DNA of 64,000 bases from Coriobacteriia bacterium (GTDB lineage Bacteria; Actinomycetota; Coriobacteriia; Anaerosomatales; SLCP01). The stretch's first letter is position 1. The number at the start of each line of letters is the position of its first letter. Below the pieces are notes generated by a model. That model made no database searches. It was not told the origin of the DNA and saw nothing but the letters and a program-made list of their open reading frames with translations. Shown piece after piece: positions 1 to 64,000 of the stretch. The stretch spans positions 47,580 through 111,579 of the forward strand of contig JAUVXE010000006.1 in the NCBI GenBank assembly GCA_030603745.1. Reading direction: 5' to 3'. Both the position numbers and the translations under genes were made by a program.

Positions 1-578
1 ATGACGAGCACCGCCATCCCCTCGGTCTCCACCGTGCGTCCGTCGAGATCCAGGGTGAAGTGCGCGACGGTCGGGGTGAGGTTCTGCAAGGCGCCCACCA
101 GGTAGGCGGCTGCGCCGAGGGACTTCTTGTAGCGGTCCGCCGCCTCCATGATGGCCGCGTCGTAGCCGGCGCCGGCCGCGACGATGAACCCGCTCGGGGC
201 GCCGTCGGCTCCGAACGTGAGCTCCCCGAGGTCGATGTCACGGGTCGCGCCGCGCACGGTCGCGCGTGCGAGCGCGAGCGGATCGGTCGGGATATCGAGG
301 TTGAGGGCGAGGAGGTTGGCGGTACCTGCGGGGTAGGCGAGGATCGGGATCCCCGTGTTGGCGAGCGTGCGGCAGACCGCGGACACGGTACCGTCGCCGC
401 CGGCCGCGACCACGCAGTCGTGGTCCGCGGCGTCCGCGAGCAGCCGCTCGAGCTCTCCTCCGAGGCCGAGGAACCTGATCGTGACCTCGGCCCCGGCCTC
501 GCCGAGGGCGCGGACGTAGTCGTAGAGGCCGGAGTCACCCTGGCCCGACCTCAGGTTCACGATCATCAGGACGCGCAT
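1..578 (-). CDS. Diacylglycerol/lipid kinase family protein (3' end cut by window edge)
   Basis: The minus strand is open from an ATG at 578 to the left edge, giving 192 residues with the end missing. The N-terminus reads as the catalytic domain of the DAGK/YegS family: a short beta strand, then GGDGT at residues 60-64 (nucleotide-binding loop), then a PAGTAN segment near residue 83 matching the family's PxGTxN. These kinases phosphorylate diacylglycerol or related lipids with ATP at the membrane. A GAGGAG Shine-Dalgarno sits just upstream of the ATG. It is transcribed away from the RNase D gene. A second family member lies at 34,480-35,427, so the substrate cannot be assigned. Confidence 0.85.
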   Translation of the reverse strand, partial: MRVLMIVNLRSGQGDSGLYDYVRALGEAGAEVTIRFLGLGGELERLLADAADHDCVVAAGGDGTVSAVCRTLANTGIPILAYPAGTANLLALNLDIPTDPLALARATVRGATRDIDLGELTFGADGAPSGFIVAAGAGYDAAIMEAADRYKKSLGAAAYLVGALQNLTPTVAHFTLDLDGRTVETEGMAVLV

Positions 579-695
579 CTGCTCACTCCTCAGCGGGCGA
601 TCTCTGCGGTGCGGTCGTGCACCGTCACGTACACTCGTACCCGATACGGTATTGTGTGAACGGGTCGGTTACCAGGGTGTGTCGAAGGGAGCGCG

Positions 696-1856
696 GTGTA
701 CGTCAGCGACAGGGCGGGCTTGCGTTCGTTGGTAGAGCAGCTGCGCGGGGCGGAGTTCCTCGCGCTCGACACGGAGTTCATGCGGGAGCGGACGTACTAC
801 GCGCGGCTCTGCCTGATCCAGGTCGGCACCGACGACGTCCAGGCGATCATCGACCCGCTCGTCATCGACGATCTCGGTCCGCTGCTCGACCTGCTCGCCG
901 ACACGCGGACAACCAAGGTGCTGCACGCCGGCTCGCAGGACCTCGAGATCTTCTACCAGCTCTCGGGCCGGGTCCCGGCGCCGGTGTTCGACACCCAGGT
1001 CGCCGCCACGCTCGCGGGATACCCTACCCAGGTGGGCTACGGGCAGTTGGTGAACGAGGTCTGCGGCGTCAAGCTCGACAAGTCCGACACGTTCACCGAC
1101 TGGGCGCGACGGCCGCTCTCCGGGACCCAGATCGAGTACGCGCTCAACGACGTCCGCTACCTCCCCACGATCTACCGTGAGCTGCGCGGACGGCTCGAGG
1201 CGGAAGGCCGGCTGGCGTGGCTTGAGCCCGACTTCGACCGGATGGTCGATCCGGCGACCTACGAGGTCGTTCCCGAGGAGCAGTTCCGGCGGGTCAAGCG
1301 GATGGCGTCGCTCAAGCCGAGGCAGCTCGGCGTGCTGATGGTGCTCACCGCGTGGCGAGAGCGCGAGGCGCAGCGACGCGACGTGCCCCGTCGCTGGATC
1401 CTCGGAGACGAGAGCCTGCTCGAGATCGCGCGGCGCGCGCCGAAGGACCGCGCCGAGCTGCTTGCCATCCGCGGGGTGGGGGACAAGCTGCCCAAAGCCG
1501 CGTACACGGGCGTTCTCGAGGCGGTCGCGCGCGGTCTCGCCCTGCCCGAGGACGAACTGCCGCGGCTCGAGCGTCGCCGCCGCCGCCCGGTCGACGTCGA
1601 CGGGGCCGTCGACCTCATGGCCGCCCTCGTCCGGCTGCGGGCCAAGGAGCACGGGGTCGCGACCCCGCTCCTGGCTTCCCGTGACGATCTCGAGATGCTC
1701 GCTGGCGGGGAGCGGGACGGCTCGTCGCTCCTGGAGGGGTGGCGCCGGACGATCGTGGGTGATGAGCTCCTGCGGCTGCTCGACGGATCACTCGCGCTCC
1801 GTCTCGGCGACGGCAGGATCGTGGTCGAGGAGTTCGAGGAGCCTGGCGGGGAATAG
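696..1856 (+). CDS. rnd: Ribonuclease D
   Basis: This 386-residue protein has the DEDD 3'-5' exonuclease layout. The DTE motif (D25, E27) opens Exo I, a conserved Asp near residue 82 lies in Exo II, and a YxxxD motif lies near residue 150 (Exo III). An HRDC domain follows from about residue 205 to 280, with a second weaker helical repeat to the end. RNase D trims the 3' ends of tRNA and other structured RNAs. The GTG start is preceded by AAGGGA at good spacing. Its length is the usual size for bacterial RNase D. It appears monocistronic. Confidence 0.93.
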   Translation: MYVSDRAGLRSLVEQLRGAEFLALDTEFMRERTYYARLCLIQVGTDDVQAIIDPLVIDDLGPLLDLLADTRTTKVLHAGSQDLEIFYQLSGRVPAPVFDTQVAATLAGYPTQVGYGQLVNEVCGVKLDKSDTFTDWARRPLSGTQIEYALNDVRYLPTIYRELRGRLEAEGRLAWLEPDFDRMVDPATYEVVPEEQFRRVKRMASLKPRQLGVLMVLTAWREREAQRRDVPRRWILGDESLLEIARRAPKDRAELLAIRGVGDKLPKAAYTGVLEAVARGLALPEDELPRLERRRRRPVDVDGAVDLMAALVRLRAKEHGVATPLLASRDDLEMLAGGERDGSSLLEGWRRTIVGDELLRLLDGSLALRLGDGRIVVEEFEEPGGE

Positions 1857-1978
1857 GAATCGTATGGTGGTCCCTCGCGCATGCGAAGCATGGCAGGGGG
1901 TTTGCATCTATCGCGGTTCCCGCGCCCGTCGCGCACGGCGGGCGCGACCAGGCAGTATCGATCGACACGGAGGCGCAT

Positions 1979-2647
1979 ATGTTCGGGTCCTACCTTCCGA
2001 TCCTCATTCTCGCGGTCGCTCTCGGCGCGATCACGCAGTGGTTCGTGAACTCCTCGTTCCGCCGCTTCTCGGCCGTGCCGCTCGCCACGGGCCGTAGCGG
2101 GGCCGAGGTCGCTCGCTCGATGCTCGACGCCGAGGGGCTCCACCATGTCGGCATCGAGATGGTCTCCGGACACCTCACCGACCACTACGACCCGCGAGCG
2201 GACGTGCTGCGGCTCTCGAAGGATGTCTTCCAGGGACGTACCGTCGCCGCGGCGGGCGTCGCCGCGCACGAGGCCGGTCATGCCGTCCAGCACGCCCGGG
2301 GTTTCCTCGCGGCCCGCGCGCGGCAGGTGCTCGTGCCGACCGCCAACATCGGCTCCTCGCTCGCCTTCCCGCTCATCCTCGGTGGCATCTTCATCGGGCT
2401 TGCGGACCTGATCATGCTCGGCGTGATCTTCTTCGCGGGCGCGGTGCTCTTCCAGATCGTCACGTTGCCGGTCGAGTTCGACGCCTCCAGGCGCGCGCTG
2501 GCCTCCCTGAACACGGGCAACGTGCTCCCCGACGACCAGGTGAGGGGCGCCCGTACGGTGCTGACCGCTGCGGCGCTGACGTACGTCGCCGCCACGCTCG
2601 TCGCCGTGCTGCAGCTGCTCTACTACCTCGGCCTGGCACGACGGTAG
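1979..2647 (+). CDS. YugP-type zinc metallopeptidase, membrane bound
   Basis: The 222-residue protein starts with a hydrophobic helix (residues 4-22). It carries HEAGH at residues 97-101, the zinc-binding signature of the YugP neutral metallopeptidase family, and two further hydrophobic segments (about 110-150) plus a C-terminal one. The family is membrane embedded and distantly related to M48 proteases; its physiological substrates are largely unknown. A GGAGG Shine-Dalgarno lies seven bases before the ATG. It is separated by 122 bases from rnd and 80 bases from xseA, so co-transcription is possible but not shown. Confidence 0.85.
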   Translation: MFGSYLPILILAVALGAITQWFVNSSFRRFSAVPLATGRSGAEVARSMLDAEGLHHVGIEMVSGHLTDHYDPRADVLRLSKDVFQGRTVAAAGVAAHEAGHAVQHARGFLAARARQVLVPTANIGSSLAFPLILGGIFIGLADLIMLGVIFFAGAVLFQIVTLPVEFDASRRALASLNTGNVLPDDQVRGARTVLTAAALTYVAATLVAVLQLLYYLGLARR

Positions 2648-2727
2648 CCGGTCGCCTCGGCGAGGCGCGACGCGAAACGCGGTCGCGGTACGAGTCCTGA
2701 TCCAGATCGATCTCGAGGGGGGAACCG

Positions 2728-4014
2728 GTGGGTCCACAACGCGCGGTGAGCGTCACCGAGGCGATGGGGTCGGCCAAGCGCGCCCTCGAACAGGTGCGCC
2801 TGCGGGTGGTCGGCGAGGTCTCGGAGTTCGCTGACAAGCCCGGCTACCGGGCGGCGTACTTCACCGTCGCCGATGGCGGCGCCGCCATGCCGTGCCTGAT
2901 GTGGCGGGACCAGTACCAGGCGAGCGGCGTCCGGCTCAGATGCGGGATGCTCGTCGAGATGACCGGCCACTTCTCGGCCTACGCCCCCAAGGGCCGCCTC
3001 CAGTTCGTCGTACGGGACCTGCAGCTCGCCGGCGAGGGGCAGCTGCGCATGCAGGTGGCCGAGCTCGCCCGGCGGCTCGAGGCGGAGGGGCTCATGCGCG
3101 AGGAGCGCAAGCGCTCTCTGCCGGCCTACCCCCGGCGCATCGGCCTCGTCACCTCGCCGAGGGGCAAGGCCGTCCATGACGTCGTCCGCACGCTCAAGCG
3201 GCGCTACCCGCTCGCCGAGATCGTCTTCGCCGGGGTGCCGGTCGAGGGATCCGACGCCGCCTCGGCGATCGCCGCGGGTCTTCGCACCGTCGCCGAAGCG
3301 GGTCCGGATCTCGTCCTGCTCGTGCGTGGCGGCGGCTCCTACGAGGACCTCATGCCCTTCAACGCCGAGGAGGTCGCGCGGGCCGTTGTCGCGTGTCCCG
3401 TGCCTGTCGTGACCGGTATCGGGCACGAGCCCGACACCTCCATCGCGGACATGGTCGCCGACCTTCGTGCGTCGACCCCCACCGCGGCCGCCGAGTCCGC
3501 CGCACCGGCGATCGAGGAGGTGCGCGCCGCGCTCGCCACCACCTCGCGCCGGCTCGGCCGCGCGCTCGCGCACCGGGTGCAACACGCTGAGCACCAGGTC
3601 GCCGTCCTCGCGCGACGACCTGTCTTCACGGACTGCTCGGTCGTGGTGGGTCAGGCGGCACAGGCGCTCGACCAGGCGGCGCTCGCCCTGCACCGGGCGC
3701 TCCCGGCGCGTCTTGAGCGCGAGGCGGAGCGGGTGCGCTACGCGCGGGAGGGGCTCGTCCGGGTCGGGCCGCGCATCGGCGAACGGGACGCCGAGCGGGT
3801 GGCCGTGGGCGCCGCGGAGCTCGATGCGCTCTCGCCGCTGAAGGTCCTCGGCAGAGGGTACGCCGTGTGCTACACGGCCGACGGCGCGAACGTGGTGCGC
3901 TCGGCGGCCGAGGTCGGGGTGGGGGACCGGGTCGGAGTACGGGTCGGGTCGGGTCGGCTCGGCTGTATCGTTGAGGAAGTGGAGAGGAGTGACGATGGAC
4001 GAAGCGGTCTGTAA
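2728..4014 (+). CDS. xseA: Exodeoxyribonuclease VII large subunit
   Basis: The 428-residue protein has an N-terminal OB-fold DNA-binding domain (about 10-105) and the exonuclease VII large-subunit domain after it. The family signature GIGHEPDTSIAD followed by RASTPTAAAE is present around residues 231-256. With XseB it degrades single-stranded DNA in both directions to oligonucleotides in mismatch repair and damage processing. The GTG start follows a GAGGGGGGAA Shine-Dalgarno. Its 3' end overlaps xseB by 20 bases, as expected for a coupled pair. Confidence 0.95.
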   Translation: MGPQRAVSVTEAMGSAKRALEQVRLRVVGEVSEFADKPGYRAAYFTVADGGAAMPCLMWRDQYQASGVRLRCGMLVEMTGHFSAYAPKGRLQFVVRDLQLAGEGQLRMQVAELARRLEAEGLMREERKRSLPAYPRRIGLVTSPRGKAVHDVVRTLKRRYPLAEIVFAGVPVEGSDAASAIAAGLRTVAEAGPDLVLLVRGGGSYEDLMPFNAEEVARAVVACPVPVVTGIGHEPDTSIADMVADLRASTPTAAAESAAPAIEEVRAALATTSRRLGRALAHRVQHAEHQVAVLARRPVFTDCSVVVGQAAQALDQAALALHRALPARLEREAERVRYAREGLVRVGPRIGERDAERVAVGAAELDALSPLKVLGRGYAVCYTADGANVVRSAAEVGVGDRVGVRVGSGRLGCIVEEVERSDDGRSGL

Positions 4015-4228
4015 GGCGCCCGACGAGATGGCGTTCGGAGAAGCGCTCGCCGAGCTCGAGGCTATCGTGCGGGGTCTCGAGAGCGGGCAGCTCGAGCTCG
4101 AGGAGAGCATGACCCGCTATCAGCGGGGCGTGGCACTGTTGCAGGCGCTCCAGGGCAAGCTCTCCGATGCGCAGCAGAAGGTGACGGCGCTCCTCGGCGA
4201 GATCGAGGCCGACGCCGAGGGCGAGTAA
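3995..4228 (+). CDS. xseB: Exodeoxyribonuclease VII small subunit
   Basis: This is a 77-residue acidic, helical protein matching XseB: a FGEALAELEAIV segment, then LExGxLxLEES, then a helix rich in Gln and Leu. XseB forms the multimeric small-subunit part of exonuclease VII. The ATG at 3995 is preferred over an upstream in-frame TTG because GAGAGGAG lies at the right distance and the product then has the usual family length. The gene overlaps the end of xseA, which supports translational coupling. Confidence 0.93.
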   Translation: MDEAVCKAPDEMAFGEALAELEAIVRGLESGQLELEESMTRYQRGVALLQALQGKLSDAQQKVTALLGEIEADAEGE

Positions 4229-4281
4229 GAGGGGCGAGGTGCGACCCTCAGCACGTCGCAGCCCTGCACGTGCGGGTGCGC

Positions 4282-4287
4282 TACACT
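4282..4287 (+). promoter_or_regulatory. Possible -10 element upstream of the HIT gene
   Basis: TACACT lies 32 bases before the proposed GTG start of the HIT gene, in a gap where xseB has ended. No convincing -35 is present, so this rests on the -10 alone. The same hexamer with similar flanks recurs before mreB. Confidence 0.3.
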
Positions 4288-4319
4288 TGGACTCACCGGT
4301 CGAGAGGGAGGGGGCACGC

Positions 4320-4670
4320 GTGTCCAGCTGTGTGTTCTGCATGATCGCCAGGGACGAGATCCCGGCGAAGAGGGTCCTCGAGAACGACGCGGTCATCGCG
4401 TTCGACGACATCGCGCCGCAGGCGCCGGTCCACGTGCTGATCATCCCGCGTGAGCACCACGCGGACCTCGGCGACCACGTGCCCGCCGAGACGCTGCGGG
4501 CGCTGTTCGAGGCGGTTCCGGAGGTCGCCGCCATCAAGGGCGTCGAGGAGTCCGGATACCGGGTGATCGTCAACAACGGGCGCGACGCGAACCAGACGGT
4601 CGCGCATCTGCACGTGCATGTCATCGGTGGCAAGGCCATGTCGCACGGCATGGTCGCGTTCGAGGAGTGA
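4320..4670 (+). CDS. HIT family protein (histidine triad nucleotide hydrolase)
   Basis: The 116-residue protein has the histidine triad at residues 96-101 (HLHVHV) and an N-terminal CVFCMIARDEIPA block typical of HINT/HIT proteins, where the Cys pair can bind zinc. HIT proteins hydrolyse nucleoside phosphoramidates or other AMP conjugates through the central His. The frame is open further upstream, but the GTG at 4320 begins the conserved domain and is preceded by a GAGAGGGAGGGGG purine tract. Its stop overlaps the next gene's ATG by one base (TGATG). Confidence 0.92.
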   Translation: MSSCVFCMIARDEIPAKRVLENDAVIAFDDIAPQAPVHVLIIPREHHADLGDHVPAETLRALFEAVPEVAAIKGVEESGYRVIVNNGRDANQTVAHLHVHVIGGKAMSHGMVAFEE

Positions 4671-5530
4671 TGATGACCGAGTCCCGTGGTACCGCCAGCG
4701 TGGCCGTCGTGACCGACTCGACCTCCGACCTGCCCGCCGCCGAGCGGGAGAGACTCGGGATCCGCGTGGTGCCGCTCAACGTGACGATCGCCGGCGAGAC
4801 GCTGCTCGACGGGGTACTCACGCAGGCCGAGTTCTTCGAGCGCATGGCCGCCGCCCCGCAGCTGCCTACCACCTCGCAGCCCTCGGTGGGGGCGTTCGTC
4901 GAGGCCTACGCCGAGGCGCTCGAGCACGCCGAGGAGGTCGTCTCGATCCACATCTCCTCGGACCTCTCCGGCACGTTCGAGTCGGCCAGCGCCGCCGCCG
5001 AGCGGTTCCCAGGCCGTGTGCACGTGTTCGACTCGCGCAACCTCTCGATGGGCCTCGGGTTCCAGGTGCTCGCTGCAGCCCGTGCCGCCGTCGCCGGTGC
5101 GTCCGCCGCCGACGTGCTCGAGCATGCCCGCCGTGCACGCGACCGGGTGCAGATGATCGTCGGGCTCGACAAGCTCGACAACCTCGTCAAGGGCGGACGT
5201 GTCGGGCGCGTGGCCGGTCTCGTCGGCGGCATGCTGAGCCTGAAGGTGACGCTCACCGTGAAGGACGGCGCGTTCGAGCCGATCGCCCGCACGCGCGGCG
5301 CCAAGGCGGCCCTCGACCACACCGTCGAGTGGTGTGCCGAGCGCATGGGGAGCGCGCGCAGGGGAGCGTTCTGCGTGATGCATGCGATGGCGGCCGATCG
5401 CGTCGAGTGGCTCCGGGAGGCCCTCACGTCCCGGTTCGACGTGAGCGAGCTCTACGTGGTCGAGACCGGGTCGGTCATCGCCGCGCACACCGGGACCGGG
5501 TGGGGAGTCGCGTTCCTGCCCGAGGAGTGA
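4670..5530 (+). CDS. DegV family fatty-acid-binding protein
   Basis: The protein of about 286 residues matches DegV across its length: VVTDSTSDLP near the N-terminus, TSQPSVGAF around residue 65, SSDLSGTFESA near 105 and a C-terminal GTGWGVAF loop. DegV proteins bind fatty acids; in Firmicutes FakB members they deliver them to the kinase FakA. No fakA-like gene is in the window, so a FakB role is not proven. Three consecutive start candidates exist (GTG 4667, ATG 4670, ATG 4673); ATG 4670 overlaps the HIT stop. Confidence 0.9.
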   Translation: MMTESRGTASVAVVTDSTSDLPAAERERLGIRVVPLNVTIAGETLLDGVLTQAEFFERMAAAPQLPTTSQPSVGAFVEAYAEALEHAEEVVSIHISSDLSGTFESASAAAERFPGRVHVFDSRNLSMGLGFQVLAAARAAVAGASAADVLEHARRARDRVQMIVGLDKLDNLVKGGRVGRVAGLVGGMLSLKVTLTVKDGAFEPIARTRGAKAALDHTVEWCAERMGSARRGAFCVMHAMAADRVEWLREALTSRFDVSELYVVETGSVIAAHTGTGWGVAFLPEE

Positions 5531-5532
5531 GC

Positions 5533-7131
5533 GTGCCCTCGCGCGTGCGCGTCACGTTCCTGCCCGCGGGGCTGACCGCGGAGGTCGCGCCCGGCACCAC
5601 GGTGCTGGCCGCTGCCGCCGAGGCGGGGTTGCTCATCCCGGCCCCCTGTGGGGGGCGCGGCGCCTGTGGCCGGTGCGCGGTGCGCGTCGAGTCGGGCGCG
5701 CTGGCGCCGCCGGATGAGCGCGAGACCGCCGCGCTCGAGCGCGCGGGATCGCCCGACGCTTCCCTCCGGCTTGCCTGCATGGCCGTGGTCACGGGGGCGG
5801 TGAGCGTCCGCACGCGCGGGGCGACGACCTCGCCGGCAGTCCGTCCTGGCGGCGGCACCGGGGTCGAGACCGCCGGCGCGCGCATGGTCGCCGCGGTCGA
5901 CCTCGGCACGACGGGTGTCTCCGCGGCGGTGCTCGACGCCTCATCGGGTGCGCGCCTCGGCGTGGCGAGCGTGCCGAACGCGCAGGCCGTCAGGGGCGCC
6001 GACGTACTCTCGCGCATCGCGTACGCGCTGGCCGGCGGCGCCGATGAGCTGCGGGAGGCCGCCGAACGGTCGGTGCTCGCGGCCCTCGCGGCCGCCGGCG
6101 GGGGCGCGGTCACGGACGGGGCGCCCACCTTCGAGCGGGTGGTCGTCGCGGGCAACACCGGCATGGTGTCGCTCCTGGCCGGCGCCGACACCGCCGGGCT
6201 GGCGTCGCATCCCTTCACCCACGGCCTGCCCCGCACCGGTCCGCTCACCCGCACTCCGCTCGCCGAGGCGCTCCCCGGCGCCGAGATCCTCCTGGTCCCG
6301 CCCGTCGCCGCGTTCGTGGGTGGCGACCTCACTGCCGGACTGATCGCCGAGGGTCTCGCCGAGGCTGCCGACGGGGTCGCCTACCTCGACATCGGCACCA
6401 ACGCCGAGGTCGCCGTCTTCGAGGCGGGCGAGGCGTGGGTGACCTCCGCGCCTGCGGGGCCGGCCTTCGAGGGGTGGGGCATCTCGTGCGGCGGGAGCGC
6501 GGGGCCAGGCGGGATCGTCGCGGTCGAGTGGGGCAGGCCCGGGTGGCGGCCGGTCGTCGCGGGAGGCGGGTCAGCCGCCCACCTCACGGGCTCGGGTCTC
6601 CTCTCGGGCGTGGCGGCCCTCCGTGGCTCCGGACACCTCGCGCCCGACGGGCTCCTCGGCGAGGGGGGTCCGTTCGCCGCGCGCCTGTTCACGCTCCCCG
6701 ACGGCGTTCGGGCGTTCGCGCTCGGGGGGGACCCGGCGGAGCGCTCGGTCTACCTGTCCCAGCTCGACATCCGCGCGTTCCAGTACGCCAAGGCGGCGGT
6801 GCGCGTCGCACTCGAGGGCTGCGTGGAGGCGGCGGGCCGCCGGGCCCCGATCGAGGCGTACGTCCTCGCGGGCGCGTTCGGGGGCGCGTTGGCCGAGGAG
6901 GACCTGATCGCGACCGGGGTCGTCCCGCGGGAGGCCGCCGGGCGGGTCCGGCACGCGGGAGGGGCCGCGCTCGAGGGCGCGGCGGCGATCGCTCTCGACC
7001 CGGGGCTCCTCGGCGTGGCGGAGCGGTTCTCCGCGATGGTCCGCCACGTCGACCTCGCGGCGGGCGCCTCGTTCAGCGAGCGGTTCGTCGCCGCGACGCG
7101 TCTCGAGCCATACACGCTCGAACGGGTCTGA
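5533..7131 (+). CDS. Iron-sulfur/ASKHA corrinoid-activation protein (RACo-like, DUF4445)
   Basis: The 532-residue protein begins with a 2Fe-2S ferredoxin domain whose ligands are visible as C39, C45, C48 and C82 (Cx5Cx2C...C). A linker and an ASKHA ATPase-like region follow, with DLGTTG near residue 122 and LDIGTNAE near 286. This is the architecture of RACo, which uses ATP to reactivate oxidised Co(II) corrinoid methyl carriers. No corrinoid protein or methyltransferase is in the window, so the partner is unknown. GTG 5533 has GAGGAG five bases upstream; GTG 5527, overlapping the degV stop, is the alternative. Confidence 0.88.
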   Translation: MPSRVRVTFLPAGLTAEVAPGTTVLAAAAEAGLLIPAPCGGRGACGRCAVRVESGALAPPDERETAALERAGSPDASLRLACMAVVTGAVSVRTRGATTSPAVRPGGGTGVETAGARMVAAVDLGTTGVSAAVLDASSGARLGVASVPNAQAVRGADVLSRIAYALAGGADELREAAERSVLAALAAAGGGAVTDGAPTFERVVVAGNTGMVSLLAGADTAGLASHPFTHGLPRTGPLTRTPLAEALPGAEILLVPPVAAFVGGDLTAGLIAEGLAEAADGVAYLDIGTNAEVAVFEAGEAWVTSAPAGPAFEGWGISCGGSAGPGGIVAVEWGRPGWRPVVAGGGSAAHLTGSGLLSGVAALRGSGHLAPDGLLGEGGPFAARLFTLPDGVRAFALGGDPAERSVYLSQLDIRAFQYAKAAVRVALEGCVEAAGRRAPIEAYVLAGAFGGALAEEDLIATGVVPREAAGRVRHAGGAALEGAAAIALDPGLLGVAERFSAMVRHVDLAAGASFSERFVAATRLEPYTLERV

Positions 7132-7139
7132 GATACGCG

Positions 7140-7167
7140 AAGGCCCCGGCCTTCGGGCCGGGGCCTT
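7140..7167 (+). terminator. Hairpin terminator after the RACo-like gene
   Basis: A perfect 12-bp stem (AAGGCCCCGGCC with its complement) closes a TTCG tetraloop nine bases after the stop codon at 7131. It lacks a long T tract, which is common for high-GC actinobacterial terminators. Confidence 0.75.
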
Positions 7168-7636
7168 GCCATTCCTTCCCCTGCTCTTACCCCTGAGCTT
7201 CTGGCGGTCGTGCGCGGGCTGCCTGGAGCCTGCTCACACGTCGCGATGCCGGTCGTCGACGTCCGCCCCGTTGCCAACCGGATCCCCCGGAAGGCGTTTC
7301 GCTGGGAAGGGAAACTGTCCTGCAGTGAAACTTACCCGAAACACGGCGGGGTTGCAACATTTGTTACAAGGGATTCTCATCGTGCTCCGGCGTTCCGCTG
7401 GACGGGGGCGGCGCACGCGGCACGCCGGGGGCGGGCGCTGCCGTCCACCGAGCGCATGCGACCGCCCACCAGATTACAGGGGAGCGTTCGGCGCCGTCAC
7501 TCAGTAGGATGTCGGGTACCATCCGTGACCACCCGCGAGGCGCCCCTTCACCGCGCCGACCGGGCCACCGTCCTTAGGGGAGCCGTGGACGGGGTCACGC
7601 CCCAGACCTGAGACCGTTGGACGAAGGAGGCCGTTC
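7168..7636. other. Long non-coding leader/intergenic region before acs
   Basis: No reading frame here shows protein-like composition or a recognisable family; the open frames are Arg/Pro-rich as expected by chance at this GC. The stretch holds a near-perfect 18-bp palindrome at 7352-7369 and a possible TAGGAT -10 at 7505-7510. The acs ribosome binding site (AAGGAGG, about 7623-7629) closes it. A long regulated 5' region is the simplest reading. Confidence 0.5.
7352..7369. promoter_or_regulatory. Palindromic operator candidate upstream of acs
   Basis: TTGCAACA-TT-TGTTACAA is an 8-2-8 inverted repeat with one mismatch, in an AT-rich island within GC-rich DNA. Its first six bases could serve as a -35 (TTGCAA). 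The symmetry suits a dimeric regulator. It does not match the TGTGA-N6-TCACA sites found elsewhere in the window, so a different regulator is likely. Confidence 0.45.
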
Positions 7637-9628
7637 ATGACTGACGAGTCCACATCGATCGAATCGTTGATGAAAGAGCTCCGGGTCGTCGATCCGCCCG
7701 AGTGGGTGCGCGAGAGGGCGCACATCAAGTCGATGGACGAGTACGAGGAGATGTACCGTCGCTCCGTGGAGGACCCCGAGGGCTTCTGGGCCGAGCAGGC
7801 CGAGGAGTTCCTCTACTGGCACAAGAAGTGGGACACGGTCCTCGACTACGAGTTCGAGACGCCCCGCGTCGAGTGGTTCAAGGGCGGCAAGACCAACGTC
7901 GCCTACAACTGCATCGACCGCCACCTCACCACCTGGCGGCGCAACAAGGCCGCGCTCATCTGGGAGAGCGACGAGGGCCGTACCAAGATGTACACCTACC
8001 AGTCGCTCTACTACAAGGTGTGCCGCTTCGCCAACGTGCTCAAGAAGCACGGGATCAAGAAGGGCGACCGGGTCGCCATCTACCTGCCGATGGTGCCGGA
8101 GCTGCCGATCGTCATGCTGGCCTGTGCCCGCATCGGCGCCATCCACTCGGTCGTCTTCGGCGGGTTCTCCGCCCAGGCGCTGCGCGACCGCATCCAGGAC
8201 TGCGGCGCCAAGATGCTCGTCACCGCCGACGAGGGTATCCGCGGCGGGCGCATCGTCCCGCTCAAGGCCGAGGCCGACACGGCGCTCCTCGAGTGCCCCT
8301 CGATCGAGTCGGTCATCGTGGTCTCGCGCGCTCAGACCCGGGTCGACATGGAGCCGGGCCGCGACTTCTGGTATCACGAGGAGGTGCGCGCGAGCGACGT
8401 CAGCCAGCACTGCGACATCGAGTGGGTCGACGCCGAGGACCCGCTCTTCATCCTCTACACCTCGGGTTCGACCGGCAAGCCCAAGGGCGTGCTGCACACG
8501 ACCGCCGGCTACCTGCTCTACGCGGCGATGACCTTCAAGTACACCTTCGACTACCGCGACGAGGACGTCTTCTGGTGCACCGCCGACATCGGGTGGGTCA
8601 CCGGTCACTCCTACATCGTCTACGGCCCGCTCGCGACCGGAGCGACCTCGGTCATGTTCGAGGGCGTGCCCACCTACCCGGACGCCGGCCGCTTCTGGCA
8701 GGTGTGCGAGAAGCACGGCGTGAACCAGTTCTACACCGCTCCCACCGCGATCCGCGCCCTTATGAAGTCGGGCGAGGAGTGGCCGGCGAAGTACGACCTG
8801 TCGAGCCTGCGGGTCCTCGGCACGGTGGGCGAGCCGATCAACCCCGAGGCGTGGATGTGGTACTACAAGAACATCGGCCGCGAGCGGGTGCCGATCGTCG
8901 ACACCTACTGGCAGACGGAGACCGGCGGGCACATCATCACCAACCTGCCCGGCGCGACCCCGCAAAAGCCCGGCTCGGCGACGCGTCCGTTCTTCGGCGT
9001 CCGTCCCGTCGTGCTCAACGAGGACGGCACGCCCACGCCCGAAGGTTCCGGCGGCCGCCTGTGCATCGAGTTCCCCTGGCCCGGCATGCTGCGCGGCACC
9101 TGGGGCGACCCGGACAACGCGCGGGTCAAGGAGGTCTACTTCACGACCTTCCCCGGCAAGTACTTCACCGGGGACGGCGCGCGCAAGGACGAGGACGGCT
9201 ACTTCTGGCTCCTCGGCCGGGTCGACGACGTCATCAACGTCTCGGGCCACCGGATGGGCACCGCAGAGGTCGAGAGCGCGCTCGTCAGCCACCAGTCCGT
9301 CGCCGAGGCGGCGGTCGTCGGGTTCCCGCACGACATCAAGGGTGAGGGCATCTACGCGTACGTGATCCTCAAGACAGGCCAGGAGGCCACCGACGACCTC
9401 AACATGATGCTCTCCGGTCATGTGCGCGAGGAGATCGGGCCGATCGCCAAGCCGGACCACATCCACTTCGTGCCTGAACTGCCCAAGACCCGCTCCGGCA
9501 AGATCATGCGCCGCATCCTGCGCAAGATCGCCGCCGGCGAGACGGACATGGAGGCCTTCGGCGACATCTCGACGCTGGCCGATCCGTCGATCGTGAAGAC
9601 CATCCTCGAGACCCGTCCGGGCCGCTAG
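7637..9628 (+). CDS. acs: Acetyl-CoA synthetase (acetate-CoA ligase)
   Basis: The 663-residue protein matches AMP-forming acetyl-CoA synthetase in length and motifs. It has the P-loop-like [11 protein letters not shown] at about 273-283, the acetate-pocket motif YWQTETGG near 426, and the C-terminal PKTRSGK ending in K622, the lysine normally controlled by acetylation. It converts acetate, ATP and CoA to acetyl-CoA, AMP and PPi in the cytoplasm. AAGGAGG lies seven bases before the ATG. It stands alone between a long regulated leader and a terminator hairpin. Confidence 0.97.
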
Positions 9629-9661
9629 CGCCCCAGCCGTATCGACCAGGAACGCACCAGG

Positions 9662-9698
9662 AAGCGGGTCCCGCCTCACCGAGGCCAGGGGCCCGCTT
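9662..9698 (+). terminator. Hairpin terminator after acs
   Basis: AAGCGGGTCCC (9662-9672) pairs with GGGGCCCGCTT (9688-9698) through 11 base pairs including one G-U; a smaller GCCT/AGGC stem fits inside. The short CTTGGT that follows is only mildly T-rich. It separates acs from hemE. Confidence 0.65.
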
Positions 9699-9756
9699 CT
9701 TGGTGTAGACTTCAGAGCGGTTTCTTCTTCGGCCGGTAACGAAAGGAAACACGACG

Positions 9757-10812
9757 ATGGCCTACGACGACCTCTTCCTGCGCGCGTGTCGCAGGGAGCC
9801 GACCGAGCGCACGCCGATGTGGATGATGCGGCAGGCGGGGCGCTACATGCCCGAGTACCGGGCGATCCGCGAGAACCACGACTTCCTCACCATGTGCAAG
9901 ACCCCCGAGCTCGCGGTCGAGGTGACCTTGCAGCCGGTGGACCTCATCGGCGTGGACGCGGCGATACTCTTCGCCGACATCCTGCTGCCGCTCGAGGGGA
10001 TGGGGCTCGAACTCGCCTTCGCCAAGCACGAGGGTCCGGTGATCGGCAACCCGGTGCGCGACCGCTCCGACGTCCGCAACCTGCGTGTCGCCGACCCGGT
10101 CGCGGACACCGGCTACGTCATGGAGGCGATCCGCCAGCTGCGGCACGAGCTGCGCGACAAAGTGCCGCTCATCGGGTTTGCCGGCGCGCCGTTCACGCTC
10201 GCGTCCTACATGATCGAGGGCGGGTCGACGCGGGCCTACATCAAGTGCAAGTCACTGATGTGGAGCGACCCGCAGGCGTGGGACGAGCTCATGACGGTCA
10301 CGACCGACACGGTGATCGCCTACCTGCTCGCCCAGATCGAAGCCGGCGCGCAGGCGGTCCAGGTGTTCGACTCATGGGTCGGGTTCCTCTCGCCCTCGGA
10401 CTACGAACGCTCGGTCCTGCCGCACACGACCCGGCTGATCGCCGAGGTCAGCAAGGCCGGTGTCCCGGTCATCAACTTCGCGAACAACGCCGCGGCCATG
10501 CTCTCGAAGGTCAAGCGGGCCGGAGGCGACGTGATCGGTCTCGACTGGCGGGTGGATATCGGTGACGCCGCCGAGTGGATCGGCCCCGACTTCGCCATCC
10601 AGGGCAACCTCGATCCGATGACGCTGTTCGCACCGGTCGAGGTGATCGAGGCCAAGGCACGGGAGGTGCTCGAGAAGGTCGGGACCCGACCGGGCCACAT
10701 CTTCAACCTCGGCCATGGGATCCACAAGGACACCGATCCCGAGCACGCCAAGGCGCTCGTGCGAGCCGTCCGCGAACACTCGAGCAGGATCAGGGGAGGC
10801 GGTGTGGCGTGA
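9757..10812 (+). CDS. hemE: Uroporphyrinogen decarboxylase
   Basis: The 351-residue protein carries the N-terminal HemE signature (WMMRQAGRYMPEY around residues 22-34), the invariant catalytic Asp in LFADILLP near 70-77, and GFAGAPFTLASYMIEGG around 144. It decarboxylates the four acetate side chains of uroporphyrinogen III to give coproporphyrinogen III. It is the first gene of a hemE-hemH-hemY cluster; its stop codon is overlapped by the next start (GTGA). GAAAGGAAA precedes the ATG. Confidence 0.97.
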   Translation: MAYDDLFLRACRREPTERTPMWMMRQAGRYMPEYRAIRENHDFLTMCKTPELAVEVTLQPVDLIGVDAAILFADILLPLEGMGLELAFAKHEGPVIGNPVRDRSDVRNLRVADPVADTGYVMEAIRQLRHELRDKVPLIGFAGAPFTLASYMIEGGSTRAYIKCKSLMWSDPQAWDELMTVTTDTVIAYLLAQIEAGAQAVQVFDSWVGFLSPSDYERSVLPHTTRLIAEVSKAGVPVINFANNAAAMLSKVKRAGGDVIGLDWRVDIGDAAEWIGPDFAIQGNLDPMTLFAPVEVIEAKAREVLEKVGTRPGHIFNLGHGIHKDTDPEHAKALVRAVREHSSRIRGGGVA

Positions 10813-11801
10813 GCGAGGAGAAGCGTCCGACCAGCGCGGTGCTGCTGCTCGGGTTCGGTGGGCCGGACTCGCTCGAGGCGATCGCGCCCTTCATGACGAA
10901 CCTCATGGGCCGCGAGCCCTCCGAGGAGCTCCTCGAGCAGGTCACGCTCCGCTATCTCGCCGTGGGCGGCGCATCCCCGCTTCCCGCGGTCGCCCAGCAG
11001 ATCGCGCAGGGCATCGAGGCGAAGCTGCTCTCCGAGGGGGTGCAGGCCCCGGTCGCGATCGGCATGCGCTACTGGCATCCCTTCATCGGCGACGTGCTGC
11101 GGGGGATGTACGAGTGGGGTATCCGCAAGGTGGTCACCGTCTCGCTCTCGCCGTTCGAGACGGCGGTCGCCACGGGAGCGTACCGCGAGGCCATCGAAGC
11201 GGTGCTCCCCGAGCTGCCCGGCCTCGAGATCGTGGAGGCCCCGCCCCTCGGCGCTATGCAGGCGTACAGCGGCATGGTGGTCGCGGGCGTCGTGGATGCG
11301 CTCACCAACCTCAAGGAGGTCGAGCCGCTGCTCGCGGTGTTCACCGCGCACAGTCTCCCTGTCGAGGACCTCGCCGATGACGACCCGTACGTCGGGCAGA
11401 TCCGCTGGATGGTCGACGGCGTGGTCGAGAGCCTCGGGATGCCGATCGGGGAGGAGCTCGACGGTTCGGGCGAGCGTCTTCCGGGCATCCGCGGGTACGG
11501 CAACCTGCGCGACCCCCAGCCGTGGGTGTTCGCCTACCAGTCCAAGGGCGAGCGGGGCGGCGAGTGGCTCGGCCCGGACATCGACGACGTGGTCGACGCG
11601 GCGATCGAGGGCGGCTTCAAGGGTATCGCGGTCTGTCCCATCGCGTTCGCGACCGACCACCTCGAGACCCTCTACGACCTCGACATCGTGCTCGCGGGCA
11701 AGGTGCTGGAGGCGGGACTCGAGTTCTCGCGGGCGCCTGTGCCCAACGACGATTCGATCCTCATCGACGGCATCGCCGGCGAGGTCGAACCGCTGCTCTG
11801 A
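10809..11801 (+). CDS. hemH: Ferrochelatase (probably coproporphyrin III ferrochelatase)
   Basis: The 330-residue protein has the ferrochelatase catalytic His in FTAHSLP (H181) and the second conserved acidic site in a DHLETLYDLD block (E286). It inserts Fe(II) into a porphyrin. Lineages of this type usually use the coproporphyrin-dependent route, in which the substrate is coproporphyrin III; that assignment is inferred from taxonomy and gene order. The frame is open well upstream, but the GTG at 10809 overlaps the hemE stop and starts the conserved VLLLGFGGP segment. Confidence 0.93.
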   Translation: MSEEKRPTSAVLLLGFGGPDSLEAIAPFMTNLMGREPSEELLEQVTLRYLAVGGASPLPAVAQQIAQGIEAKLLSEGVQAPVAIGMRYWHPFIGDVLRGMYEWGIRKVVTVSLSPFETAVATGAYREAIEAVLPELPGLEIVEAPPLGAMQAYSGMVVAGVVDALTNLKEVEPLLAVFTAHSLPVEDLADDDPYVGQIRWMVDGVVESLGMPIGEELDGSGERLPGIRGYGNLRDPQPWVFAYQSKGERGGEWLGPDIDDVVDAAIEGGFKGIAVCPIAFATDHLETLYDLDIVLAGKVLEAGLEFSRAPVPNDDSILIDGIAGEVEPLL

Positions 11802-11849
11802 GGCAGGGCGCGTGACCGCGGGTACGACGACGAGAGGCGGGGAGCCCAG

Positions 11850-13337
11850 GTGAGACGAGTCATCATCATCGGCGGAGGCGTGGCGGGCCTCGGCGCGGCG
11901 TACAAGGTCGCCCGTGCCGCCGCGGAGGGTCACGACGTCACGTTCGAACTCGTCGAGAAGGACCCGCGCCTCGGCGGTAAGGTGCTCACCGAGACCGTGG
12001 ACGGCTTCGTCGTCGACGGCGGCCCGGACTGCTTCCTGACCGAGAAGCCCGCGGTGCACCGGATCGCCAAGCTCACCGGGATCTTCGACGACGAGCTTCC
12101 CACCGATGACGCGCGGAAGCGCACGTTCATCCTCTCACGCGGCCGGCTCCATGACCTGCCCGACGGCGTCATGATGTTCGCCCCCACCAAGTTCTGGCCG
12201 TTCGCCACGACCGGCCTGTTCTCCTGGCCGGGCAAGATCCGCATGGGCGCCGACCTTCTGATCCCGCGCAGGGAGCGGTGGGCCGAGGGCGAGACCGCGG
12301 CCGACCACGACGAGACCCTCGAGAGCTTCGTGGTGCGCCGGATGGGCCGCGAGTGTCTCGACCGCCTCGCTGAGCCCCTCGTGGGGGGCGTGCACGCCTC
12401 GGATCCCGCCAAGATGAGCCTCGCCGCCACGTTCCCCCGGCTGCTCGAGATGGAGCAGACCTACGGCGGCATGATCAAGGGGTTCGTCGCGGCCCGCAAG
12501 AAGGTCGCCGAGATGCGCAAGAAGTACCCGCCCAAGCCGGGCGCCAAGCAGCGCACCTTCTTCACCTCGTTCGAGGCCGGGATGGGGCAGCTCGTCGACG
12601 CGATGGCCGACGCCGCGGGCCGAGAGCGCATCCGGACCGGGACGGGCGTGGCCGAGGTGGCGCGCGACGGCGCGGTATGGCGGGTCGTGCTGGACGACGG
12701 CACCTCCCTTACCGGTGACGCGGTCATCGTGGCCACCGAGAGCTGGGCGGCCGAGTCTCTCGTCCGGCCGGTCGACGCCGGTATCGCCGATGCGCTCGCC
12801 GGCATCGAGCACTCCTCTTCGGCGACGGTCTCGCTCGCGTTCGACGAGTCAGACGTCGGCATCGACATGGACGCGTTCGGCGTGCTCTGCCCTCTCATCG
12901 AGGGGCGGTCGCTCATGGCGGCGACCTTCTCCTCGACCAAGTGGCCGGGTCGCGCCCCTGAGGGTCGGGTGCTGCTCCGCGGGTTCGTCGGCGGGCCACA
13001 CAACCAGGCGATCATGGCCGAGAGCGACGAGGCGCTCGTCGGGATCGTGCTCTCGGAGCTGCGCGACATCCTCGGCGTGAAGGGGGAGCCGCTCATGAGT
13101 CGCGTCTACCGGTGGGAGCGGGGGATGCCGCAGTACACCCTCGGCCATCTCGCCCGGATCTCGACCATCGAGCAGCGCAGCGCCCAGGTCGGCGGCCTGG
13201 CGCTTGCGGGCGGGTCGTACCGCGGCGTCGGCCTGCCCAACTGCATCGAGAGCGGCGAGCGCGCGGTGAGCACGGTGCTGGGCGAGTGGGGCATCACGCT
13301 CGCCGAGGACGCCGAGGAGCAGAAGCGCTACTACTAG
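11850..13337 (+). CDS. hemY: Protoporphyrinogen/coproporphyrinogen oxidase (HemG/HemY, CgoX type)
   Basis: The 495-residue flavoprotein opens with the FAD dinucleotide fold IIIGGGVAGLGAA, followed by VDGGPDCFL near residue 52. A C-terminal LAGGSYRGVGLPNC segment around 449-462 is typical of the family. It oxidises coproporphyrinogen III or protoporphyrinogen IX to the porphyrin and normally uses O2. It lies 48 bases after hemH and belongs to the same heme cluster. No HemQ/ChdC decarboxylase is visible in the window. Its last codons overlap the convergent phosphatase gene by four bases. Confidence 0.92.
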   Translation: MRRVIIIGGGVAGLGAAYKVARAAAEGHDVTFELVEKDPRLGGKVLTETVDGFVVDGGPDCFLTEKPAVHRIAKLTGIFDDELPTDDARKRTFILSRGRLHDLPDGVMMFAPTKFWPFATTGLFSWPGKIRMGADLLIPRRERWAEGETAADHDETLESFVVRRMGRECLDRLAEPLVGGVHASDPAKMSLAATFPRLLEMEQTYGGMIKGFVAARKKVAEMRKKYPPKPGAKQRTFFTSFEAGMGQLVDAMADAAGRERIRTGTGVAEVARDGAVWRVVLDDGTSLTGDAVIVATESWAAESLVRPVDAGIADALAGIEHSSSATVSLAFDESDVGIDMDAFGVLCPLIEGRSLMAATFSSTKWPGRAPEGRVLLRGFVGGPHNQAIMAESDEALVGIVLSELRDILGVKGEPLMSRVYRWERGMPQYTLGHLARISTIEQRSAQVGGLALAGGSYRGVGLPNCIESGERAVSTVLGEWGITLAEDAEEQKRYY

Positions 13338-14164
13338 GCGCCGCCCGAGGGATGCTCGGCTCCGACCCGCCGGACCACGTCGAGCATGAGCGGGTGCAGC
13401 GCCGGGTTCGCCGTGATGATCCCCGCCGAGGAGGTCGTCCACTCCTCGCCGTCGACGCCGGTCGCCACGGCGCCCGCCTCGCGGCAGATCACCACGCCCG
13501 CCGCCATGTCCCACGGCTTGAGGCCGTACTCCCAGAAACCGTCGGCGCGTCCGAGCGCGACGTGGCAGCAGTCGATCGCCGCGGAGCCGTCGCGCCGGAT
13601 GCCGTGCACCGGCGAGCGGAGGAACGTCGCGAGCACCGCGAGCTGGCGGTCGAGCGGGGCGCCGCGGTCGTATGGGAAGCCGGTGACGAGCAGCGCCTGG
13701 TCGAGCCGGGCCGTCTCGGCGCAGCGCACGCGCCGGTCGCCCAGGTACGCGCCGAGGCCATCGGCCGCCGAGACCGTCTCGTCGAGCACCACGTTCGCCA
13801 CGGCGCCGGCGACCGGCCTGCCGTCGCGGAGCAGCGCGACCGCGACCGAGTAGCAGGGGAACCCGTGCACGAACGAGGTGGTCCCGTCGAGCGGGTCGAC
13901 GACCCATACCTCGGCGTCGTCAAGGCCGCCCCGGGTCGCCCCGGCGAGGTCGTAGACCTCCTCCTCCTCGATCACGAAGCGTGCCGAGGGATCGGCGTCG
14001 TGGATGGCACGGGCGACCGCGACGCCCGCCGCGATGTCGGTGTCGGTCACGAGGTCGGTCGCCGAGGACTTCGAGCGGACCTCGCCCATCGCCGAGGCGC
14101 GCTCCCGGATCGTGGATGCGCCCGCGGCCGCGGCGAGCCGGCAGAGCATCAGTTCGTCACGCAT
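13334..14164 (-). CDS. Inositol monophosphatase family protein
   Basis: The 276-residue protein has the lithium-sensitive phosphatase metal sites: an EEEE stretch around 66-69, DPLDGTTSF at 90-98 (D90, D93) and WDMAAG near 226. Family members hydrolyse inositol-1-phosphate, fructose-1,6-bisphosphate, PAP or histidinol phosphate; motif inspection does not separate these. ATG 14164 is preceded by GAGGAGGCC, and the upstream extension of the frame shows no conserved features. It ends the minus-strand unit with the hydrogenase protease and the radical SAM gene. Confidence 0.88.
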   Translation of the reverse strand: MRDELMLCRLAAAAGASTIRERASAMGEVRSKSSATDLVTDTDIAAGVAVARAIHDADPSARFVIEEEEVYDLAGATRGGLDDAEVWVVDPLDGTTSFVHGFPCYSVAVALLRDGRPVAGAVANVVLDETVSAADGLGAYLGDRRVRCAETARLDQALLVTGFPYDRGAPLDRQLAVLATFLRSPVHGIRRDGSAAIDCCHVALGRADGFWEYGLKPWDMAAGVVICREAGAVATGVDGEEWTTSSAGIITANPALHPLMLDVVRRVGAEHPSGGA

Positions 14165-14183
14165 GGGGCCTCCTCGGCGGGTC

Positions 14184-14732
14184 TCAGGAGCTCGGCATGT
14201 CCGCCTTGGTGCGGATAGAGGCGATGATGCCGGCATCGACATCTGTCGCATCCGAGACCTGGGGCGTCACGCCGTGCTCGGCGAGGATCTCCATGACCGC
14301 GGAGACCGCGGTGGGAAGGGCGGCCTCCACCTCCGGCGTGAGCTCGGTGACCCACTGCTCGAGGCTGCCGACCTGGATACCGATGCAGACGGCCGCGGGC
14401 TCGATGCCCGTCAGGCGCGCAGCCTCGAGGACGTCGGCGAACTTGGTGTCGTGGAGCGAGTGCATGATCTGGTTGGGAGCCAGGTCCTCCGGGCTCAGAA
14501 GCACCACCGTCCCCGGCGGGTGCCCGGTGTTGTCGATCGCGTCCACCACGATCACCAGGTCCCGGTCTCGGAAGAGGTTCATGATGCCGAGGCCCATGGT
14601 GCCCGCGTCGACGACCTCGACGGAGTCGGGGAACTCGTAGCCGGACATGAGGAGCTCGGCGACACGGACGCCGACCCCTTCGTCGGTCATGAGGGGGTTG
14701 CCGATGCCCATCACGAGGATGCGTTCGGTCAT
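14184..14732 (-). CDS. hyaD: Hydrogenase maturation protease (HyaD/HycI family)
   Basis: The 182-residue protein matches the hydrogenase endopeptidase family: GIGNPLMTDEGVGVRVAE at residues 9-26, with the conserved acidic residue that contacts nickel, and VVDAID near 62. These proteases cut the C-terminal tail of the [NiFe] large subunit after the His of DPCxxCxxH once nickel is inserted. The obvious client is the large subunit at 17,074-18,720, which carries a 20-residue tail after that His; the second hydrogenase in the window has none. It lies 20 bases upstream of the phosphatase gene. Confidence 0.92.
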   Translation of the reverse strand: MTERILVMGIGNPLMTDEGVGVRVAELLMSGYEFPDSVEVVDAGTMGLGIMNLFRDRDLVIVVDAIDNTGHPPGTVVLLSPEDLAPNQIMHSLHDTKFADVLEAARLTGIEPAAVCIGIQVGSLEQWVTELTPEVEAALPTAVSAVMEILAEHGVTPQVSDATDVDAGIIASIRTKADMPSS

Positions 14733-14801
14733 CGCGGCATGCCGCCTTTCAGTCGGGGATGTGGTGGCACGAACGACTCTACCGCAGTCGCGCCCGCGCC
14801 T

Positions 14802-16130
14802 CTAGCCGGCGGCCAGGCGCTCGGACGCGTCGGCCCCGTCGCAGCCCTCTCCCTCGAGGAGCAGCATACGCTCCTCGAGCGGAAGCGCCTCCCGCGCGTG
14901 GTCGCGCAGGTCGTTGGAGCTGGCGAGGGTCTCCCTCATGATCACCATCAGCAGATAGCGGCCCTTCTCGGTCAGCGTGATGTAACGGCCGTCGTCACCC
15001 GCGATGCCGCCGGTCAGGCGCATGAACGCGAGCTCGGCGGCGAGCGCCCGCTCCACCGGCACGCCGAAGTCCCGGCGGAACCGCTCCTTGTCGAGCCGCA
15101 GGCCGAAGAGATCCGTCACGAACCGGTATCGGTAGCGTGCGGTCTTGGTGTAGGGGAGGCCCTCCTTGGCGACCGACATCCGGCCGGCGCCGATGAGGTC
15201 CGAGTACTCCTTCAGTGAGAAGGTGTTGCCGTAGATGCGGCCGTCGAGGAAGGAGAGCGCCCCCGAGCCGATCCCCACGTACTCCCCGAAGTCGACGATG
15301 TACTCGTCGATCATCGAGTCGACATCTCGGGAGTAGGTCCACGCGGAGGTCGCGGTGAACTCATCGGACAGCGCGTCGGCGATGATCCGGTAGTAGCGGG
15401 CCTCGCGCGCGTAGTCGATGTGGCCGACCGCTCGCGCGAGCTCCACCCGCGTCTTGGGCGAGGCCATGAGCGGGTAGAACGTGGTCTGGTTCGCGCCGGA
15501 GGCCTTGAGTAGGCTGATGTCGCGTCGCAGCATCTCCTCGGTCTGTGAGGGGAAGTTGAAGATCATGTCGACGTTGAGCGAGTGGAACTGGCCCGCGACC
15601 GAACGGATCTGGTCGAAGACCTCCAGGCCGCTCCCGTACTTCTCGTAGCGGTCCATCTGTCGCAGGAGGGTGTCGTCGAAGCTCTGGATGCCCACCGAGA
15701 GGCGCTGCACCCGATCCTGGAGCGCGTCCACCAGCTCGGGTCCGAGGTGGTTCGGGCTGGTCTCGCTCGACACCTCCTCGATGGAGAAGAGCTCGCGTGC
15801 GAGGTCGATGGTCTCGCTCAGCTCGTCGAGGAGGATCGTCGGCGTCCCTCCGCCGATGTAGAGCGACGGGAAGTCGTACCCGAGATCCGCGACCATGCGC
15901 ATCTCGGCCCTCAGGTCGCGGAAGTAGGCCCGCGCTCGGTCCTCCCGGTAGAGGAAGCGGTTGAACGAGCAGTAGAGGCAGAGCCGCTCGCAGAAGGGCA
16001 CGTGCGCGTAGAGCACGTAGGAGCGCCCAGGGGTGGGGGCGGGGAGCGAGTCTCTCTGGGTGGGTCGCTGATGGAGATAGGAGCGGTTCAGGACACGAAG
16101 CGCGGACGTGATGACGCGTTCGGACAGCAT
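14802..16130 (-). CDS. HemN/HemW-like radical SAM protein (coproporphyrinogen III oxidase family)
   Basis: The 442-residue protein carries the radical SAM ligands C47, C51 and C54 in CERLCLYCSF, then IGGGTPT near 102 and SVGIQSF near 152, the HemN/HemW/HutW pattern. The family includes oxygen-independent coproporphyrinogen oxidases, heme chaperones and anaerobic heme-degrading methyltransferases; which applies is unclear. The first upstream Met of the frame (16274) gives an unconserved Arg-rich extension, whereas ATG 16130 has AGAGAGGAA in front. Its position beside a cytochrome-b hydrogenase suggests a role in heme supply or insertion. Confidence 0.82.
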   Translation of the reverse strand: MLSERVITSALRVLNRSYLHQRPTQRDSLPAPTPGRSYVLYAHVPFCERLCLYCSFNRFLYREDRARAYFRDLRAEMRMVADLGYDFPSLYIGGGTPTILLDELSETIDLARELFSIEEVSSETSPNHLGPELVDALQDRVQRLSVGIQSFDDTLLRQMDRYEKYGSGLEVFDQIRSVAGQFHSLNVDMIFNFPSQTEEMLRRDISLLKASGANQTTFYPLMASPKTRVELARAVGHIDYAREARYYRIIADALSDEFTATSAWTYSRDVDSMIDEYIVDFGEYVGIGSGALSFLDGRIYGNTFSLKEYSDLIGAGRMSVAKEGLPYTKTARYRYRFVTDLFGLRLDKERFRRDFGVPVERALAAELAFMRLTGGIAGDDGRYITLTEKGRYLLMVIMRETLASSNDLRDHAREALPLEERMLLLEGEGCDGADASERLAAG

Positions 16131-16253
16131 TCGGTTCCTCTCTGACGATCGAGCTGTTCGTGCGCCGGTTGGTGCGGGTCGTGCTCCGCCGGTCGCGACC
16201 CCGCCGATCTGGATCGGCGCCCCTTCGCGCGAGCGGTCCCGCCTGGTGCGTGG

Positions 16254-16277
16254 GGCATGTGAAATCTCCCACATGCC
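16254..16277. promoter_or_regulatory. Crp-like palindrome upstream of the radical SAM-hyaD unit
   Basis: GGCATGTG and CACATGCC form a perfect 8-bp inverted repeat around eight bases. Inside is TGTGA-N6-CCACA (16258-16273), one mismatch from the Crp consensus TGTGA-N6-TCACA. On the minus strand it lies just after a TAGAGT hexamer and 124 bases before the radical SAM start. Confidence 0.55.
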
Positions 16278-16341
16278 TACTCTAACGTATTCGCGGAGTG
16301 GGTGTCGTGTCCTTCCAGAGGCGCGTGTTCCCGGGACACGA

Positions 16342-16372
16342 CGAGACCCCGGGCAGATCGCCCGGGGTCTCG
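16342..16372 (-). terminator. Hairpin terminator after the hydrogenase cytochrome b gene
   Basis: CGAGACCCCGGGC pairs perfectly over 13 bp with GCCCGGGGTCTCG across a five-base loop, 23 bases after the cytochrome stop on the minus strand. It separates the structural hydrogenase operon from the downstream maturation unit. Confidence 0.7.
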
Positions 16373-16395
16373 AGGTCGTGCCGTGGAGCGTGGAC

Positions 16396-17073
16396 CTAGT
16401 GCTCCGTACCGCCGACGATCTTGCCCTCGGCGTCGAACTGCAGGCCCTCCTCTTCCTTCCAGGCGAAGATGAGCCTGGAGGGGGAGAAGCCCTCGACGTT
16501 GGCGAGGTACGCGTGGATGGCCGTGAACAGGATGAACGCCCACATGAGGTAGTAGTGGATGATCCGCATGTTCATCGGGCCGCCGACAGCGTCGGTGCCT
16601 GCGGTGAAGAAGGCCCAGTCCATGACCGGCGCGTAGATCGCGAAGCCGGTGTAGGCAGCCGCAAGCGTGAGCGGCACGGTGGCGATGTAGGCGATCTTCT
16701 GGAGAACGCCGTACTTCGCGCCGATGGGGTGATCCTTCTTCAGGAAGATGTAGTACTTGATCCACGGGATCAGCTGGTGACGGTTGAGCTTCTGCGGCAG
16801 CCAGTTCTTGATGTCCGTGTCGACCTCACGCGAGCCGAGGCGGGTCGCCGACTTCACGAAGAATGCGGCGATGATGCGCACGGCAAGGTTGATGAGGAGC
16901 ACGTACATGAAGAAGAAGTGCATGCCGCGGGCGACACCCATGAACCCTGCGAAGAACGGGTAGTGGATGTAGAAGCCCGAGAACGCGAGCGCCACCATGG
17001 CGATCAGGTTGATCCAGTGCGTCATCACGAAGATGAACGGGTGTGCCTCACGGTAGTGTGCCGGATGCGACAT
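16396..17073 (-). CDS. hyaC: [NiFe]-hydrogenase b-type cytochrome subunit
   Basis: The 225-residue protein has four hydrophobic segments (about 14-36, 48-73, 124-148, 170-192) with His residues at their ends (H11, H18, H51, H173, H187), the layout of HyaC-type diheme cytochrome b. It anchors the hydrogenase and passes electrons from H2 to the quinone pool. Its ATG at 17073 directly abuts the true stop of the large subunit (TAG 17074-17076), a spacing seen only when the internal TGA is read through. It is the last gene of the small-large-cytochrome operon. Confidence 0.93.
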   Translation of the reverse strand: MSHPAHYREAHPFIFVMTHWINLIAMVALAFSGFYIHYPFFAGFMGVARGMHFFFMYVLLINLAVRIIAAFFVKSATRLGSREVDTDIKNWLPQKLNRHQLIPWIKYYIFLKKDHPIGAKYGVLQKIAYIATVPLTLAAAYTGFAIYAPVMDWAFFTAGTDAVGGPMNMRIIHYYLMWAFILFTAIHAYLANVEGFSPSRLIFAWKEEEGLQFDAEGKIVGGTEH

Positions 17074-18720
17074 CTACCTCACCCCCATCGGCTTCGTGTA
17101 GACGGTTGCTTCCTTGCCGGTCTTGGGTTCAATCACGTGAACCGCGCAACCGATTCAAGGATCGAAGCTGCGCGCGATGCGGCAGGCCTCGAGCGGACGC
17201 TCCGGGTCGATGATGGGAGTGCCCACGAGGGCCTCCTCCATCGGGCCGCGGACGCCCTGGTCGTCGCGGGACGAGCAGTCCCACGTGGACGGCGTGACGA
17301 CCTGGTAGCGGTCGATCTTGCCGCCCTGGATGTCGATGAAGTGGGCGAGCGCACCGCGGGGAGCTTCCCACAGACCGGCGCCCATGCCCTCGTCGACGTT
17401 GTGCGGCTCGAAGTACTTCGAGTCGCCACCGGCGATGGCCTCGATGAGCTCGTTGCACCACTCGAGCGACCAGTCGCAGACGACCTTGGTCTCGAGGTTG
17501 CGGGCCGCGATGCGGCCGAGCAGCGAGACGAGGACCTCGGGGCGACCGGCGGCGCCGAGAGCGGCGAGCGCGCCGTCGACGATCTCCTGGACCGGCTGCA
17601 CGCCACGCAGATAGGCGACGAGCATGCGGGAGAGGGGACCGGCCTCCATGGGGGCACCGTCGTAGCGCGGTGCCTTGCACCAGGAGTAACGGGCCTCGGT
17701 GTTGTACTCGTCGAACATGGCGTCCGCCTCACCCACGGAGGGGTGGAGGCCGCTGGCCGACTCGTACCAGGAGCGCTGAACGTCCTCGGAGAGGACCGAG
17801 GGGTCGGCGTCGGCGACCGTGAGGCCGTCGGCGACCTTGATGACGCCCGCGGGGAGGTAGCGGTTGTTCATCTCGAACGAGTCGTCGTTGAAGACGCCCC
17901 ACGCGAGGAAGTTCCCGTGGCCTCCACCGTACTCGAGGGCGCCTGCGTAGAACGGCGCGATCGCGAGGGTGTCGGGGATCATCGTGTTCGTGACCCAGTC
18001 GTTGAGCTTGATGAAACGGAACAGGATGTCATCAAGCTTGTTCTCGGTGGGCACGAACGAGGTACCACCGGGGATCGAGGTCATGAAGTGCGGGAACTTG
18101 CCGCCCATGACCGCGATGATCTCGGCGGCGACGGCCTGCATCTCAAGCGCCTCGAGGTAGTGCGCGACGCCGATCAGGTGAAGCTCGGCGGGCATGTCCT
18201 CGGCGTACGCCGGGTGCCCGAACCAGCCGTTGGTGAAGATGGAGAGCTGGCCGTTGTCGACGAACGCCTGCAGGCGCTTGGCGACCGCCCCGAAGTCCGA
18301 GACACCGGTGCCGGCGGCCTGCGCGAGCGCATACGTGTCGGCGATGTCGGCGGAGAGGGCCTTCACCGGATCGACGTAGTCGAGTGCCGCCAGCGTGTAG
18401 AACCACAGGATGTGGCTGTGGATGTACTGGGCGGCCTCGATCAGGTTACGGACGATACGAGCGTTGTTCGGGATCGTGATGCCGAGGGCGTCCTCGGTCG
18501 ACATCGTGGAGGCGTGACCGTGAGAGATCGGGCACACGCCGCAGATACGCTGTGCGACGAAGAACGCGTCGGAGGGCCGGCGGTCGAGGAGGATCTTCTC
18601 CATGCCTCGGTACAGCCCGCCGGACACCCAGGCGTCGGTGACGACACCGTCGTTGACCTCGACCTCGACACGCAGGTGTCCCTCGATTCGAGTCAACGGA
18701 TCGACCACTTGACGAGCCAC
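17074..18720 (-). CDS. hyaB: [NiFeSe] hydrogenase large subunit with selenocysteine at TGA 17155-17157
   Basis: The conventional frame runs 521 codons from 18720 and stops at TGA (17157-17155) just after RSFDP. The family requires DPCxxCxxH there, with both cysteines binding Ni-Fe. Reading TGA as Sec gives D520 P521 U522 I G C525 A V H528 plus 20 residues to TAG at 17074. The N-terminal metal motif RICGVCPISH (C60, C63) is intact, so the active site is otherwise complete. Without read-through the protein would lack three essential ligands or processing residues. The 20-residue tail after H528 is the expected target of the maturation protease encoded downstream. The protein oxidises H2 as partner of the Tat-exported small subunit. 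A SECIS-like hairpin follows the TGA. The alternative, a nonsense mutation, is unlikely given the preserved downstream codons. Confidence 0.9.
17126..17154 (-). promoter_or_regulatory. Bacterial SECIS-like element directly downstream of the Sec codon
   Basis: Counting from the base after UGA, nucleotides 12-17 (GGUUCA) pair perfectly with 24-29 (UGAACC) around a six-base loop CGUGAU. The loop has G as its second base and a GU at 19-20. Stem position, size and loop closely mirror the E. coli fdhF SECIS, which also starts its upper stem about 12 bases after UGA. GGUUGC (4-9) could additionally pair with GCAACC 46-51 bases after UGA. Confidence 0.8.
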
Positions 18721-19889
18721 TATTTACCGCCTCCCTTCTTCATCCGCTTGCGGTCATGCTCCTTCATCTCCTCATAGGGAGCACCGCCGTCCATGCGGCC
18801 GGTGGCCTTCATGCCGAGGCCGTGGGCGACGAGGCCCGCCGCGGCGACTCCGGCCACCACGCCGGCGATGACACCCGGCTGGGTGTTACCGACGTTGGGC
18901 AGCGGCAGGTCGCGGTGGCGGTTCAGGAACGGTGCACCGACGTCGACCCAGTCCAGGCTGCCGCAGCCGATGCAGGGAGCGCCGGCTTCGACGCACCAGC
19001 TCGCCCTGCGGTTCCAGCGAACGATCGGGCAGTTGGTGTAGGTCTGCGGACCCTTGCAGCCGACCTTGTACAGGCAGTAGCCGAGGGCCTCCTCCTCCGA
19101 GCCGAACTCCGAGACGAAGTTGCCGTTCTCGAAGTGGCCGCGACGAGGGCAGTTGTCGTGGATGGTCTGGCCGAAGATGTACTTCGGGCGGCCGAACCGG
19201 TCCAGCTTGTCGAGGATCGCACCGCTCTCGAGCGAGCCGAGCAGCAGCACGTCGACGACGATCGCCACGACCCACTCCGGGTTGACCGGGCAGGTCGGCA
19301 GGTTCACGACCGGGGTCGAGATGCCCTTCTCGTCGAGGTACATCTGGACGCCGGTGGCGTCAGCGGGGTTCGGGGCGGCCATGACGAAGCCACCGTCGAC
19401 CGCGCAGGAGCCGACCGCCACGATGGCGGCCGCGCCCGGTGCGGCGTGATCGAGCTCTTCGAGACCGGTCTTGCCGCCGATACGAAGGCTGTTGCCGTCG
19501 AAGCCCTTCATGACGGAGCCCTCGTAGATGAGGATGTACTCACCCTCCTTCTCGAAGACCGCTTCGGCGGCGTCGAGAGCGTCCTGGCCCTGGGCCATCG
19601 AGAGCGTCTCCATGAAGTCGATGGAGAGGATCTCAAGGACGACCGTGGCGACGTCAGGCGAGTCCGCCTGCGCCATCGACTCAGTGCAGCCGGTGCACGC
19701 TCCACCGTTCAGCCATACCGCGGGCTGCAGCTTCGCGCCCTGGTTGATCGCGCGAGCGATCTCAGGGACGAACGCCTGCGAGAGCCCGAGCATCGCTGCC
19801 AGCGAGCCGCAGTACTTGAGGAAATCGCGACGCGACACGCCTCTCGCTGCGAGAAGGTCGTAGATCACATCGTGGTCCTCATGCGCCAT
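18720..19889 (-). CDS. hyaA: [NiFe]-hydrogenase small subunit, Tat exported and membrane anchored
   Basis: The 389-residue protein has a twin-arginine signal (SRRDFLK at 19-25) followed by a hydrophobic stretch. Proximal-cluster cysteines C65 and C68 sit in GGACTGCTES. Downstream are the cluster ligands in GSCAVDGG, LPTCPVNPE, HDNCPRRGHFENG and GYCLYKVGCKGP, and a C-terminal hydrophobic anchor (about 335-358). It relays electrons from the Ni site to cytochrome b. ATG 19889 is chosen because AAGGAGG lies eight bases upstream; a GTG at 19898 would sit inside that Shine-Dalgarno. It overlaps the large-subunit start by one base. Confidence 0.95.
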   Translation of the reverse strand: MAHEDHDVIYDLLAARGVSRRDFLKYCGSLAAMLGLSQAFVPEIARAINQGAKLQPAVWLNGGACTGCTESMAQADSPDVATVVLEILSIDFMETLSMAQGQDALDAAEAVFEKEGEYILIYEGSVMKGFDGNSLRIGGKTGLEELDHAAPGAAAIVAVGSCAVDGGFVMAAPNPADATGVQMYLDEKGISTPVVNLPTCPVNPEWVVAIVVDVLLLGSLESGAILDKLDRFGRPKYIFGQTIHDNCPRRGHFENGNFVSEFGSEEEALGYCLYKVGCKGPQTYTNCPIVRWNRRASWCVEAGAPCIGCGSLDWVDVGAPFLNRHRDLPLPNVGNTQPGVIAGVVAGVAAAGLVAHGLGMKATGRMDGGAPYEEMKEHDRKRMKKGGGK

Positions 19890-19935
19890 GCCATACACCT
19901 CCTTGTACGAATACCGGATCTTCCCGTGCTGCTCC

Positions 19936-19969
19936 GACCGGGCCGCCCTTCGGGGCGAGAAGCCCGGTC
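19936..19969 (-). other. Two-tier hairpin in the 5' leader of the hydrogenase operon
   Basis: GACCGGGC pairs with GCCCGGTC (8 bp) and, inside it, CGCCC pairs with GGGCG (5 bp) around a TTCG loop, with an AGAA bulge on one side. It lies 47-80 bases before the small-subunit ATG. It could stabilise the transcript or attenuate transcription; no T tract follows it. Confidence 0.4.
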
Positions 19970-20178
19970 AAGATTCGTCGGTCACGACCTCCTTTCGTGG
20001 AACGCGCGATCGATGCTGCCTTCAACGGGGAAACGGCTGACACGGTCGATGGTGCGACCGGCGCCGCCCGTGGCCGGGGAGGATGCCGAGGCCCGCGAGG
20101 GCCCGGCGCAGAGAGGATCACGGCAGGAGGGTCGGCTGACCCGGGGGGAGGGGAGGCAGCCGAGAGGACGCGGGTTCA

Positions 20179-20194
20179 TGTGAACATGCGCACA
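20179..20194. promoter_or_regulatory. Crp-like site upstream of the hydrogenase operon
   Basis: TGTGA-ACATGC-GCACA matches TGTGA-N6-TCACA at nine of ten positions. It overlaps two short palindromes (GTTCA-TG-TGAAC and CATGT-GA-ACATG). It is 290 bases before the small-subunit start and 156-171 bases downstream of the TAGAAT candidate on the minus strand, so if functional it would act within the leader or on a promoter nearer the gene. Confidence 0.4.
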
Positions 20195-20444
20195 AGGCCG
20201 CACGGGCCCGGAGGTCCCGCAGGCTCAAGAGGAGAGGTTCGCGATCGGTCGCACCAGACCTGACACCCCCAGAGACACGGCTTCATCAGCTACTCGTATC
20301 CCGGGCGCACGGAGAGGAGGCTCACCTCCCCGGCCACCCTGTATCTGCCATTCTACCGCTTCCTCGGCGGGAACGCGAAGCGAAGTCGAGGATTGGGAAC
20401 ACAGGTGGTGTGAGGGTGTTCAGGACCGAAGAAGGGGTGGCGAC

Positions 20445-20648
20445 ATGAACGAGGACACTCGCAGGGACGAAGAGGCCCGGGGAGCGCTCGGGGACAAGCC
20501 CGTCAGCGTCTCTCCCGCCGAGGACCCACAGCGGTTCCGCGAACTGTGCGAGACCGAGCGCGACTCGCTCTCGCCACGCCAGACCGCCGACTGCGCGGGG
20601 GCCGATCTCGCCGAGCTCTACGAGAACGAGGAGGACGGCGGCTCCTAG
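20445..20648 (+). CDS. Small acidic protein of unknown function
   Basis: This is a 67-residue, strongly acidic, Asp/Glu/Arg-rich frame with two cysteines (CETERD and DCAGAD) and no membrane segment or recognised family. GAAGAAGGGG precedes the ATG at usable distance. Acidic composition can arise by chance in GC-rich DNA, so the call rests on start signals and position. It lies upstream of the DUF2249 gene and might be co-transcribed with it. Confidence 0.45.
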   Translation: MNEDTRRDEEARGALGDKPVSVSPAEDPQRFRELCETERDSLSPRQTADCAGADLAELYENEEDGGS

Positions 20649-20709
20649 CATCGAACAGAGCCGGTAGACGTCCCGGTCGCGGGAGGTCGGACCGGCGTGG
20701 GAGGTCTCG

Positions 20710-20970
20710 GTGCCTGGCCCGAAGAACAGTCTCGTCATCGACGTGCGTTCGTGCTCCTCGGAGCTGCGGCGTCCCGTGGTGTTCGCGGTGGTCGACAAGC
20801 TCCTCGAGTTCGATTCCCACGACAGTCTCGTCGTGGTCTGCGATCACGAGCCGGCGGGACTCGGCTACCAGCTCGACCTTCGCAAGGAGACCCGCGGCCT
20901 GTTCGAGTACCACTACGACCAGCGCCTCGACGGCGCGTGGGTCGCCCTCATCAGGCGCAAGAGCGTCTGA
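20710..20970 (+). CDS. DUF2249 domain protein
   Basis: The 86-residue protein fits the DUF2249 pattern: an N-terminal LVIDVRxxxxxxRRPVVF strand-helix, then SLVVVCDHEPAGLGYQLD, where the DH(D/E)P motif is the family hallmark, and a final aromatic FEYHYDQ strand. The fold resembles TusA/SirA. Members occur near respiratory, nitric-oxide and b-type heme proteins, but the biochemical function is unknown. The GTG start has GGGAGGT upstream. Its neighbours here are hydrogenase and redox genes. Confidence 0.75.
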   Translation: MPGPKNSLVIDVRSCSSELRRPVVFAVVDKLLEFDSHDSLVVVCDHEPAGLGYQLDLRKETRGLFEYHYDQRLDGAWVALIRRKSV

Positions 20971-20988
20971 GTCCGGCGCCGCGCCTGG

Positions 20989-21687
20989 CTATCCCGCGAG
21001 GCGGGGCAGGAGCCGGGCGAGCTCGACGAGGTCGCCGGCGAAGTCGGCGCTCGTCCCCGCGGCGCTCCCCACGTAGTAGGTGCGCATCCCGGTGTCGGCC
21101 GCGGGCAGGTCGAGCGCCCGGTCGTCGCCCACCATGAGGCACTCCCGTGGTTCGACGCCGAGGGCCTCGGCGGTCTGCCGGAAGTACTCGGCGTGGGGCT
21201 TGCACGCGTACATCCACTCGTAGCTCGTGACAGCGTGGACCTCGACGTCGTCGAGTCCCGCCCACGCGATCCGGTGGTCGATCGCCGCCCGCGGGAAGAT
21301 CGGGTTCGTGGCGACGGCCACTTTGAGCCCGAGGGCGAGCGCGGCCTCCATCGCGGCGCGCGCGCCGGGCATCGGGCCGTATCCGCCCCCGAGTGACGGG
21401 AACTCCTCGGCGTAGAAGCGGTCGAAGACGTCGCGGTGGTCGTCGAGGTCGAGCGAGGTCAGACGGCAGAACTCGGCGTTGAAGACCTCGCGGTTGGTGA
21501 GGCCGGGGTGGGGGCGCATCATCGCGTCGGTGGCCTCGTTGACCGCCCGCATCGCGGTCTCGAGGTCCCCGTCGTCGTCGAGGATGCTCCCGAGCGTGCG
21601 GCCGAGCCCGTCGAAGTACCTGCCGAGGAAGGTCCGCAGGTCGATGTCGAGCAGGGTTCCGTCGAGGTCGAACAGGACAGCTCGCAC
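20989..21687 (-). CDS. HAD superfamily hydrolase (phosphatase-like)
   Basis: The 232-residue protein has all HAD motifs: DLDGT at 7-11 (nucleophile D7, acid D9), an ATNP segment near 126 as motif II, KPH near 160 supplying the Lys, and GDDRALDLPAA near 185 as motif IV. A helical cap lies between motifs I and II (subfamily I). It likely dephosphorylates a small metabolite; the substrate is not evident. GTG 21687 is chosen because GAGGAG lies seven bases before it and the conserved fold begins there. It is divergent from the oxidoreductase gene. Confidence 0.85.
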   Translation of the reverse strand: MRAVLFDLDGTLLDIDLRTFLGRYFDGLGRTLGSILDDDGDLETAMRAVNEATDAMMRPHPGLTNREVFNAEFCRLTSLDLDDHRDVFDRFYAEEFPSLGGGYGPMPGARAAMEAALALGLKVAVATNPIFPRAAIDHRIAWAGLDDVEVHAVTSYEWMYACKPHAEYFRQTAEALGVEPRECLMVGDDRALDLPAADTGMRTYYVGSAAGTSADFAGDLVELARLLPRLAG

Positions 21688-21762
21688 GCGCTCGCTCCTC
21701 AGGTCACGATCCGGACGACTGCGCGATGGTAACACGCTCCCGGGGCCGATCCGTCGCTGCCG

Positions 21763-21791
21763 TTGACCCGTGATACCGAGGGGGGTATGCT
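21763..21791 (+). promoter_or_regulatory. Sigma-70-type promoter of the FAD/Fe-S oxidoreductase
   Basis: TTGACC (21763-21768) and TATGCT (21786-21791) are separated by exactly 17 bases, the best promoter match in the window. A 16-bp palindrome fills the spacer and reaches into the -10. Transcription would begin near 21798. Confidence 0.72.
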
Positions 21792-21823
21792 TCCGCCGGT
21801 GGCGACGATACCCCCCTGGGCAT
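21773..21823. promoter_or_regulatory. Two CsoR/RcnR-like operators over the promoter
   Basis: Site 1, ATACC-GAGGGG-GGTAT (21773-21788), is a perfect inverted repeat between -35 and -10. Site 2, ATACCC-CCCT-GGGCAT (21808-21823), has one mismatch and lies just after the start point. Their outer halves also form a 9-bp inverted repeat (GGGGGGTAT/ATACCCCCC). AT-rich ends with a G/C tract in the middle is the hallmark of operators for the CsoR/RcnR/FrmR/CstR repressors. Confidence 0.55.
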
Positions 21824-21887
21824 ATCATGGGACCGTCGGCGCCAACTCGTGAAGCGTCACACAAGTCCTCGGGAGTGGAAGGATGCG

Positions 21888-24800
21888 GTGCGGATGGCTG
21901 CGTTGAGCGCGAGAGCAGAGGAAGGGCTGCGTGAGCTGTTCGGCGAGCGGATGCGGACCGGACGGGTCGAGCGGTCGATGTACTCCTTCGATATCGGGGC
22001 CATGCCCCGGCTGGTGAGACCGCTCATGCCGGCGGGCCTGGCCGGCGCCGTGGTCCGACCGTCGACCGAGGCCGAGGTGGTCGACCTGCTCCGGCTTGCG
22101 ACGCGTGAGGGCGTGCCCGTGGTGCCGCGCGGTTGGGCGACCTCGGGGTACGGGGGCGTGCTTCCGGTCCGCGGTGCCGTGGTCGCCGACCTGTCGGGGA
22201 TGCGCGCGGTGCTCTCGGTCGACCGCGAGCGGATGACCGTCACCGTGCAGGCCTCGGCGATCTGGGAGGAGATCGCCCGGGAGCTTGCGAGGCACGGGCT
22301 CGCGCTCAGGCTCTACCCCTCCTCGCTGCCGAGCTCCGGCGCAGCCGGGTGGCTGGCGCAGGGCGGTGCGGGCTTCGGGTCGTTCGAGTACGGCCCCTTC
22401 AGCGACAACGTGGTATCCGCGCGCGTCGTCCTGCCCACCGGCGAGGTGCGCGAGTACCAAGGCGACGACCTGCGCGACCTCGTCGCCGACGCCGAGGGGA
22501 TCACCGGGATCATCACCGAGCTCACCTTCCGTGTCCGGGCGCTCGAGCCGGAGGTGCATCGCGCGTTCGCGTTCCCGGACGCCGCGGCGCTCGCGCGGAC
22601 GCTCGCCGAGGTCTCCTCGCAGGGGTTGCCGCTGTGGTCGCTGACCTTCCTGAACCCCGAGTCGATCCGCCTGAAGAAGCAGCTGCCCCACCGGCACGGA
22701 CATCCGTACGAGGTGGCGAACACGCACGATGATCCCGAGCTGCCCGAGGCCTACATCGCGCTGGCGGCCTACCCGGAGTCACGGCGCGAGGGGATCGAGC
22801 CCGCACTCGACGCCATCGTCGCCTCAGCGGGTGGCACCGACCTCGGGCCCGGCGCGGCGGAGCACGAGTGGGAGCAGCGCTTCGCCCCGATGCGGCTCAA
22901 GCGCCTCGGCCCCTCGCTCGTTCCGACCGAGGTGGTCGTGCCGCTCGCCGCGCTCGAGACGGTCCTCGGCGAGATCGATCGCGTGATCGACCAGCCGTTC
23001 GTGCTCGAGGGGATGCATGCGAAGGGCGACCGCGTCGTCCTGCTCGGATTCATCCCGCACGACGAGCGGTCACTCGCCTTCAACGCGGCGTTCGCGCTCT
23101 CGCTCTCCGTCATCCGGATCGCGAAGCGGCACGGGGGGTCCGCCTACTCGACGGGCATGTACTTCCGCCGAGAGGCGGCGAGCGTGCTCGGGCCCGGGCG
23201 GGTGGCGGCGCTCGCCCGTCACAAGTCGGAGGTCGACCCGCGCGGGATCATGAACCCCGGCAAGGTCCTCGGCAGGGGGATCGTCGACGTGCTGATGGGC
23301 GCGGCGACCTCCGTCGAGCCGCTCGTCCGCCCGATCGCCAACGCCGCGCGCCCGCCGGCGAACCCGGCCGCGCGCTTCCGCGAGGTCAACGGCGTTCCCG
23401 CCGACGTCGCGCTCATGGCCTACTCGTGCGCTCGGTGCGGCTACTGCGTGCCGACCTGCGAGCAGTACTCGGGGCGCGGCTGGGAGTCCCACTCGCCGAG
23501 GGGGAAGTACGCGTTCCTGCGGGACGTGGTCGAGGGGCGGGCGAAGTTCGACCGGGCCGCCGTCGACACCTTCCTCGTCTGCACGACGTGCGAGATCTGC
23601 AACACGCGCTGCCAGCTGCACCTGCCGGTCGAGCACGACTGGATGACCATGCGCGGCAAGCTCGTCCACGAGGAGAAGCGCGGCACCTTCCCGCCGTTCG
23701 AGATGATGGCGGCCTCGCTCGAGGGCGAACTCGATATCTGGGCCGGCAAGCGCGAGAACCGCGCGAACTGGGTTCCGGAGGACCTTGAGCCCACGCTCAA
23801 GGAGTCCGGCGAGATCATGTACTTCGCCGGGTGCACGGCGAGTTTCGTCGAGCACGACGTGGCCGAGGCGAGCGTGCGTCTGCTCACCGACGCGGGGTAC
23901 GACATCGCCTACATGGGCACGGACGAGGCGTGTTGCGGCATCCCGATGAAGGTCGCGGGCAAGTGGGACCTGTTCGAACGGATCTATGAGCACAACACCG
24001 CCGAGGCGCGCAGGCGCGGGGCGAAGACGATCGTCACCTCGTGCCCGGCGTGCGCGCTCGTCTGGAAGGAGCTCTACGCGAACATCGCGGCCGACCGTGG
24101 CGAGCCCTACGAGTTCGAGGTCAGGCACTACTCGGAGCTCGTGAGCGAGGCGCTCGCCGAGGGCACGCTCACGCTCGAGCGGCCGATCGAGGGCCGGATC
24201 ACCTTCCACGACTCGTGTCACGCGGGGCGGGCGCAGGGGCTCTACGAGCCGCCGCGCGAGATGCTCAAGGCGATCCCCGGGGTCGACTACGTCGAGATGG
24301 AGCACAATCGGGAGGAAGGGTACTGCTGCGGGTCGGTGCTCACGCTGGTGGGCGAGATGCCGGTGGCCCCGGTCCTCGGCAAGCAGCGCCTCGACGAGGC
24401 GGTAGCGGCCGGCGCCGACACGGTGGTGGCCCTCTGTCCCTGCTGCCAGGTCCAGCTCCGCGACAGCAACAGCAAGAACGGGCTCGGACTCAGGATCGAC
24501 GACCTCTCGCGTATCGTCGCCGAGGCGGCCGGCTACGACATCCCCGAGACGACCGAGCGCTCCATGTACCTGTGGGGCTACTTCGAGAAGTTCATCGTCC
24601 TCATGGAACCCGCGAACATGGCTGCGCTCATGGAACGCATCTTCCCCCAGATGATGGACGCGATGCCTCCCGGGATGAAGCCGATGATGCGGACGATGAA
24701 GCACGTGCCGGGCGGGCTCGCCATGATGGAGAAGGTGATGCCCGCGATGTTCCCGCTGCTGATCGACGGCATCATGGAGCGGGTGATGGGCGACATGATC

Positions 24801-24962
24801 GCCGCGGTGCAGGACCACGTAGGCCCGATGCCGGAGGATATGGAGGAGCTCGTGCCCGAGTTGCTGCCCCGGACCATGGAGTCCCTCATGCCGACGTATC
24901 TGCCCGAGCTCATCCCGCACGTGACGCCGAGGATGATCTCCTACATCCGCACCGAGATGTGA
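21888..24962 (+). CDS. Fused FAD-binding oxidase, 4Fe-4S and CCG-domain oxidoreductase with Met-rich tail
   Basis: The product is about 1,024 residues. Domain order: FAD-binding PCMH domain (about 45-215, with PRGWATSGYGG), FAD-oxidase C domain (to about 465), two 4Fe-4S motifs in a ferredoxin-like domain (CARCGYCVPTC near 516, CTTCEICNTRC near 565), then two cysteine-rich CCG domains (CCGIP and CCGSV). This combines GlcD and GlcF/GlpC/HdrD modules in one chain, as in lactate or 2-hydroxyacid dehydrogenases. The substrate is unknown. The last 130 residues contain about 24 methionines. GTG 21888 has GGAAGG upstream; the frame also allows GTG 21849 without a ribosome site. Confidence 0.85.
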   Translation: MRMAALSARAEEGLRELFGERMRTGRVERSMYSFDIGAMPRLVRPLMPAGLAGAVVRPSTEAEVVDLLRLATREGVPVVPRGWATSGYGGVLPVRGAVVADLSGMRAVLSVDRERMTVTVQASAIWEEIARELARHGLALRLYPSSLPSSGAAGWLAQGGAGFGSFEYGPFSDNVVSARVVLPTGEVREYQGDDLRDLVADAEGITGIITELTFRVRALEPEVHRAFAFPDAAALARTLAEVSSQGLPLWSLTFLNPESIRLKKQLPHRHGHPYEVANTHDDPELPEAYIALAAYPESRREGIEPALDAIVASAGGTDLGPGAAEHEWEQRFAPMRLKRLGPSLVPTEVVVPLAALETVLGEIDRVIDQPFVLEGMHAKGDRVVLLGFIPHDERSLAFNAAFALSLSVIRIAKRHGGSAYSTGMYFRREAASVLGPGRVAALARHKSEVDPRGIMNPGKVLGRGIVDVLMGAATSVEPLVRPIANAARPPANPAARFREVNGVPADVALMAYSCARCGYCVPTCEQYSGRGWESHSPRGKYAFLRDVVEGRAKFDRAAVDTFLVCTTCEICNTRCQLHLPVEHDWMTMRGKLVHEEKRGTFPPFEMMAASLEGELDIWAGKRENRANWVPEDLEPTLKESGEIMYFAGCTASFVEHDVAEASVRLLTDAGYDIAYMGTDEACCGIPMKVAGKWDLFERIYEHNTAEARRRGAKTIVTSCPACALVWKELYANIAADRGEPYEFEVRHYSELVSEALAEGTLTLERPIEGRITFHDSCHAGRAQGLYEPPREMLKAIPGVDYVEMEHNREEGYCCGSVLTLVGEMPVAPVLGKQRLDEAVAAGADTVVALCPCCQVQLRDSNSKNGLGLRIDDLSRIVAEAAGYDIPETTERSMYLWGYFEKFIVLMEPANMAALMERIFPQMMDAMPPGMKPMMRTMKHVPGGLAMMEKVMPAMFPLLIDGIMERVMGDMIAAVQDHVGPMPEDMEELVPELLPRTMESLMPTYLPELIPHVTPRMISYIRTEM

Positions 24963-24971
24963 GCCGAGCTT

Positions 24972-25009
24972 CAGGAGGGGTGGCGGGCGTGGCCCCTCCG
25001 CCCCTCCTG
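24972..25009 (+). terminator. Hairpin terminator after the FAD/Fe-S oxidoreductase
   Basis: CAGGAGGGG (24972-24980) and CCCCTCCTG (25001-25009) form a perfect 9-bp stem around a GC-rich loop, ten bases after the stop codon. No T tract follows. Confidence 0.55.
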
Positions 25010-25026
25010 GCAGAAATTGTTCACGC

Positions 25027-25042
25027 TGTGTCTCAAGTCACA
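25027..25042. promoter_or_regulatory. Crp-like site directly upstream of the crp-like gene
   Basis: TGTGT-CTCAAG-TCACA matches TGTGA-N6-TCACA at nine of ten positions and ends 25 bases before the regulator's ATG. Its position suggests autoregulation, probably repression if the promoter overlaps it. Confidence 0.5.
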
Positions 25043-25067
25043 CTGGGCGGTGCCCGATAGTGCCTGT

Positions 25068-25766
25068 ATGAAGCATTCGACATCACACGAACAGATCATC
25101 ACGAAGCTCCGCTCGGTCCCGATCTTCTCCGACCTCGGTCAGGCCGAGCTCGAGGCCTTCTCCGAGATGGCGCAGTACCGCCGCTATCCGAAGAGTGCGT
25201 TCGTGGTGAACCAGAACGAGACCGGTTCGGCGATGTTCCTGCTGGTCACGGGCCGGGTGAAGGTCGCCCTCGCCTCGCCCGACGGGAAAGAGCTCGCGCT
25301 GAACTACCTCGAGGCGCCCGCGCACTTCGGCGAGATGAGCCTCGTCGACGCCGAGCCCCGCTCGGCAGACGTCATCGCGATGACCGACCTCGAGGTCTTC
25401 GTGCTCGACGCCAAGGACCTCTCGGCCGCGATCCAGATCCAGCCGCGCCTCGCGCTCTCGCTGATCGCGACGCTCTCGCGACGACTGAGGGCCACCATCG
25501 GCCGGCTCGAGGAGCTGGCGTTCCACGACGCGACCCACCGCGTGATGCGCGTCGTCTTCAACGTGGCGACCGCGAGCTATGAGACCCGCGGGGTGCCGGT
25601 CATCCAGGGGCTCACGCACTACGACATCGCCACGCTCGCGGGGACCTCCCGCGAGACCGCTTCCCGCGTCATCTCCTCGCTCGCCAAAGAGGGGGTACTC
25701 GCCACCAAGGGTCGTAAGATCGTGGTTGACCTGATCCGGATGCGCGAGCGGATCGGCTCGGACTGA
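25068..25766 (+). CDS. Crp/Fnr family transcriptional regulator
   Basis: The 232-residue protein has an N-terminal cyclic-nucleotide-binding beta barrel, with FGEMSLVDAEPRSADV around residues 85-100 resembling the phosphate-binding cassette of Crp proteins. A dimerisation helix follows, then a C-terminal winged helix whose recognition helix reads TSRETASRVISSL (about 195-207). There are no cysteines near the N-terminus, so an Fnr-type iron-sulfur sensor is unlikely. Cyclic nucleotide binding is possible but unproven. ATG 25068 begins the conserved part. A Crp-like palindrome precedes it, and others lie before the hydrogenase genes. Confidence 0.92.
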   Translation: MKHSTSHEQIITKLRSVPIFSDLGQAELEAFSEMAQYRRYPKSAFVVNQNETGSAMFLLVTGRVKVALASPDGKELALNYLEAPAHFGEMSLVDAEPRSADVIAMTDLEVFVLDAKDLSAAIQIQPRLALSLIATLSRRLRATIGRLEELAFHDATHRVMRVVFNVATASYETRGVPVIQGLTHYDIATLAGTSRETASRVISSLAKEGVLATKGRKIVVDLIRMRERIGSD

Positions 25767-25888
25767 GACCACGGCGGCTCCGTACGCCCGTCGCGCGCGC
25801 CGCGCGGGGTGCCGCGATGTGATTCCCGTCGCGATGAACGGTCAAAGTGCGACGATGAGCGGCCATTCGGCGGCCTGACTCCTCAACC

Positions 25889-25904
25889 TGTGACGGCGGT
25901 CACC
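25889..25904. promoter_or_regulatory. Crp-like site upstream of the signal-peptide protein
   Basis: TGTGA-CGGCGG-TCACC matches the Crp consensus at nine of ten positions; its core GTGAC-GGCG-GTCAC is a perfect inverted repeat, with further CCTGTG/CACAGG symmetry outside. It lies about 87 bases before the ATG at 25991. Confidence 0.5.
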
Positions 25905-25990
25905 CACAGGCGCCTGCTCGCTGCCGAACACCACGGTACACGCCGGCCGCAAGGCCGGGCCACCGTTCCCCGCACCGATTGGTGAGAGTC

Positions 25991-26374
25991 ATGAAACGCC
26001 TCGCGACCACCGCGCTCCTCGCCGGTCTGCTGATCGTCTCCGCCCTTGCCTCGCCTGAGACCGCGCCCGCCGAGGAGACCGTCGTCGACCGGCAGGTGAG
26101 CCAGGTCACCGGCGCTGAGCTGGCGCTCGAGATGGTGGCCGGCGTGCGAGGCGTCGAGGTGGATGCCACCGGTGCGACCGTCCACGTCGAGAGCGGCGGA
26201 GTCGTGCGCCCGGTGCGCCTCGACCTCTCGGGTGCGATCGGGGCGACCTCGGGCGACGGGGAGGGAGGGGCTGTCCGGTATGGGGTCTATCTCCTCGCGT
26301 TCGGGATCCTCGTCAAGGTGATCCGGGTGCTCTCCCGGCTGGGCGCGCGCAGGGAGTCACGGACCGGCGCGTGA
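25991..26374 (+). CDS. Secreted or membrane-anchored protein of unknown function
   Basis: The 127-residue protein has a likely signal peptide (MKRLATTALLAG, hydrophobic to about residue 23), a short hydrophilic domain with alternating Val/Glu strands (about 32-80), and a C-terminal hydrophobic helix (about 98-115) ending in a basic tail. I do not recognise a family. ATG 25991 is chosen over an upstream GTG because it begins a classic signal sequence. It follows the crp-like gene and has a Crp-like operator in front; the cytochrome b5-like gene comes next. Confidence 0.65.
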   Translation: MKRLATTALLAGLLIVSALASPETAPAEETVVDRQVSQVTGAELALEMVAGVRGVEVDATGATVHVESGGVVRPVRLDLSGAIGATSGDGEGGAVRYGVYLLAFGILVKVIRVLSRLGARRESRTGA

Positions 26375-26460
26375 TCAGGCCCGGCGCCGGGGTTTCGCGA
26401 GTGTCGGTGGTGGGAGATATAGCAGACAACGGACGGTCCGCTGACACCACTGGAGGAGCC

Positions 26461-26688
26461 ATGAAGGAGTTCACACTCGAGGACCTTGCGGCGTACAACG
26501 GCAAGAACGGCCAGCCGGCCTACGTCGCGTTCAAGGGTGTCGTCTACGACGTGACCGAGAGTGCGATGTGGGGTGACGGCGAGCACGAGGCCATGCACGA
26601 CGCCGGCCACGACCTCACCGACGAGCACGACGACGCGCCCCACGACGAGTACATCGTCGACTTCCCCGAGGTCGGACGGCTCGTCTAA
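26461..26688 (+). CDS. Cytochrome b5-like heme/steroid-binding domain protein
   Basis: The 75-residue protein matches the small prokaryotic cytochrome b5-like family: FTLEDLAAYNGK, then AYVAFKGVVYDVTES, then a His-rich stretch (H42, H46, H50) that may hold a heme ligand. It lacks membrane segments, so it is probably a soluble heme-binding protein; electron transfer or heme trafficking are possible roles. CTGGAGGAGCC precedes ATG 26461; the upstream part of the frame is not conserved. It ends convergent with rlmD, overlapping by four bases. Confidence 0.8.
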   Translation: MKEFTLEDLAAYNGKNGQPAYVAFKGVVYDVTESAMWGDGEHEAMHDAGHDLTDEHDDAPHDEYIVDFPEVGRLV

Positions 26689-28010
26689 CGACCCTTCACG
26701 GCGCGAGGCACCGGCTCGAAGACCGCGACGGTCTCGACGTGGAACGTCTGCGGGAACAGGTCGACCGGACGCACGGACCGCAGTCCGTATCCCGCCTCGG
26801 CGAAGCGGGCGGCGTCACGCGCGAGCGTCGCGGGGTCGCAGGAGACGTAAGCGACCCTACGGGCGCCCGTCGCGACGAGGTGCGGGATCACGGACCCCTC
26901 GAGCCCGCTCCTCGGCGGGTCCACCACGACCAGGTCGAACCCGCCGAGGTCGGCGAGCTCGCGTGCGGCGTCACCGCCTACGATGTCCGCCCACGCACCG
27001 GCGTTCTCGAGGTTGCGCCGCAGGTCGGCGATGGCGTGCCGTGACGACTCGACGGCGGTGACCTCGTCGGCGAGGAGCGCGAGCGGGACCGTGAACGTGC
27101 CGGCCCCTGCGTACAGGTCGAGGACCCGGTCGTCCTCGGCGGGGTCGAGCGCCTCGAGCACCGTGCTCACGAGCTGCTCGGCCGCGCGCGTGTTGACCTG
27201 GAAGAACGAGGGGGCGGAGACGAGGAAGTCGACTCCTCTGAGCCGCTCGCGCCACGCCCCGCGTCCGGAGAGGACCTCCACGCCCGTCACGCGGCGCTCC
27301 TTCTCGGCGCCCTTGGTGAGCACGCGCACCACGCCGGTCGCCTTCACCGCGTCGCGCATCGTGCGCGCGGCGATCGAGCGCGGGAACGCTCCGGGCCGCG
27401 TCCAGAGCGCGACCTCGATGTCGCGCGTGTGGGTCGCGACCCGTATCCCGACCCGCGTCACGCCGAGGTCGCCGTGGCCGCCGCCGAGATAGCGGAGCGC
27501 GCCCTGGAGCGCCTTCGGGGCGCCCGCGAGGCGTCCGGGGAGCAGCAGGCAGCGGTCCACGCCGATGACCGAGTCGCTCGCCAGCCGATGGAGGCCGAGC
27601 GTGAGGTTCCTGCCCTCGCCGCGCGCGACGAACTCGACCTTGTTCCGGTAGCCGAGGTCCTCGGCCGAGGGGACCAGCGGTTCGACCTCGACGTGGTCGA
27701 GGTGGCCGATGCGCCGGAAGGCGTCGGAGACCAGGGCGTGTTTCGCGATCCGCTGTGCCGATGCCGAGACGTGCTGCCACTGGCAGCCGCCGCACTCGCC
27801 CGCGTACGGGCAGGGAGGCTCGACCCGGTCGGGGGAGGGCGTGACGACAGCGGTGAGGCCGGCGGTGACCCAGCGGCCGTGGTCCTCAAGGATCTCGATG
27901 TCGGCGACGTCGCCGGGACAGCCTCCGCGGACGAAGGCGACCCGTCCGTCGTCGAGGCGCGCGACAGCGGCGCCACCGTGCGCGAGCGATCCGATGGTGA
28001 CCCGCGTCAC
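26685..28010 (-). CDS. 23S rRNA (uracil-5-)-methyltransferase, RlmD/TrmA family
   Basis: The 441-residue protein starts with a TRAM-like beta domain. Iron-sulfur ligands C67, C73 and C76 (CPYAGECGGC) follow, with a fourth in DRCLLL near 154. The SAM motif DLYAGAGTFT is near 300 and the catalytic motif YVSCDPATLARD near 390 contains the nucleophilic Cys. It transfers a methyl group from SAM to C5 of a uridine in 23S rRNA (or tRNA). RlmCD, RlmD and TrmA paralogues cannot be separated by eye. The start is a GTG at 28010. Confidence 0.9.
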   Translation of the reverse strand: MTRVTIGSLAHGGAAVARLDDGRVAFVRGGCPGDVADIEILEDHGRWVTAGLTAVVTPSPDRVEPPCPYAGECGGCQWQHVSASAQRIAKHALVSDAFRRIGHLDHVEVEPLVPSAEDLGYRNKVEFVARGEGRNLTLGLHRLASDSVIGVDRCLLLPGRLAGAPKALQGALRYLGGGHGDLGVTRVGIRVATHTRDIEVALWTRPGAFPRSIAARTMRDAVKATGVVRVLTKGAEKERRVTGVEVLSGRGAWRERLRGVDFLVSAPSFFQVNTRAAEQLVSTVLEALDPAEDDRVLDLYAGAGTFTVPLALLADEVTAVESSRHAIADLRRNLENAGAWADIVGGDAARELADLGGFDLVVVDPPRSGLEGSVIPHLVATGARRVAYVSCDPATLARDAARFAEAGYGLRSVRPVDLFPQTFHVETVAVFEPVPRAVKGR

Positions 28011-28073
28011 CGCTGTGCCGTCCGTCGGTCCATCATCCTATGGTAGCGCAGGGGAACGGTCTCGTGTCCGTAC

Positions 28074-28101
28074 TTGAACCGGCGCGTGATGGTGCGATAC
28101 T
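28074..28101 (+). promoter_or_regulatory. Promoter candidate for the receiver-PilT gene
   Basis: TTGAAC (28074-28079) and GATACT (28096-28101) are 16 bases apart in the short gap before the ATG at 28161. Both hexamers are reasonable matches to sigma-70 consensus. Confidence 0.4.
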
Positions 28102-28160
28102 GGTAACGACCGTACACGGGTGGAGCGGCGGGGCCCGGCCCCGCGAGGAGGTCCCTGCGC

Positions 28161-29855
<1,695 letters not shown>

Positions 29856-29925
29856 CCCGCGTCCGGCGGGTAGGAACCCCTTGGGAGCCACGTGCTCCGC
29901 TTCTTCGATGCCGTCTGGAGGACGC

Positions 29926-30375
29926 ATGGATCACGTCACGGTACGCTGGGCCGGGAATCGGCAGTTCATCGGCTGGGACAGGGCCGGTCACGGGGTCGTC
30001 ATGGACGCCACCCCCGAGTTCAAGGGTGAGGGGACCGGGGTCAGGCCCATAGAGCTCGTGCTCTACGGGCTCGCGGGGTGCACGGCGATGGACGTGGTCT
30101 CGATCCTGGAGAAGAAGCGCCAGGACGTGACCGGCGTGACCGTCGAGGTCCAGGGCACCCGCCGCGAGGACGAGTACCCCAAGATATACACGGACATCCA
30201 CCTCGAGTACGTCGTGACGGGGCACGGGGTCTCCGCCGAGGCCGTGCGGCGCGCCATCGAGCTCTCCGAGGAGAAGTACTGCTCGGTGGGGGGCATGCTG
30301 GTCGGCACGGTGACCTTCAGCTCCTCCTTCCGTGTCGAGGAGGCGCCCGTGCCGGGCGGGGGCGTCCGGTCATGA
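29926..30375 (+). CDS. OsmC/Ohr family protein
   Basis: The 149-residue protein has the OsmC pattern: an N-terminal beta strand pair, GCTAMDVVSILEKK with C52, and EEKYCSVGGM with C119, the two redox cysteines that reduce organic hydroperoxides in this family. It resembles the YhfA-like branch rather than Ohr by its motif around C52, but this is uncertain. TCTGGAGG precedes ATG 29926; the longer upstream frame overlaps the end of pilT. The next gene starts 34 bases downstream. Confidence 0.87.
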   Translation: MDHVTVRWAGNRQFIGWDRAGHGVVMDATPEFKGEGTGVRPIELVLYGLAGCTAMDVVSILEKKRQDVTGVTVEVQGTRREDEYPKIYTDIHLEYVVTGHGVSAEAVRRAIELSEEKYCSVGGMLVGTVTFSSSFRVEEAPVPGGGVRS

Positions 30376-30408
30376 GCCCGCGCCTCCCGGGCGGCAGGGT
30401 CGAGCGCC

Positions 30409-31122
30409 GTGTCTGACCTGGTCCTTCTCCCGGTGTTCAACGAGGAGGCGACCGTGATGGAGGTCCTCGATGCGGTCCGGCGCCACTTCGCCGGCGAGGT
30501 CCTCGTGATCGACGACGGGTCGACCGACGGCACGGCGGCCGCCCTGGCGCGCCGCGACGACGTCACCGTGATCACCCACCCGGTCAACCTGGGTTATGGG
30601 CGGGCGCTCGCCGAGGGCTTCTCGGTCGCGCGCGTGCGCGGCGCCGCGCGGGTGGTCACGATGGACTGCGACGGACAGCACGAGCCGGCCCACATCCTCC
30701 CGTTCCTCGCCGCACTCGACGAGGGCTTCGACATCGTCTCGGGGAGCAGATACCTGCCGGGGAGCAGCGGGATCGGCGCCGAGGCCCCCGAGGAGCGCCG
30801 GGCGGTCAACGCCCGGGTCACCGAGGAGGTCAACCGGGTGACCGGTTGGGGGCTGACCGACTCGTTCTGCGGGTTCAAGGCTTACCGGCTGGCGGCGCTC
30901 GCGGACATCGAGCTCGCCGAGCCGGGCTACGCGATGCCGCTCGAGCTCTGGGCGAAAGCGTGGCGCGCGGGCCTTCGGGTGCGCGAGTCGGCGGTCGAAC
31001 GGATCTACTGCAGGCACGATCGCTCCTTCGGTGCCGCGCTCGACGACCCCGACCGGCGGCTCGAGTACTACTTCCGCGTATGGAACGCGGCGCTCGCCGC
31101 GCCGATGCGAGAGGACGGCTGA
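30409..31122 (+). CDS. Family 2 glycosyltransferase
   Basis: The 237-residue protein has the GT-A fold of family 2: LPVFNEEATV at 7-16, IDDGSTDGT at 34-42 and the metal-binding DCD at 86-88 followed by GQH. Its features resemble DPM1/polyprenol-phosphate sugar transferases, but there is no C-terminal membrane domain. It would transfer a sugar from a nucleotide donor to a lipid or small acceptor. It lies six bases from a PIG-L deacetylase, which makes a linked sugar pathway plausible. The start is GTG. Confidence 0.88.
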   Translation: MSDLVLLPVFNEEATVMEVLDAVRRHFAGEVLVIDDGSTDGTAAALARRDDVTVITHPVNLGYGRALAEGFSVARVRGAARVVTMDCDGQHEPAHILPFLAALDEGFDIVSGSRYLPGSSGIGAEAPEERRAVNARVTEEVNRVTGWGLTDSFCGFKAYRLAALADIELAEPGYAMPLELWAKAWRAGLRVRESAVERIYCRHDRSFGAALDDPDRRLEYYFRVWNAALAAPMREDG

Positions 31123-31128
31123 GCGAGG

Positions 31129-31812
31129 ATGGCTGACGTGGTCTGCGTGGGGGCGCACCCCGACGACGTCGAGATCGGTATGGGCGGCACGGTCGCCGCG
31201 ATGGTGGCCCAGGGGCTGTCGGTCGCGATCGTCGACCTGACCGACGGCGAGCCCACGCCCGCCGGCTCTCACGAGGTCCGCATGGCCGAGGCGCGCGCCG
31301 CGGCGGCTCTCCTCGGCGTGGAGGTCCGTCGCACGCTCGACCTGCCCAATCGCTCCCTGTTCGACACCACCGAGGCGCGAACCGCGCTCGCCGAGGTCTT
31401 TCGCGAGCTTCGTCCCCGAATCGTGTTCGGGCCCTACCCGCTCGACGCGCACCCCGACCACCTCGCCGCAGCGGCCATCGTGCGGGCGTCGCGCTTCTGG
31501 TCCAAGCTCACCAAGACCACCATGGCCGGCGAGCCGCACTACCCCGCGCGCCTCTACCACTACATGGCGGTGCACCTGCGCCTCGTGCGGGAGCCGTCGT
31601 TCTGTGTCGACATCTCCAGCACGCTCCCCGCTAAGCTCGCTGCCCTCGAGGCGTATCGCTCGCAGTTCGGCGAGAACCCGGCGAACAGCGGCGTCATCGA
31701 GTCGATCGAGCGCTCCGCGCGGATGTGGGGAGGCATGGTGGGCGCCGAGGCCGCCGAGCCCTTCTACTCGGACGAGCCCGTCGGGGTCGCCTCCGTCGGC
31801 GCGCTCCTGTAG
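31129..31812 (+). CDS. PIG-L/BshB1-type N-acetylglucosaminyl deacetylase
   Basis: The 227-residue protein carries the zinc-binding AHPDD at 9-13 and a later HPDH at 108-111, the hallmark of PIG-L/LmbE deacetylases. Its length and a block beginning SSTLPAKLAALEAYRSQF are close to BshB1, which deacetylates GlcNAc-malate in bacillithiol synthesis. It sits between a glycosyltransferase and a BshC-like gene, supporting a thiol-type role. A mycothiol-type or unrelated amide hydrolase remains possible. Confidence 0.85.
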   Translation: MADVVCVGAHPDDVEIGMGGTVAAMVAQGLSVAIVDLTDGEPTPAGSHEVRMAEARAAAALLGVEVRRTLDLPNRSLFDTTEARTALAEVFRELRPRIVFGPYPLDAHPDHLAAAAIVRASRFWSKLTKTTMAGEPHYPARLYHYMAVHLRLVREPSFCVDISSTLPAKLAALEAYRSQFGENPANSGVIESIERSARMWGGMVGAEAAEPFYSDEPVGVASVGALL

Positions 31813-31821
31813 GCGGCGACG

Positions 31822-33399
31822 ATGGCCAGGCCGCGACCGGGACTGCCCTCGGGGCACGGCGAGCTCACCGCCCGTCCGCCGGTGGGCGAGTGGGCGGCGC
31901 TCGCGCGCGAGAACGCCGCCCTGGTCCGGGCGTGGGAGTTCCCGCTCGCGGGCATGCCGGTGGGCGAGGCGCGCCGCGAGGCCCGGCGTGTGCTCACGGC
32001 GGCGGCCGCGGAGTGGACCGCCTCGGCGGGGATCGCCGCGGCGCCCGTGCGGAGCGAGCCGGAGCTCGTCATCGCCACCGGGCATCAGCCCGAGCTCTAC
32101 CATACCGGCGTGTGGGTCAAGGACTTCCTGCTCCAGCGCGTCGCCGAGGAGGCCGGCGCGGTCGGCGTGGACGTGGTCGTGGACACCGACACCTTCCGCA
32201 CCGTGGGCGTGAGCGCCCCGTGCCTACGGCCGGGGGTCACCCGGTGTCGTCAGTACCTGGCCGTGGGCACGCCGGAGACCTGCTACGCCTGCGCGCCGGC
32301 TCCCTCGGCGGAGCATGTCGAGCGGTTCTGCGAGGCGACCGCCGAGGTGCTCGGCTCGCTGCCTGCGCCCTCGGTGGCGCGGCACTTCGCGACGTTCTGC
32401 GAGAGCCTGCGGGCGGCCGAGGGGCGGCCTGACCTCGCCTCGTTCCTGACGGTGGCGCGGCGCCACTTCGAGGGCGGCCTGACCGACTACCTCGAGCTGC
32501 CGGTGACGGCCGCCGCGCGCACCGAGCCGTTCGCGCGGTTCGCGCTCGAGCTCTGCGGTGACGCCGAGCGGTTCGCCACCGTCCACAACGACGAGCTGGC
32601 AGCGCATCGCGCGCTCCACCGCGTCCGCTCCACCGCCCAGCCCTTTCCCGACCTCGTCGTCGAGGACGATGCGGTCGAGGTGCCGCTGTGGCTCGTGGGT
32701 CCGGGCGGCCGCCACCCGGCCCGGGTGCGGCGGGGGAGCGGAGCCGGTGCCGACGTGGAGGTCCTCGGCCCCGACGGGGTGGCGCTGGTGCTGCCGCCGG
32801 ACCCGCTCCACGCGGCCGAGGTCCTCGGGGCCGCCGAGGTCACGCTGGCGCCCCGCGCGCTCGCGCTCACACTCTTCTTCCGGACCCTCTTCGCCGACCT
32901 CTTCATCCACGGCATCGGCGGCGCGCGCTACGACCGGGTCACGGAGGGGGTCGCGAAGCGCCTGTGGGGGATCGACCTGCCTCCCTTCGCGACGGCCTCG
33001 CTCACGATGTATCTGCCCCTCGGCGCCCATGTGGTGACCGAGGAGGACGTCGCCGAGGTCGACCGTCGCCTGCACCGCCTCACCCACAACCCCGACGAGT
33101 CCCTCGGCGACGTGGAGTTCGACTCCGCCGAGGAGCGCGACCGCGCGCTCGCGCTGGCCGCCGAGAAGCGCGCGCTGATCGAGGCGATCGGCGCCGAAGG
33201 GGCGGATCGCAAGGCGCTCGGCCTTGAGATCCGCGCGCGCAACGAGGAGCTCGCCGTGCTGCTCGAGCCGCTCGCCGACGAGTTGCGCGAGACCCGGGAA
33301 CGGCTCGTCGCGCAGGTCGAGGCCGCCGACGTGTTCACCGACCGGACCTACCCGTACTGCTTCTGGAGCCCGGACGAGGTCGCGGACAAGGCCCGCTGA
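31822..33399 (+). CDS. BshC-like protein (putative cysteine-adding enzyme)
   Basis: The 525-residue protein has the size and plan of BshC, the cysteine ligase of bacillithiol synthesis. TGHQPELYHTG at residues 86-96 resembles BshC's TGQQxGLxTG, and a region near 356-400 (LFFRTLFADLFIHGIGG) lies in the central domain. A charged coiled coil spans about 435-505, as in BshC. Similarity is distant, so the function is inferred. It lies nine bases after the deacetylase, and the coupled order deacetylase-ligase fits the known pathway. No BshA-type GT4 is seen; the upstream GT2 may or may not replace it. Confidence 0.6.
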   Translation: MARPRPGLPSGHGELTARPPVGEWAALARENAALVRAWEFPLAGMPVGEARREARRVLTAAAAEWTASAGIAAAPVRSEPELVIATGHQPELYHTGVWVKDFLLQRVAEEAGAVGVDVVVDTDTFRTVGVSAPCLRPGVTRCRQYLAVGTPETCYACAPAPSAEHVERFCEATAEVLGSLPAPSVARHFATFCESLRAAEGRPDLASFLTVARRHFEGGLTDYLELPVTAAARTEPFARFALELCGDAERFATVHNDELAAHRALHRVRSTAQPFPDLVVEDDAVEVPLWLVGPGGRHPARVRRGSGAGADVEVLGPDGVALVLPPDPLHAAEVLGAAEVTLAPRALALTLFFRTLFADLFIHGIGGARYDRVTEGVAKRLWGIDLPPFATASLTMYLPLGAHVVTEEDVAEVDRRLHRLTHNPDESLGDVEFDSAEERDRALALAAEKRALIEAIGAEGADRKALGLEIRARNEELAVLLEPLADELRETRERLVAQVEAADVFTDRTYPYCFWSPDEVADKAR

Positions 33400-33421
33400 C
33401 CGTATCGGCGCGGCGGGCGCG

Positions 33422-33430
33422 TGCTATCAT
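33422..33430 (+). promoter_or_regulatory. Extended -10 promoter of the ferredoxin gene
   Basis: TGC-TATCAT forms an extended -10 element in the gap between the BshC-like gene and the ferredoxin, 54 bases before the ATG. No clear -35 is present, which extended -10 promoters tolerate. Confidence 0.45.
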
Positions 33431-33484
33431 GTCGCCACCTTCGTGGTGTTCGGCACGGCTCAGCCAGAGAAAGGATTCCGGGAA

Positions 33485-33658
33485 ATGGCCATACCTGTCG
33501 TCGATTCGAACCTCTGCACCGCCTGCGGCATCTGCGTGGACGAGTGCCCGCAGGAGTGCTACGACCTCGAGGACGTCGCGGTCCTCGCCCGCCCGGACGA
33601 CTGCACCGAGTGCGGCATCTGTGTGGACGTCTGCCCCAACGAGGCCATCACGATGTAG
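33485..33658 (+). CDS. Small 2[4Fe-4S] ferredoxin
   Basis: The 57-residue protein has two complete cluster motifs: C11, C14, C17, C21 and C40, C43, C46, C50 (CxxCxxCxxxCP twice). It is a clostridial-type soluble low-potential electron carrier. Such a ferredoxin is a natural partner for the Rnf complex encoded at 44,495-49,611. GGGAAATG surrounds the start and AAAGGA lies a few bases before it. A hairpin terminator follows 18 bases after the stop. Confidence 0.95.
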   Translation: MAIPVVDSNLCTACGICVDECPQECYDLEDVAVLARPDDCTECGICVDVCPNEAITM

Positions 33659-33676
33659 CCTCGTCCTCGGGACGAT

Positions 33677-33709
33677 CGACGGGGGCCGGCCGCGTGCCGG
33701 CCCCCGTCG
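33677..33709. terminator. Bidirectional hairpin terminator between ferredoxin and plsY
   Basis: A perfect 14-bp stem (CGACGGGGGCCGGC with GCCGGCCCCCGTCG) with a five-base loop sits between the two convergent genes. Neither side has a long T run. Confidence 0.75.
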
Positions 33710-33718
33710 CGTTGTGGG

Positions 33719-34483
33719 TCAGCCTCGGGGGCCCATGCCGTCCTCGACGTAGAGCTTGGGCTCTCTCCCGCGCAGCATGCCCACGAACCGCCGGTGGTGC
33801 CGCGCGTAGACCAGCATGCCGAGGAGCACCACGAACAGCGTGTCCGGCTGCCCGGTCGCCAGGGCGAAGACGGGGAGCGCGGCCGCGGCCGCGACCTGGC
33901 CGGCCATCATGTATCGGGTCACCGCGATCACAAGCAGGCCGACGCCGAGGACGATGAGGAAGTAGCGCCAGTCGTAGGCGAGGAGCGCGCCGCCGCCGGT
34001 CGCGAGCCCTTTGCCGCCGATCACCCGCCGCTTCGCGAGCGAGAGCCACAGCGAGTAGTTGTGGCCGAGCACCGCGCCGAGGACCACCGCCTGCGGCCCG
34101 ATCGCGGCCGCCGCGACGAAGGGCGCGGCCTTCGTGCTCCAGATCGCGCCACCGGCCGGCAGGGCCGGGTCGACCATCATCAGCGGGACGGTCACGGCCG
34201 CGAGCGTGGGCAGGAAGCCCTTGAGCGCGTCGGCGAGCATGGCGACGGTGAACCAGAACCACGACCCCGTGGTCCGCCTGACGTTCATGGCGCCCACGTT
34301 GCCGGTGCCGTGCTCGGTGATGTCCTCGCCGGCGACCGCCTGCACGATCATGTACGCGAACGGGATCGAGCCGATGAGGTACGCCAGGACGAACATGATC
34401 GGGACCGGCCACGACGTGGCCAGGAGACCGTCGAGCCCCACCTGGCCGATGAGGGCGAAGATCGACATCCTCAACGCGGTCAC
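33719..34483 (-). CDS. plsY: Glycerol-3-phosphate acyltransferase PlsY
   Basis: The 254-residue membrane protein has several hydrophobic segments and the PlsY motifs GSIPFAY near 34, GTGNVGAMN near 55, and a GHNYSLWL...GGKG loop near 128-146. It transfers an acyl group from acyl-phosphate to glycerol-3-phosphate, the first step of phospholipid synthesis. GTG 34483 overlaps the stop of the upstream lipid kinase (GTGA) with GGAG nearby; ATG 34468 is the alternative. The C-terminus is somewhat longer than usual for the family. Confidence 0.9.
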   Translation of the reverse strand: MTALRMSIFALIGQVGLDGLLATSWPVPIMFVLAYLIGSIPFAYMIVQAVAGEDITEHGTGNVGAMNVRRTTGSWFWFTVAMLADALKGFLPTLAAVTVPLMMVDPALPAGGAIWSTKAAPFVAAAAIGPQAVVLGAVLGHNYSLWLSLAKRRVIGGKGLATGGGALLAYDWRYFLIVLGVGLLVIAVTRYMMAGQVAAAAALPVFALATGQPDTLFVVLLGMLVYARHHRRFVGMLRGREPKLYVEDGMGPRG

Positions 34484-35427
34484 CACCTCTCCGGGACGAT
34501 CACGTCGAGTGCTCCGGGGATCACCGAGATCTCGTAGTGCGAGGCGAGCGTGACCTCGCCGTCGATCTGCCCTTCGATCGGGAGGTCCGACTCGATCCGC
34601 ACCGAGCGGTGGCGCTCGAGGGTGACCGGACGCATCCATCCGTGCGCGCCGAAGATCACGAACGGGAACCGCCACAGTGCGCTCGCGAGCGGCACCCGCG
34701 AGATCGTGCAGACGTCGAGCAGGCCGTCGTCGGAGCGAGCGTCGGGCGTGATGCGGAACCCGCCCCCGTAGGTCGGGCCGTTGGTCGCGGCGACCAGCAG
34801 CAGGTCGCGCTCCTCGGCGGGGGAGTCGTCGATCGTGATCGTCACCGGGTGCGAGTGGAACTGCCGGAAGAGCACCACGAGCAGCGCGCGCAGGTAGAGC
34901 ATGATGCCCGACCAGCCGGTGGTGGTCTTGAGCTCGGCGGCCTTGACGGTCACACGCGCGTCCAACCCGATGGCGACCGAGTTCGCGAAGTAGACGCCGT
35001 TGACCACGCCGAGGTCCATCGACGCCCGGGTCCCGCCGAGGAGCTGGCGGACCGCGATGGAGAGCTCCTTGGAGATGCCGAGGGTGCGGCGGTAGTCGTT
35101 GCCGGAGCCGGTGGGCAGCAGTCCGAGCGCGGGCCGCTCCTCGAGGGGGATCCGCATCAGGCCGTTCAAGACCTCGTGGACCGTTCCGTCGCCACCCACG
35201 GCGATGACGGAGTCGTACCCCGCGGCGCCTGCGGCGAGCTCCGCTCCGTGGCCCGGGGCGGCGGTGGTCACGATGTCGTGGTCGAGCGCGCCGTCGAGGA
35301 GGCCCTCGATGGTCGGAAGCAGGGTGCCGGTCACCCCGTGGCGTGCCGCCGGGTTGACGATCACGAGCGCTCTGCCGGGCAATCCGGCCTCCTCACATCG
35401 GTCGTGTGTTGCGGGCGTCCCGGACAC
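34480..35427 (-). CDS. Diacylglycerol/lipid kinase family protein
   Basis: The 315-residue protein is a complete YegS/DAGK member: VNPAARHG near 24, GGDGT at 78-82 for ATP, then LPTGSGNDYRR near 105 and a C-terminal beta-sandwich lobe with DGLLDVC near 236. It phosphorylates diacylglycerol or a related lipid using ATP. Overlap with plsY suggests joint control of phospholipid precursor supply. The GTG start has a weak ribosome site. It is related to the fragment at 1-578. Confidence 0.9.
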   Translation of the reverse strand: MSGTPATHDRCEEAGLPGRALVIVNPAARHGVTGTLLPTIEGLLDGALDHDIVTTAAPGHGAELAAGAAGYDSVIAVGGDGTVHEVLNGLMRIPLEERPALGLLPTGSGNDYRRTLGISKELSIAVRQLLGGTRASMDLGVVNGVYFANSVAIGLDARVTVKAAELKTTTGWSGIMLYLRALLVVLFRQFHSHPVTITIDDSPAEERDLLLVAATNGPTYGGGFRITPDARSDDGLLDVCTISRVPLASALWRFPFVIFGAHGWMRPVTLERHRSVRIESDLPIEGQIDGEVTLASHYEISVIPGALDVIVPERW

Positions 35428-35489
35428 GATGATACCTGGTGGCGACCGGTCCGGTGTGGTAGGGTACGTGTCGCGCGCCAGCCGCGCCC

Positions 35490-35565
35490 GCCCTCGTAGC
35501 TCAGTGGATAGAGCGTCTGCCTCCGGAGCAGGAAGTCACAGGTTCGAATCCTGTCGAGGGCACCA
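35490..35565 (+). tRNA. tRNA-Arg, anticodon CCG
   Basis: A full cloverleaf is visible. The acceptor stem GCCCTCG pairs with CGAGGGC. The D arm contains AGCTCAGTGGATAGAGC, and the anticodon loop CTCCGGA gives CCG. The T arm has GGTTCGAATCC, and the discriminator A is followed by an encoded CCA. It reads CGG, a frequent Arg codon at this GC. A TAGGGT hexamer about 25 bases upstream may be its -10. Confidence 0.95.
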
Positions 35566-35579
35566 TCTCACACACCTCG

Positions 35580-35608
35580 CGACCCGGGATCCCCGGGTCG
35601 TCTTTCGT
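35580..35608 (+). terminator. Terminator of the tRNA-Arg gene
   Basis: CGACCCGGG and CCCGGGTCG pair perfectly over 9 bp around a three-base loop, directly followed by TCTTTCGT, one of the more T-rich tails in the window. It lies 15 bases after the CCA. Confidence 0.75.
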
Positions 35609-35673
35609 GTCACGGGGCCGCGGGCGCCCCTCTCGAAGCGGCCCGCGACCCCGGATCGGACACGGGGGACCGC

Positions 35674-37740
35674 CTACGACTCCTTCTCGGCCTCGGCGGC
35701 CTCGATGATCTTGCGGCCGATGTCGAACGGGACCTCGGCGTACTCGTCGATCGAGATCGTGTACGAGCCGGTGCCGCTCGTGATCGAGCGGAGGTGCGGC
35801 GAGTAGTGGATCACCTCGGCGTAGGGGACCTGCGCCTTGATGACCTGCACGCCGGGAGCGGGCGCGTCCATGCCGAGGATCCGGCCGCGCATCGAGCTGA
35901 TGTCGCCCATGACGGCGCCCGCGTACTCGTCGGGCACCTCGATGTCGAGGGTGGCGATCGGCTCGAGCAGGACGGCGTCGGCGCTCTCGACCGCGGCGCG
36001 GAAGGCGATGCGGGCGGCGGTCTTGAAGGCGATCTCGGAGCTGTCGACCGAGTGGTACGAGCCGTCGTAGACGGCGGCCTTCACGTCCACGACCGGGTAG
36101 CCGGCGAGCACGCCCTGGGTCATGGTGTCCTGGACGCCCTTGTCGACCGCGGGGATGAACTGACGCGGGATCTTGCCGCCGACGATCTCGTCGACGAACT
36201 CGTAGCCCTTGCCGGGGTTGGGTTCGAGCCTCAGCCAGCACTCGCCGAACTGCCCCGACCCGCCCGTCTGCTTCTTGTGGCGCCCCTGGGCCTGCGCGGT
36301 CTTGCGGATCGTCTCGCGGTAGGGGATGCGCAGGTCGACGGTCTCGGCCTCGACGTTGTAGCGGTCCTTGAGGTGGTGGAGCGCGACGTCGATGTGGACG
36401 TCGCCAAGTCCGGTGACCACGGTCTGGTGCGTCTCCTCGTCCCTGCGAAGGTGGAGCGTCGGATCCTCCTCGACCAGGCGGTTGAGCGCCGTTCCGAGCT
36501 TGTCCTCGTCGGCCTTGGTCTTGGCCTGGATCGCGACCGGGTAGAGCGGCTCGGGGAGCGGCAGCGGCGCGAAGGCGACGGAGCCGTCGACGGAGAGGGT
36601 GTCGCCGGTGATGGTGTCGGCGAGCTTGGGGAGCACGGCGATGTCGCCCGCGGGCACGGCCTCGACGTCGACCGCCTCCTTGCCGACCACCTTGTAGACG
36701 TGGCCGATCCGCTCTTTCTTGCCCGTTCTCGAGTTCACGACCTCGGTGTTGGGGGTGAGCGTACCGGAGACGACCTTCACGTAGTTGAGACGGCCGATGT
36801 AGGGGTCCGACATCGTCTTGAAGACGAGTGCCGCCAGCTCGCCCTCGACCGAGATCTCGCGCTCGCCGCCGTCGGCGGTGGGGAGCGGGCCGTGCGCGGT
36901 GGGCTCCGGGAAGAACGAGACGATCTCGTCGAGCAGGTCCTCCACGCCCTGGAGCTCGAGCGCCGAGGCGACGAACACCGGGACGAAGATGCCCTGGCTG
37001 ATGGCCTTGTCGAGGAGGGTCTCGAGCTCCTCCTGGTTGAGACGCTCGCCCTCGATGAGGTACTTCTCCATCAGGGCGTCGTCGGCCTCGGCGACGAGCT
37101 CGGTGAGCTTCTCGCGCGCGGCCTCGGCGGGAGCCTTCAGGTCATCGGGGATCTCGGTGACCTCCTCCTTGTCGCCCTCGTGGTGGTAGGCCTTCATCCG
37201 GATGACGTCGATGACGCCCCGGAAATCCGCCTCGGCGCCCATGGGGATCTGGACGGCGCCGATACGGTGGCCGAACGCCGTGTCCAGCGCCGCCATGGCG
37301 GAGTCGAAGTCGGCGTTCTCCTTGTCCATGCGGTTGATGAGGACCGCACGGGCGATGCCCAGCTCGCCGGCGATCTTCCACAGACGCTCGGTCTGGACCT
37401 GCGGCCCGGACACGGCGTCGACCACGAACAGCGCCATCTCGGCGGCGACCATGCCCGCGATCGCGTCGCCGATGAAGTCTGCGTAGCCCGGGGTGTCGAT
37501 GATGTTGACCTTGACGCCCTTGTGGGTCACGGGCGCCAGTGCCAGGTTGATCGAGTTCTTGCGGCGGATCTCCTCGGTGTCGTGGTCGAGGTTCGAGTGC
37601 TCGTCGTCCACGCTGCCGAGACGTTTGGTGACGCCGGCGAGGTAGAGGACGGCTTCCGCCAGTGAGGTCTTGCCCGATCCGCCGTGCCCGACGAGCACGA
37701 CGTTACGGACCCTGTCGGTGCTGGGTGCTCCCAAGTGCAT
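35674..37740 (-). CDS. Elongation factor G-like GTPase (EF-G2 type)
   Basis: The 688-residue protein has the five-domain EF-G plan and length. Its P-loop is GHGGSGKT (18-25) where canonical EF-G has GHIDAGKT, and the G4 motif is NRMDKE rather than NKMD. G3 (DTPGYADF) is normal. These changes are typical of the EF-G2/FusA2-like paralogues of Actinobacteria and thermophiles, whose role in translation is unclear. ATG 37740 sits behind AAGGAGGAG. The upstream in-frame extension is not conserved. Confidence 0.9.
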   Translation of the reverse strand: MHLGAPSTDRVRNVVLVGHGGSGKTSLAEAVLYLAGVTKRLGSVDDEHSNLDHDTEEIRRKNSINLALAPVTHKGVKVNIIDTPGYADFIGDAIAGMVAAEMALFVVDAVSGPQVQTERLWKIAGELGIARAVLINRMDKENADFDSAMAALDTAFGHRIGAVQIPMGAEADFRGVIDVIRMKAYHHEGDKEEVTEIPDDLKAPAEAAREKLTELVAEADDALMEKYLIEGERLNQEELETLLDKAISQGIFVPVFVASALELQGVEDLLDEIVSFFPEPTAHGPLPTADGGEREISVEGELAALVFKTMSDPYIGRLNYVKVVSGTLTPNTEVVNSRTGKKERIGHVYKVVGKEAVDVEAVPAGDIAVLPKLADTITGDTLSVDGSVAFAPLPLPEPLYPVAIQAKTKADEDKLGTALNRLVEEDPTLHLRRDEETHQTVVTGLGDVHIDVALHHLKDRYNVEAETVDLRIPYRETIRKTAQAQGRHKKQTGGSGQFGECWLRLEPNPGKGYEFVDEIVGGKIPRQFIPAVDKGVQDTMTQGVLAGYPVVDVKAAVYDGSYHSVDSSEIAFKTAARIAFRAAVESADAVLLEPIATLDIEVPDEYAGAVMGDISSMRGRILGMDAPAPGVQVIKAQVPYAEVIHYSPHLRSITSGTGSYTISIDEYAEVPFDIGRKIIEAAEAEKES

Positions 37741-37859
37741 CTCCTCCTTGAACGTGCGTGTCCCGGAACGAGAAACCTTGTACCTCCACCGCGCCGGCTC
37801 GCGACGCGGGTGCATCCCTGAGCCACAGCATACCCCTTTCTCCCCTCGGGTCGGAACAC

Positions 37860-37868
37860 TGCTAGAAT
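37860..37868 (+). promoter_or_regulatory. Extended -10 promoter of the cyclophilin gene
   Basis: TGC-TAGAAT is an extended -10 about 71 bases before the cyclophilin ATG, in the divergent gap with the EF-G-like gene. No good -35 hexamer is visible. Confidence 0.45.
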
Positions 37869-37938
37869 GCTCTGTGTGCCGGGCCTCGCCGCCCGGCCTC
37901 GTCGGACCCGAGCACTCCCAGGGAGGGCGTTCCAACCC

Positions 37939-38589
37939 ATGCGTATGCCGACCACGCTGCTCTCACTCGTCTTCGCGGCCGCGCTGGTGGCCGCCGTCGT
38001 CGCGCTTCCGGGCTGCGGCAGCTCCATCCCGCCGGTCAGCACGCCGGCCGAGACCCCGGCCGAGCCCGACGAGGACTTCGCATCCGATCCCATCCCCGAG
38101 GAGGAGCCCATGTTCAGCCCCACCTATGAGCCGACCGGTACCGAGATCGCCGTCATCGAGACGTCCAAGGGCGTCATCAGGTTCGAGTTCTTCGCCGAGG
38201 ACGCCCCGAATCACGTGGCGTCGTTCATCGAGCTCGCCGAGGCCGGCTTCTACGACGGCACCAAGTTCCACCGCGTCGAGCCCGGCTTCGTCATCCAGGG
38301 CGGGGACCCGCTCTCCAAGACCGACGACCCGATGGTGGGCACCGGCGGTCCCGGCTACCGCATCGCCGCCGAGTTCAACGACCGCAACCACCTCGACGGC
38401 ACCGTCGCGATGGCGCGCTCGCAGGATCCCGACTCCGCCGGCTCGCAGTTCTACATCTGTCTCGGCCCGCAGCCCTTCCTCGACGGGCAGTACACGGTGT
38501 TCGGTCAGGTCATCGAGGGCCTCGACATCGTGCACTCGATCTCTGTGGGAGACGTGATGGAGTCCGTCCGCATCGAGCGCGCCGAATAG
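37939..38589 (+). CDS. Lipoprotein peptidyl-prolyl cis-trans isomerase (cyclophilin)
   Basis: The 216-residue protein has a lipoprotein signal peptide ending in LPGC, with C26 as the lipidation site, then a 45-residue Pro/Glu-rich spacer. A cyclophilin domain starts at about residue 68. Cyclophilin motifs are clear: [15 protein letters not shown] near 112, GTVAMAR near 155 and SQFYICL near 169. It should catalyse proline isomerisation outside the membrane, aiding folding of exported proteins. ATG 37939 is chosen because the signal peptide begins there. The next gene starts 14 bases downstream. Confidence 0.92.
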
Positions 38590-38602
38590 GGCGGCCCGAT
38601 CC

Positions 38603-39946
38603 GTGGACCAGGTGCGCTTCGACGAGGGTCGCAAGGCCTACGATGCCAAGGACTTCCGCGCCGCGGCCAAGGCGTTCCTCGAGGCCGCGGGTAGGGGCGA
38701 GGGCAGCGGCGCGGCCTACCACATGGCGGGCAACTCCTTCGTGCGCCTGCGTCGTTACGCCGACGCGGTGACGGTCTACCGCTACGCGCTCGCCGACGAG
38801 ACCTACCCCAAGCGCTCCGCGGTCCAGTGCAACCTCGCCGCCGCGCGGGTCGCCCTCGGCGAGTATGCCGAGGCGGTCCGCGACTACGATGCGGCGCTCG
38901 AGGATCCGGAGTACGAGGGCCAGTATCGCGCGCTCCAGGGCAAGGCGGGCGCGCTCTTCGAGATGGGCAGGACCGAGGACGCGGCGATGGCCTACCGCCA
39001 GGCCGCCCTCGACTCCGACAACCCCGACCCCGGCAAGGCGCTCAACAACCTCGGCCTGTGCTTCATGGCGCTCGACCGGCCGACCGACGCCGTCGAGGCG
39101 TATCGGGCGGCCCTCGGGTTCGACAGCTACACCGGGCGGGGCAAGGCGCTCGCCAACCTCGGCATGGCGTATCACGCGATCGGTTGTCACGGGGACGCCG
39201 TCAAGGCGTTCGAGAAGGCGATCGAGTTGCACAGCCACGAGCTCACGCAGGCGGCGCGCGAGGCGTACGCGGCGAGCCAGGACGCGCTTCGGGCCCCCGC
39301 CGAGCGCGAGGTGGTCGAGGGGTGGAGCACCGGCGAGATGCCGCCGGTGACCGCGGAGTCGCCCGCGGTCCCCGACGAGGTGGCCGGCGACCCGTTCTCC
39401 GCCGCGCGGGCCGCGATGCCGCCGGTCGAGCAGGACGGTGACCCTGGCGCGGACGACGACGTCAACGCGTTCTTCGCGATGACCGACGCCGAGATGAGGG
39501 AGCGGGACCGCGACTCCCGCCGTCTCGAGCGCGAGCAGCGCACGGCGACGCGCGGCCCGTGGGCGCTCATCGGCACCGTGCTCCTGGTGATCGTGCTCGT
39601 GACAGGCGCGCTCGTGGGCGCGTTCCTGACAGGACTGGGCTACCCCACGCAGAAGATGACCGTCTCGGGCATGCTCGAGGCGCGTGCCGACGGCCGGCCG
39701 GTCGCCGGGTACTGGGTGGCGGTGCCGACGTCGGACATCGACAAGGAGATGGCCAAGCTGCCGCCGCTCCGGGAGTACGTGATCGGCACCGTGGAGCGTT
39801 CGCCGAGGACGTCGCGCGTATCCGTGACGGTCACGCCGGAGAGCGGCGCGCCGCTCGACTACGAGATCACCCTGGCGCGCGAAGGGGTGGGATGGAAGGT
39901 CACCGGCGTGGAGAACGACTGGAGGTCGACGGGCGGGGGCTCTTAG
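38603..39946 (+). CDS. TPR-repeat protein with a single membrane segment
   Basis: The 447-residue protein has at least five TPR units in residues 1-230 (for example KALNNLGLCFMALDRP and KALANLGMAYHAIG). A charged, acidic linker follows, then one transmembrane helix (about 319-341). A C-terminal extracytoplasmic domain of about 100 residues is rich in beta strands. TPRs usually bind partner proteins; with this topology it would scaffold on the cytoplasmic face. I do not recognise the outer domain. The start is a GTG just after the cyclophilin gene. Confidence 0.75.
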   Translation: MDQVRFDEGRKAYDAKDFRAAAKAFLEAAGRGEGSGAAYHMAGNSFVRLRRYADAVTVYRYALADETYPKRSAVQCNLAAARVALGEYAEAVRDYDAALEDPEYEGQYRALQGKAGALFEMGRTEDAAMAYRQAALDSDNPDPGKALNNLGLCFMALDRPTDAVEAYRAALGFDSYTGRGKALANLGMAYHAIGCHGDAVKAFEKAIELHSHELTQAAREAYAASQDALRAPAEREVVEGWSTGEMPPVTAESPAVPDEVAGDPFSAARAAMPPVEQDGDPGADDDVNAFFAMTDAEMRERDRDSRRLEREQRTATRGPWALIGTVLLVIVLVTGALVGAFLTGLGYPTQKMTVSGMLEARADGRPVAGYWVAVPTSDIDKEMAKLPPLREYVIGTVERSPRTSRVSVTVTPESGAPLDYEITLAREGVGWKVTGVENDWRSTGGGS

Positions 39947-40025
39947 TGCATACTCCCGTGCCAGTCGCCGACCGGTGACGCGCGGCCCCAAGCGGCGGCC
40001 ATGCGACGACGACGGAAGGAAGAAC

Positions 40026-40427
40026 GTGGATCAGAAGACCTACATCATGATCAAGCCGGACGCGGTGGAGCGGGGTCTCGTGGGCTCCATCATCGCCCGC
40101 TTCGAGGCTTGCGGCCTGCGCCTTGAGCGCGTGGAGCACGGCATGGTCACTCCCGAGCAGGCCGCGGCCAACTACGCCGAGCACGAGGGCAAGCCGTTCT
40201 ACGAGGGCCTGGTCGAGTACATCACGTCGGGCCCGGTCGTGAAGATGGTCATCTCCGGCCCCGAGGCGGTCGTCGTCTGCCGCAAGCTCATGGGCGCGAC
40301 CAACCCGCGTGACGCCGCGCCCGGCACGATCCGCGGCGACTTCGGCCTCACGCTCGACGCGAACATCATCCACGGCTCGGACTCTCCCGAGTCCGCCGAG
40401 CGCGAGATCGCGATCTTCTTCGGATAG
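40026..40427 (+). CDS. ndk: Nucleoside diphosphate kinase
   Basis: The 133-residue protein has the NDK signature NIIHGSDS with catalytic H116, plus the N-terminal TYIMIKPDAVERG and the GATNPRDAAPGTIRGDFG block. It transfers a phosphate between nucleoside triphosphates and diphosphates through phospho-His. GTG 40026 follows GGAAGGAAG; the upstream frame extension lacks conservation. It is slightly shorter than average but complete. Hairpins lie just downstream. Confidence 0.97.
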   Translation: MDQKTYIMIKPDAVERGLVGSIIARFEACGLRLERVEHGMVTPEQAAANYAEHEGKPFYEGLVEYITSGPVVKMVISGPEAVVVCRKLMGATNPRDAAPGTIRGDFGLTLDANIIHGSDSPESAEREIAIFFG

Positions 40428-40435
40428 GCGCCGAA

Positions 40436-40464
40436 GGGGGCCGGGGCTGAGCGCTCCGGCCCTC
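40436..40464 (+). terminator. Hairpin terminator after ndk
   Basis: GGGGGCCGG pairs with CCGGCCCTC over 9 bp, allowing one G-U, around an 11-base loop, starting nine bases after the ndk stop. A second smaller hairpin of CCCCGG/CCGGGG follows at about 40474-40492. Confidence 0.5.
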
Positions 40465-40524
40465 TCGCACTACCCCGGCCGGTGACCGGGGGTCCTACTC
40501 TGCCGGGAGTATGGGGGTATTCGC

Positions 40525-41550
40525 ATGTTCTTTCGCGTCATGGACAAGGCGCGGATCGCCGACCTGGTCCGGGGGCTTTCGACCGAGTACGAGGTCATCG
40601 GACCGGTCGCGAAGGGGGAGCGCTTCACGTTCTCGGTCATCGAGGACCCCGCCGATCTGCGCCTCGACTTCGACACGACGATCCTGCCGCCCAAGAAGTT
40701 CTTCTTCCCGCCCGAGGAGCGCATGATGCGCTTCAGGGTCGCGGACAACGAGGTCGTCGACGACGAGGCGTTCGCCTCCCCGCGGGTACTCTTCGGCCTG
40801 CACCCCTGCGACATCAACGCGCTCCTGCTCATGGACAACGTCTTCCTCGGCGAGTTCGAGGATCCCTACTACAAGGCGTACCGGGACGCGACGTTGCTCG
40901 TGGGCGTCTCGTGCAGCCCGCGGGAGACCTGCTTCTGCAACGCGTGGGACACCGACGAGGTCCACTGGGGCTTCGACATCTTCCTCACTGACCTCGGCGA
41001 CCGGTACTTCGTGTCGGTGCGCTCGGTGATGGGCGCGGAGCTGCTCGACCGGCACGTCGAGACGAGCCCGATCACCGCCGAGGACACCGCGGAGTTCCAG
41101 GCCGTGGTGCGCGAGTTCAAGCGCGCGTTCCCCGCCAAGCTCGACACGTCCCAGCTCCCGCTCCTGCTCGACGCGAAGTTCGACGATCCGGTCTGGGACG
41201 AGCTCGGCGAGCGCTGCCTGAGCTGCGGGGCGTGTTCGATGGTCTGCCCGACCTGCTACTGCTTCGACGTGCGCGACGACCTCGACCCCGACCAGCGCTC
41301 GGGTGAGCGCAAGCGGGTCTGGGACTCGTGTCAGTTCAGCGAGTTCTCGGCGGTCGCCCACGGCCAGACGTTCCGCGAGTCGCGCGCGAGCCGGGTGAAG
41401 TACCGCTACTACCACAAGCAGTGGGGCTACCTCTCCAAGTTCGAGCGGGTGCTGTGCGTGGGGTGCGGGCGGTGCACGCACGCGTGTCTCGCCGACATCA
41501 GCCCGCGCGAGGTCGTGACCGCGCTCGTCGAGGGGAGTGAGGCGCGATGA
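40525..41550 (+). CDS. hydB: Sulfhydrogenase (group 3b-type) beta subunit, 4Fe-4S protein
   Basis: The 341-residue protein matches the HydB/beta subunit of heterotetrameric NAD(P)-linked hydrogenases: an N-terminal region including LFGLHPCDINAL (about 91-102) with a conserved CNAWDTD segment. C-terminal 4Fe-4S motifs follow, CLSCGACSMVCPTCYC near 231 and CVGCGRCTHAC near 311. It passes electrons between the [NiFe] module and the flavin subunit. GGGGGT precedes the ATG. It overlaps the gamma gene (ATGA) and heads the four-gene order beta-gamma-delta-alpha. Confidence 0.93.
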   Translation: MFFRVMDKARIADLVRGLSTEYEVIGPVAKGERFTFSVIEDPADLRLDFDTTILPPKKFFFPPEERMMRFRVADNEVVDDEAFASPRVLFGLHPCDINALLLMDNVFLGEFEDPYYKAYRDATLLVGVSCSPRETCFCNAWDTDEVHWGFDIFLTDLGDRYFVSVRSVMGAELLDRHVETSPITAEDTAEFQAVVREFKRAFPAKLDTSQLPLLLDAKFDDPVWDELGERCLSCGACSMVCPTCYCFDVRDDLDPDQRSGERKRVWDSCQFSEFSAVAHGQTFRESRASRVKYRYYHKQWGYLSKFERVLCVGCGRCTHACLADISPREVVTALVEGSEAR

Positions 41551-42404
41551 CGGCCTCGACCACCTACCGCCAGCTGAAAGCGAACCCGTATCGCCCCTGG
41601 CCGGCGAGGATCACCTCGATCGTCGACCTCACCGAGAAGGAGAAGCTCATCGAGATGCGCCTCATCGACGAGGCCGCCCGTGAGGCGTTCTCCTTCGATG
41701 CGGGGCAGTTCGTCGAGGTCTCGCTCTTCGGCGTGGGGGAGGCCCCGATCTCGATCTCTTCGGCGCCGAGCAAGCAGGGCTTCATCGAGCTGTGCGTCCG
41801 GCGGGCCGGCGACGTGACGAGCGCGCTGCACCAGAAGCAGTGCGGCGACATCATCGGCATCCGGGGCCCGTTCGGCCGAGGATTCCCGTTCCCGGAGATG
41901 AAGGGCCACGACGTGCTGCTCGTCGCCGGGGGACTCGGCATCGCGCCGCTCAAGAGCCTCATCAACCACATCCACGACGACCGGCACGACTTCGGCAACG
42001 TCACGATCCTCTACGGGGCGAAGAACCCCTCGGAGATCCTCTTCCGCCAGCAGTTCGATATGTGGAAGCACCGTGAGGACTTCGAGCTCATCATGACCGT
42101 CGACCAGCCCGACGAGACGTGGGACGACGAGGTCGGGCTCGTGACGAAGCTCTTCGACCGCATCGACGTCGATCCCGCGCGCACCTACGGCGCGATCTGC
42201 GGGCCGCCGGTGATGTATCGCTACGTCATCGACGAGATGCGCAAGAAGGAGATGGATGCCGACCGCATCTACGTGAGCTTCGAGCGCCGGATGAAGTGCG
42301 GCATCGGCAAGTGCGGACACTGCGGCGTGGGCCACCAGTACGCCTGCATCGACGGACCGGTCTTCAACTACTGGGAAGCCATGAACCTGCAGGAGGCGAT
42401 CTAG
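41547..42404 (+). CDS. hydG: Sulfhydrogenase (group 3b-type) gamma subunit, FAD/NAD(P)-binding
   Basis: The 285-residue protein has a ferredoxin-reductase plan. The flavin site is around SLFGVGEAPISIS (about 60-72) and the NAD(P) site at VAGGLGIAPLKSL (about 127-139). A C-terminal 2Fe-2S cysteine cluster lies in CGIGKCGHC...CIDGP. This is the NAD(P)H-oxidising or -reducing module. It overlaps hydB by four bases and ends directly before the delta gene. The symbol follows the sulfhydrogenase nomenclature, not the [FeFe] maturase. Confidence 0.93.
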   Translation: MTASTTYRQLKANPYRPWPARITSIVDLTEKEKLIEMRLIDEAAREAFSFDAGQFVEVSLFGVGEAPISISSAPSKQGFIELCVRRAGDVTSALHQKQCGDIIGIRGPFGRGFPFPEMKGHDVLLVAGGLGIAPLKSLINHIHDDRHDFGNVTILYGAKNPSEILFRQQFDMWKHREDFELIMTVDQPDETWDDEVGLVTKLFDRIDVDPARTYGAICGPPVMYRYVIDEMRKKEMDADRIYVSFERRMKCGIGKCGHCGVGHQYACIDGPVFNYWEAMNLQEAI

Positions 42405-43154
42405 ATGGCGCCGCGTGTCGTGGTCATCGGGCTGGCGAGCGACTTCGGCTGCCAGGTCCAGATGACGAACATCGAGGACCACCTGCTCGACGTGCTCGGG
42501 CTGATCGACCTGACCTACTGGCAGCTCGCCTCCTCGGGCCACCTGCCCGCGGAGTACGACGTCGCGATCGTCGAGGGCGCGGTGACCACCGAGGCCCACG
42601 TCGAGGCGCTCCGTCGCGTTCGCGAGACCGCCGGGGCCGTCATCGCCGTGGGCGCGTGCGCGATCACCGGGGGGATCCCTGCGATCGCCTCGGCGGGCGA
42701 GCTCGCGGACCGGTACGGATGCGTCTACGGCGAGGGTGGGGCCGAGGTCGCGTGCGGACGCATCGCGCCCATGCCCGTCACCGCGGTCATCGACGTCGAC
42801 TACCGCGTGCCGGGATGCCCGCTCGACACCGACGAGTTCCTCCGCGTGCTCTCGCGCGCCCTGCAGGGCCTGTCCGGCCGCATCCCGGAGGAGCCCCTGT
42901 GCGCCGCGTGCAAGACGCGGGAGAACATCTGCTTCCACGACCGGGGCGAGCTGTGCCTCGGCCTCGTCACGCGCACGGGGTGCGGCGCGAAGTGCGTCTC
43001 CCTCGGCCGCGCGTGCACCGGGTGCCGCGGTATCGCGGCCGACGCGAACCTCGACGCGGCATACGCGCTCCTCGCCTCGCGCGGTATCCCCGCCGAGGAG
43101 TTCACGCGCCGCCTGTCGCTCTACAACACGCTCGAAGAAGGGTGCGACCGATGA
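42405..43154 (+). CDS. hydD: Sulfhydrogenase (group 3b-type) delta subunit (hydrogenase small subunit)
   Basis: The 249-residue protein is the [NiFe] small subunit: DFGCQVQMT near residue 12 for the proximal cluster, GACAITGG near 84, VPGCPLD near 135, and further cysteines from CAACKTRENIC onward and in CGAKC...CTGCRG. It has no Tat signal, so it stays in the cytoplasm, in contrast to the small subunit at 18,720-19,889. It overlaps the alpha gene by four bases (ATGA). Confidence 0.93.
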   Translation: MAPRVVVIGLASDFGCQVQMTNIEDHLLDVLGLIDLTYWQLASSGHLPAEYDVAIVEGAVTTEAHVEALRRVRETAGAVIAVGACAITGGIPAIASAGELADRYGCVYGEGGAEVACGRIAPMPVTAVIDVDYRVPGCPLDTDEFLRVLSRALQGLSGRIPEEPLCAACKTRENICFHDRGELCLGLVTRTGCGAKCVSLGRACTGCRGIAADANLDAAYALLASRGIPAEEFTRRLSLYNTLEEGCDR

Positions 43155-44413
43155 GCACGCTGACCGTTGAGCACGTCGCCCGCATCGAGGGACACGGCAC
43201 GATCACCGTGGACGTCGAGGGCGGCGAGGTTCGCGATATCCGCATGGACGTGATCGAGCCGGCCCGCTTCTTCGAGTCGATGGTCGTGGGGCGCCGGTTC
43301 GACGAGATCCCGCTCATCACGAGCAGGATCTGCGGGATCTGCTCGCCCAACCACGCGCTCACCGCGATCAAGGCGCTCGAGGACGCCCTCGGCGTGGAGG
43401 TGAGCGAGCGCACCGTGCTGCTGCGCAAGCTCCTCGTCTACGGGTCCTACCTGCAGAACCACGCCACCCACCTCTACCTGTTCGCCGCGCCCGACTACGT
43501 GGGCCTCCCGAGCGTCTTCCCGCTCGCGAAGACGGCGCCCGAGGTCGTGGAGCGGGCGCTGCGCATCAAGAAGCTCGGCAACGACCTGACCACGCTCGTG
43601 GGAGGCCGTCCCATCCACCCGGTGACCGCGGTGGTGGGCGGCTTCACCGCCGAGCCCGCCCCCGCGCAGCTTGAGGCGTTCCGCGCGGCGCTCCTCGGCA
43701 TCGCGGACGACGCCGTCGCGACCGCCGAGCTGTTCGCGTCCTTCGAGGAGTTCGACTTCGCGGGCGCAGGCGAGATGCTGGCGCTCTTCGCCGAGGACGA
43801 CTACGCGATCTACGACGGCGAGATCTCGGCGCTCGACGGCGAGTGGCGCCGCCCGGTGGGCGAGTACCGCTCGGTGCTCGAGGAGCGGGTGGTCGCTCAC
43901 AGCAACGCGAAGCACTCCACGGTGGATGGCCGCACCTTCATGGTCGGCGCGCTGCCGAGGATCAACCTCTCCGCGGCCCGGCTCGGCGAGCGCGCGCGCG
44001 GCGCCATGCGCTCGGCGGGCCTCTCGCCGGGCAGCCGGAACACCTTCTTCAACAACGTGGCGCAGGCGGTCGAGCTCATCGACGCCGCCGAGCGGTGCGC
44101 CGGCTACGTCGAGCGGCTCCTCGGGACCGGGGGCGACTCGACGCCGGTGCCCTTCGCTGTGCGTGCGGGATCGGGCGCCGGCGCGACCGAGGCTCCCCGC
44201 GGGACGCTCTACCACGGCTACACGGTCGATGACGACGGGTTCGTCACCGCCGGGGACGTCGTCACGCCCACCGCGCAGAACCTCGGGAACCTCGAGGCCG
44301 ACATGCGCGCCTTCGCGCCGACCGTGGCCGACCTGCCCCGCGAGGAGTTCCTGCTCGCCATCGAGCGCCTCGTCCGCGCCTACGACCCGTGCCTCTCCTG
44401 CGCGGTGCACTGA
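43151..44413 (+). CDS. hydA: Sulfhydrogenase (group 3b-type) alpha subunit (hydrogenase large subunit)
   Basis: The 420-residue protein carries RICGICSPNH with C61 and C64, and ends DPCLSCAVH with C414, C417 and H420 as the last residue. Both nickel-iron cysteine pairs are ordinary Cys. There is no C-terminal extension, so it would not need the maturation protease that [NiFe] large subunits normally require. With beta, gamma and delta it should interconvert H2 and NAD(P)H, possibly also reducing sulfur. ATG 43151 overlaps the delta stop. An upstream extension of the frame is out of register with any homology. Confidence 0.94.
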   Translation: MSTLTVEHVARIEGHGTITVDVEGGEVRDIRMDVIEPARFFESMVVGRRFDEIPLITSRICGICSPNHALTAIKALEDALGVEVSERTVLLRKLLVYGSYLQNHATHLYLFAAPDYVGLPSVFPLAKTAPEVVERALRIKKLGNDLTTLVGGRPIHPVTAVVGGFTAEPAPAQLEAFRAALLGIADDAVATAELFASFEEFDFAGAGEMLALFAEDDYAIYDGEISALDGEWRRPVGEYRSVLEERVVAHSNAKHSTVDGRTFMVGALPRINLSAARLGERARGAMRSAGLSPGSRNTFFNNVAQAVELIDAAERCAGYVERLLGTGGDSTPVPFAVRAGSGAGATEAPRGTLYHGYTVDDDGFVTAGDVVTPTAQNLGNLEADMRAFAPTVADLPREEFLLAIERLVRAYDPCLSCAVH

Positions 44414-44494
44414 GAGCAGGAATCCCGAAGCCGGGCGAGAAGTCCTATCCTTACACCGTCGTGCCGTTCATGCGGACCGAAGAGGGGAACACGG

Positions 44495-45796
44495 TTGTCC
44501 AGACGCGCGTTTCGGGGCGGCATCCATCCGCCCGACCGGAAAGACGCCACCAGCGGGCTCGCGATCGAGCGGGCGCCGGTGCCGCCGTCGCTCACCGTGC
44601 CGATGTCGCAGCATCTCGGCGCCCCGTGCGCGCCCCTGGTCGCACGAGGTGACCGGGTCCGCCGCGGCCAGGTGATCGGCGACGTGGAGGCGATGGTCTC
44701 GGCCCCGGTCCACTCGCCGGTCGATGGCGAGGTCGCCGAGGTCACCGACGTGCTGCTGGCCTCCGGCACCCGGGTGCTCGCGGTACGCATCACCCCGGAC
44801 GAGGTCCAGGACCTCGACCGGTTCGAGCCGCTCGCAGCGGCCGGCGACGAGCGCGCGCGCGTACGCGCGTCCGGCGTGGTCGGCCTCGGCGGGGCGGCCT
44901 TCCCCTCGGCGGTGAAGCTCTCGCCACCCAAGGACATGGCGGTGACCACGGTCATCCTCAACGGCTGCGAGTGTGAGCCGTTCCTGACCTGCGACCATCG
45001 CGCGATGGTCGAGTCGCCCGCGCGCGTGGTCGCCGGAGGACGGGCGATCGCCGGCATCGTGGGAGCCGGGCGGGTAGTGGTCGGCGTCGAGGCCAACAAG
45101 CCCGACGCGGCCGAGGCGCTCCGCGCGTACGCCGGCGACGGGGTCGAGGTGCTCGTGCTCCCTACCCGCTATCCGCAGGGTGCCGAGAAGCAGCTCATCC
45201 AGGCGGTCCTCGGCGCCGAGGTCCCGCACGGCAAGCTCCCGGCGGCGACTGGCGCGCTCGTCCACAACGTCTCGACCGCCGTCGCGATCGCCGACGCGCT
45301 CGAGCACGGCCGCCCGCTCATGGAACGCGTGGTCACGGTGACCGGCCGGGTCGAGCGGCCCGGGAACTACCTCGCGCTCCTCGGCACACCGGTCTCGGCG
45401 CTGATCGAGCACGCCGGCGGTGTCACGGCAGGCGCGGGCCGCGTGATCGCCGGCGGCCCCATGACCGGCATGGCGCTCGCCGACCTCGACGTGCCGGTCG
45501 TGAAGGGCACGAGCGGCGTCGTGGTCCTCTCCGCCGAGGAGACCGCCCCGGCGGTCATCGGCGACCAGCCGTGTATCCGCTGCTCGCGCTGCTCGCAGGC
45601 GTGCCCCATGGGGCTTGAGCCGTTCGCGCTCGGCATCTACGCGAACCGTTCCGACTGGGAGGCCACCGAGCGCTACCACGCGCTCGACTGCATCGAGTGC
45701 GGCTGCTGCAGTTTCGTGTGCCCCACGCGCCGTCCGCTCGTGCAGCTCATCCGTCGCGCGAAACAGTCGCTGCTCGAGAGGGGGGCGCCGCTGTGA
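44495..45796 (+). CDS. rnfC: Rnf complex subunit C
   Basis: The 433-residue protein has the RnfC N-terminal barrel (FRGGIHPPDRK), the FMN/NADH-binding region starting GLGGAAFPSAVKL near 130, and two 4Fe-4S motifs, CIRCSRCSQACP near 361 and CIECGCCSFVCP near 400. It accepts or donates electrons to NAD. The start is TTG 44495 behind GAAGAGGGG, the only initiation option that keeps the N-terminal motif. It opens the clostridial-type order C-D-G-E-A-B. Confidence 0.95.
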   Translation: MSRRAFRGGIHPPDRKDATSGLAIERAPVPPSLTVPMSQHLGAPCAPLVARGDRVRRGQVIGDVEAMVSAPVHSPVDGEVAEVTDVLLASGTRVLAVRITPDEVQDLDRFEPLAAAGDERARVRASGVVGLGGAAFPSAVKLSPPKDMAVTTVILNGCECEPFLTCDHRAMVESPARVVAGGRAIAGIVGAGRVVVGVEANKPDAAEALRAYAGDGVEVLVLPTRYPQGAEKQLIQAVLGAEVPHGKLPAATGALVHNVSTAVAIADALEHGRPLMERVVTVTGRVERPGNYLALLGTPVSALIEHAGGVTAGAGRVIAGGPMTGMALADLDVPVVKGTSGVVVLSAEETAPAVIGDQPCIRCSRCSQACPMGLEPFALGIYANRSDWEATERYHALDCIECGCCSFVCPTRRPLVQLIRRAKQSLLERGAPL

Positions 45797-46809
45797 GTCC
45801 CAAGACCCCGGCGCCCGCGGTCAGGCCGCACGTCGCGCCCTCGCCACACATCGCCGCCAAGGAGAACGTCACGCACATCATGCTCTGGGTGGTCGCCGCG
45901 CTCGCGCCCACCGCGATCTGGGGCGTGTGGAACATGGGGCTCGTCGCGGTGGTCCTGCTCGTCTCGTGCATCGGCTCCTCGATGGCGACCGAGTGGGTCT
46001 GGAACCGCCTCGCCGGACGCCCGCAGTCGCTCATCGACGGGAGCGCGCTCGTGACCGGACTGCTGCTCGCGCTCGCCCTGCCGCCCCGGACCCCGTGGTG
46101 GATGGGGGTCGCGGGCGGGATCGTCGCGATCGGGCTCGCCAAGATGCTCTTCGGCGGGCTCGGATGGAACCTCTTCAACCCCGCGCTCGTGGGCCGGGCG
46201 TTCCTGTCGGTCTCGTGGATGGGCGTGCTCGCCGACGTCCGCCCCTTCCCCGGCGGCTGGTACGAGGCGCTCGACGTCCCCGCGGTGGCCGGGCACGATG
46301 CGATCACCGGCGCGACCCGGCTCGCGATCGCCTCGGCGGACCGGGCGGCGGGTGGCGCGTACGGCGTCGACCTCGCCGACCACTACGCGCCGCTGCTCCT
46401 GCGCAACCTCGAGGGCTCGCTCGGCGAGGTGAGCGGCCTGCTGCTCATCGCGGGAGGGGTGCTGCTCATCGCCAAGCGCATCATCGACTGGCGCATCCCC
46501 GCGGGCTACATCGGCACCGTGGCGCTGCTCTCCTGGGCCTTCGGGTCCGACCCGATCTTCAACGTGCTCGCCGGAGGCGTGCTCCTCGGTGCGTTCTTCA
46601 TGGCGACCGACTACGTCACCTCGCCGATGACCCCGACCGGCCGCCTGATCTTCGGGTGCGGGTGCGGGCTGTTCAACGTCGTGGCGCGCTTCTTCGGCCC
46701 GATGCCCGAGGCGACCACGTTCGCGATCCTGTTCATGAACGGCCTCGTGCCGCTGATCGACCGGGGGCTGCGCCCCCGGACCTACGGGTGGGTGAGCCGC
46801 CGTGGCTAG
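45793..46809 (+). CDS. rnfD: Rnf complex subunit D
   Basis: The 338-residue membrane protein has multiple hydrophobic helices and an ITGATRLA motif near residue 173, which matches the TGAT-type threonine that carries covalent FMN in RnfD. It helps couple electron flow to Na+ or H+ movement. Its GTG overlaps the rnfC stop (GTGA). The frame upstream of that is Arg-rich and unconserved. Confidence 0.95.
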   Translation: MSPKTPAPAVRPHVAPSPHIAAKENVTHIMLWVVAALAPTAIWGVWNMGLVAVVLLVSCIGSSMATEWVWNRLAGRPQSLIDGSALVTGLLLALALPPRTPWWMGVAGGIVAIGLAKMLFGGLGWNLFNPALVGRAFLSVSWMGVLADVRPFPGGWYEALDVPAVAGHDAITGATRLAIASADRAAGGAYGVDLADHYAPLLLRNLEGSLGEVSGLLLIAGGVLLIAKRIIDWRIPAGYIGTVALLSWAFGSDPIFNVLAGGVLLGAFFMATDYVTSPMTPTGRLIFGCGCGLFNVVARFFGPMPEATTFAILFMNGLVPLIDRGLRPRTYGWVSRRG

Positions 46810-47404
46810 AGTGCCTTCGACGCCCGCGAGGATGGTCGGCACGGTGTTCGTCACCTGCCTGGTCGCCGCCTCCGCCCTCGCGGCCACCTACATGCTCACC
46901 CGGGACCGCATCGCCGAGCAGGAGGCCGCAGCCGAGCGTCTCGCGCTCCAGTCGGTCCTCTCCGGCGCCGATGCGTTCACGCTCGCCGAGGAGCTGCTGC
47001 CCGCGGCCGCCGAGGCGGCCGGCGATGTCCCGGTCACGGCGGTCTACCGCGCGACGACCGCGACGGGCGAGGGCGCCGGGTGGGGCGTGCGCCTCTCGCC
47101 GAGGGGCTACGCCGGGCCTGTCCAGGTGGTTGTGGGATTGGATAGGGATGGTTTGGTGAGTGGTGTCAGTATCATCACGCACAACGAGACGCCCGGCCTC
47201 GGCACCAAGATCCTCACCGAGCCGGGCTGGATGGACCAGTTCACCGGGTGGGACGGAGCGGACATCGCGGCCTCGGCACGTGGGTTCGACAACATCGCGG
47301 GTGCCACCAAGTCCGCGGTGGCGATCAGAAACGGGGTGACGGCGGCCGGGGCGGTCTACGCCGAGGTGCTCGCCGGCCAGACGGAGGGGGTGCAGGCGCC
47401 GTGA
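46802..47404 (+). CDS. rnfG: Rnf complex subunit G
   Basis: The 200-residue protein has one N-terminal membrane helix (about 11-32) and a C-terminal FMN-binding domain with IAGATKSAVAI, in which T169 is the expected attachment site for covalent FMN. THNETPGLGTKI precedes it, typical of the family. It relays electrons on the outer face. GTG 46802 overlaps rnfD by eight bases. Confidence 0.95.
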   Translation: MARVPSTPARMVGTVFVTCLVAASALAATYMLTRDRIAEQEAAAERLALQSVLSGADAFTLAEELLPAAAEAAGDVPVTAVYRATTATGEGAGWGVRLSPRGYAGPVQVVVGLDRDGLVSGVSIITHNETPGLGTKILTEPGWMDQFTGWDGADIAASARGFDNIAGATKSAVAIRNGVTAAGAVYAEVLAGQTEGVQAP

Positions 47405-48060
47405 GGGAGTGGACCGGGGTGTTTCGGCGGGGCCTCTCGTTGGAGAACCCGCTCACGATGCTGATGATCGGCCTGTGTCCCACGCTCGCCGTCTCGACCA
47501 AGGTCGAGGGCGCGTTCTTCATGGGCGTGGCGGTCATCTTCGTGCTCACGATGTCGGTCGTGCTCGTCTCGTCGCTCCGGCTCTACGTGCCCGAGCAGGT
47601 GCGCATCCCGGTGTTCATCGTGATCGTCGCGTCGTTCGTGACCATCGTCGACCTGTCGATGAAGGCCTTCCTGCCCGATGTCTACATCTTCCTCGGCGTG
47701 TGGATCCCGCTCATCGTGACCAACTGCATCATCTTGGGCCGGGCCGAGGCGTTCGCGTATCACAACAAGGTGAGCCTCTCGGCGGCCGACGGGCTCGGGA
47801 TGGGAGCCGGTTTCAGTATCGTGATCGTCACGCTCGGGTTGATCCGGGAGTTGTTCGGCAGCGGGGAGATCGTCTTCCTCGGCGCGCGGCTGCTCTCGTT
47901 CCCCGAGTGGTACCGGGCCCCCAACGTGCTCCTGCTCTTCCCGGGCGCGTTCATCGTGTTCGGGTTCATGGTCGCCGCGGCCAAGTGGTACAACCTGCGG
48001 ACGGGCACCCGCATGGTGCAGACGTCCGCGCACTGCACGATCGAGGAGGGGGGTCGCTGA
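47401..48060 (+). CDS. rnfE: Rnf complex subunit E
   Basis: The 219-residue protein has six hydrophobic segments, with NPLTMLMIGLCPTLAVS at 16-32 and IPLIVTNCIILGRAEAFA in the middle. This duplicated LCP / TNC pattern is shared with RnfA and holds a cysteine in each membrane half. It forms part of the ion-translocating core. Its GTG overlaps the rnfG stop. Confidence 0.95.
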   Translation: MREWTGVFRRGLSLENPLTMLMIGLCPTLAVSTKVEGAFFMGVAVIFVLTMSVVLVSSLRLYVPEQVRIPVFIVIVASFVTIVDLSMKAFLPDVYIFLGVWIPLIVTNCIILGRAEAFAYHNKVSLSAADGLGMGAGFSIVIVTLGLIRELFGSGEIVFLGARLLSFPEWYRAPNVLLLFPGAFIVFGFMVAAAKWYNLRTGTRMVQTSAHCTIEEGGR

Positions 48061-48680
48061 TGGAGACGCTCCAGCACTTCGCGCTGCTGCTCGTGGGCGC
48101 GGCGCTCGTCAACAACATCCTGCTCACCCGCTTCATCGGGCTGTGCCCCTTCTTCGGCGTGTCGAACTCGATGGACACGAGTCTCGGGATGGCCGGCGGC
48201 GTGCTCTTCGTGCTCACGCTGGCGAGCTCGGTGACGTGGGTCGCGTGGAACCTGCTGCTCGACCCCCTCGGCGTGGGGAACTTCCTCTACATCCCCTCGT
48301 TCATCCTCGTGATCGCGGCACTCGTGCAGTTCGTCGAGATGTACCTGCGCAAAGCCATCCCCGCGCTGCACCGCTCGCTCGGCATCTTCCTGCCGCTCAT
48401 CACGACCAACTGCGCCGTGCTGGCGACCGCGGTCGAGTCCGTGCGCCCGGGCTTCTTCAAGATGGGCATCGAGTACGGATTCGGTTTCGGCGAGGCGCTC
48501 GTCTACACCATCGGCGTGGCGCTCGGGTTCGGGATCGCGCTCATCAGCTTCGCCGCGCTCCGCGAGCGTCTCGAGGTGGCGCCCGTGCCCGAGATCATGC
48601 GCGGCACGCCCATGGCGTTCATCACCGCCGGACTGCTCTCCTTCGGCTACGTCGGCCTCGGCGGCCTGTTCGGACTCTGA
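48060..48680 (+). CDS. rnfA: Rnf complex subunit A
   Basis: The 206-residue membrane protein resembles RnfE in plan. It carries NNILLTRFIGLCPFFGVS near 18-35 and LPLITTNCAVLATA near 107, again with one Cys in each half, which are thought to bind an intramembrane Fe-S cluster. ATG 48060 overlaps the rnfE stop by one base (TGATG). The frame upstream belongs to the shadow of rnfE. Confidence 0.95.
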   Translation: METLQHFALLLVGAALVNNILLTRFIGLCPFFGVSNSMDTSLGMAGGVLFVLTLASSVTWVAWNLLLDPLGVGNFLYIPSFILVIAALVQFVEMYLRKAIPALHRSLGIFLPLITTNCAVLATAVESVRPGFFKMGIEYGFGFGEALVYTIGVALGFGIALISFAALRERLEVAPVPEIMRGTPMAFITAGLLSFGYVGLGGLFGL

Positions 48681-48693
48681 GAGGAACCCCTTC

Positions 48694-49611
48694 GTGGACC
48701 TGTCGCTCATCATCAACGCGGTCATCGCGCTCAGCGTCATCGGCGTGGCCGCCGGCGCCATCCTCGCCGCGGCCTCGAAGAGGTTCCACGTCGAGGTCGA
48801 CCCGCGCGTGGAACGCGTGCTCTCCGTGCTCCCCGGCGCGAACTGCGGCGCCTGCGGCAACCCGTCGTGCTTCAGCGCCGCCGAGGCGATGGTCGCCGGT
48901 GATCTGGCGGTGACCGCCTGCACCGCGGGAGGACAGGCGGTGGCCGACGGCGTGGCCGACGCATTGGGCGTGGAGAAGTGCGTGGTCGCCGCGATCGTCT
49001 CGGTCAGGCACTGCGGCGGCGGGCGCGCGGCGTCTCGTCGATTCGACTACTCGGGCGTGCTCTCGTGCAACACCGTCTCGCGGCTCGCCGGTGGCGACCT
49101 CACCTGTCCGGCCGGCTGTTTCGGCTACGGGGACTGCGCGCGGGCCTGCCCGTTCGACGCGATCGAGATCGATCCGCGTGGGCTGCCCGTGATCGACCTC
49201 GACCGCTGCACCGGCTGTGAGGTCTGCGTCCGCGAGTGTCCGCGCGGGCGGATCGGTCTGCTCGCCATGGAGCCCGAGGAGGGCGCGGTGGTGGTCCGCT
49301 GCAACTCCCACGACAAGCCCCGCGCCCGCAAGGACTACTGCTCGATGTGCTGCATCGCGTGCAAGAAGTGCGAGAAGGCGTGTCCCGCCGACGCGATCCA
49401 CGTGATCGACCTGCTCGCCGTGGTCGACCACGACAAGTGCATCGCGTGCGGCATGTGCGTGGACGTCTGTCCGCAGGAGTGCATCGACCTGACGGGACGG
49501 ATCGCCTTCGAGTCCGCCGTGCACCTCGACGGCCGCGGCCCCAAGGTCGACGGGTTCGCCCCCTCCGCCGAGGAGGGCGCGGCCCTTCGTAAAGGCGGTG
49601 TCGACGCGTGA
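48694..49611 (+). CDS. rnfB: Rnf complex subunit B
   Basis: The 305-residue protein starts with a membrane helix (7-27). A 4Fe-4S motif GANCGACGNPSC follows near 48, then six-cysteine ferredoxin repeats (CFGYGDCARACP, CTGCEVCVRECP, CCIACKKCEKACP, CIACGMCVDVCP). It is the ferredoxin-oxidising subunit. The start is a GTG behind GAGAGGAA. Its 3' end is overlapped by the NusG_II gene. Confidence 0.95.
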   Translation: MDLSLIINAVIALSVIGVAAGAILAAASKRFHVEVDPRVERVLSVLPGANCGACGNPSCFSAAEAMVAGDLAVTACTAGGQAVADGVADALGVEKCVVAAIVSVRHCGGGRAASRRFDYSGVLSCNTVSRLAGGDLTCPAGCFGYGDCARACPFDAIEIDPRGLPVIDLDRCTGCEVCVRECPRGRIGLLAMEPEEGAVVVRCNSHDKPRARKDYCSMCCIACKKCEKACPADAIHVIDLLAVVDHDKCIACGMCVDVCPQECIDLTGRIAFESAVHLDGRGPKVDGFAPSAEEGAALRKGGVDA

Positions 49612-49967
49612 CGAGGGGCGACCTGCTCATCGTGATCGCCGTCGCCGGGTTCGCGCTGCTGGCCGTGCCGGTCGCCGGTGTGGCGCTCGTGCAGCCCGCC
49701 GAGGGCGCAGTGTTCTCCTCGCCGGCGGGCGAGACCCGCGTCGCTCTCGACGCGCCGGGTCGCTACCAGGTCGCGGGCGCGCGTGGCACCGTGACCTTCG
49801 AGGTCGCCGAGGGACAGGTGCGTGCGATCGCGGCCGAGTGCCCCGACGGCCTCTGCGTGAACAGCGGCGTCGCACGCCCCGGCCGGCCGATAGTCTGCGC
49901 TCCCAACGGCGTGAGCGCGGCGCTCACCGGCGGCGGGGCAGGTGAGCTCGATGCGGTCTCTCGCTGA
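49608..49967 (+). CDS. NusG domain II-containing membrane protein of the Rnf cluster
   Basis: The 119-residue protein has an N-terminal hydrophobic helix and a NusG_II-like domain with two cysteines in CPDGLCVN and a third in PIVCAPNG. Genes of this type often lie next to Rnf or Nqr genes and Gx-type transporters, suggesting a part in assembly or flavin attachment, but the role is unknown. It overlaps rnfB and the next gene. Confidence 0.85.
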   Translation: MTRGDLLIVIAVAGFALLAVPVAGVALVQPAEGAVFSSPAGETRVALDAPGRYQVAGARGTVTFEVAEGQVRAIAAECPDGLCVNSGVARPGRPIVCAPNGVSAALTGGGAGELDAVSR

Positions 49968-50490
49968 CACGGGACCGGGCAGACTGGCGGCCACCACCGC
50001 CGCGCTGCTGGCGCTCGCCGTGGTGCTCGGCTACCTCGAGGCCGTCCTCGTCCCCCCGCTGCCGGTGCCCGGGGTCAAGCTCGGGCTCGCGAACCTCGCG
50101 GTGATCGTCGCGCTCGTGCGCGTGGGCGCCGCGCGCGCCGCGTTCGTCTCCCTCGGCCGGGTGCTGCTGGTCTCGCTCGCCGTGGGGACGCTCGGCGGAC
50201 CGGCGTTCCTGCTCTCGCTCGGCGGCGCGCTGGCGGCGTTCGTCGTGATGTGGGCGCTCTCCCTGCGGGCGACCTCGTTCTCCCCGGTGGGGTGGTCGGT
50301 CGCCGGCGCCGCCGCCCATGTGACGGCCCAGCTGTTCGTCGCGGCCGCCCTCGCCGGCTCCCCGGCGCCGCTGGCGCTCCTCCCGCTCTCGCTCGCCGCG
50401 AGCCTGCCCTTCGGCCTCGCACTCGGGTTCCTCGCCCGTACCGTCCTCTCCCGCCTCCCCGAGCTGTCACTGTCGGTCGCTGGTAGGTGA
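49951..50490 (+). CDS. Gx transporter family membrane protein
   Basis: The 179-residue protein has five or six hydrophobic helices and a motif beginning VPGVKLGLANLAVIVAL near 27, matching the Gx transporter family, once annotated as heptaprenyl diphosphate synthase component I. Members cluster with Rnf and quinone genes; the transported compound is unknown. ATG 49951 has AGGTGAG four bases upstream; GTG 49942 is the alternative. It probably ends the Rnf transcription unit. Confidence 0.85.
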   Translation: MRSLADTGPGRLAATTAALLALAVVLGYLEAVLVPPLPVPGVKLGLANLAVIVALVRVGAARAAFVSLGRVLLVSLAVGTLGGPAFLLSLGGALAAFVVMWALSLRATSFSPVGWSVAGAAAHVTAQLFVAAALAGSPAPLALLPLSLAASLPFGLALGFLARTVLSRLPELSLSVAGR

Positions 50491-50494
50491 GGAG

Positions 50495-51172
50495 GTGGGC
50501 GCCGTGGCGCCACGCCTGATGAGGAACGCGGGCGAGGTCACTCCCCGCGAACAGGTGCTGTCCGGACGGCTCGACGCGGTCTCGGACGCCGCGTTGCTGT
50601 CGCTGCTGATCGGCGAGGACCGCGAGGAGCCTGGCCGCGCGCTGCTCGACCGGCATCCCGTGCCGGACGGCCTCTGGCGCGTCTCGGCCGAGGACCTCAT
50701 CGGCCTGCCCGGGGTGGGGCCGGCCGGAGCCGCCCGGGTGCTGGCGTGCCTGGAGATGAGCCGGCGGGCCTCGGCGTGGCGGAGCGGCCCGAGGCGCACG
50801 ATCTCCACGCCCGAGGACGTCGTGGACCTGTGCTGGCCGCAGCTGCGCGGGGCCGACCGGGAGCACTTCTGGTCGATCGCGCTCAACACCAAGAACCATC
50901 TCATGCGCATGGTCGAGGTCTCGGTGGGGAGCCTGAACGCCTCGATCGTGCATCCGAGAGAGCTCTTCAAGGAGGCGGTCCGCCTGTCCGCGGCATCGGT
51001 GGTGGTCGTCCACAACCATCCGAGCGGTGACCCGACCCCGAGCGGGGCCGACATCCAGCTCACCCGGCGCCTCGTGAAAGCGGGCGACGTCCTCGGCATC
51101 GAGGTGCTCGACCACGTGGTGATCGGTGACGGGGGAGAGCACGCGAGCCTGCGCGAGCTCGGGCTCATGTGA
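50495..51172 (+). CDS. radC: RadC/JAB-domain protein
   Basis: The 225-residue protein has an N-terminal helix-hairpin-helix region (LIGLPGVGPAGAARV near 68) and a JAMM metal-binding motif HNHPSGDPTPSGAD near 173 (H173, H175, D186). RadC is a common family whose molecular role is not settled; it is not the classical DNA repair factor once proposed. The GTG start lies five bases after the Gx stop. It is the last gene before the rod-shape operon. Confidence 0.92.
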   Translation: MGAVAPRLMRNAGEVTPREQVLSGRLDAVSDAALLSLLIGEDREEPGRALLDRHPVPDGLWRVSAEDLIGLPGVGPAGAARVLACLEMSRRASAWRSGPRRTISTPEDVVDLCWPQLRGADREHFWSIALNTKNHLMRMVEVSVGSLNASIVHPRELFKEAVRLSAASVVVVHNHPSGDPTPSGADIQLTRRLVKAGDVLGIEVLDHVVIGDGGEHASLRELGLM

Positions 51173-51463
51173 GTCCCGTCCGGCCGGTCGGCAGTGACCG
51201 CTCCGCCGTGGCACTCACAGCTGCGACAGCCGCAGCCGCGACAGCCGTCGGCGCCGCGACCGCATCCGCTGCCTCCACATCCGTAACCGCGCCGTAGGCT
51301 GCGCTCCCGAACCGCTGTGCTACACTTCTCCCGGGTCTTGTACCTGCGGTTCTCGGGAGAGGGCGTCCCGCGGACCGTTTCGGTGTGCGGTGCCATCGGC
51401 GCCGCTCGCCGGGCCGTCACGCAGGGTGGCGCGCCCCGCCCTACGAAAGGAGCAGGAGCGACC
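51173..51463. other. Intergenic region between radC and mreB
   Basis: The first 120 bases are low-complexity GC-rich DNA with repeated GCGACAGCCG-like units; a short Ala/Thr-rich frame (51169-51297) is likely chance. The remainder holds the mreB promoter candidate (51318-51326) and a leader of about 130 bases ending in a purine-rich ribosome site. Confidence 0.45.
51318..51326 (+). promoter_or_regulatory. Extended -10 promoter of the mreBCD-mrdA-rodA operon
   Basis: TGC-TACACT is an extended -10 element about 138 bases before the mreB GTG. No -35 hexamer stands out. It gives a leader of roughly 130 bases. Confidence 0.45.
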
Positions 51464-52504
51464 GTGTCGCTTATCGATATGTTCTTCAACTCATGGGGCG
51501 GCGACATGGCCGTCGACCTCGGCACCGCGAACACGCTCGTCTCGGTTCGCGGCCGGGGCATCGTGCTGATCGAGCCCTCGGTCGTCGCTGTCGAGAAGGA
51601 CTCCAAACGCGTGCTCGCCGTGGGCATCGAGGCCAAGCGGATGCTCGGGCGCACACCCGGCAGCATCGTCGCGATCCGCCCCCTCAAAGACGGCGTCATC
51701 GCGGACTTCGAGGTCACCGAGTCGATGTTGCGCTACTTCATCAACAAGACCCGCGTGAAGCGGTTCCCCTGGCAGCCCAAGCCCCGCGTGGTCGTCTGCG
51801 TCCCGAGCGGCGTCACCGAGGTCGAGAAGCGCGCCGTCTTCGAGGCCACCATGCAGGCGGGCGCACGCCAGGCCTACCTGATCGAGGAGCCCATGGCCGC
51901 GGCGATCGGCGCGGGACTGCCGATCCAGGAGCCCACCGGCAACATGGTCGTCGACATCGGCGGCGGCACCACCGAGGTGGCGGTCATCTCGCTCGGCGGC
52001 ATCGTCGTCGCGCAGTCGATCCGCATCGCCGGCGACGAGTTCGACGAGGCCATCACGCAGCACGTCAAGCGCGTGTACAACGTGCTCATCGGCGAGCGGA
52101 CCGCCGAGGAGATGAAGTTCGAGATCGGCAGCGCGTGGCCGCTGCTCGAAGAGGTGGACGTCGAAGTCCGCGGGCGTGACCTGCTGACCGGCCTGCCCCG
52201 CACCATCACCATGGAGTCCGAGGAGATCCGCGAGGCGCTCGAGGAGCCCATCGCCGCGATCGTCGCGGCGGTCAAGGGCACGCTCGAGAAGACCCCGCCC
52301 GAGCTCGCGAGCGACCTCATGGAGTACGGCATCGTGTTGACCGGCGGCGGTGCGCTGCTGCGCGGCCTCGACGACCGCCTTCGTCACGAGACCGGCATGC
52401 CGGTCCACGTCTCGGGCAACGCGCTCACCAACGTCGTCGACGGTTCGGCCATGGCCCTCGAGGAGATCGACGCCCTCAAGAAGGTCCTCACCGGCGCAAG
52501 GTAG
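51464..52504 (+). CDS. mreB: Rod-shape-determining protein MreB
   Basis: The 346-residue protein is an actin-fold MreB: DLGTANT at 18-24 (phosphate 1), [18 protein letters not shown] near 165 (phosphate 2) and [10 protein letters not shown] near 290 for adenosine. It forms filaments that guide lateral wall synthesis. GTG 51464 is chosen because conservation begins there and AAAGGAGCAGG precedes it; the longer frame upstream is unconserved. It heads the mreB-mreC-mreD-mrdA-rodA block. Confidence 0.96.
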
Positions 52505-52519
52505 GGGGCCCGACCGGAA

Positions 52520-53377
52520 GTGCGGATCTCTCGACGTGAGAAGAGCGGCGGCGACGGGTGGCTTCTCGCCCTGCTCGTCGTGGCGTCCTTCGTGCTGATC
52601 ACCCTCTACTTCCGCCAGGGCGAGGGCGGTGCGCTGAGCTCCGCCCGCGAGTCGTTCCACGCCGCGCTCGCGCCCGTGGGCAGGGCGGGGCAGGCGGCCA
52701 CGTCGCCCGTGCGCGCGGTGGGTTCGTGGGTGAGCGACCTGACCGTCTCGCGCGCCGACCTCGAGACGCTCCGCGACCAGAACGCGCAGCTCCGGCAGCG
52801 CCTCGCCGAGCTCGAGGAGGCCCGGCTCGAGAACGAGCGACTCCGCGAGCTCGTCGGGTTCGTCCAGGCCCGGGAGCTCGACGCGCTCGGCGCCCGGGTC
52901 ATCGGCAGGCCGTCGACCTCGTGGGAGGCGGTCATCGTCATCGACCGCGGCCGCGCCGACGGCGTCGAGGCCGGCATGCCGGTGCTCGCGGCGAGCGGGC
53001 TCATCGGCCAGGTGATCGAGGCGGCCGAGAACAGCGCGCGGGTCCGGCTCATCACCGACCAGCGCAGCGGGGTCGCCGCCATCCTGCAGTCGACCCGCGC
53101 CGAGGGCGTGGTGCGCGGATCGATCGACGGCGCGCTCTCACTCGACTTCGTGAGCCGTGAGACCACCGTGACCGTGGGTGACGTCGTGCTCACGTCGGGC
53201 ATGGGCGGCGTCTATCCCCGTGGCCTGCTCGTGGGAGAGGTCGCGGACGTGCAGGTCGAGGACGCCGACCTCTTCCCGAGGATCAGGGTGCGCGGCGCGG
53301 CGACCCTCACCGGGCTCGAAGAGGTCGTGGTGCTCCTCTCGCCCCCGGCCGACACGCCCGCCGGAGGTGGCGAATGA
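52520..53377 (+). CDS. mreC: Rod-shape-determining protein MreC
   Basis: The 285-residue protein has a membrane helix near residues 13-30, a coiled coil (about 73-110, with repeats of ENERLREL type) and a beta-rich C-terminal MreC domain with GLIGQV near 158 and DQRSGVAA near 178. It links MreB to wall-synthesis enzymes in the envelope. The start is a GTG; mreD overlaps its stop (ATGA). Confidence 0.95.
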   Translation: MRISRREKSGGDGWLLALLVVASFVLITLYFRQGEGGALSSARESFHAALAPVGRAGQAATSPVRAVGSWVSDLTVSRADLETLRDQNAQLRQRLAELEEARLENERLRELVGFVQARELDALGARVIGRPSTSWEAVIVIDRGRADGVEAGMPVLAASGLIGQVIEAAENSARVRLITDQRSGVAAILQSTRAEGVVRGSIDGALSLDFVSRETTVTVGDVVLTSGMGGVYPRGLLVGEVADVQVEDADLFPRIRVRGAATLTGLEEVVVLLSPPADTPAGGGE

Positions 53378-53889
53378 ACTCGCGGTTCCTGCCCGCTCTC
53401 GGCATGATCGTGGTGGCGATGCTGTTGCAGGTCGCGATCGCGCCCTACGTCGCGCTCGGCGGGATCGTCCCGAACTTCCTGCTGCTCGTGACGGTGACGC
53501 TCGCGCTCGTGCAGGGTCCGCGCGCGGGCATCGTCGGCGGGTTCTCGGCGGGGCTGCTCTTCGACCTCCTCGGCACCGCGCCCATCGGCCCGGCCGCGCT
53601 CGTCTTCTGCGTGGTGGGTTTCGTCGCGGGCTCGCTGCAGGCCAACACCTTCGCCGAGGGCTGGGCGCTGCCGCTCGTGATCCTCTTCATCGCGAGCCTC
53701 ATCGCCGAGGTCTCCTACGGGATGGTGCTCGGCGTCCTCGGTGAGGGCGGCGTGACGTTCGGCGCGTTCTTCGGCGTGATGCTGCCGGGGGCGGTGTACA
53801 ATTCTGGCCTGGCCGTGCTGGTCTATCCGTGGCTGGCGCGGTTCTTGCGGCAGGAGAAGCCGGTGACGACCTTCCGGCGTATCGGATAG
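53374..53889 (+). CDS. mreD: Rod-shape-determining protein MreD
   Basis: The 171-residue protein has five or six hydrophobic segments and little else, the MreD pattern, and starts in an ATGA overlap with mreC. Its position, size and topology support the call more than any motif. It completes the MreBCD scaffold. Confidence 0.92.
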   Translation: MNSRFLPALGMIVVAMLLQVAIAPYVALGGIVPNFLLLVTVTLALVQGPRAGIVGGFSAGLLFDLLGTAPIGPAALVFCVVGFVAGSLQANTFAEGWALPLVILFIASLIAEVSYGMVLGVLGEGGVTFGAFFGVMLPGAVYNSGLAVLVYPWLARFLRQEKPVTTFRRIG

Positions 53890-53910
53890 CGTGCCCGCGC
53901 GCCCCGGCGC

Positions 53911-55809
53911 GTGGCGGTCCGCGCCGACCTCGACCCCGATGGAGCCGTATCTGTGGCGACCTACCGCGACGAACTGAGACCCCGCTACGCCGCGCTCGCC
54001 GCGGTGTTCCTCGGCGTGCTCGGGGTTCTGCTCGTGCGCGCCTGGAGTCTGCAGGTGCTCTCGGGCGACGAGTTCGCCGCGGCCGCCGAGAACAACCGGT
54101 TGCGCGAGATCCCCGTCCAGGCGCCCCGCGGGCGGATCCTCGACCGCAACGGGGTGCCGCTCGTGCAGAACCGCGCCACCCTCGGCGTGACGGTCGACGC
54201 CGCCTCGCGAGGCGACGAGGACCTGCTCTACCGCCTCTCGGTCGTGCTCGACATGCCGCTCGCCGATGTCGTCGAGCGGGCGTCGTCCACGCGCGAGGCC
54301 GCGCTCCAGCCGCGCCTCATCGCCGTCGACGTGCCGATGACCGCGGTCGCCTACCTCGCCGAGCACGAGTCGGAGTTCCCCGGCGTCGAGGTCTCCGTGG
54401 TGCCGGTGCGCGAGTACCCGAACGGCACGCTCGCCGCCCACCTCCTCGGCTACACGGGCGAGATCTCCCAGGAGGCGCTCGACTCCGGCGACATGGAGGG
54501 CTACGTCCTCGGCGACATCGTGGGCAAGAGCGGGGCCGAGCGGCAGTTCGAGTCGGTCCTGCAGGGCGAGAAGGGCTTCCGCCGCATCGAGGTCGACGCG
54601 ATGGGCAAGGCCCGGACGATCATCGAGGAGGCCGAGCCGGTCGCCGGGAGCGACGTCAAGCTCACGATCGACATCGAGGTCCAGCGCGTTGCCGAGGAGG
54701 CCCTCGTCCACGCGCTCGAGGCCGCCCGGGCCGACGACTTCCGCAACGCCCGCGCGGGCTCGGCGGTCGCGCTCGACATCCGCACCGGCGAGGTACTCGC
54801 GATGGCGAGCGTGCCCACCTACGACCCCACGCTGTTCATCGGCGGGATATCGAGCGCGAACTGGGAGGCGCTCAACGCCAAGGACAGCGAGTACCCGCTG
54901 AACAACCGCGCGATCCAGGCGCTCTACCCGCCGGCGTCGACCTTCAAGGCGATCACCGGCATGGCCGGCCTCGAGCACGGCGTGACGAGCCTCGGCCACT
55001 CCTACTACTGCTCGGGCAGGTGGACCGGGCAAGGCGAGGACTGGGCGAAGTTCTGCTGGAAGCGCACCGGCCACGGCAGCGTGGGCTTCAACCGGGGCAT
55101 CTCGGAGAGCTGCGACGTGGTCTTCTATGAGATCGGGATCGAGTTCTACCGACGGGGCAACGAGGAGATGCAGGAGTTCGCCCGCCGGTTCGGCCTCGGC
55201 TCGCGTCTCGGGATCGACCTGCCCGGCGAGGTGGCCGGACGGGTGCCCGACGCGGCGTGGAAGGCGGAGTGGAACCGTGACTACCCCGAGTACCAGCGCT
55301 GGCTGCCCGGTGACGACACCAACTTCGTGATCGGGCAGGGCGACCTGCTCGTGACCCCGCTTCAGATGGCCGGCGTGTTCGCCGGGATCGCCAACGACGG
55401 GGACGTCATGCGCCCGCACGTGCTCATGGAGGTGCTCGACTCCAAGGGCGAGGCGGTGCGCTCCTTCCAGCCCGAGGTCGCGTTCGAGACCGGCGCGAGC
55501 GACGCGTCGCTGCGCGCGGTCCACAACGCGCTCCTTCAGGTCACCGAGGGCGGCACCGGCACGAGCGCGTTCCGCGGGTTCCCGGAGCGGGTCGCGGGCA
55601 AGACCGGTACCGCCGAGGTCGCCGGACGCGACGACTACGCCTGGTTCACCGCCTACGCGCCCGCGGGCGACCCCCGCTACGCGGTGGCGGTCGTGATCGA
55701 GCAGGGCGGCGGCGGAGGCGCGGTGGCCGCGCCCGCGGCGCGCGAGATCCTCTCGGCGCTCCTCGGCCTGCCGGTCGAGCAGGTCCGTGCGACGGACGAT
55801 TCGAGGTGA
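53911..55809 (+). CDS. mrdA: Penicillin-binding protein 2 (elongation transpeptidase)
   Basis: The 632-residue protein has an N-terminal membrane helix, a PBP dimerisation domain with RGRILDRNG near residue 71, and a transpeptidase domain with STFK (S343, K346), SES near 405 in place of SxN, and KTGT (K564). It cross-links peptidoglycan in the elongasome. Two GTG starts are possible (53911, 53953); the first gives a short acidic tail before the conserved DELRPRYAAL segment, so the second may be the real one. Confidence 0.94.
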   Translation: MAVRADLDPDGAVSVATYRDELRPRYAALAAVFLGVLGVLLVRAWSLQVLSGDEFAAAAENNRLREIPVQAPRGRILDRNGVPLVQNRATLGVTVDAASRGDEDLLYRLSVVLDMPLADVVERASSTREAALQPRLIAVDVPMTAVAYLAEHESEFPGVEVSVVPVREYPNGTLAAHLLGYTGEISQEALDSGDMEGYVLGDIVGKSGAERQFESVLQGEKGFRRIEVDAMGKARTIIEEAEPVAGSDVKLTIDIEVQRVAEEALVHALEAARADDFRNARAGSAVALDIRTGEVLAMASVPTYDPTLFIGGISSANWEALNAKDSEYPLNNRAIQALYPPASTFKAITGMAGLEHGVTSLGHSYYCSGRWTGQGEDWAKFCWKRTGHGSVGFNRGISESCDVVFYEIGIEFYRRGNEEMQEFARRFGLGSRLGIDLPGEVAGRVPDAAWKAEWNRDYPEYQRWLPGDDTNFVIGQGDLLVTPLQMAGVFAGIANDGDVMRPHVLMEVLDSKGEAVRSFQPEVAFETGASDASLRAVHNALLQVTEGGTGTSAFRGFPERVAGKTGTAEVAGRDDYAWFTAYAPAGDPRYAVAVVIEQGGGGGAVAAPAAREILSALLGLPVEQVRATDDSR

Positions 55810-55813
55810 CGCC

Positions 55814-56923
55814 GTGAGCAGGGTCGACACCTTCAGGAAGTGGGTGAACGCGCCTCTCGTGCTCACGGTGGGCCTGCTGCTCGTCTACGGCGCGGTGGTG
55901 GTGCGCTCGGCGACCGCGGGGTTCTCGGCCGGTGACGCGATGTTCGGCCGGCAGCTGTTCGGTATCGGGCTCGGCCTGGTGCTGCTCGTCATCGCGTGGG
56001 CCATCGATTACAGCAGGCTCGAGGGGTGGCTCGGTCCGCTCACGGTCGCGAACGCGTTGCTCATCATCAGCCCGCGCATCCCCGGTCTCGGCGCGCACGT
56101 CTCCGGGGCCACCGCGTGGCTCGAGATCGCGGGCATCCGGCTCTTCCAGCCCTCCGAGCCCGCGAAGCTGCTCACGATCCTGATCATGGCCATCGTGATC
56201 TCGCAGTACAAGGGTCGGATCGAGCGGTGGCAAGACGTCGCGCGTGTCATGCTCTACCTCGCCGTGCCCTTCGGGCTGATCCTGCTCCAGCCCGATCTCG
56301 GGACCGGCCTGGTCTTCATCGCCATCACGATGGGGATGCTGCTCGTGGGCGGGCTGAAGGCCCGCTGGTTCCTCATTCTCGCGCTCGCCGGAGTGGTGCT
56401 CGTGGGGGTGGCGTTCAAGGCGGGCGTGGTCGCGCAGTACCAGATCGACCGCATGCTCGTCTTCCTCGACCCGGAGGTCGACCCGCGCGGCGCGGGCTAC
56501 AACCTCCAGCAGTCGCGCATCGCCATCGGCTCGGGCGGACTCACCGGCAAGGGGCTCGCGCAGGGCACGCAGTCCAACCTGAACTTCCTGCCCGAGCGGC
56601 ACACCGACTTCATCTTCTCGGTCCTCGGCGAGGAGCTCGGGTTCATGGGGGCGGTGATGCTCCTCGGCCTCTATCTCGCGCTGCTGATGGTGACGCTCGA
56701 GATCTCGGCATCCGCGCGCGACCTGTTCAGCTCGCTCATCGCGGTGGGCCTCATCAGCATGTGGACCTTCCAGATCCTGCAGAACATGGGCATGACGATG
56801 GGACTCATGCCCATCACCGGTATCCCGCTGCCGTTCATGAGCTTCGGCTCGTCGTTCATGATCACCAACCTCGCGGGAACGGGTATGCTTCTGTCCGTAT
56901 GGGCCAGGCGCCGGGTCGTCTGA
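55814..56923 (+). CDS. rodA: Rod-shape-determining protein RodA (SEDS glycosyltransferase)
   Basis: The 369-residue protein has about ten membrane helices, with the SEDS motifs QPSEPAKL near 112, LPERHTDFIFSVLGEE near 261 and GIPLPFMSFGSS near 339. It polymerises glycan strands together with PBP2. GTG 55814 has GAGGTGA four bases upstream and follows mrdA directly. The operon order mreBCD-mrdA-rodA is classical. Confidence 0.96.
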   Translation: MSRVDTFRKWVNAPLVLTVGLLLVYGAVVVRSATAGFSAGDAMFGRQLFGIGLGLVLLVIAWAIDYSRLEGWLGPLTVANALLIISPRIPGLGAHVSGATAWLEIAGIRLFQPSEPAKLLTILIMAIVISQYKGRIERWQDVARVMLYLAVPFGLILLQPDLGTGLVFIAITMGMLLVGGLKARWFLILALAGVVLVGVAFKAGVVAQYQIDRMLVFLDPEVDPRGAGYNLQQSRIAIGSGGLTGKGLAQGTQSNLNFLPERHTDFIFSVLGEELGFMGAVMLLGLYLALLMVTLEISASARDLFSSLIAVGLISMWTFQILQNMGMTMGLMPITGIPLPFMSFGSSFMITNLAGTGMLLSVWARRRVV

Positions 56924-56964
56924 CGCGCCTGCCCGAGCCCGACCCGAAGAGGGGAGAGCCACCG

Positions 56965-57945
56965 ATGGCCTTGCCGGTCAACGTCACCGCACTGCTGCGT
57001 TCCAGCTCCCAGCTCGCCGAGGAGCGCTCCAAGCCGCTGCGCCTCGCGATCGTGGTCGAGCCGGACGCGCCCGACGCGCTCATCGACGCGATGCGCGAGC
57101 GCTTCAAGCCCCACACCGCCAACGCCCGCCTTGAGATCGAGGTCTGCGAGCCCGACGCGCGGCTCGTGTTCGGCTCGGCGACCGACGCCGTGATCGGCGT
57201 GGTGGGGAGCGGGCGCGCCTGTATCGCACCCACGCTCGCCGAGGCGCGCGAGCGTGCGCTGCCCACCCTCGCGGTGGGGCTCGCCGAGAGCGGCCACGAG
57301 ATCGCCGAGGCGGCGGGCAACCCCTACGCCGACAGCGTCGCCGATCCCGATGCGGACCGCGTGGTCGACGCCGAGGTCGCCTCATGGCTCGTCGAGCGTC
57401 TGCCCGGCAAGCGCCTCGCTCTCGCGCACAACTTCCCGTTCATGCGCTCGGCCGTGGCCGAGGAGGCCGTGAAGGCGACCGCGCTGCAGAACGGGCTCAT
57501 CGGCGCGGTGGTCATCATCCCCGGCGCCGACATGCCGCTGATGACGCTCAATCAGGCCAAGATGATGCTGCAGATCGCGGCCGCCTACGGCGAGCACCTC
57601 GGCGCGGAGCGCGTGAAGGAGATCGGGGCGATCGTGGGCGGCGGGTTCGCGCTGCGCGCGGTCGCGCGGCAGCTGTTGACGGTGGTGCCGGGCTTCGGCT
57701 GGGCGGTCAAGGGCGCGATCGGCTACGGCGGCACGGTGGCCATGGGCAAGGCGGCGGTCGCGTACTTCGAGCGCGGCGGCGACCTCGGCGACATCACGCG
57801 CAAGGTCGTCGAGGTGCGCGACGCTGCGGTCGCGCGGCTGCGCTCCGACCGCGGGGAGCTGAGCCGCGCGGCAGGGGAGCTCGCCGCGCACGGGCCTGCC
57901 CTCGAGGCGCAGACACGCGGGTCCGCGCAGGTCCCGGATGCGTGA
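56965..57945 (+). CDS. DUF697 domain protein
   Basis: The 326-residue protein has a soluble N-terminal half and a DUF697-like C-terminal half with two hydrophobic, glycine-rich segments (about 170-190 and 220-245, including AIVGGGFALRAVARQL). DUF697 often follows a GTPase domain; here no P-loop is present. Its function is unknown. It lies between rodA and a radical SAM gene that overlaps it by eight bases, so it is probably in their transcript. GAGGGGAGAG precedes the ATG. Confidence 0.75.
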   Translation: MALPVNVTALLRSSSQLAEERSKPLRLAIVVEPDAPDALIDAMRERFKPHTANARLEIEVCEPDARLVFGSATDAVIGVVGSGRACIAPTLAEARERALPTLAVGLAESGHEIAEAAGNPYADSVADPDADRVVDAEVASWLVERLPGKRLALAHNFPFMRSAVAEEAVKATALQNGLIGAVVIIPGADMPLMTLNQAKMMLQIAAAYGEHLGAERVKEIGAIVGGGFALRAVARQLLTVVPGFGWAVKGAIGYGGTVAMGKAAVAYFERGGDLGDITRKVVEVRDAAVARLRSDRGELSRAAGELAAHGPALEAQTRGSAQVPDA

Positions 57946-59794
57946 TCTGCGGGCCCAGGTGGAGCGGCTGCTTCCCCGCGTCGAGCGTCCGGCGCGCTAC
58001 ATAGACGGCGAGTGGGGGGCGGTGCGAGGGCGGGAGGCGACCCATCGCACCGTGCTCATCTATCCCGACACCTACGAGATCGGGCAGGCGAACCAAGGTC
58101 TCGCCATCCTCTACGAGCGGCTGAACGCCGCCGAGGGGCACGTCGCCGAGCGCGCCTACGTGCCGTGGCTTGACATGTCCGCCGAGATGCGCGCGGCCGG
58201 GGTGCCGCTCTTCTCGCTCGAGAGCTGCTCGGCGGTGGCCGACTTCGACGTCGTGGGGATCACGCTGCCCTACGAGCTCACCGTCACCAACGTCCTCGAG
58301 ACGCTCGACCTCGCCGCCATCCCGCTGCGCTCCGCCGACCGGACCGAGGGCGATCCGATCGTGCTCGGCGGCGGGCCGTGCGCCTACAACCCGGAGCCCG
58401 TGGCGCCGTTCTTCGACGCGATCCTCCTGGGCGAGGGTGAGGACGCGCTCCTCGAGATCGTGACCGCGCACGCCGAGGCACGCGCCGAGGGCTGCTCCCG
58501 CGCGGAGGCCCTCGTCCGCCTCGCCGCGGTCCCCGGCGTCTACGTGCCCGCGCTCTACGCTCCCGGCTCCGACGGGCGCATGGCGCCCATCGCCTCGGCC
58601 GGCGCGCCCGCGCGCATCGTCAAGCGCGCGCTCGCCGACCTCGGCGCGTATCCCGCCCCCCGCTGTCCGGTGGTCCCGTACATGGATGTCGTGCACGACC
58701 GTCTGACCGTGGAGGTCCTGCGCGGCTGCACGCGCGGGTGCCGGTTCTGCCAGGCCGGGATGGTCTACCGCCCGGTGCGCGAGCGCACCGCCGACGACAT
58801 CGTGCGTGACGTGATGGCCGGCCTTGCCTGCACCGGCTACGAGGAGGTCTCGCTCACCTCACTCTCGAGCACCGACCACAGCCAGCTCGAGGAGGTCTTG
58901 CGGCGGCTCTCCATGCGCCTGGACGGGAGCGGCGTGTCGATCTCGCTCCCGAGCCTGCGGGTCGACGCCTTCAGCGTCTCGATGGCACGCCTCGTGTCCG
59001 GAGGGCGCAAGTCGGGACTGACCTTCGCGCCCGAGGCCGGCACGCAGCGGCTGCGCGACGTGATCAACAAGAACGTCTCGGAAGACGATCTGCTCTCCAC
59101 CGTCACCCGCGCGTTCTCCGAGGGCTGGCGCCGCGTGAAGCTCTACTTCATGATCGGCCTGCCCACCGAGACCGACGACGACATCCGCGGCATCGGCGAG
59201 CTCGTCACGCGCGTGCTCGCCGTGACGCGCGAGGCCGTCCCGCCGGCGGACCGCGGCTCGATCAGGATCGGCGTGTCGGTCTCGACCTTCGTGCCCAAGG
59301 CGCACACCCCGTTCCAGTGGGACGGCCAGATCCCCGCCGAGGAGATCGCGCGGCGCCAGGAGGTGCTCCGTTCGGCGATGCCCCGCAAGGGGGTCGACCT
59401 CAAGTGGCACGACGCCGACGTCTCGTTCCTCGAAGGCGTCATCGCCCGGGGCGGGCGCGAGGTCGCCGACGCCATCGAGGCCGCATGGCGCTCCGGAGCG
59501 CGTTTCGACGCGTGGACCGAGCGGTTCGACCTTGGCGTGTGGCTCGCCGCGTTCGCCGAGGCGGGACTCGACCCGGCCGCGATCGCCTCGCGTTCCTTCG
59601 CGCGCGACGAGGCGCTGCCCTGGGCGCATCTCTCCTCGGGCGTCTCGGACTCCTATCTGTGGCGGGAGCGGGAACGCGCGGTGAGCGGCACGACCACCCC
59701 CGACTGCTCGTTCGACGGCTGCACCGGCTGTGATGCGTGCGGCGAGCTCGGGGTCGACATCGTGCTGGGGGGTGAGGCGCGTGGCGGCGGGTGA
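57938..59794 (+). CDS. B12-binding-domain radical SAM protein (TIGR03960 family)
   Basis: The 618-residue protein has an N-terminal region resembling a cobalamin-binding domain, then a radical SAM core with C264, C268 and C271 (CTRGCRFC), and a C-terminal cysteine-rich tail (CSFDGCTGCDACG). This family is regularly found with the DUF2344/TIGR03936 partner that follows here. Its substrate is not established. The ATG lies inside the end of the DUF697 gene. Confidence 0.9.
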   Translation: MRDLRAQVERLLPRVERPARYIDGEWGAVRGREATHRTVLIYPDTYEIGQANQGLAILYERLNAAEGHVAERAYVPWLDMSAEMRAAGVPLFSLESCSAVADFDVVGITLPYELTVTNVLETLDLAAIPLRSADRTEGDPIVLGGGPCAYNPEPVAPFFDAILLGEGEDALLEIVTAHAEARAEGCSRAEALVRLAAVPGVYVPALYAPGSDGRMAPIASAGAPARIVKRALADLGAYPAPRCPVVPYMDVVHDRLTVEVLRGCTRGCRFCQAGMVYRPVRERTADDIVRDVMAGLACTGYEEVSLTSLSSTDHSQLEEVLRRLSMRLDGSGVSISLPSLRVDAFSVSMARLVSGGRKSGLTFAPEAGTQRLRDVINKNVSEDDLLSTVTRAFSEGWRRVKLYFMIGLPTETDDDIRGIGELVTRVLAVTREAVPPADRGSIRIGVSVSTFVPKAHTPFQWDGQIPAEEIARRQEVLRSAMPRKGVDLKWHDADVSFLEGVIARGGREVADAIEAAWRSGARFDAWTERFDLGVWLAAFAEAGLDPAAIASRSFARDEALPWAHLSSGVSDSYLWRERERAVSGTTTPDCSFDGCTGCDACGELGVDIVLGGEARGGG

Positions 59795-60470
59795 GTTCCG
59801 GCTGCGGGTCTGCTATCGCAAGACCGGCGTGCTGCGCTTCCTCTCGCACCTCGAGGTGATGCGCGCGCTCGAGCGCGGCGCGCGCCGGGCCGGGATGCCG
59901 TATGCTGTCACCAAAGGCTTCAACCGCAAGATGAAGGTCGCGTTCGGCCCGGCGCTCCCGGTGGGCACGGCGGGCGAGCGGGAGTACTACGACGTCTGGC
60001 TCACCGGCTACGTCCCCGCCGAGGAGGCCCTCGGCCGCCTGGCGGGCGCCATGCCCGCGGAGCTGGCGCCGCTCGAGGCGCGCTACGTCGACCAGCGGGA
60101 CCCGTCGCTGACCGCGGCGGCGACCCTTGCACGCTACCGGGTACGGGTCGAGGGGAAGGGAGGAGCGGCGCACGAGCTGCACGAGGCGCTTGATGCCGTC
60201 GTCGGCGAGGGAACGCTCACGCGAGAGCACAAAGGCAAGACCAAGGTGTACGACCTCACCCGCAGCCTCCCGAAGGGGGCGGAGGTGACGTCGGACGGGC
60301 CGGACGCGATCGTGGAGGTCGCGGTCAGGATGGGCGATCATGGCTCGCTCAGGCCCGAGGTGCTCCTCGAGAACGCGCTCGACCGGATGGATGGCGATGG
60401 CGTCGCTCTGACAGTGACGCGCACGGACGTCCTGATCGAGACGGAGGACGGCCCGCGGCGCCCCATCTGA
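59781..60470 (+). CDS. TIGR03936/DUF2344 radical SAM-associated protein
   Basis: The 229-residue protein matches DUF2344: RVCYRKTGVLRFLSHLEVMRALERGARRAG near the start and FNRKMKVAFGPALPVG around 50, then variable regions. It is the constant partner of the preceding radical SAM gene and sits upstream of RNase G. Overlap with that gene (14 bases) suggests coupling. GTG 59781 is preferred for its GGTGAGG; GTG 59772 is the alternative. Function unknown. Confidence 0.88.
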   Translation: MAAGEFRLRVCYRKTGVLRFLSHLEVMRALERGARRAGMPYAVTKGFNRKMKVAFGPALPVGTAGEREYYDVWLTGYVPAEEALGRLAGAMPAELAPLEARYVDQRDPSLTAAATLARYRVRVEGKGGAAHELHEALDAVVGEGTLTREHKGKTKVYDLTRSLPKGAEVTSDGPDAIVEVAVRMGDHGSLRPEVLLENALDRMDGDGVALTVTRTDVLIETEDGPRRPI

Positions 60471-60482
60471 CGGGAGCCGGGA

Positions 60483-61988
60483 GTGGCACAGATGGTTCGC
60501 GAGATGCTGATCTCGCACGATTCCGAAGAGACGAGGGTCGCGCTCCTCGAGGACCGCGAGCTCGTCGAGCTCTACGTGGAGCGGCCGAAGCGCTCGGTCG
60601 TTGGCAACGTCTACCTCGGCAAGGTGAAGGACGTGCTGCCTGGCATGCAGGCCGCGTTCCTCGACATCGGCCTGGAGAAGAACGCCTTCCTCTACGTTGA
60701 CGAGATCGTCGCGCGCGAGGGGGAGTCCGCAGGCCCGCAACGCCGCGACATCGCCGGTCTGCTCAAGCCGGGCCAGGAGATCTTGGTCCAGGTGCTCAAG
60801 GACCCGATGGGCACCAAGGGCGCCCGGGTGACCACCGACGTGAGCCTGCCGGGGCGGTTCGTCGTGCTCATGCCCTTCTCCGAGTTCGTGGGGGTCTCGC
60901 GCAAGCTTCCCGAGGCCGAGCGTGACCGCCTCCACGCCGCCGTCGCCGGCCACGTGCCCGAGGGCGTGGGCATCATCGTGCGCACGGTCGCGCAGGGGGT
61001 GCCCGAGAAGGAGATCGTCGCCGACCTCGAGTTCCTGCTGCGCCTCTGGAAGCGCGTGAGCCACCAGGCCACCGAGGCGCTCGCCCCGGAGATCGTCTAC
61101 ACCGAGATGGACCTCGCGTTGCGCTTCGTGCGCGACGTCTTCTCCGAGGAGTTCGCGCGACTCGTGATCGACGACAAGGCGACCTACTCCAAGGTCGTCT
61201 CGTTCCTCAAGAAGGCCTCTCCGGGACTCGTGAAGCGGGTCAGCCACTACAAGGAGCGCGAGCCGCTCTTCGACGCGCGCGGCCTGCAGGCGACGATCGA
61301 GGCGTCGATGCGCCGGGTGGTCGAGCTTCCTTCGGGGGGATACATCGCGATCGACCCCACCGAGGCGCTGACCGCCATCGACGTCAACACCGGCCGGTTC
61401 GTGGGCCGCAAGAACCTCGAGGACACCATCGTGCGCACCAACCTCGAGGCGGTCGAGGAGGTCGCCCGGCAGCTGCGCCTTCGCGACATCGGCGGGATCA
61501 TCGTGATCGACTTCATCGACATGGCCGAGGCCCCCAACCGCGCCGAGGTGACCCGCAGGCTCGCGGCCGCGCTCGAACGTGACCGCACCAAGACGCGCGT
61601 GACCGAGATGTCGCGCCTGGGGCTCGTGGAGATGACCCGCAAGAACGTCACCGACGGCCTCTTCAACGTCCTGACCGAGGCGTGCCCGCGTTGCGGGGGC
61701 GAGGGGCGGGTGCTCTCGGACGTGACGCGCAGGATCGCCGTGGAGCGCCGGATGCGCGAGCTGCTCAACTCCGGGCGCTCCTCGGCGTACCTGTTCGCGG
61801 TCGCGCCGGACACGTACGACCTGCTCATGGCGCCGGGACTCAACGTCGTGGCCGGCCTGAAGGCCGAGACGGGCAAGCGGGTGGCGATCATGCCCGAGGA
61901 GGGCCTGGAGCCCGCCGAGGTGCGAGTGGTCATCGAGGGCAAGGGCGGAGTGCTGCCGCGCGGGCTCGGGAAGCTGCGGTCGCGGTAG
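60483..61988 (+). CDS. rng: Ribonuclease E/G family protein
   Basis: The 501-residue protein has an S1 domain (GNVYLGKVKDVLPGMQAAF near 41) and the RNase E/G catalytic core with D300 in AIDVNTG and D343/D346 in VIDFIDM. The zinc link CPRC lies at 401-404. It cleaves single-stranded RNA, acting in mRNA decay and rRNA processing. The long RNase E C-terminal scaffold is absent, so it is closer to RNase G. The start is GTG 60483 behind CGGGAGCCGGGA. Confidence 0.94.
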   Translation: MAQMVREMLISHDSEETRVALLEDRELVELYVERPKRSVVGNVYLGKVKDVLPGMQAAFLDIGLEKNAFLYVDEIVAREGESAGPQRRDIAGLLKPGQEILVQVLKDPMGTKGARVTTDVSLPGRFVVLMPFSEFVGVSRKLPEAERDRLHAAVAGHVPEGVGIIVRTVAQGVPEKEIVADLEFLLRLWKRVSHQATEALAPEIVYTEMDLALRFVRDVFSEEFARLVIDDKATYSKVVSFLKKASPGLVKRVSHYKEREPLFDARGLQATIEASMRRVVELPSGGYIAIDPTEALTAIDVNTGRFVGRKNLEDTIVRTNLEAVEEVARQLRLRDIGGIIVIDFIDMAEAPNRAEVTRRLAAALERDRTKTRVTEMSRLGLVEMTRKNVTDGLFNVLTEACPRCGGEGRVLSDVTRRIAVERRMRELLNSGRSSAYLFAVAPDTYDLLMAPGLNVVAGLKAETGKRVAIMPEEGLEPAEVRVVIEGKGGVLPRGLGKLRSR

Positions 61989-62054
61989 GGCGGGTGGGCG
62001 TGGAGGGGGAGGGCCGCAAGGGGTGCGGCGCGCGGAAGGAGTCCAGAATCATCC

Positions 62055-62086
62055 ATCCGACGCACGAGAGGCGCCGCTCGTCGGAT
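62055..62086 (+). terminator. Hairpin terminator candidate after rng
   Basis: ATCCGACG pairs perfectly with CGTCGGAT around a 16-base loop, about 66 bases after the rng stop; ACGAG and CTCGT can extend pairing inside the loop. No T tract follows. It lies between rng and the RHS frame. Confidence 0.4.
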
Positions 62087-62164
62087 CGCCCGCCCGTTGA
62101 GCAGCTGCTGCGCGGTCATCGGTAGGTGAGGCGGCGCGTGCAGCGAATGAGGGTGGTAGCGTGA

Positions 62165-64000
62165 CACAAGGGGATTCAGCATCGTGAGCTTGCCTTCGAG
62201 TACGAGTCGAATCGCATCGTGCTTGTGAGCGACCAGGCCGGACGCGAGGTCGCCTACGCCTACAGCGCCGTGGGCGACCTCGTCGCAGCCACCGACCTGC
62301 GTGGCGAGACCACCACCTACAATTACGACGCCGCCGGTCAGATGACCGCCATCCACACGCCGGCATCCGGCACCACGCCCTGGCTTCAGAACACCTACGA
62401 TGCCGAGGGACGCGTGACCGACCAGCTCGACGTTTTCGGCAGTGAGTTCTCGTTTGCCTACGATGCCGAGGCTCGCGTCACGACACTCGACAACTACCGA
62501 GGAAAGACTGAGCTGCACGCCTTCGACAATCTCTTCCGCGCAACCGACCTGACCGACGGCGGCGGCAACACCATTTCGCGCACCTACAACGACCGCGGCC
62601 TGATCGCCTCGCTCACCGACGCGCGCAACCACACCACGCTCTTCGACTACGACACCGCCGGCAACCGCACGCGTGCGACCGACCCGCTCGGACACGAGCG
62701 CCGCGCCGCCTACGACGCCGAGACCAACGACATCCTGTGGTCCGAAGACGAGGCCGGTACGCGCACGACCTACAGCTACGACGCGGCCAAGCGCTTCTTG
62801 GAGCGCATCGCGACCCCGCTTTCCACGATCGACTTCGAGCACTACGAGTCCGGCCTCGTGAAGGCGACCACGCTCGCAGGCGCGACCACGTCGTTCGCCT
62901 ACGACGCGGCCGGGAACTTGACGCTCGTCACCGACCCGCTCGGGCATGAGGCCGCCTTCGCCTACGATGCGGCGGGCAACCTCACCCAGAGCACCGACGC
63001 GCTCGGCACCACCACGGCCTTCACCTACGACGCGGGCGGCAACCTGCTTGCCGTCACCGATCCGCTCGGCGCGTGCGCGCACTTCACCTACGACCCATCC
63101 GGCAACCGCGCAAGCGCCACCGACGCGCGCGGTAACACGACCGCCTTCGCCTACGACCCGATGAACCTGCTCACCGGTGTGACCGACGCGCTTGGCAACG
63201 CGACCGCCTACACGTACGACCCCAACTACAACCTCGCGTCCGTCACCGACGCGCGCGGCAACACGACCGCATACACCTACGACGCCGCAGACCGCCTCGC
63301 CGCGCTCGCAAACCCGCTTAGCCACACGTGGACCTTCGAGCACGACGCTGCCGGAAACCTCACCAAGACCACCTATCCGGACGGCTCGCACGCAACCCGC
63401 ACCTACACCGCCCGAGACGAGCTCGCCTCGCTCTCGCTCCCCACAGGCGAGTCCTACGCGTACGCCTACACGCCCACGGGCTGGCTCTCTTCGGTGACCG
63501 AGGGAACCGGGAGTGTGAGCGCGTTTCACTACGACGTGCTCGGGCGCCTCACCGCAGCCACCGACGAGCACAACGCAGCGCTCACCTCCGGCCACACCGT
63601 CACCTACGCACACGACGAGGCCGGGCGCGTGACGTCGATCGACATCCCTGCCGAGGACACCGCGCGCACCTACGCCTACGACCTCGCAGGCCGCCTCACC
63701 TCGCTCGACCTGCCGAGCGACCCGCAAGGCGCGCACACCGCCTATACCCACGACGCCGCAGGACGCCGCACGCAAGTCTCGCTGCCGGACGGCTCGGTTC
63801 GCGCCTATGCCTACGACGCCGCCGGCCGCCTCGCCCAGATCGCGGCCACGATGCCTTCCGGCGTACTCGCGCACACCTACGAGCGAGACGCCGCCGGAAA
63901 CGTCACGAGAGAGAACGCCGAGCGCTACGCCTACGACGCCCTCGGCCGCCTCACGCAGTGGTACTCGCCCTCCACCGAAGCCACCACCACCTACGCCTAC
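62165..64000 (+). CDS. RHS/YD-repeat protein, lacking a recognisable 5' end and running off the window
   Basis: An uninterrupted frame of 612 codons from an in-frame TGA (62162) to the window edge encodes tandem YD repeats of about 20-21 residues (for example TTAFTYDAGGNL and TAYTYDAADRL), the cage-forming part of RHS toxin-delivery proteins. Repeat-like sequence begins almost at the TGA, and no signal peptide or N-terminal domain is present; the first usable starts are GTGs at 62219 and 62225. It is therefore probably a 5'-truncated copy or displaced RHS piece. Its base composition is less GC-rich than the neighbours. The toxin tip, if any, lies outside the window. Confidence 0.8.

What the first reader, a model, noticed from the sequence alone, without database searches (positions are those of the whole stretch)
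17074..18720. Selenocysteine-containing [NiFeSe] hydrogenase hidden by an apparent TGA stop
Seen: the large subunit frame stops at TGA right after RSFDP. The next codons encode I-G-C-A-V-H and 20 more residues to TAG, and that TAG abuts the cytochrome b ATG with no gap. Established: [NiFeSe] hydrogenases carry Sec at the first Cys of DPCxxCxxH, where it binds Ni. Inference: U522 is real, giving a complete active site and processing tail. Automatic gene callers would truncate the protein and lose two active-site residues and the protease site. A group 1 Sec hydrogenase with a cytochrome b subunit in this kind of actinobacterial genome may not be described.
Basis: partly seen in the sequence, partly recalled or inferred. 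Interest (0 to 1): 0.95.

Follow-up and report, generated by a model that had tools for sequence, protein, structure and literature searches.

The report
Overlooked selenium hydrogenase of subsurface actinobacteria
In this actinobacterium the gene for a hydrogen-using enzyme is interrupted by a UGA codon that is predicted to be read as selenocysteine at the nickel site; the same UGA stands in 55 of 61 genomes searched from its order, and 216 of 224 related proteins listed from public collections end exactly there, so a selenium enzyme has probably been overlooked across a whole order of bacteria.

Summary
The large subunit runs 18720 to 17074; TGA (17157-17155) stands where [NiFe] hydrogenases have the first Cys of the C-terminal CxxC, followed by IGCAVH, a 20-residue tail, and TAG abutting the cytochrome b ATG. 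The same assembly carries selA, selB, tRNA-Sec and a selD with its own TGA. A SECIS-like hairpin follows 11 nt after the UGA, with compensatory changes in relatives. 55 of 61 order genomes carry this TGA; the one genome found with only a Cys form (G022, 99% complete) lacks selA and selB. 119 of the 120 best public hits end at FDP.
By active site it is a [NiFeSe] enzyme; by descent it is not Desulfovibrio HysA: curated HysA and NiFeSe models are missed and trees reject grouping with HysA (AU p 0.0009). It groups with Coriobacteriia-type (HydDB 1i) uptake hydrogenases, for which HydDB lists no selenium variant. A 2022 paper on two cultured order members calls theirs [NiFe] 1i without mention of selenocysteine; a 2026 review restricts [NiFeSe] to sulfate reducers and methanogens. 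Incorporation of selenium is inferred, not measured. Against: 12 of the 55 genomes show no selB; three of these show no clear sel gene at all.

The parts
18720..19898 (-). hydrogenase small subunit with TAT signal; medial-cluster motif WCV (Cys where D. gigas-type enzymes have Pro)
   Evidence: TIGR00391 308.1 bits, TIGR01409 TAT signal 26.7 bits, both over cut-off; alignments to 1h2a_S and 1yq9_A (WPV) and to 2wpn_A, a NiFeSe small subunit (WCV)
17074..18720 (-). hydrogenase large subunit read through the TGA: 548 aa; its GTG start shares one base with the small-subunit TAG
   Evidence: PF00374 548.8 bits; best PDB match 1frf_L 454.7 bits
17155..17157 (-). TGA codon 522, predicted selenocysteine, aligned to the first Cys of the C-terminal CxxC motif
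   Evidence: TGA in 55 of 61 order genomes
17126..17143 (-). SECIS-like hairpin GGUUCA-CGUGAU-UGAACC, beginning after 11 nt behind the UGA
   Evidence: fold -15 kcal/mol; covariation in relatives
17077..17136 (-). C-terminal extension of 20 residues after H528, predicted to be cut off by the maturation protease
   Evidence: PDB large subunits such as 4u9h_L and 4urh_Q align to query residues 5-528 and end there
16396..17073 (-). cytochrome b subunit, start codon directly after the large-subunit TAG
   Evidence: PF01292 76.3 bits, cut-off 30.1; TIGR02125 99.8 bits, under its cut-off of 121.5
14184..14732 (-). hydrogenase maturation protease (HyaD/HybD superfamily)
   Evidence: PF01750 103.8 bits; TIGR00072 132.1 bits, over cut-off
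14802..16274 (-). coproporphyrinogen oxidase/HemW-like radical SAM protein between cytochrome b and protease; link to the hydrogenase unknown
   Evidence: NF006385 497.3 bits, over cut-off

Best explanation
This is a membrane-bound uptake hydrogenase, by sequence, whose UGA codon 522 is very likely translated as selenocysteine, which would place selenium on the nickel of the active site. Shown by sequence: the UGA, the intact motif and tail behind it, a hairpin of SECIS form, a selD-selA-selB-selC set on another contig of the same assembly, a TAT-type small subunit, a cytochrome b and a maturation protease. Inferred: SelB with Sec-tRNA-Sec decodes the UGA at the hairpin; the 20-residue tail is cut after H528; the enzyme is exported by the TAT path, oxidises H2 outside the membrane and passes electrons over three [4Fe-4S] clusters (medial Cys in place of Pro) and cytochrome b to quinone. 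By active site it is a [NiFeSe] hydrogenase; by descent it belongs with the Coriobacteriia-type (HydDB 1i) enzymes and not with Desulfovibrio HysA.
For: selC 72.1 bits, cut-off 47, anticodon tca by ARAGORN; selB 375.9 bits, cut-off 242 (the selB model is over cut-off in 2 of 14 control genomes); selA 593 bits, cut-off 268; selD 368 bits, cut-off 125, with its own in-frame TGA. Hairpin: fold; in 52 family sequences the 45-nt stretch folds better than synonymous recodings (median z -1.87, 69% at or below -1.5; 312 control windows of the same genes: mean -0.24, 12%); covariation score 0.181 against 0.040 in shuffles and 0.000-0.009 when slid (37 of the 47 distinct sequences), 0.116 against 0.036 with all 47. 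Sec rows of the family pair 5.46 of 7 positions against 3.61 expected from synonymous recoding; 22 Cys rows (20 sisters, L060, L112) 3.5 against 3.35. TGA in 55 of 61 order genomes, 43 of these with selB. In a phylum sample all 24 genomes in which I found a Sec-motif hydrogenase have selB, against 38 of the 70 with only other related hydrogenases and 228 of 396 overall (E up to 1e-60). G022, 99% complete, Cys form only, has no selA match, selB only under cut-off (EF-Tu-like range) and tRNA-Sec just under cut-off. A cytochrome b start follows directly in 48 of 49 family loci long enough to see it.
Against: No protein or selenium data. 12 of the 55 genomes with the TGA show no selB over cut-off. 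Of these 12, five have selA (G014, G016, G027, G033, G039), G032 a 68-bit tRNA-Sec, and G007, G053, G055 a selD with TGA; G034 has only a selD piece under cut-off; G005 has a borderline tRNA-Sec match (47.6 bits), and G026 none over cut-off. G053 (98% complete, 10 contigs) lacks selA and selB, and other genes follow its selD before the contig end, so a gap in the assembly is assumed there, not shown. The window's own fold is not exceptional against dinucleotide shuffles (z -1.26; 16 of 200 as good). In the covariation test 5 of 7 pairs never vary, and the number of pairs with double changes is no higher than in shuffles (329 of 500 reach it); with all 47 sequences a slide by one column scores slightly higher (0.123 against 0.116), owing to ten sequences with a shifted register. 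No Rfam family matches the hairpin. The tRNA-Sec model also passes its cut-off in control genomes such as Caulobacter and Thermus, so weak matches prove little. The phylum co-occurrence is not corrected for relatedness.
Confidence: 0.93

Rival explanations
1. The selenium form is ancestral to several group 1 clades and the Cys clades arose by repeated loss, so this is old retention and not a separate gain. (This rivals the origin, not the mechanism.)
For: The same 20-nt hairpin occurs in Sec clades only about 45% identical in protein. L060, a Cys protein nested among Sec proteins, keeps Gly at position +2 as in 52 of 52 Sec rows, as a reversion would; it is a long branch.
Against: Not excluded by my trees: the Sec state needs five changes and all Sec rows as one clade is rejected (AU p 4e-60), which does not separate gains from losses. 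The shared hairpin could be convergence under SelB binding on common VHVIEP codons, or transfer. No remnant hairpin was seen in Cys sisters.
Confidence: 0.4
2. TGA is a real stop and the 521-aa protein is the product (pseudogene or truncated enzyme).
For: Gene callers treat it so: 119 of the 120 best listed hits end at FDP.
Against: It would lose two of the four metal ligands and the processing site; codons behind the TGA are under protein-level constraint; of 53 family rows 52 have TGA, one TGC, none TAA or TAG; hairpin and sel genes are present.
Confidence: 0.02
3. A sequencing or assembly error turned TGC or TGT into TGA.
For: None found; the window is from a draft assembly.
Against: The same TGA in 55 of 61 separate genomes.
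Confidence: 0.01
4. It is an ordinary member of the known HysA [NiFeSe] family that moved into actinobacteria.
For: Same Sec position; xGCAVH as in HysA; medial-cluster Cys as in the NiFeSe small subunit 2wpn_A.
Against: NF045518 (HysA) 436 bits, cut-off 780; NF033181 517, cut-off 600; best PDB match is D. fructosovorans [NiFe] 454.7 bits against 344.8 for HysA; one clade with HysA is rejected (AU p 0.00085).
Confidence: 0.03

Closest known systems
HydDB group 1i, Coriobacteria-type [NiFe] hydrogenase (PMC5037454 and PMC9686372, passages read)
   Same: Small subunit, large subunit, cytochrome b, protease; class Coriobacteriia; the sister clade is the Cys form of class families f18 and f19 with Cys paralogues
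   Different: HydDB lists [NiFeSe] variants for 1a, 3a and 3c, not 1i; here the Ni-ligand codon is UGA with a SECIS-like hairpin
Desulfovibrio/Desulfomicrobium HysAB [NiFeSe] hydrogenase
   Same: Sec at the same ligand position, Gly two residues on, Cys at the medial cluster
   Different: Distant clade, curated HysA model missed by far; here a cytochrome b follows the large subunit (HysAB lacks one: recalled)
Desulfovibrio [NiFe] hydrogenases 1frf, 1h2a
   Same: Best solved relatives of the large subunit (454.7 and 446.7 bits), similar length and tail
   Different: Cys ligand; Pro at the medial cluster in 1h2a_S
E. coli Hyd-2 C546U variant (PMC11212049, passages read)
   Same: Laboratory exchange of the corresponding Cys for Sec in an enzyme outside HysA
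   Different: Engineered; here the exchange is found in nature across an order

Membership tests
[NiFeSe] hydrogenase (by active site) | UGA/Sec codon at the first Cys of the C-terminal CxxC Ni ligands | tested here: met
   U522 aligned to FDPC of 1frf
[NiFeSe] hydrogenase (by active site) | Sec insertion machinery in the same genome | tested here: met
   selA, selB, selC, selD; not complete in all relatives
[NiFeSe] hydrogenase (by active site) | SECIS directly after the UGA | tested here: met
   hairpin, recoding test and covariation; the loop and spacing of E. coli fdhF used for comparison are recalled; SelB binding not testable here
[NiFeSe] hydrogenase (by active site) | Selenium bound to Ni in the protein | not testable with these tools
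   needs mass spectrometry, 75Se or spectroscopy
HysA lineage | Over the cut-off of NF045518 (HysA) or NF033181 (NiFeSe) | tested here: not met
   436 of 780 and 517 of 600 bits
HysA lineage | Same clade as HysA | tested here: not met
   AU p 0.00085
HydDB group 1i | Groups with Coriobacteriia uptake hydrogenases | tested here: met
   joint clade with the Cys forms of class families f18 and f19, support 100/100; the Sec side 98/97
HydDB group 1i | Assigned 1i by the HydDB classifier | not tested
   classifier not at hand; published assignment for two cultured order members
HydDB group 1i | Cytochrome b subunit in the operon | tested here: met
   window 16396-17073; 48 of 49 family loci

The most novel reading that the evidence does not exclude
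A whole actinobacterial order (Anaerosomatales, OPB41) runs its respiratory H2 uptake on a selenium-nickel enzyme of a lineage separate from HysA, and this was missed because gene callers stop at the UGA, including in the two cultured type strains described as [NiFe] 1i. With two more Sec clades in the phylum, selenium at this ligand has been gained or kept several times in group 1 hydrogenases, with a near-identical SECIS hairpin.
Probability: 0.75. Interest if true: 0.78.

Novelty: new variant of a known kind. Interest (0 to 1): 0.68.

Why it matters
Natural [NiFeSe] enzymes are better H+ reducers with little H2 inhibition (PMC11212049, passages read); one sequence study placed the known and putative ones in a single clade, of few sulfate-reducing delta-proteobacteria (PMC4730141, passages read). 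A 2026 review (PMC13188914, passage read) says they occur only in sulfate reducers and methanogens. A second, cytochrome b-linked lineage gives an independent test of what selenium does at this ligand, with natural Cys sisters for comparison (G022, L086-L089) and, in Parvivirga and Anaerosoma, probable cultured hosts that grow on H2. It also predicts selenium dependence of H2-based growth in these subsurface bacteria, and calls for correcting the public annotation of the family.

Tried and rejected
Rejected: true stop, sequencing error, membership in HysA (see rivals). TGA as Trp: not favoured, since the TGA sits at a metal ligand and tRNA-Sec is present; genome-wide TGA usage was not tested. 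Two phylum hits with '1 TGA' (L168, L169) were first taken as possible Sec proteins; they carry Cys in the motif and the TGA is their normal stop. L063 and L065 were missed by my motif search because the last motif residue is Gln in place of His; added by hand. A remnant hairpin in Cys sisters was looked for and not found. Ten of 47 hairpin sequences pair in another register; one search leaves them out. Rows under 430 residues were left out of the trees, and 57 of 142 rows were used for the careful tree. A first count of cytochrome b neighbours used a loose pattern and is replaced. In one search only up to three candidates per genome were scored, so 24 Sec-motif genomes is a lower bound. Paper search was badly built (125,290 papers, ten listed, none on hydrogenases) and tells nothing. 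Structure prediction was not run.

Full report
Observation. The gene is on the minus strand. Under the standard code the large subunit is an ORF of 521 aa ending in RSFDP (window 18720-17155). With TGA read as Sec it has 548 aa: U522, IGCAVH, 20 more residues, TAG at 17076-17074 and the cytochrome b ATG at 17073. The start GTG shares one base with the stop of the TAT-type small subunit.

Organism. The window lies on contig C14 of a 2.14 Mb assembly, 98.5% complete.

Machinery. On contig C20 stand, all on the minus strand, selD (100181-101098, with its own in-frame TGA, 368 bits), selA (98107-99483, 593 bits), selB (96175-98061, 375.9 bits) and tRNA-Sec (95998-96090, 72.1 bits, anticodon tca). 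A formate dehydrogenase-like gene on C20 also has an in-frame TGA; its matches are under the family cut-off.

SECIS. The 48 nt from the UGA fold into a nested stem with a hairpin GGUUCA-CGUGAU-UGAACC. The window's fold alone is not exceptional against dinucleotide shuffles (z -1.26). Across 52 family sequences it is stronger than synonymous recodings (median z -1.87; control windows of the same genes mean -0.24). The two outer pairs change on both sides: CG/GC/AU and GC/CG; the other five never vary among the 37 sequences of the common register. Ten of 47 distinct sequences use a shifted register (GUCCAC/GUGGAC) and were left out; with them the covariation score is still above all 500 shuffles (0.116 against 0.036), but a slide by one column scores slightly higher (0.123), owing to those ten. 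Cys sisters show no excess pairing.

Conservation. 61 order genomes were searched, own one included; 60 have a match. 55 have the TGA at this motif. G022 has only a Cys form; G046, G051 and G052 have a Cys paralogue beside the Sec form. selB is over cut-off in 47 of 61 and in 43 of the 55. The 12 without it are told in the Against line. In a phylum sample of 396 genomes, 94 have a related hydrogenase at E up to 1e-60; in 24 I found the Sec motif, and all 24 have selB, against 38 of the other 70. All 52 Sec rows checked have Gly at Sec+2; of 20 Cys sisters 15 have Ala by pattern and the other five show Ala in the printed sequences.

Kinship. The best solved relatives are Desulfovibrio [NiFe] enzymes (1frf 454.7 bits), ahead of [NiFeSe] HysA (5jsu 344.8 bits). 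The NCBIfam HysA (NF045518) and NiFeSe (NF033181) models are missed. In a fast tree of 142 proteins and a careful tree of 57 the Sec state needs five changes; the window clade (53 Sec rows and one Cys in the fast tree) is sister to 20 Cys rows, which are the forms of class families f18 and f19 and the Cys paralogues L086-L089. One clade of the window family with HysA is rejected (p 0.00085), with the second Sec family too (p 1.3e-06), and all Sec rows together (p 4e-60). This does not tell gain from loss. The near-identical hairpin in the Sec clades leaves ancestral selenium with several losses open.

Annotation and literature. Of the 120 best hits listed from the protein collection (of 7971 scored matches) 119 end exactly at FDP and one reads Cys; over three searches 216 of 224 distinct listed hits end at FDP, six read Cys, two are partial. 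PMC9686372 (passages read) describes the cultured Anaerosoma tenue and Parvivirga hydrogeniphila with a group 1i [NiFe] hydrogenase, cytochrome b and protease; its text has no word beginning with 'seleno' and no 'selenium' (it mentions selenate and selenite as acceptors not used). Both have the TGA, selB and a selD with TGA. HydDB (PMC5037454, passages) calls the role of 1i undetermined and names [NiFeSe] variants for 1a, 3a, 3c. PMC13188914 (2026 review, passages) says [NiFeSe] enzymes are exclusive to sulfate-reducing and methanogenic microorganisms; PMC4730141 (passages) finds known and putative ones in one clade in a set of 76 delta-proteobacteria, 11 Clostridia and E. coli. Passages were also read in PMC8275790, PMC7325909, PMC1794560 and PMC9312934; none of the passages shown speaks of a selenium enzyme of this kind. 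Not finding a selenium 1i enzyme in print rests on paper searches of an open-access library, several with only part of the listing read; subscription papers are not covered.

Mechanism. Sec incorporation, tail cleavage, TAT export, cluster types and electron flow to quinone are inferred from homology. The medial-cluster Cys occurs in both Sec and Cys members of the family, so it is not tied to selenium. From the Hyd-2 C546U study (PMC11212049, passages) selenium at this ligand would favour H+ reduction and relieve H2 inhibition; whether that holds here is untested.

Noticed in passing
L090-L094, L120, L122-L126, L128-L132, L134: A second Sec hydrogenase family (FDPU..CxVHVIEP), about 45-50% identical to the window protein, in the same order and elsewhere in the phylum, with the same hairpin; for the one member compared (L090) the best solved relatives are also [NiFe].
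   Followed up: partly
L139, L145, L148, L158, L162, L163, L164, L167: A third Sec clade in the phylum; the four members tested (L139, L158, L162, L167) are over the cut-off of NF033181 but not of HysA.
   Followed up: partly
L021, L023, L124, L167 and others: The 20-nt hairpin CGGTTCACGTGATTGAACCG is identical in Sec clades that are far apart in protein sequence: shared origin, transfer or convergence is open.
   Followed up: partly
L063, L065: In two Sec proteins the last motif residue, His, is Gln (FDPUxGCGVQ), at the expected processing site.
   Followed up: no
G000 contig C20:57925-61383 (-): Formate dehydrogenase-like gene with an in-frame TGA, possibly a further selenoprotein.
   Followed up: no
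L169:1177-2649 (+): Distant large subunit whose frame stops directly after the motif His: no C-terminal extension to cut.
   Followed up: no
window 14802-16274: Coproporphyrinogen oxidase/HemW-like radical SAM gene between cytochrome b and the protease.
   Followed up: no
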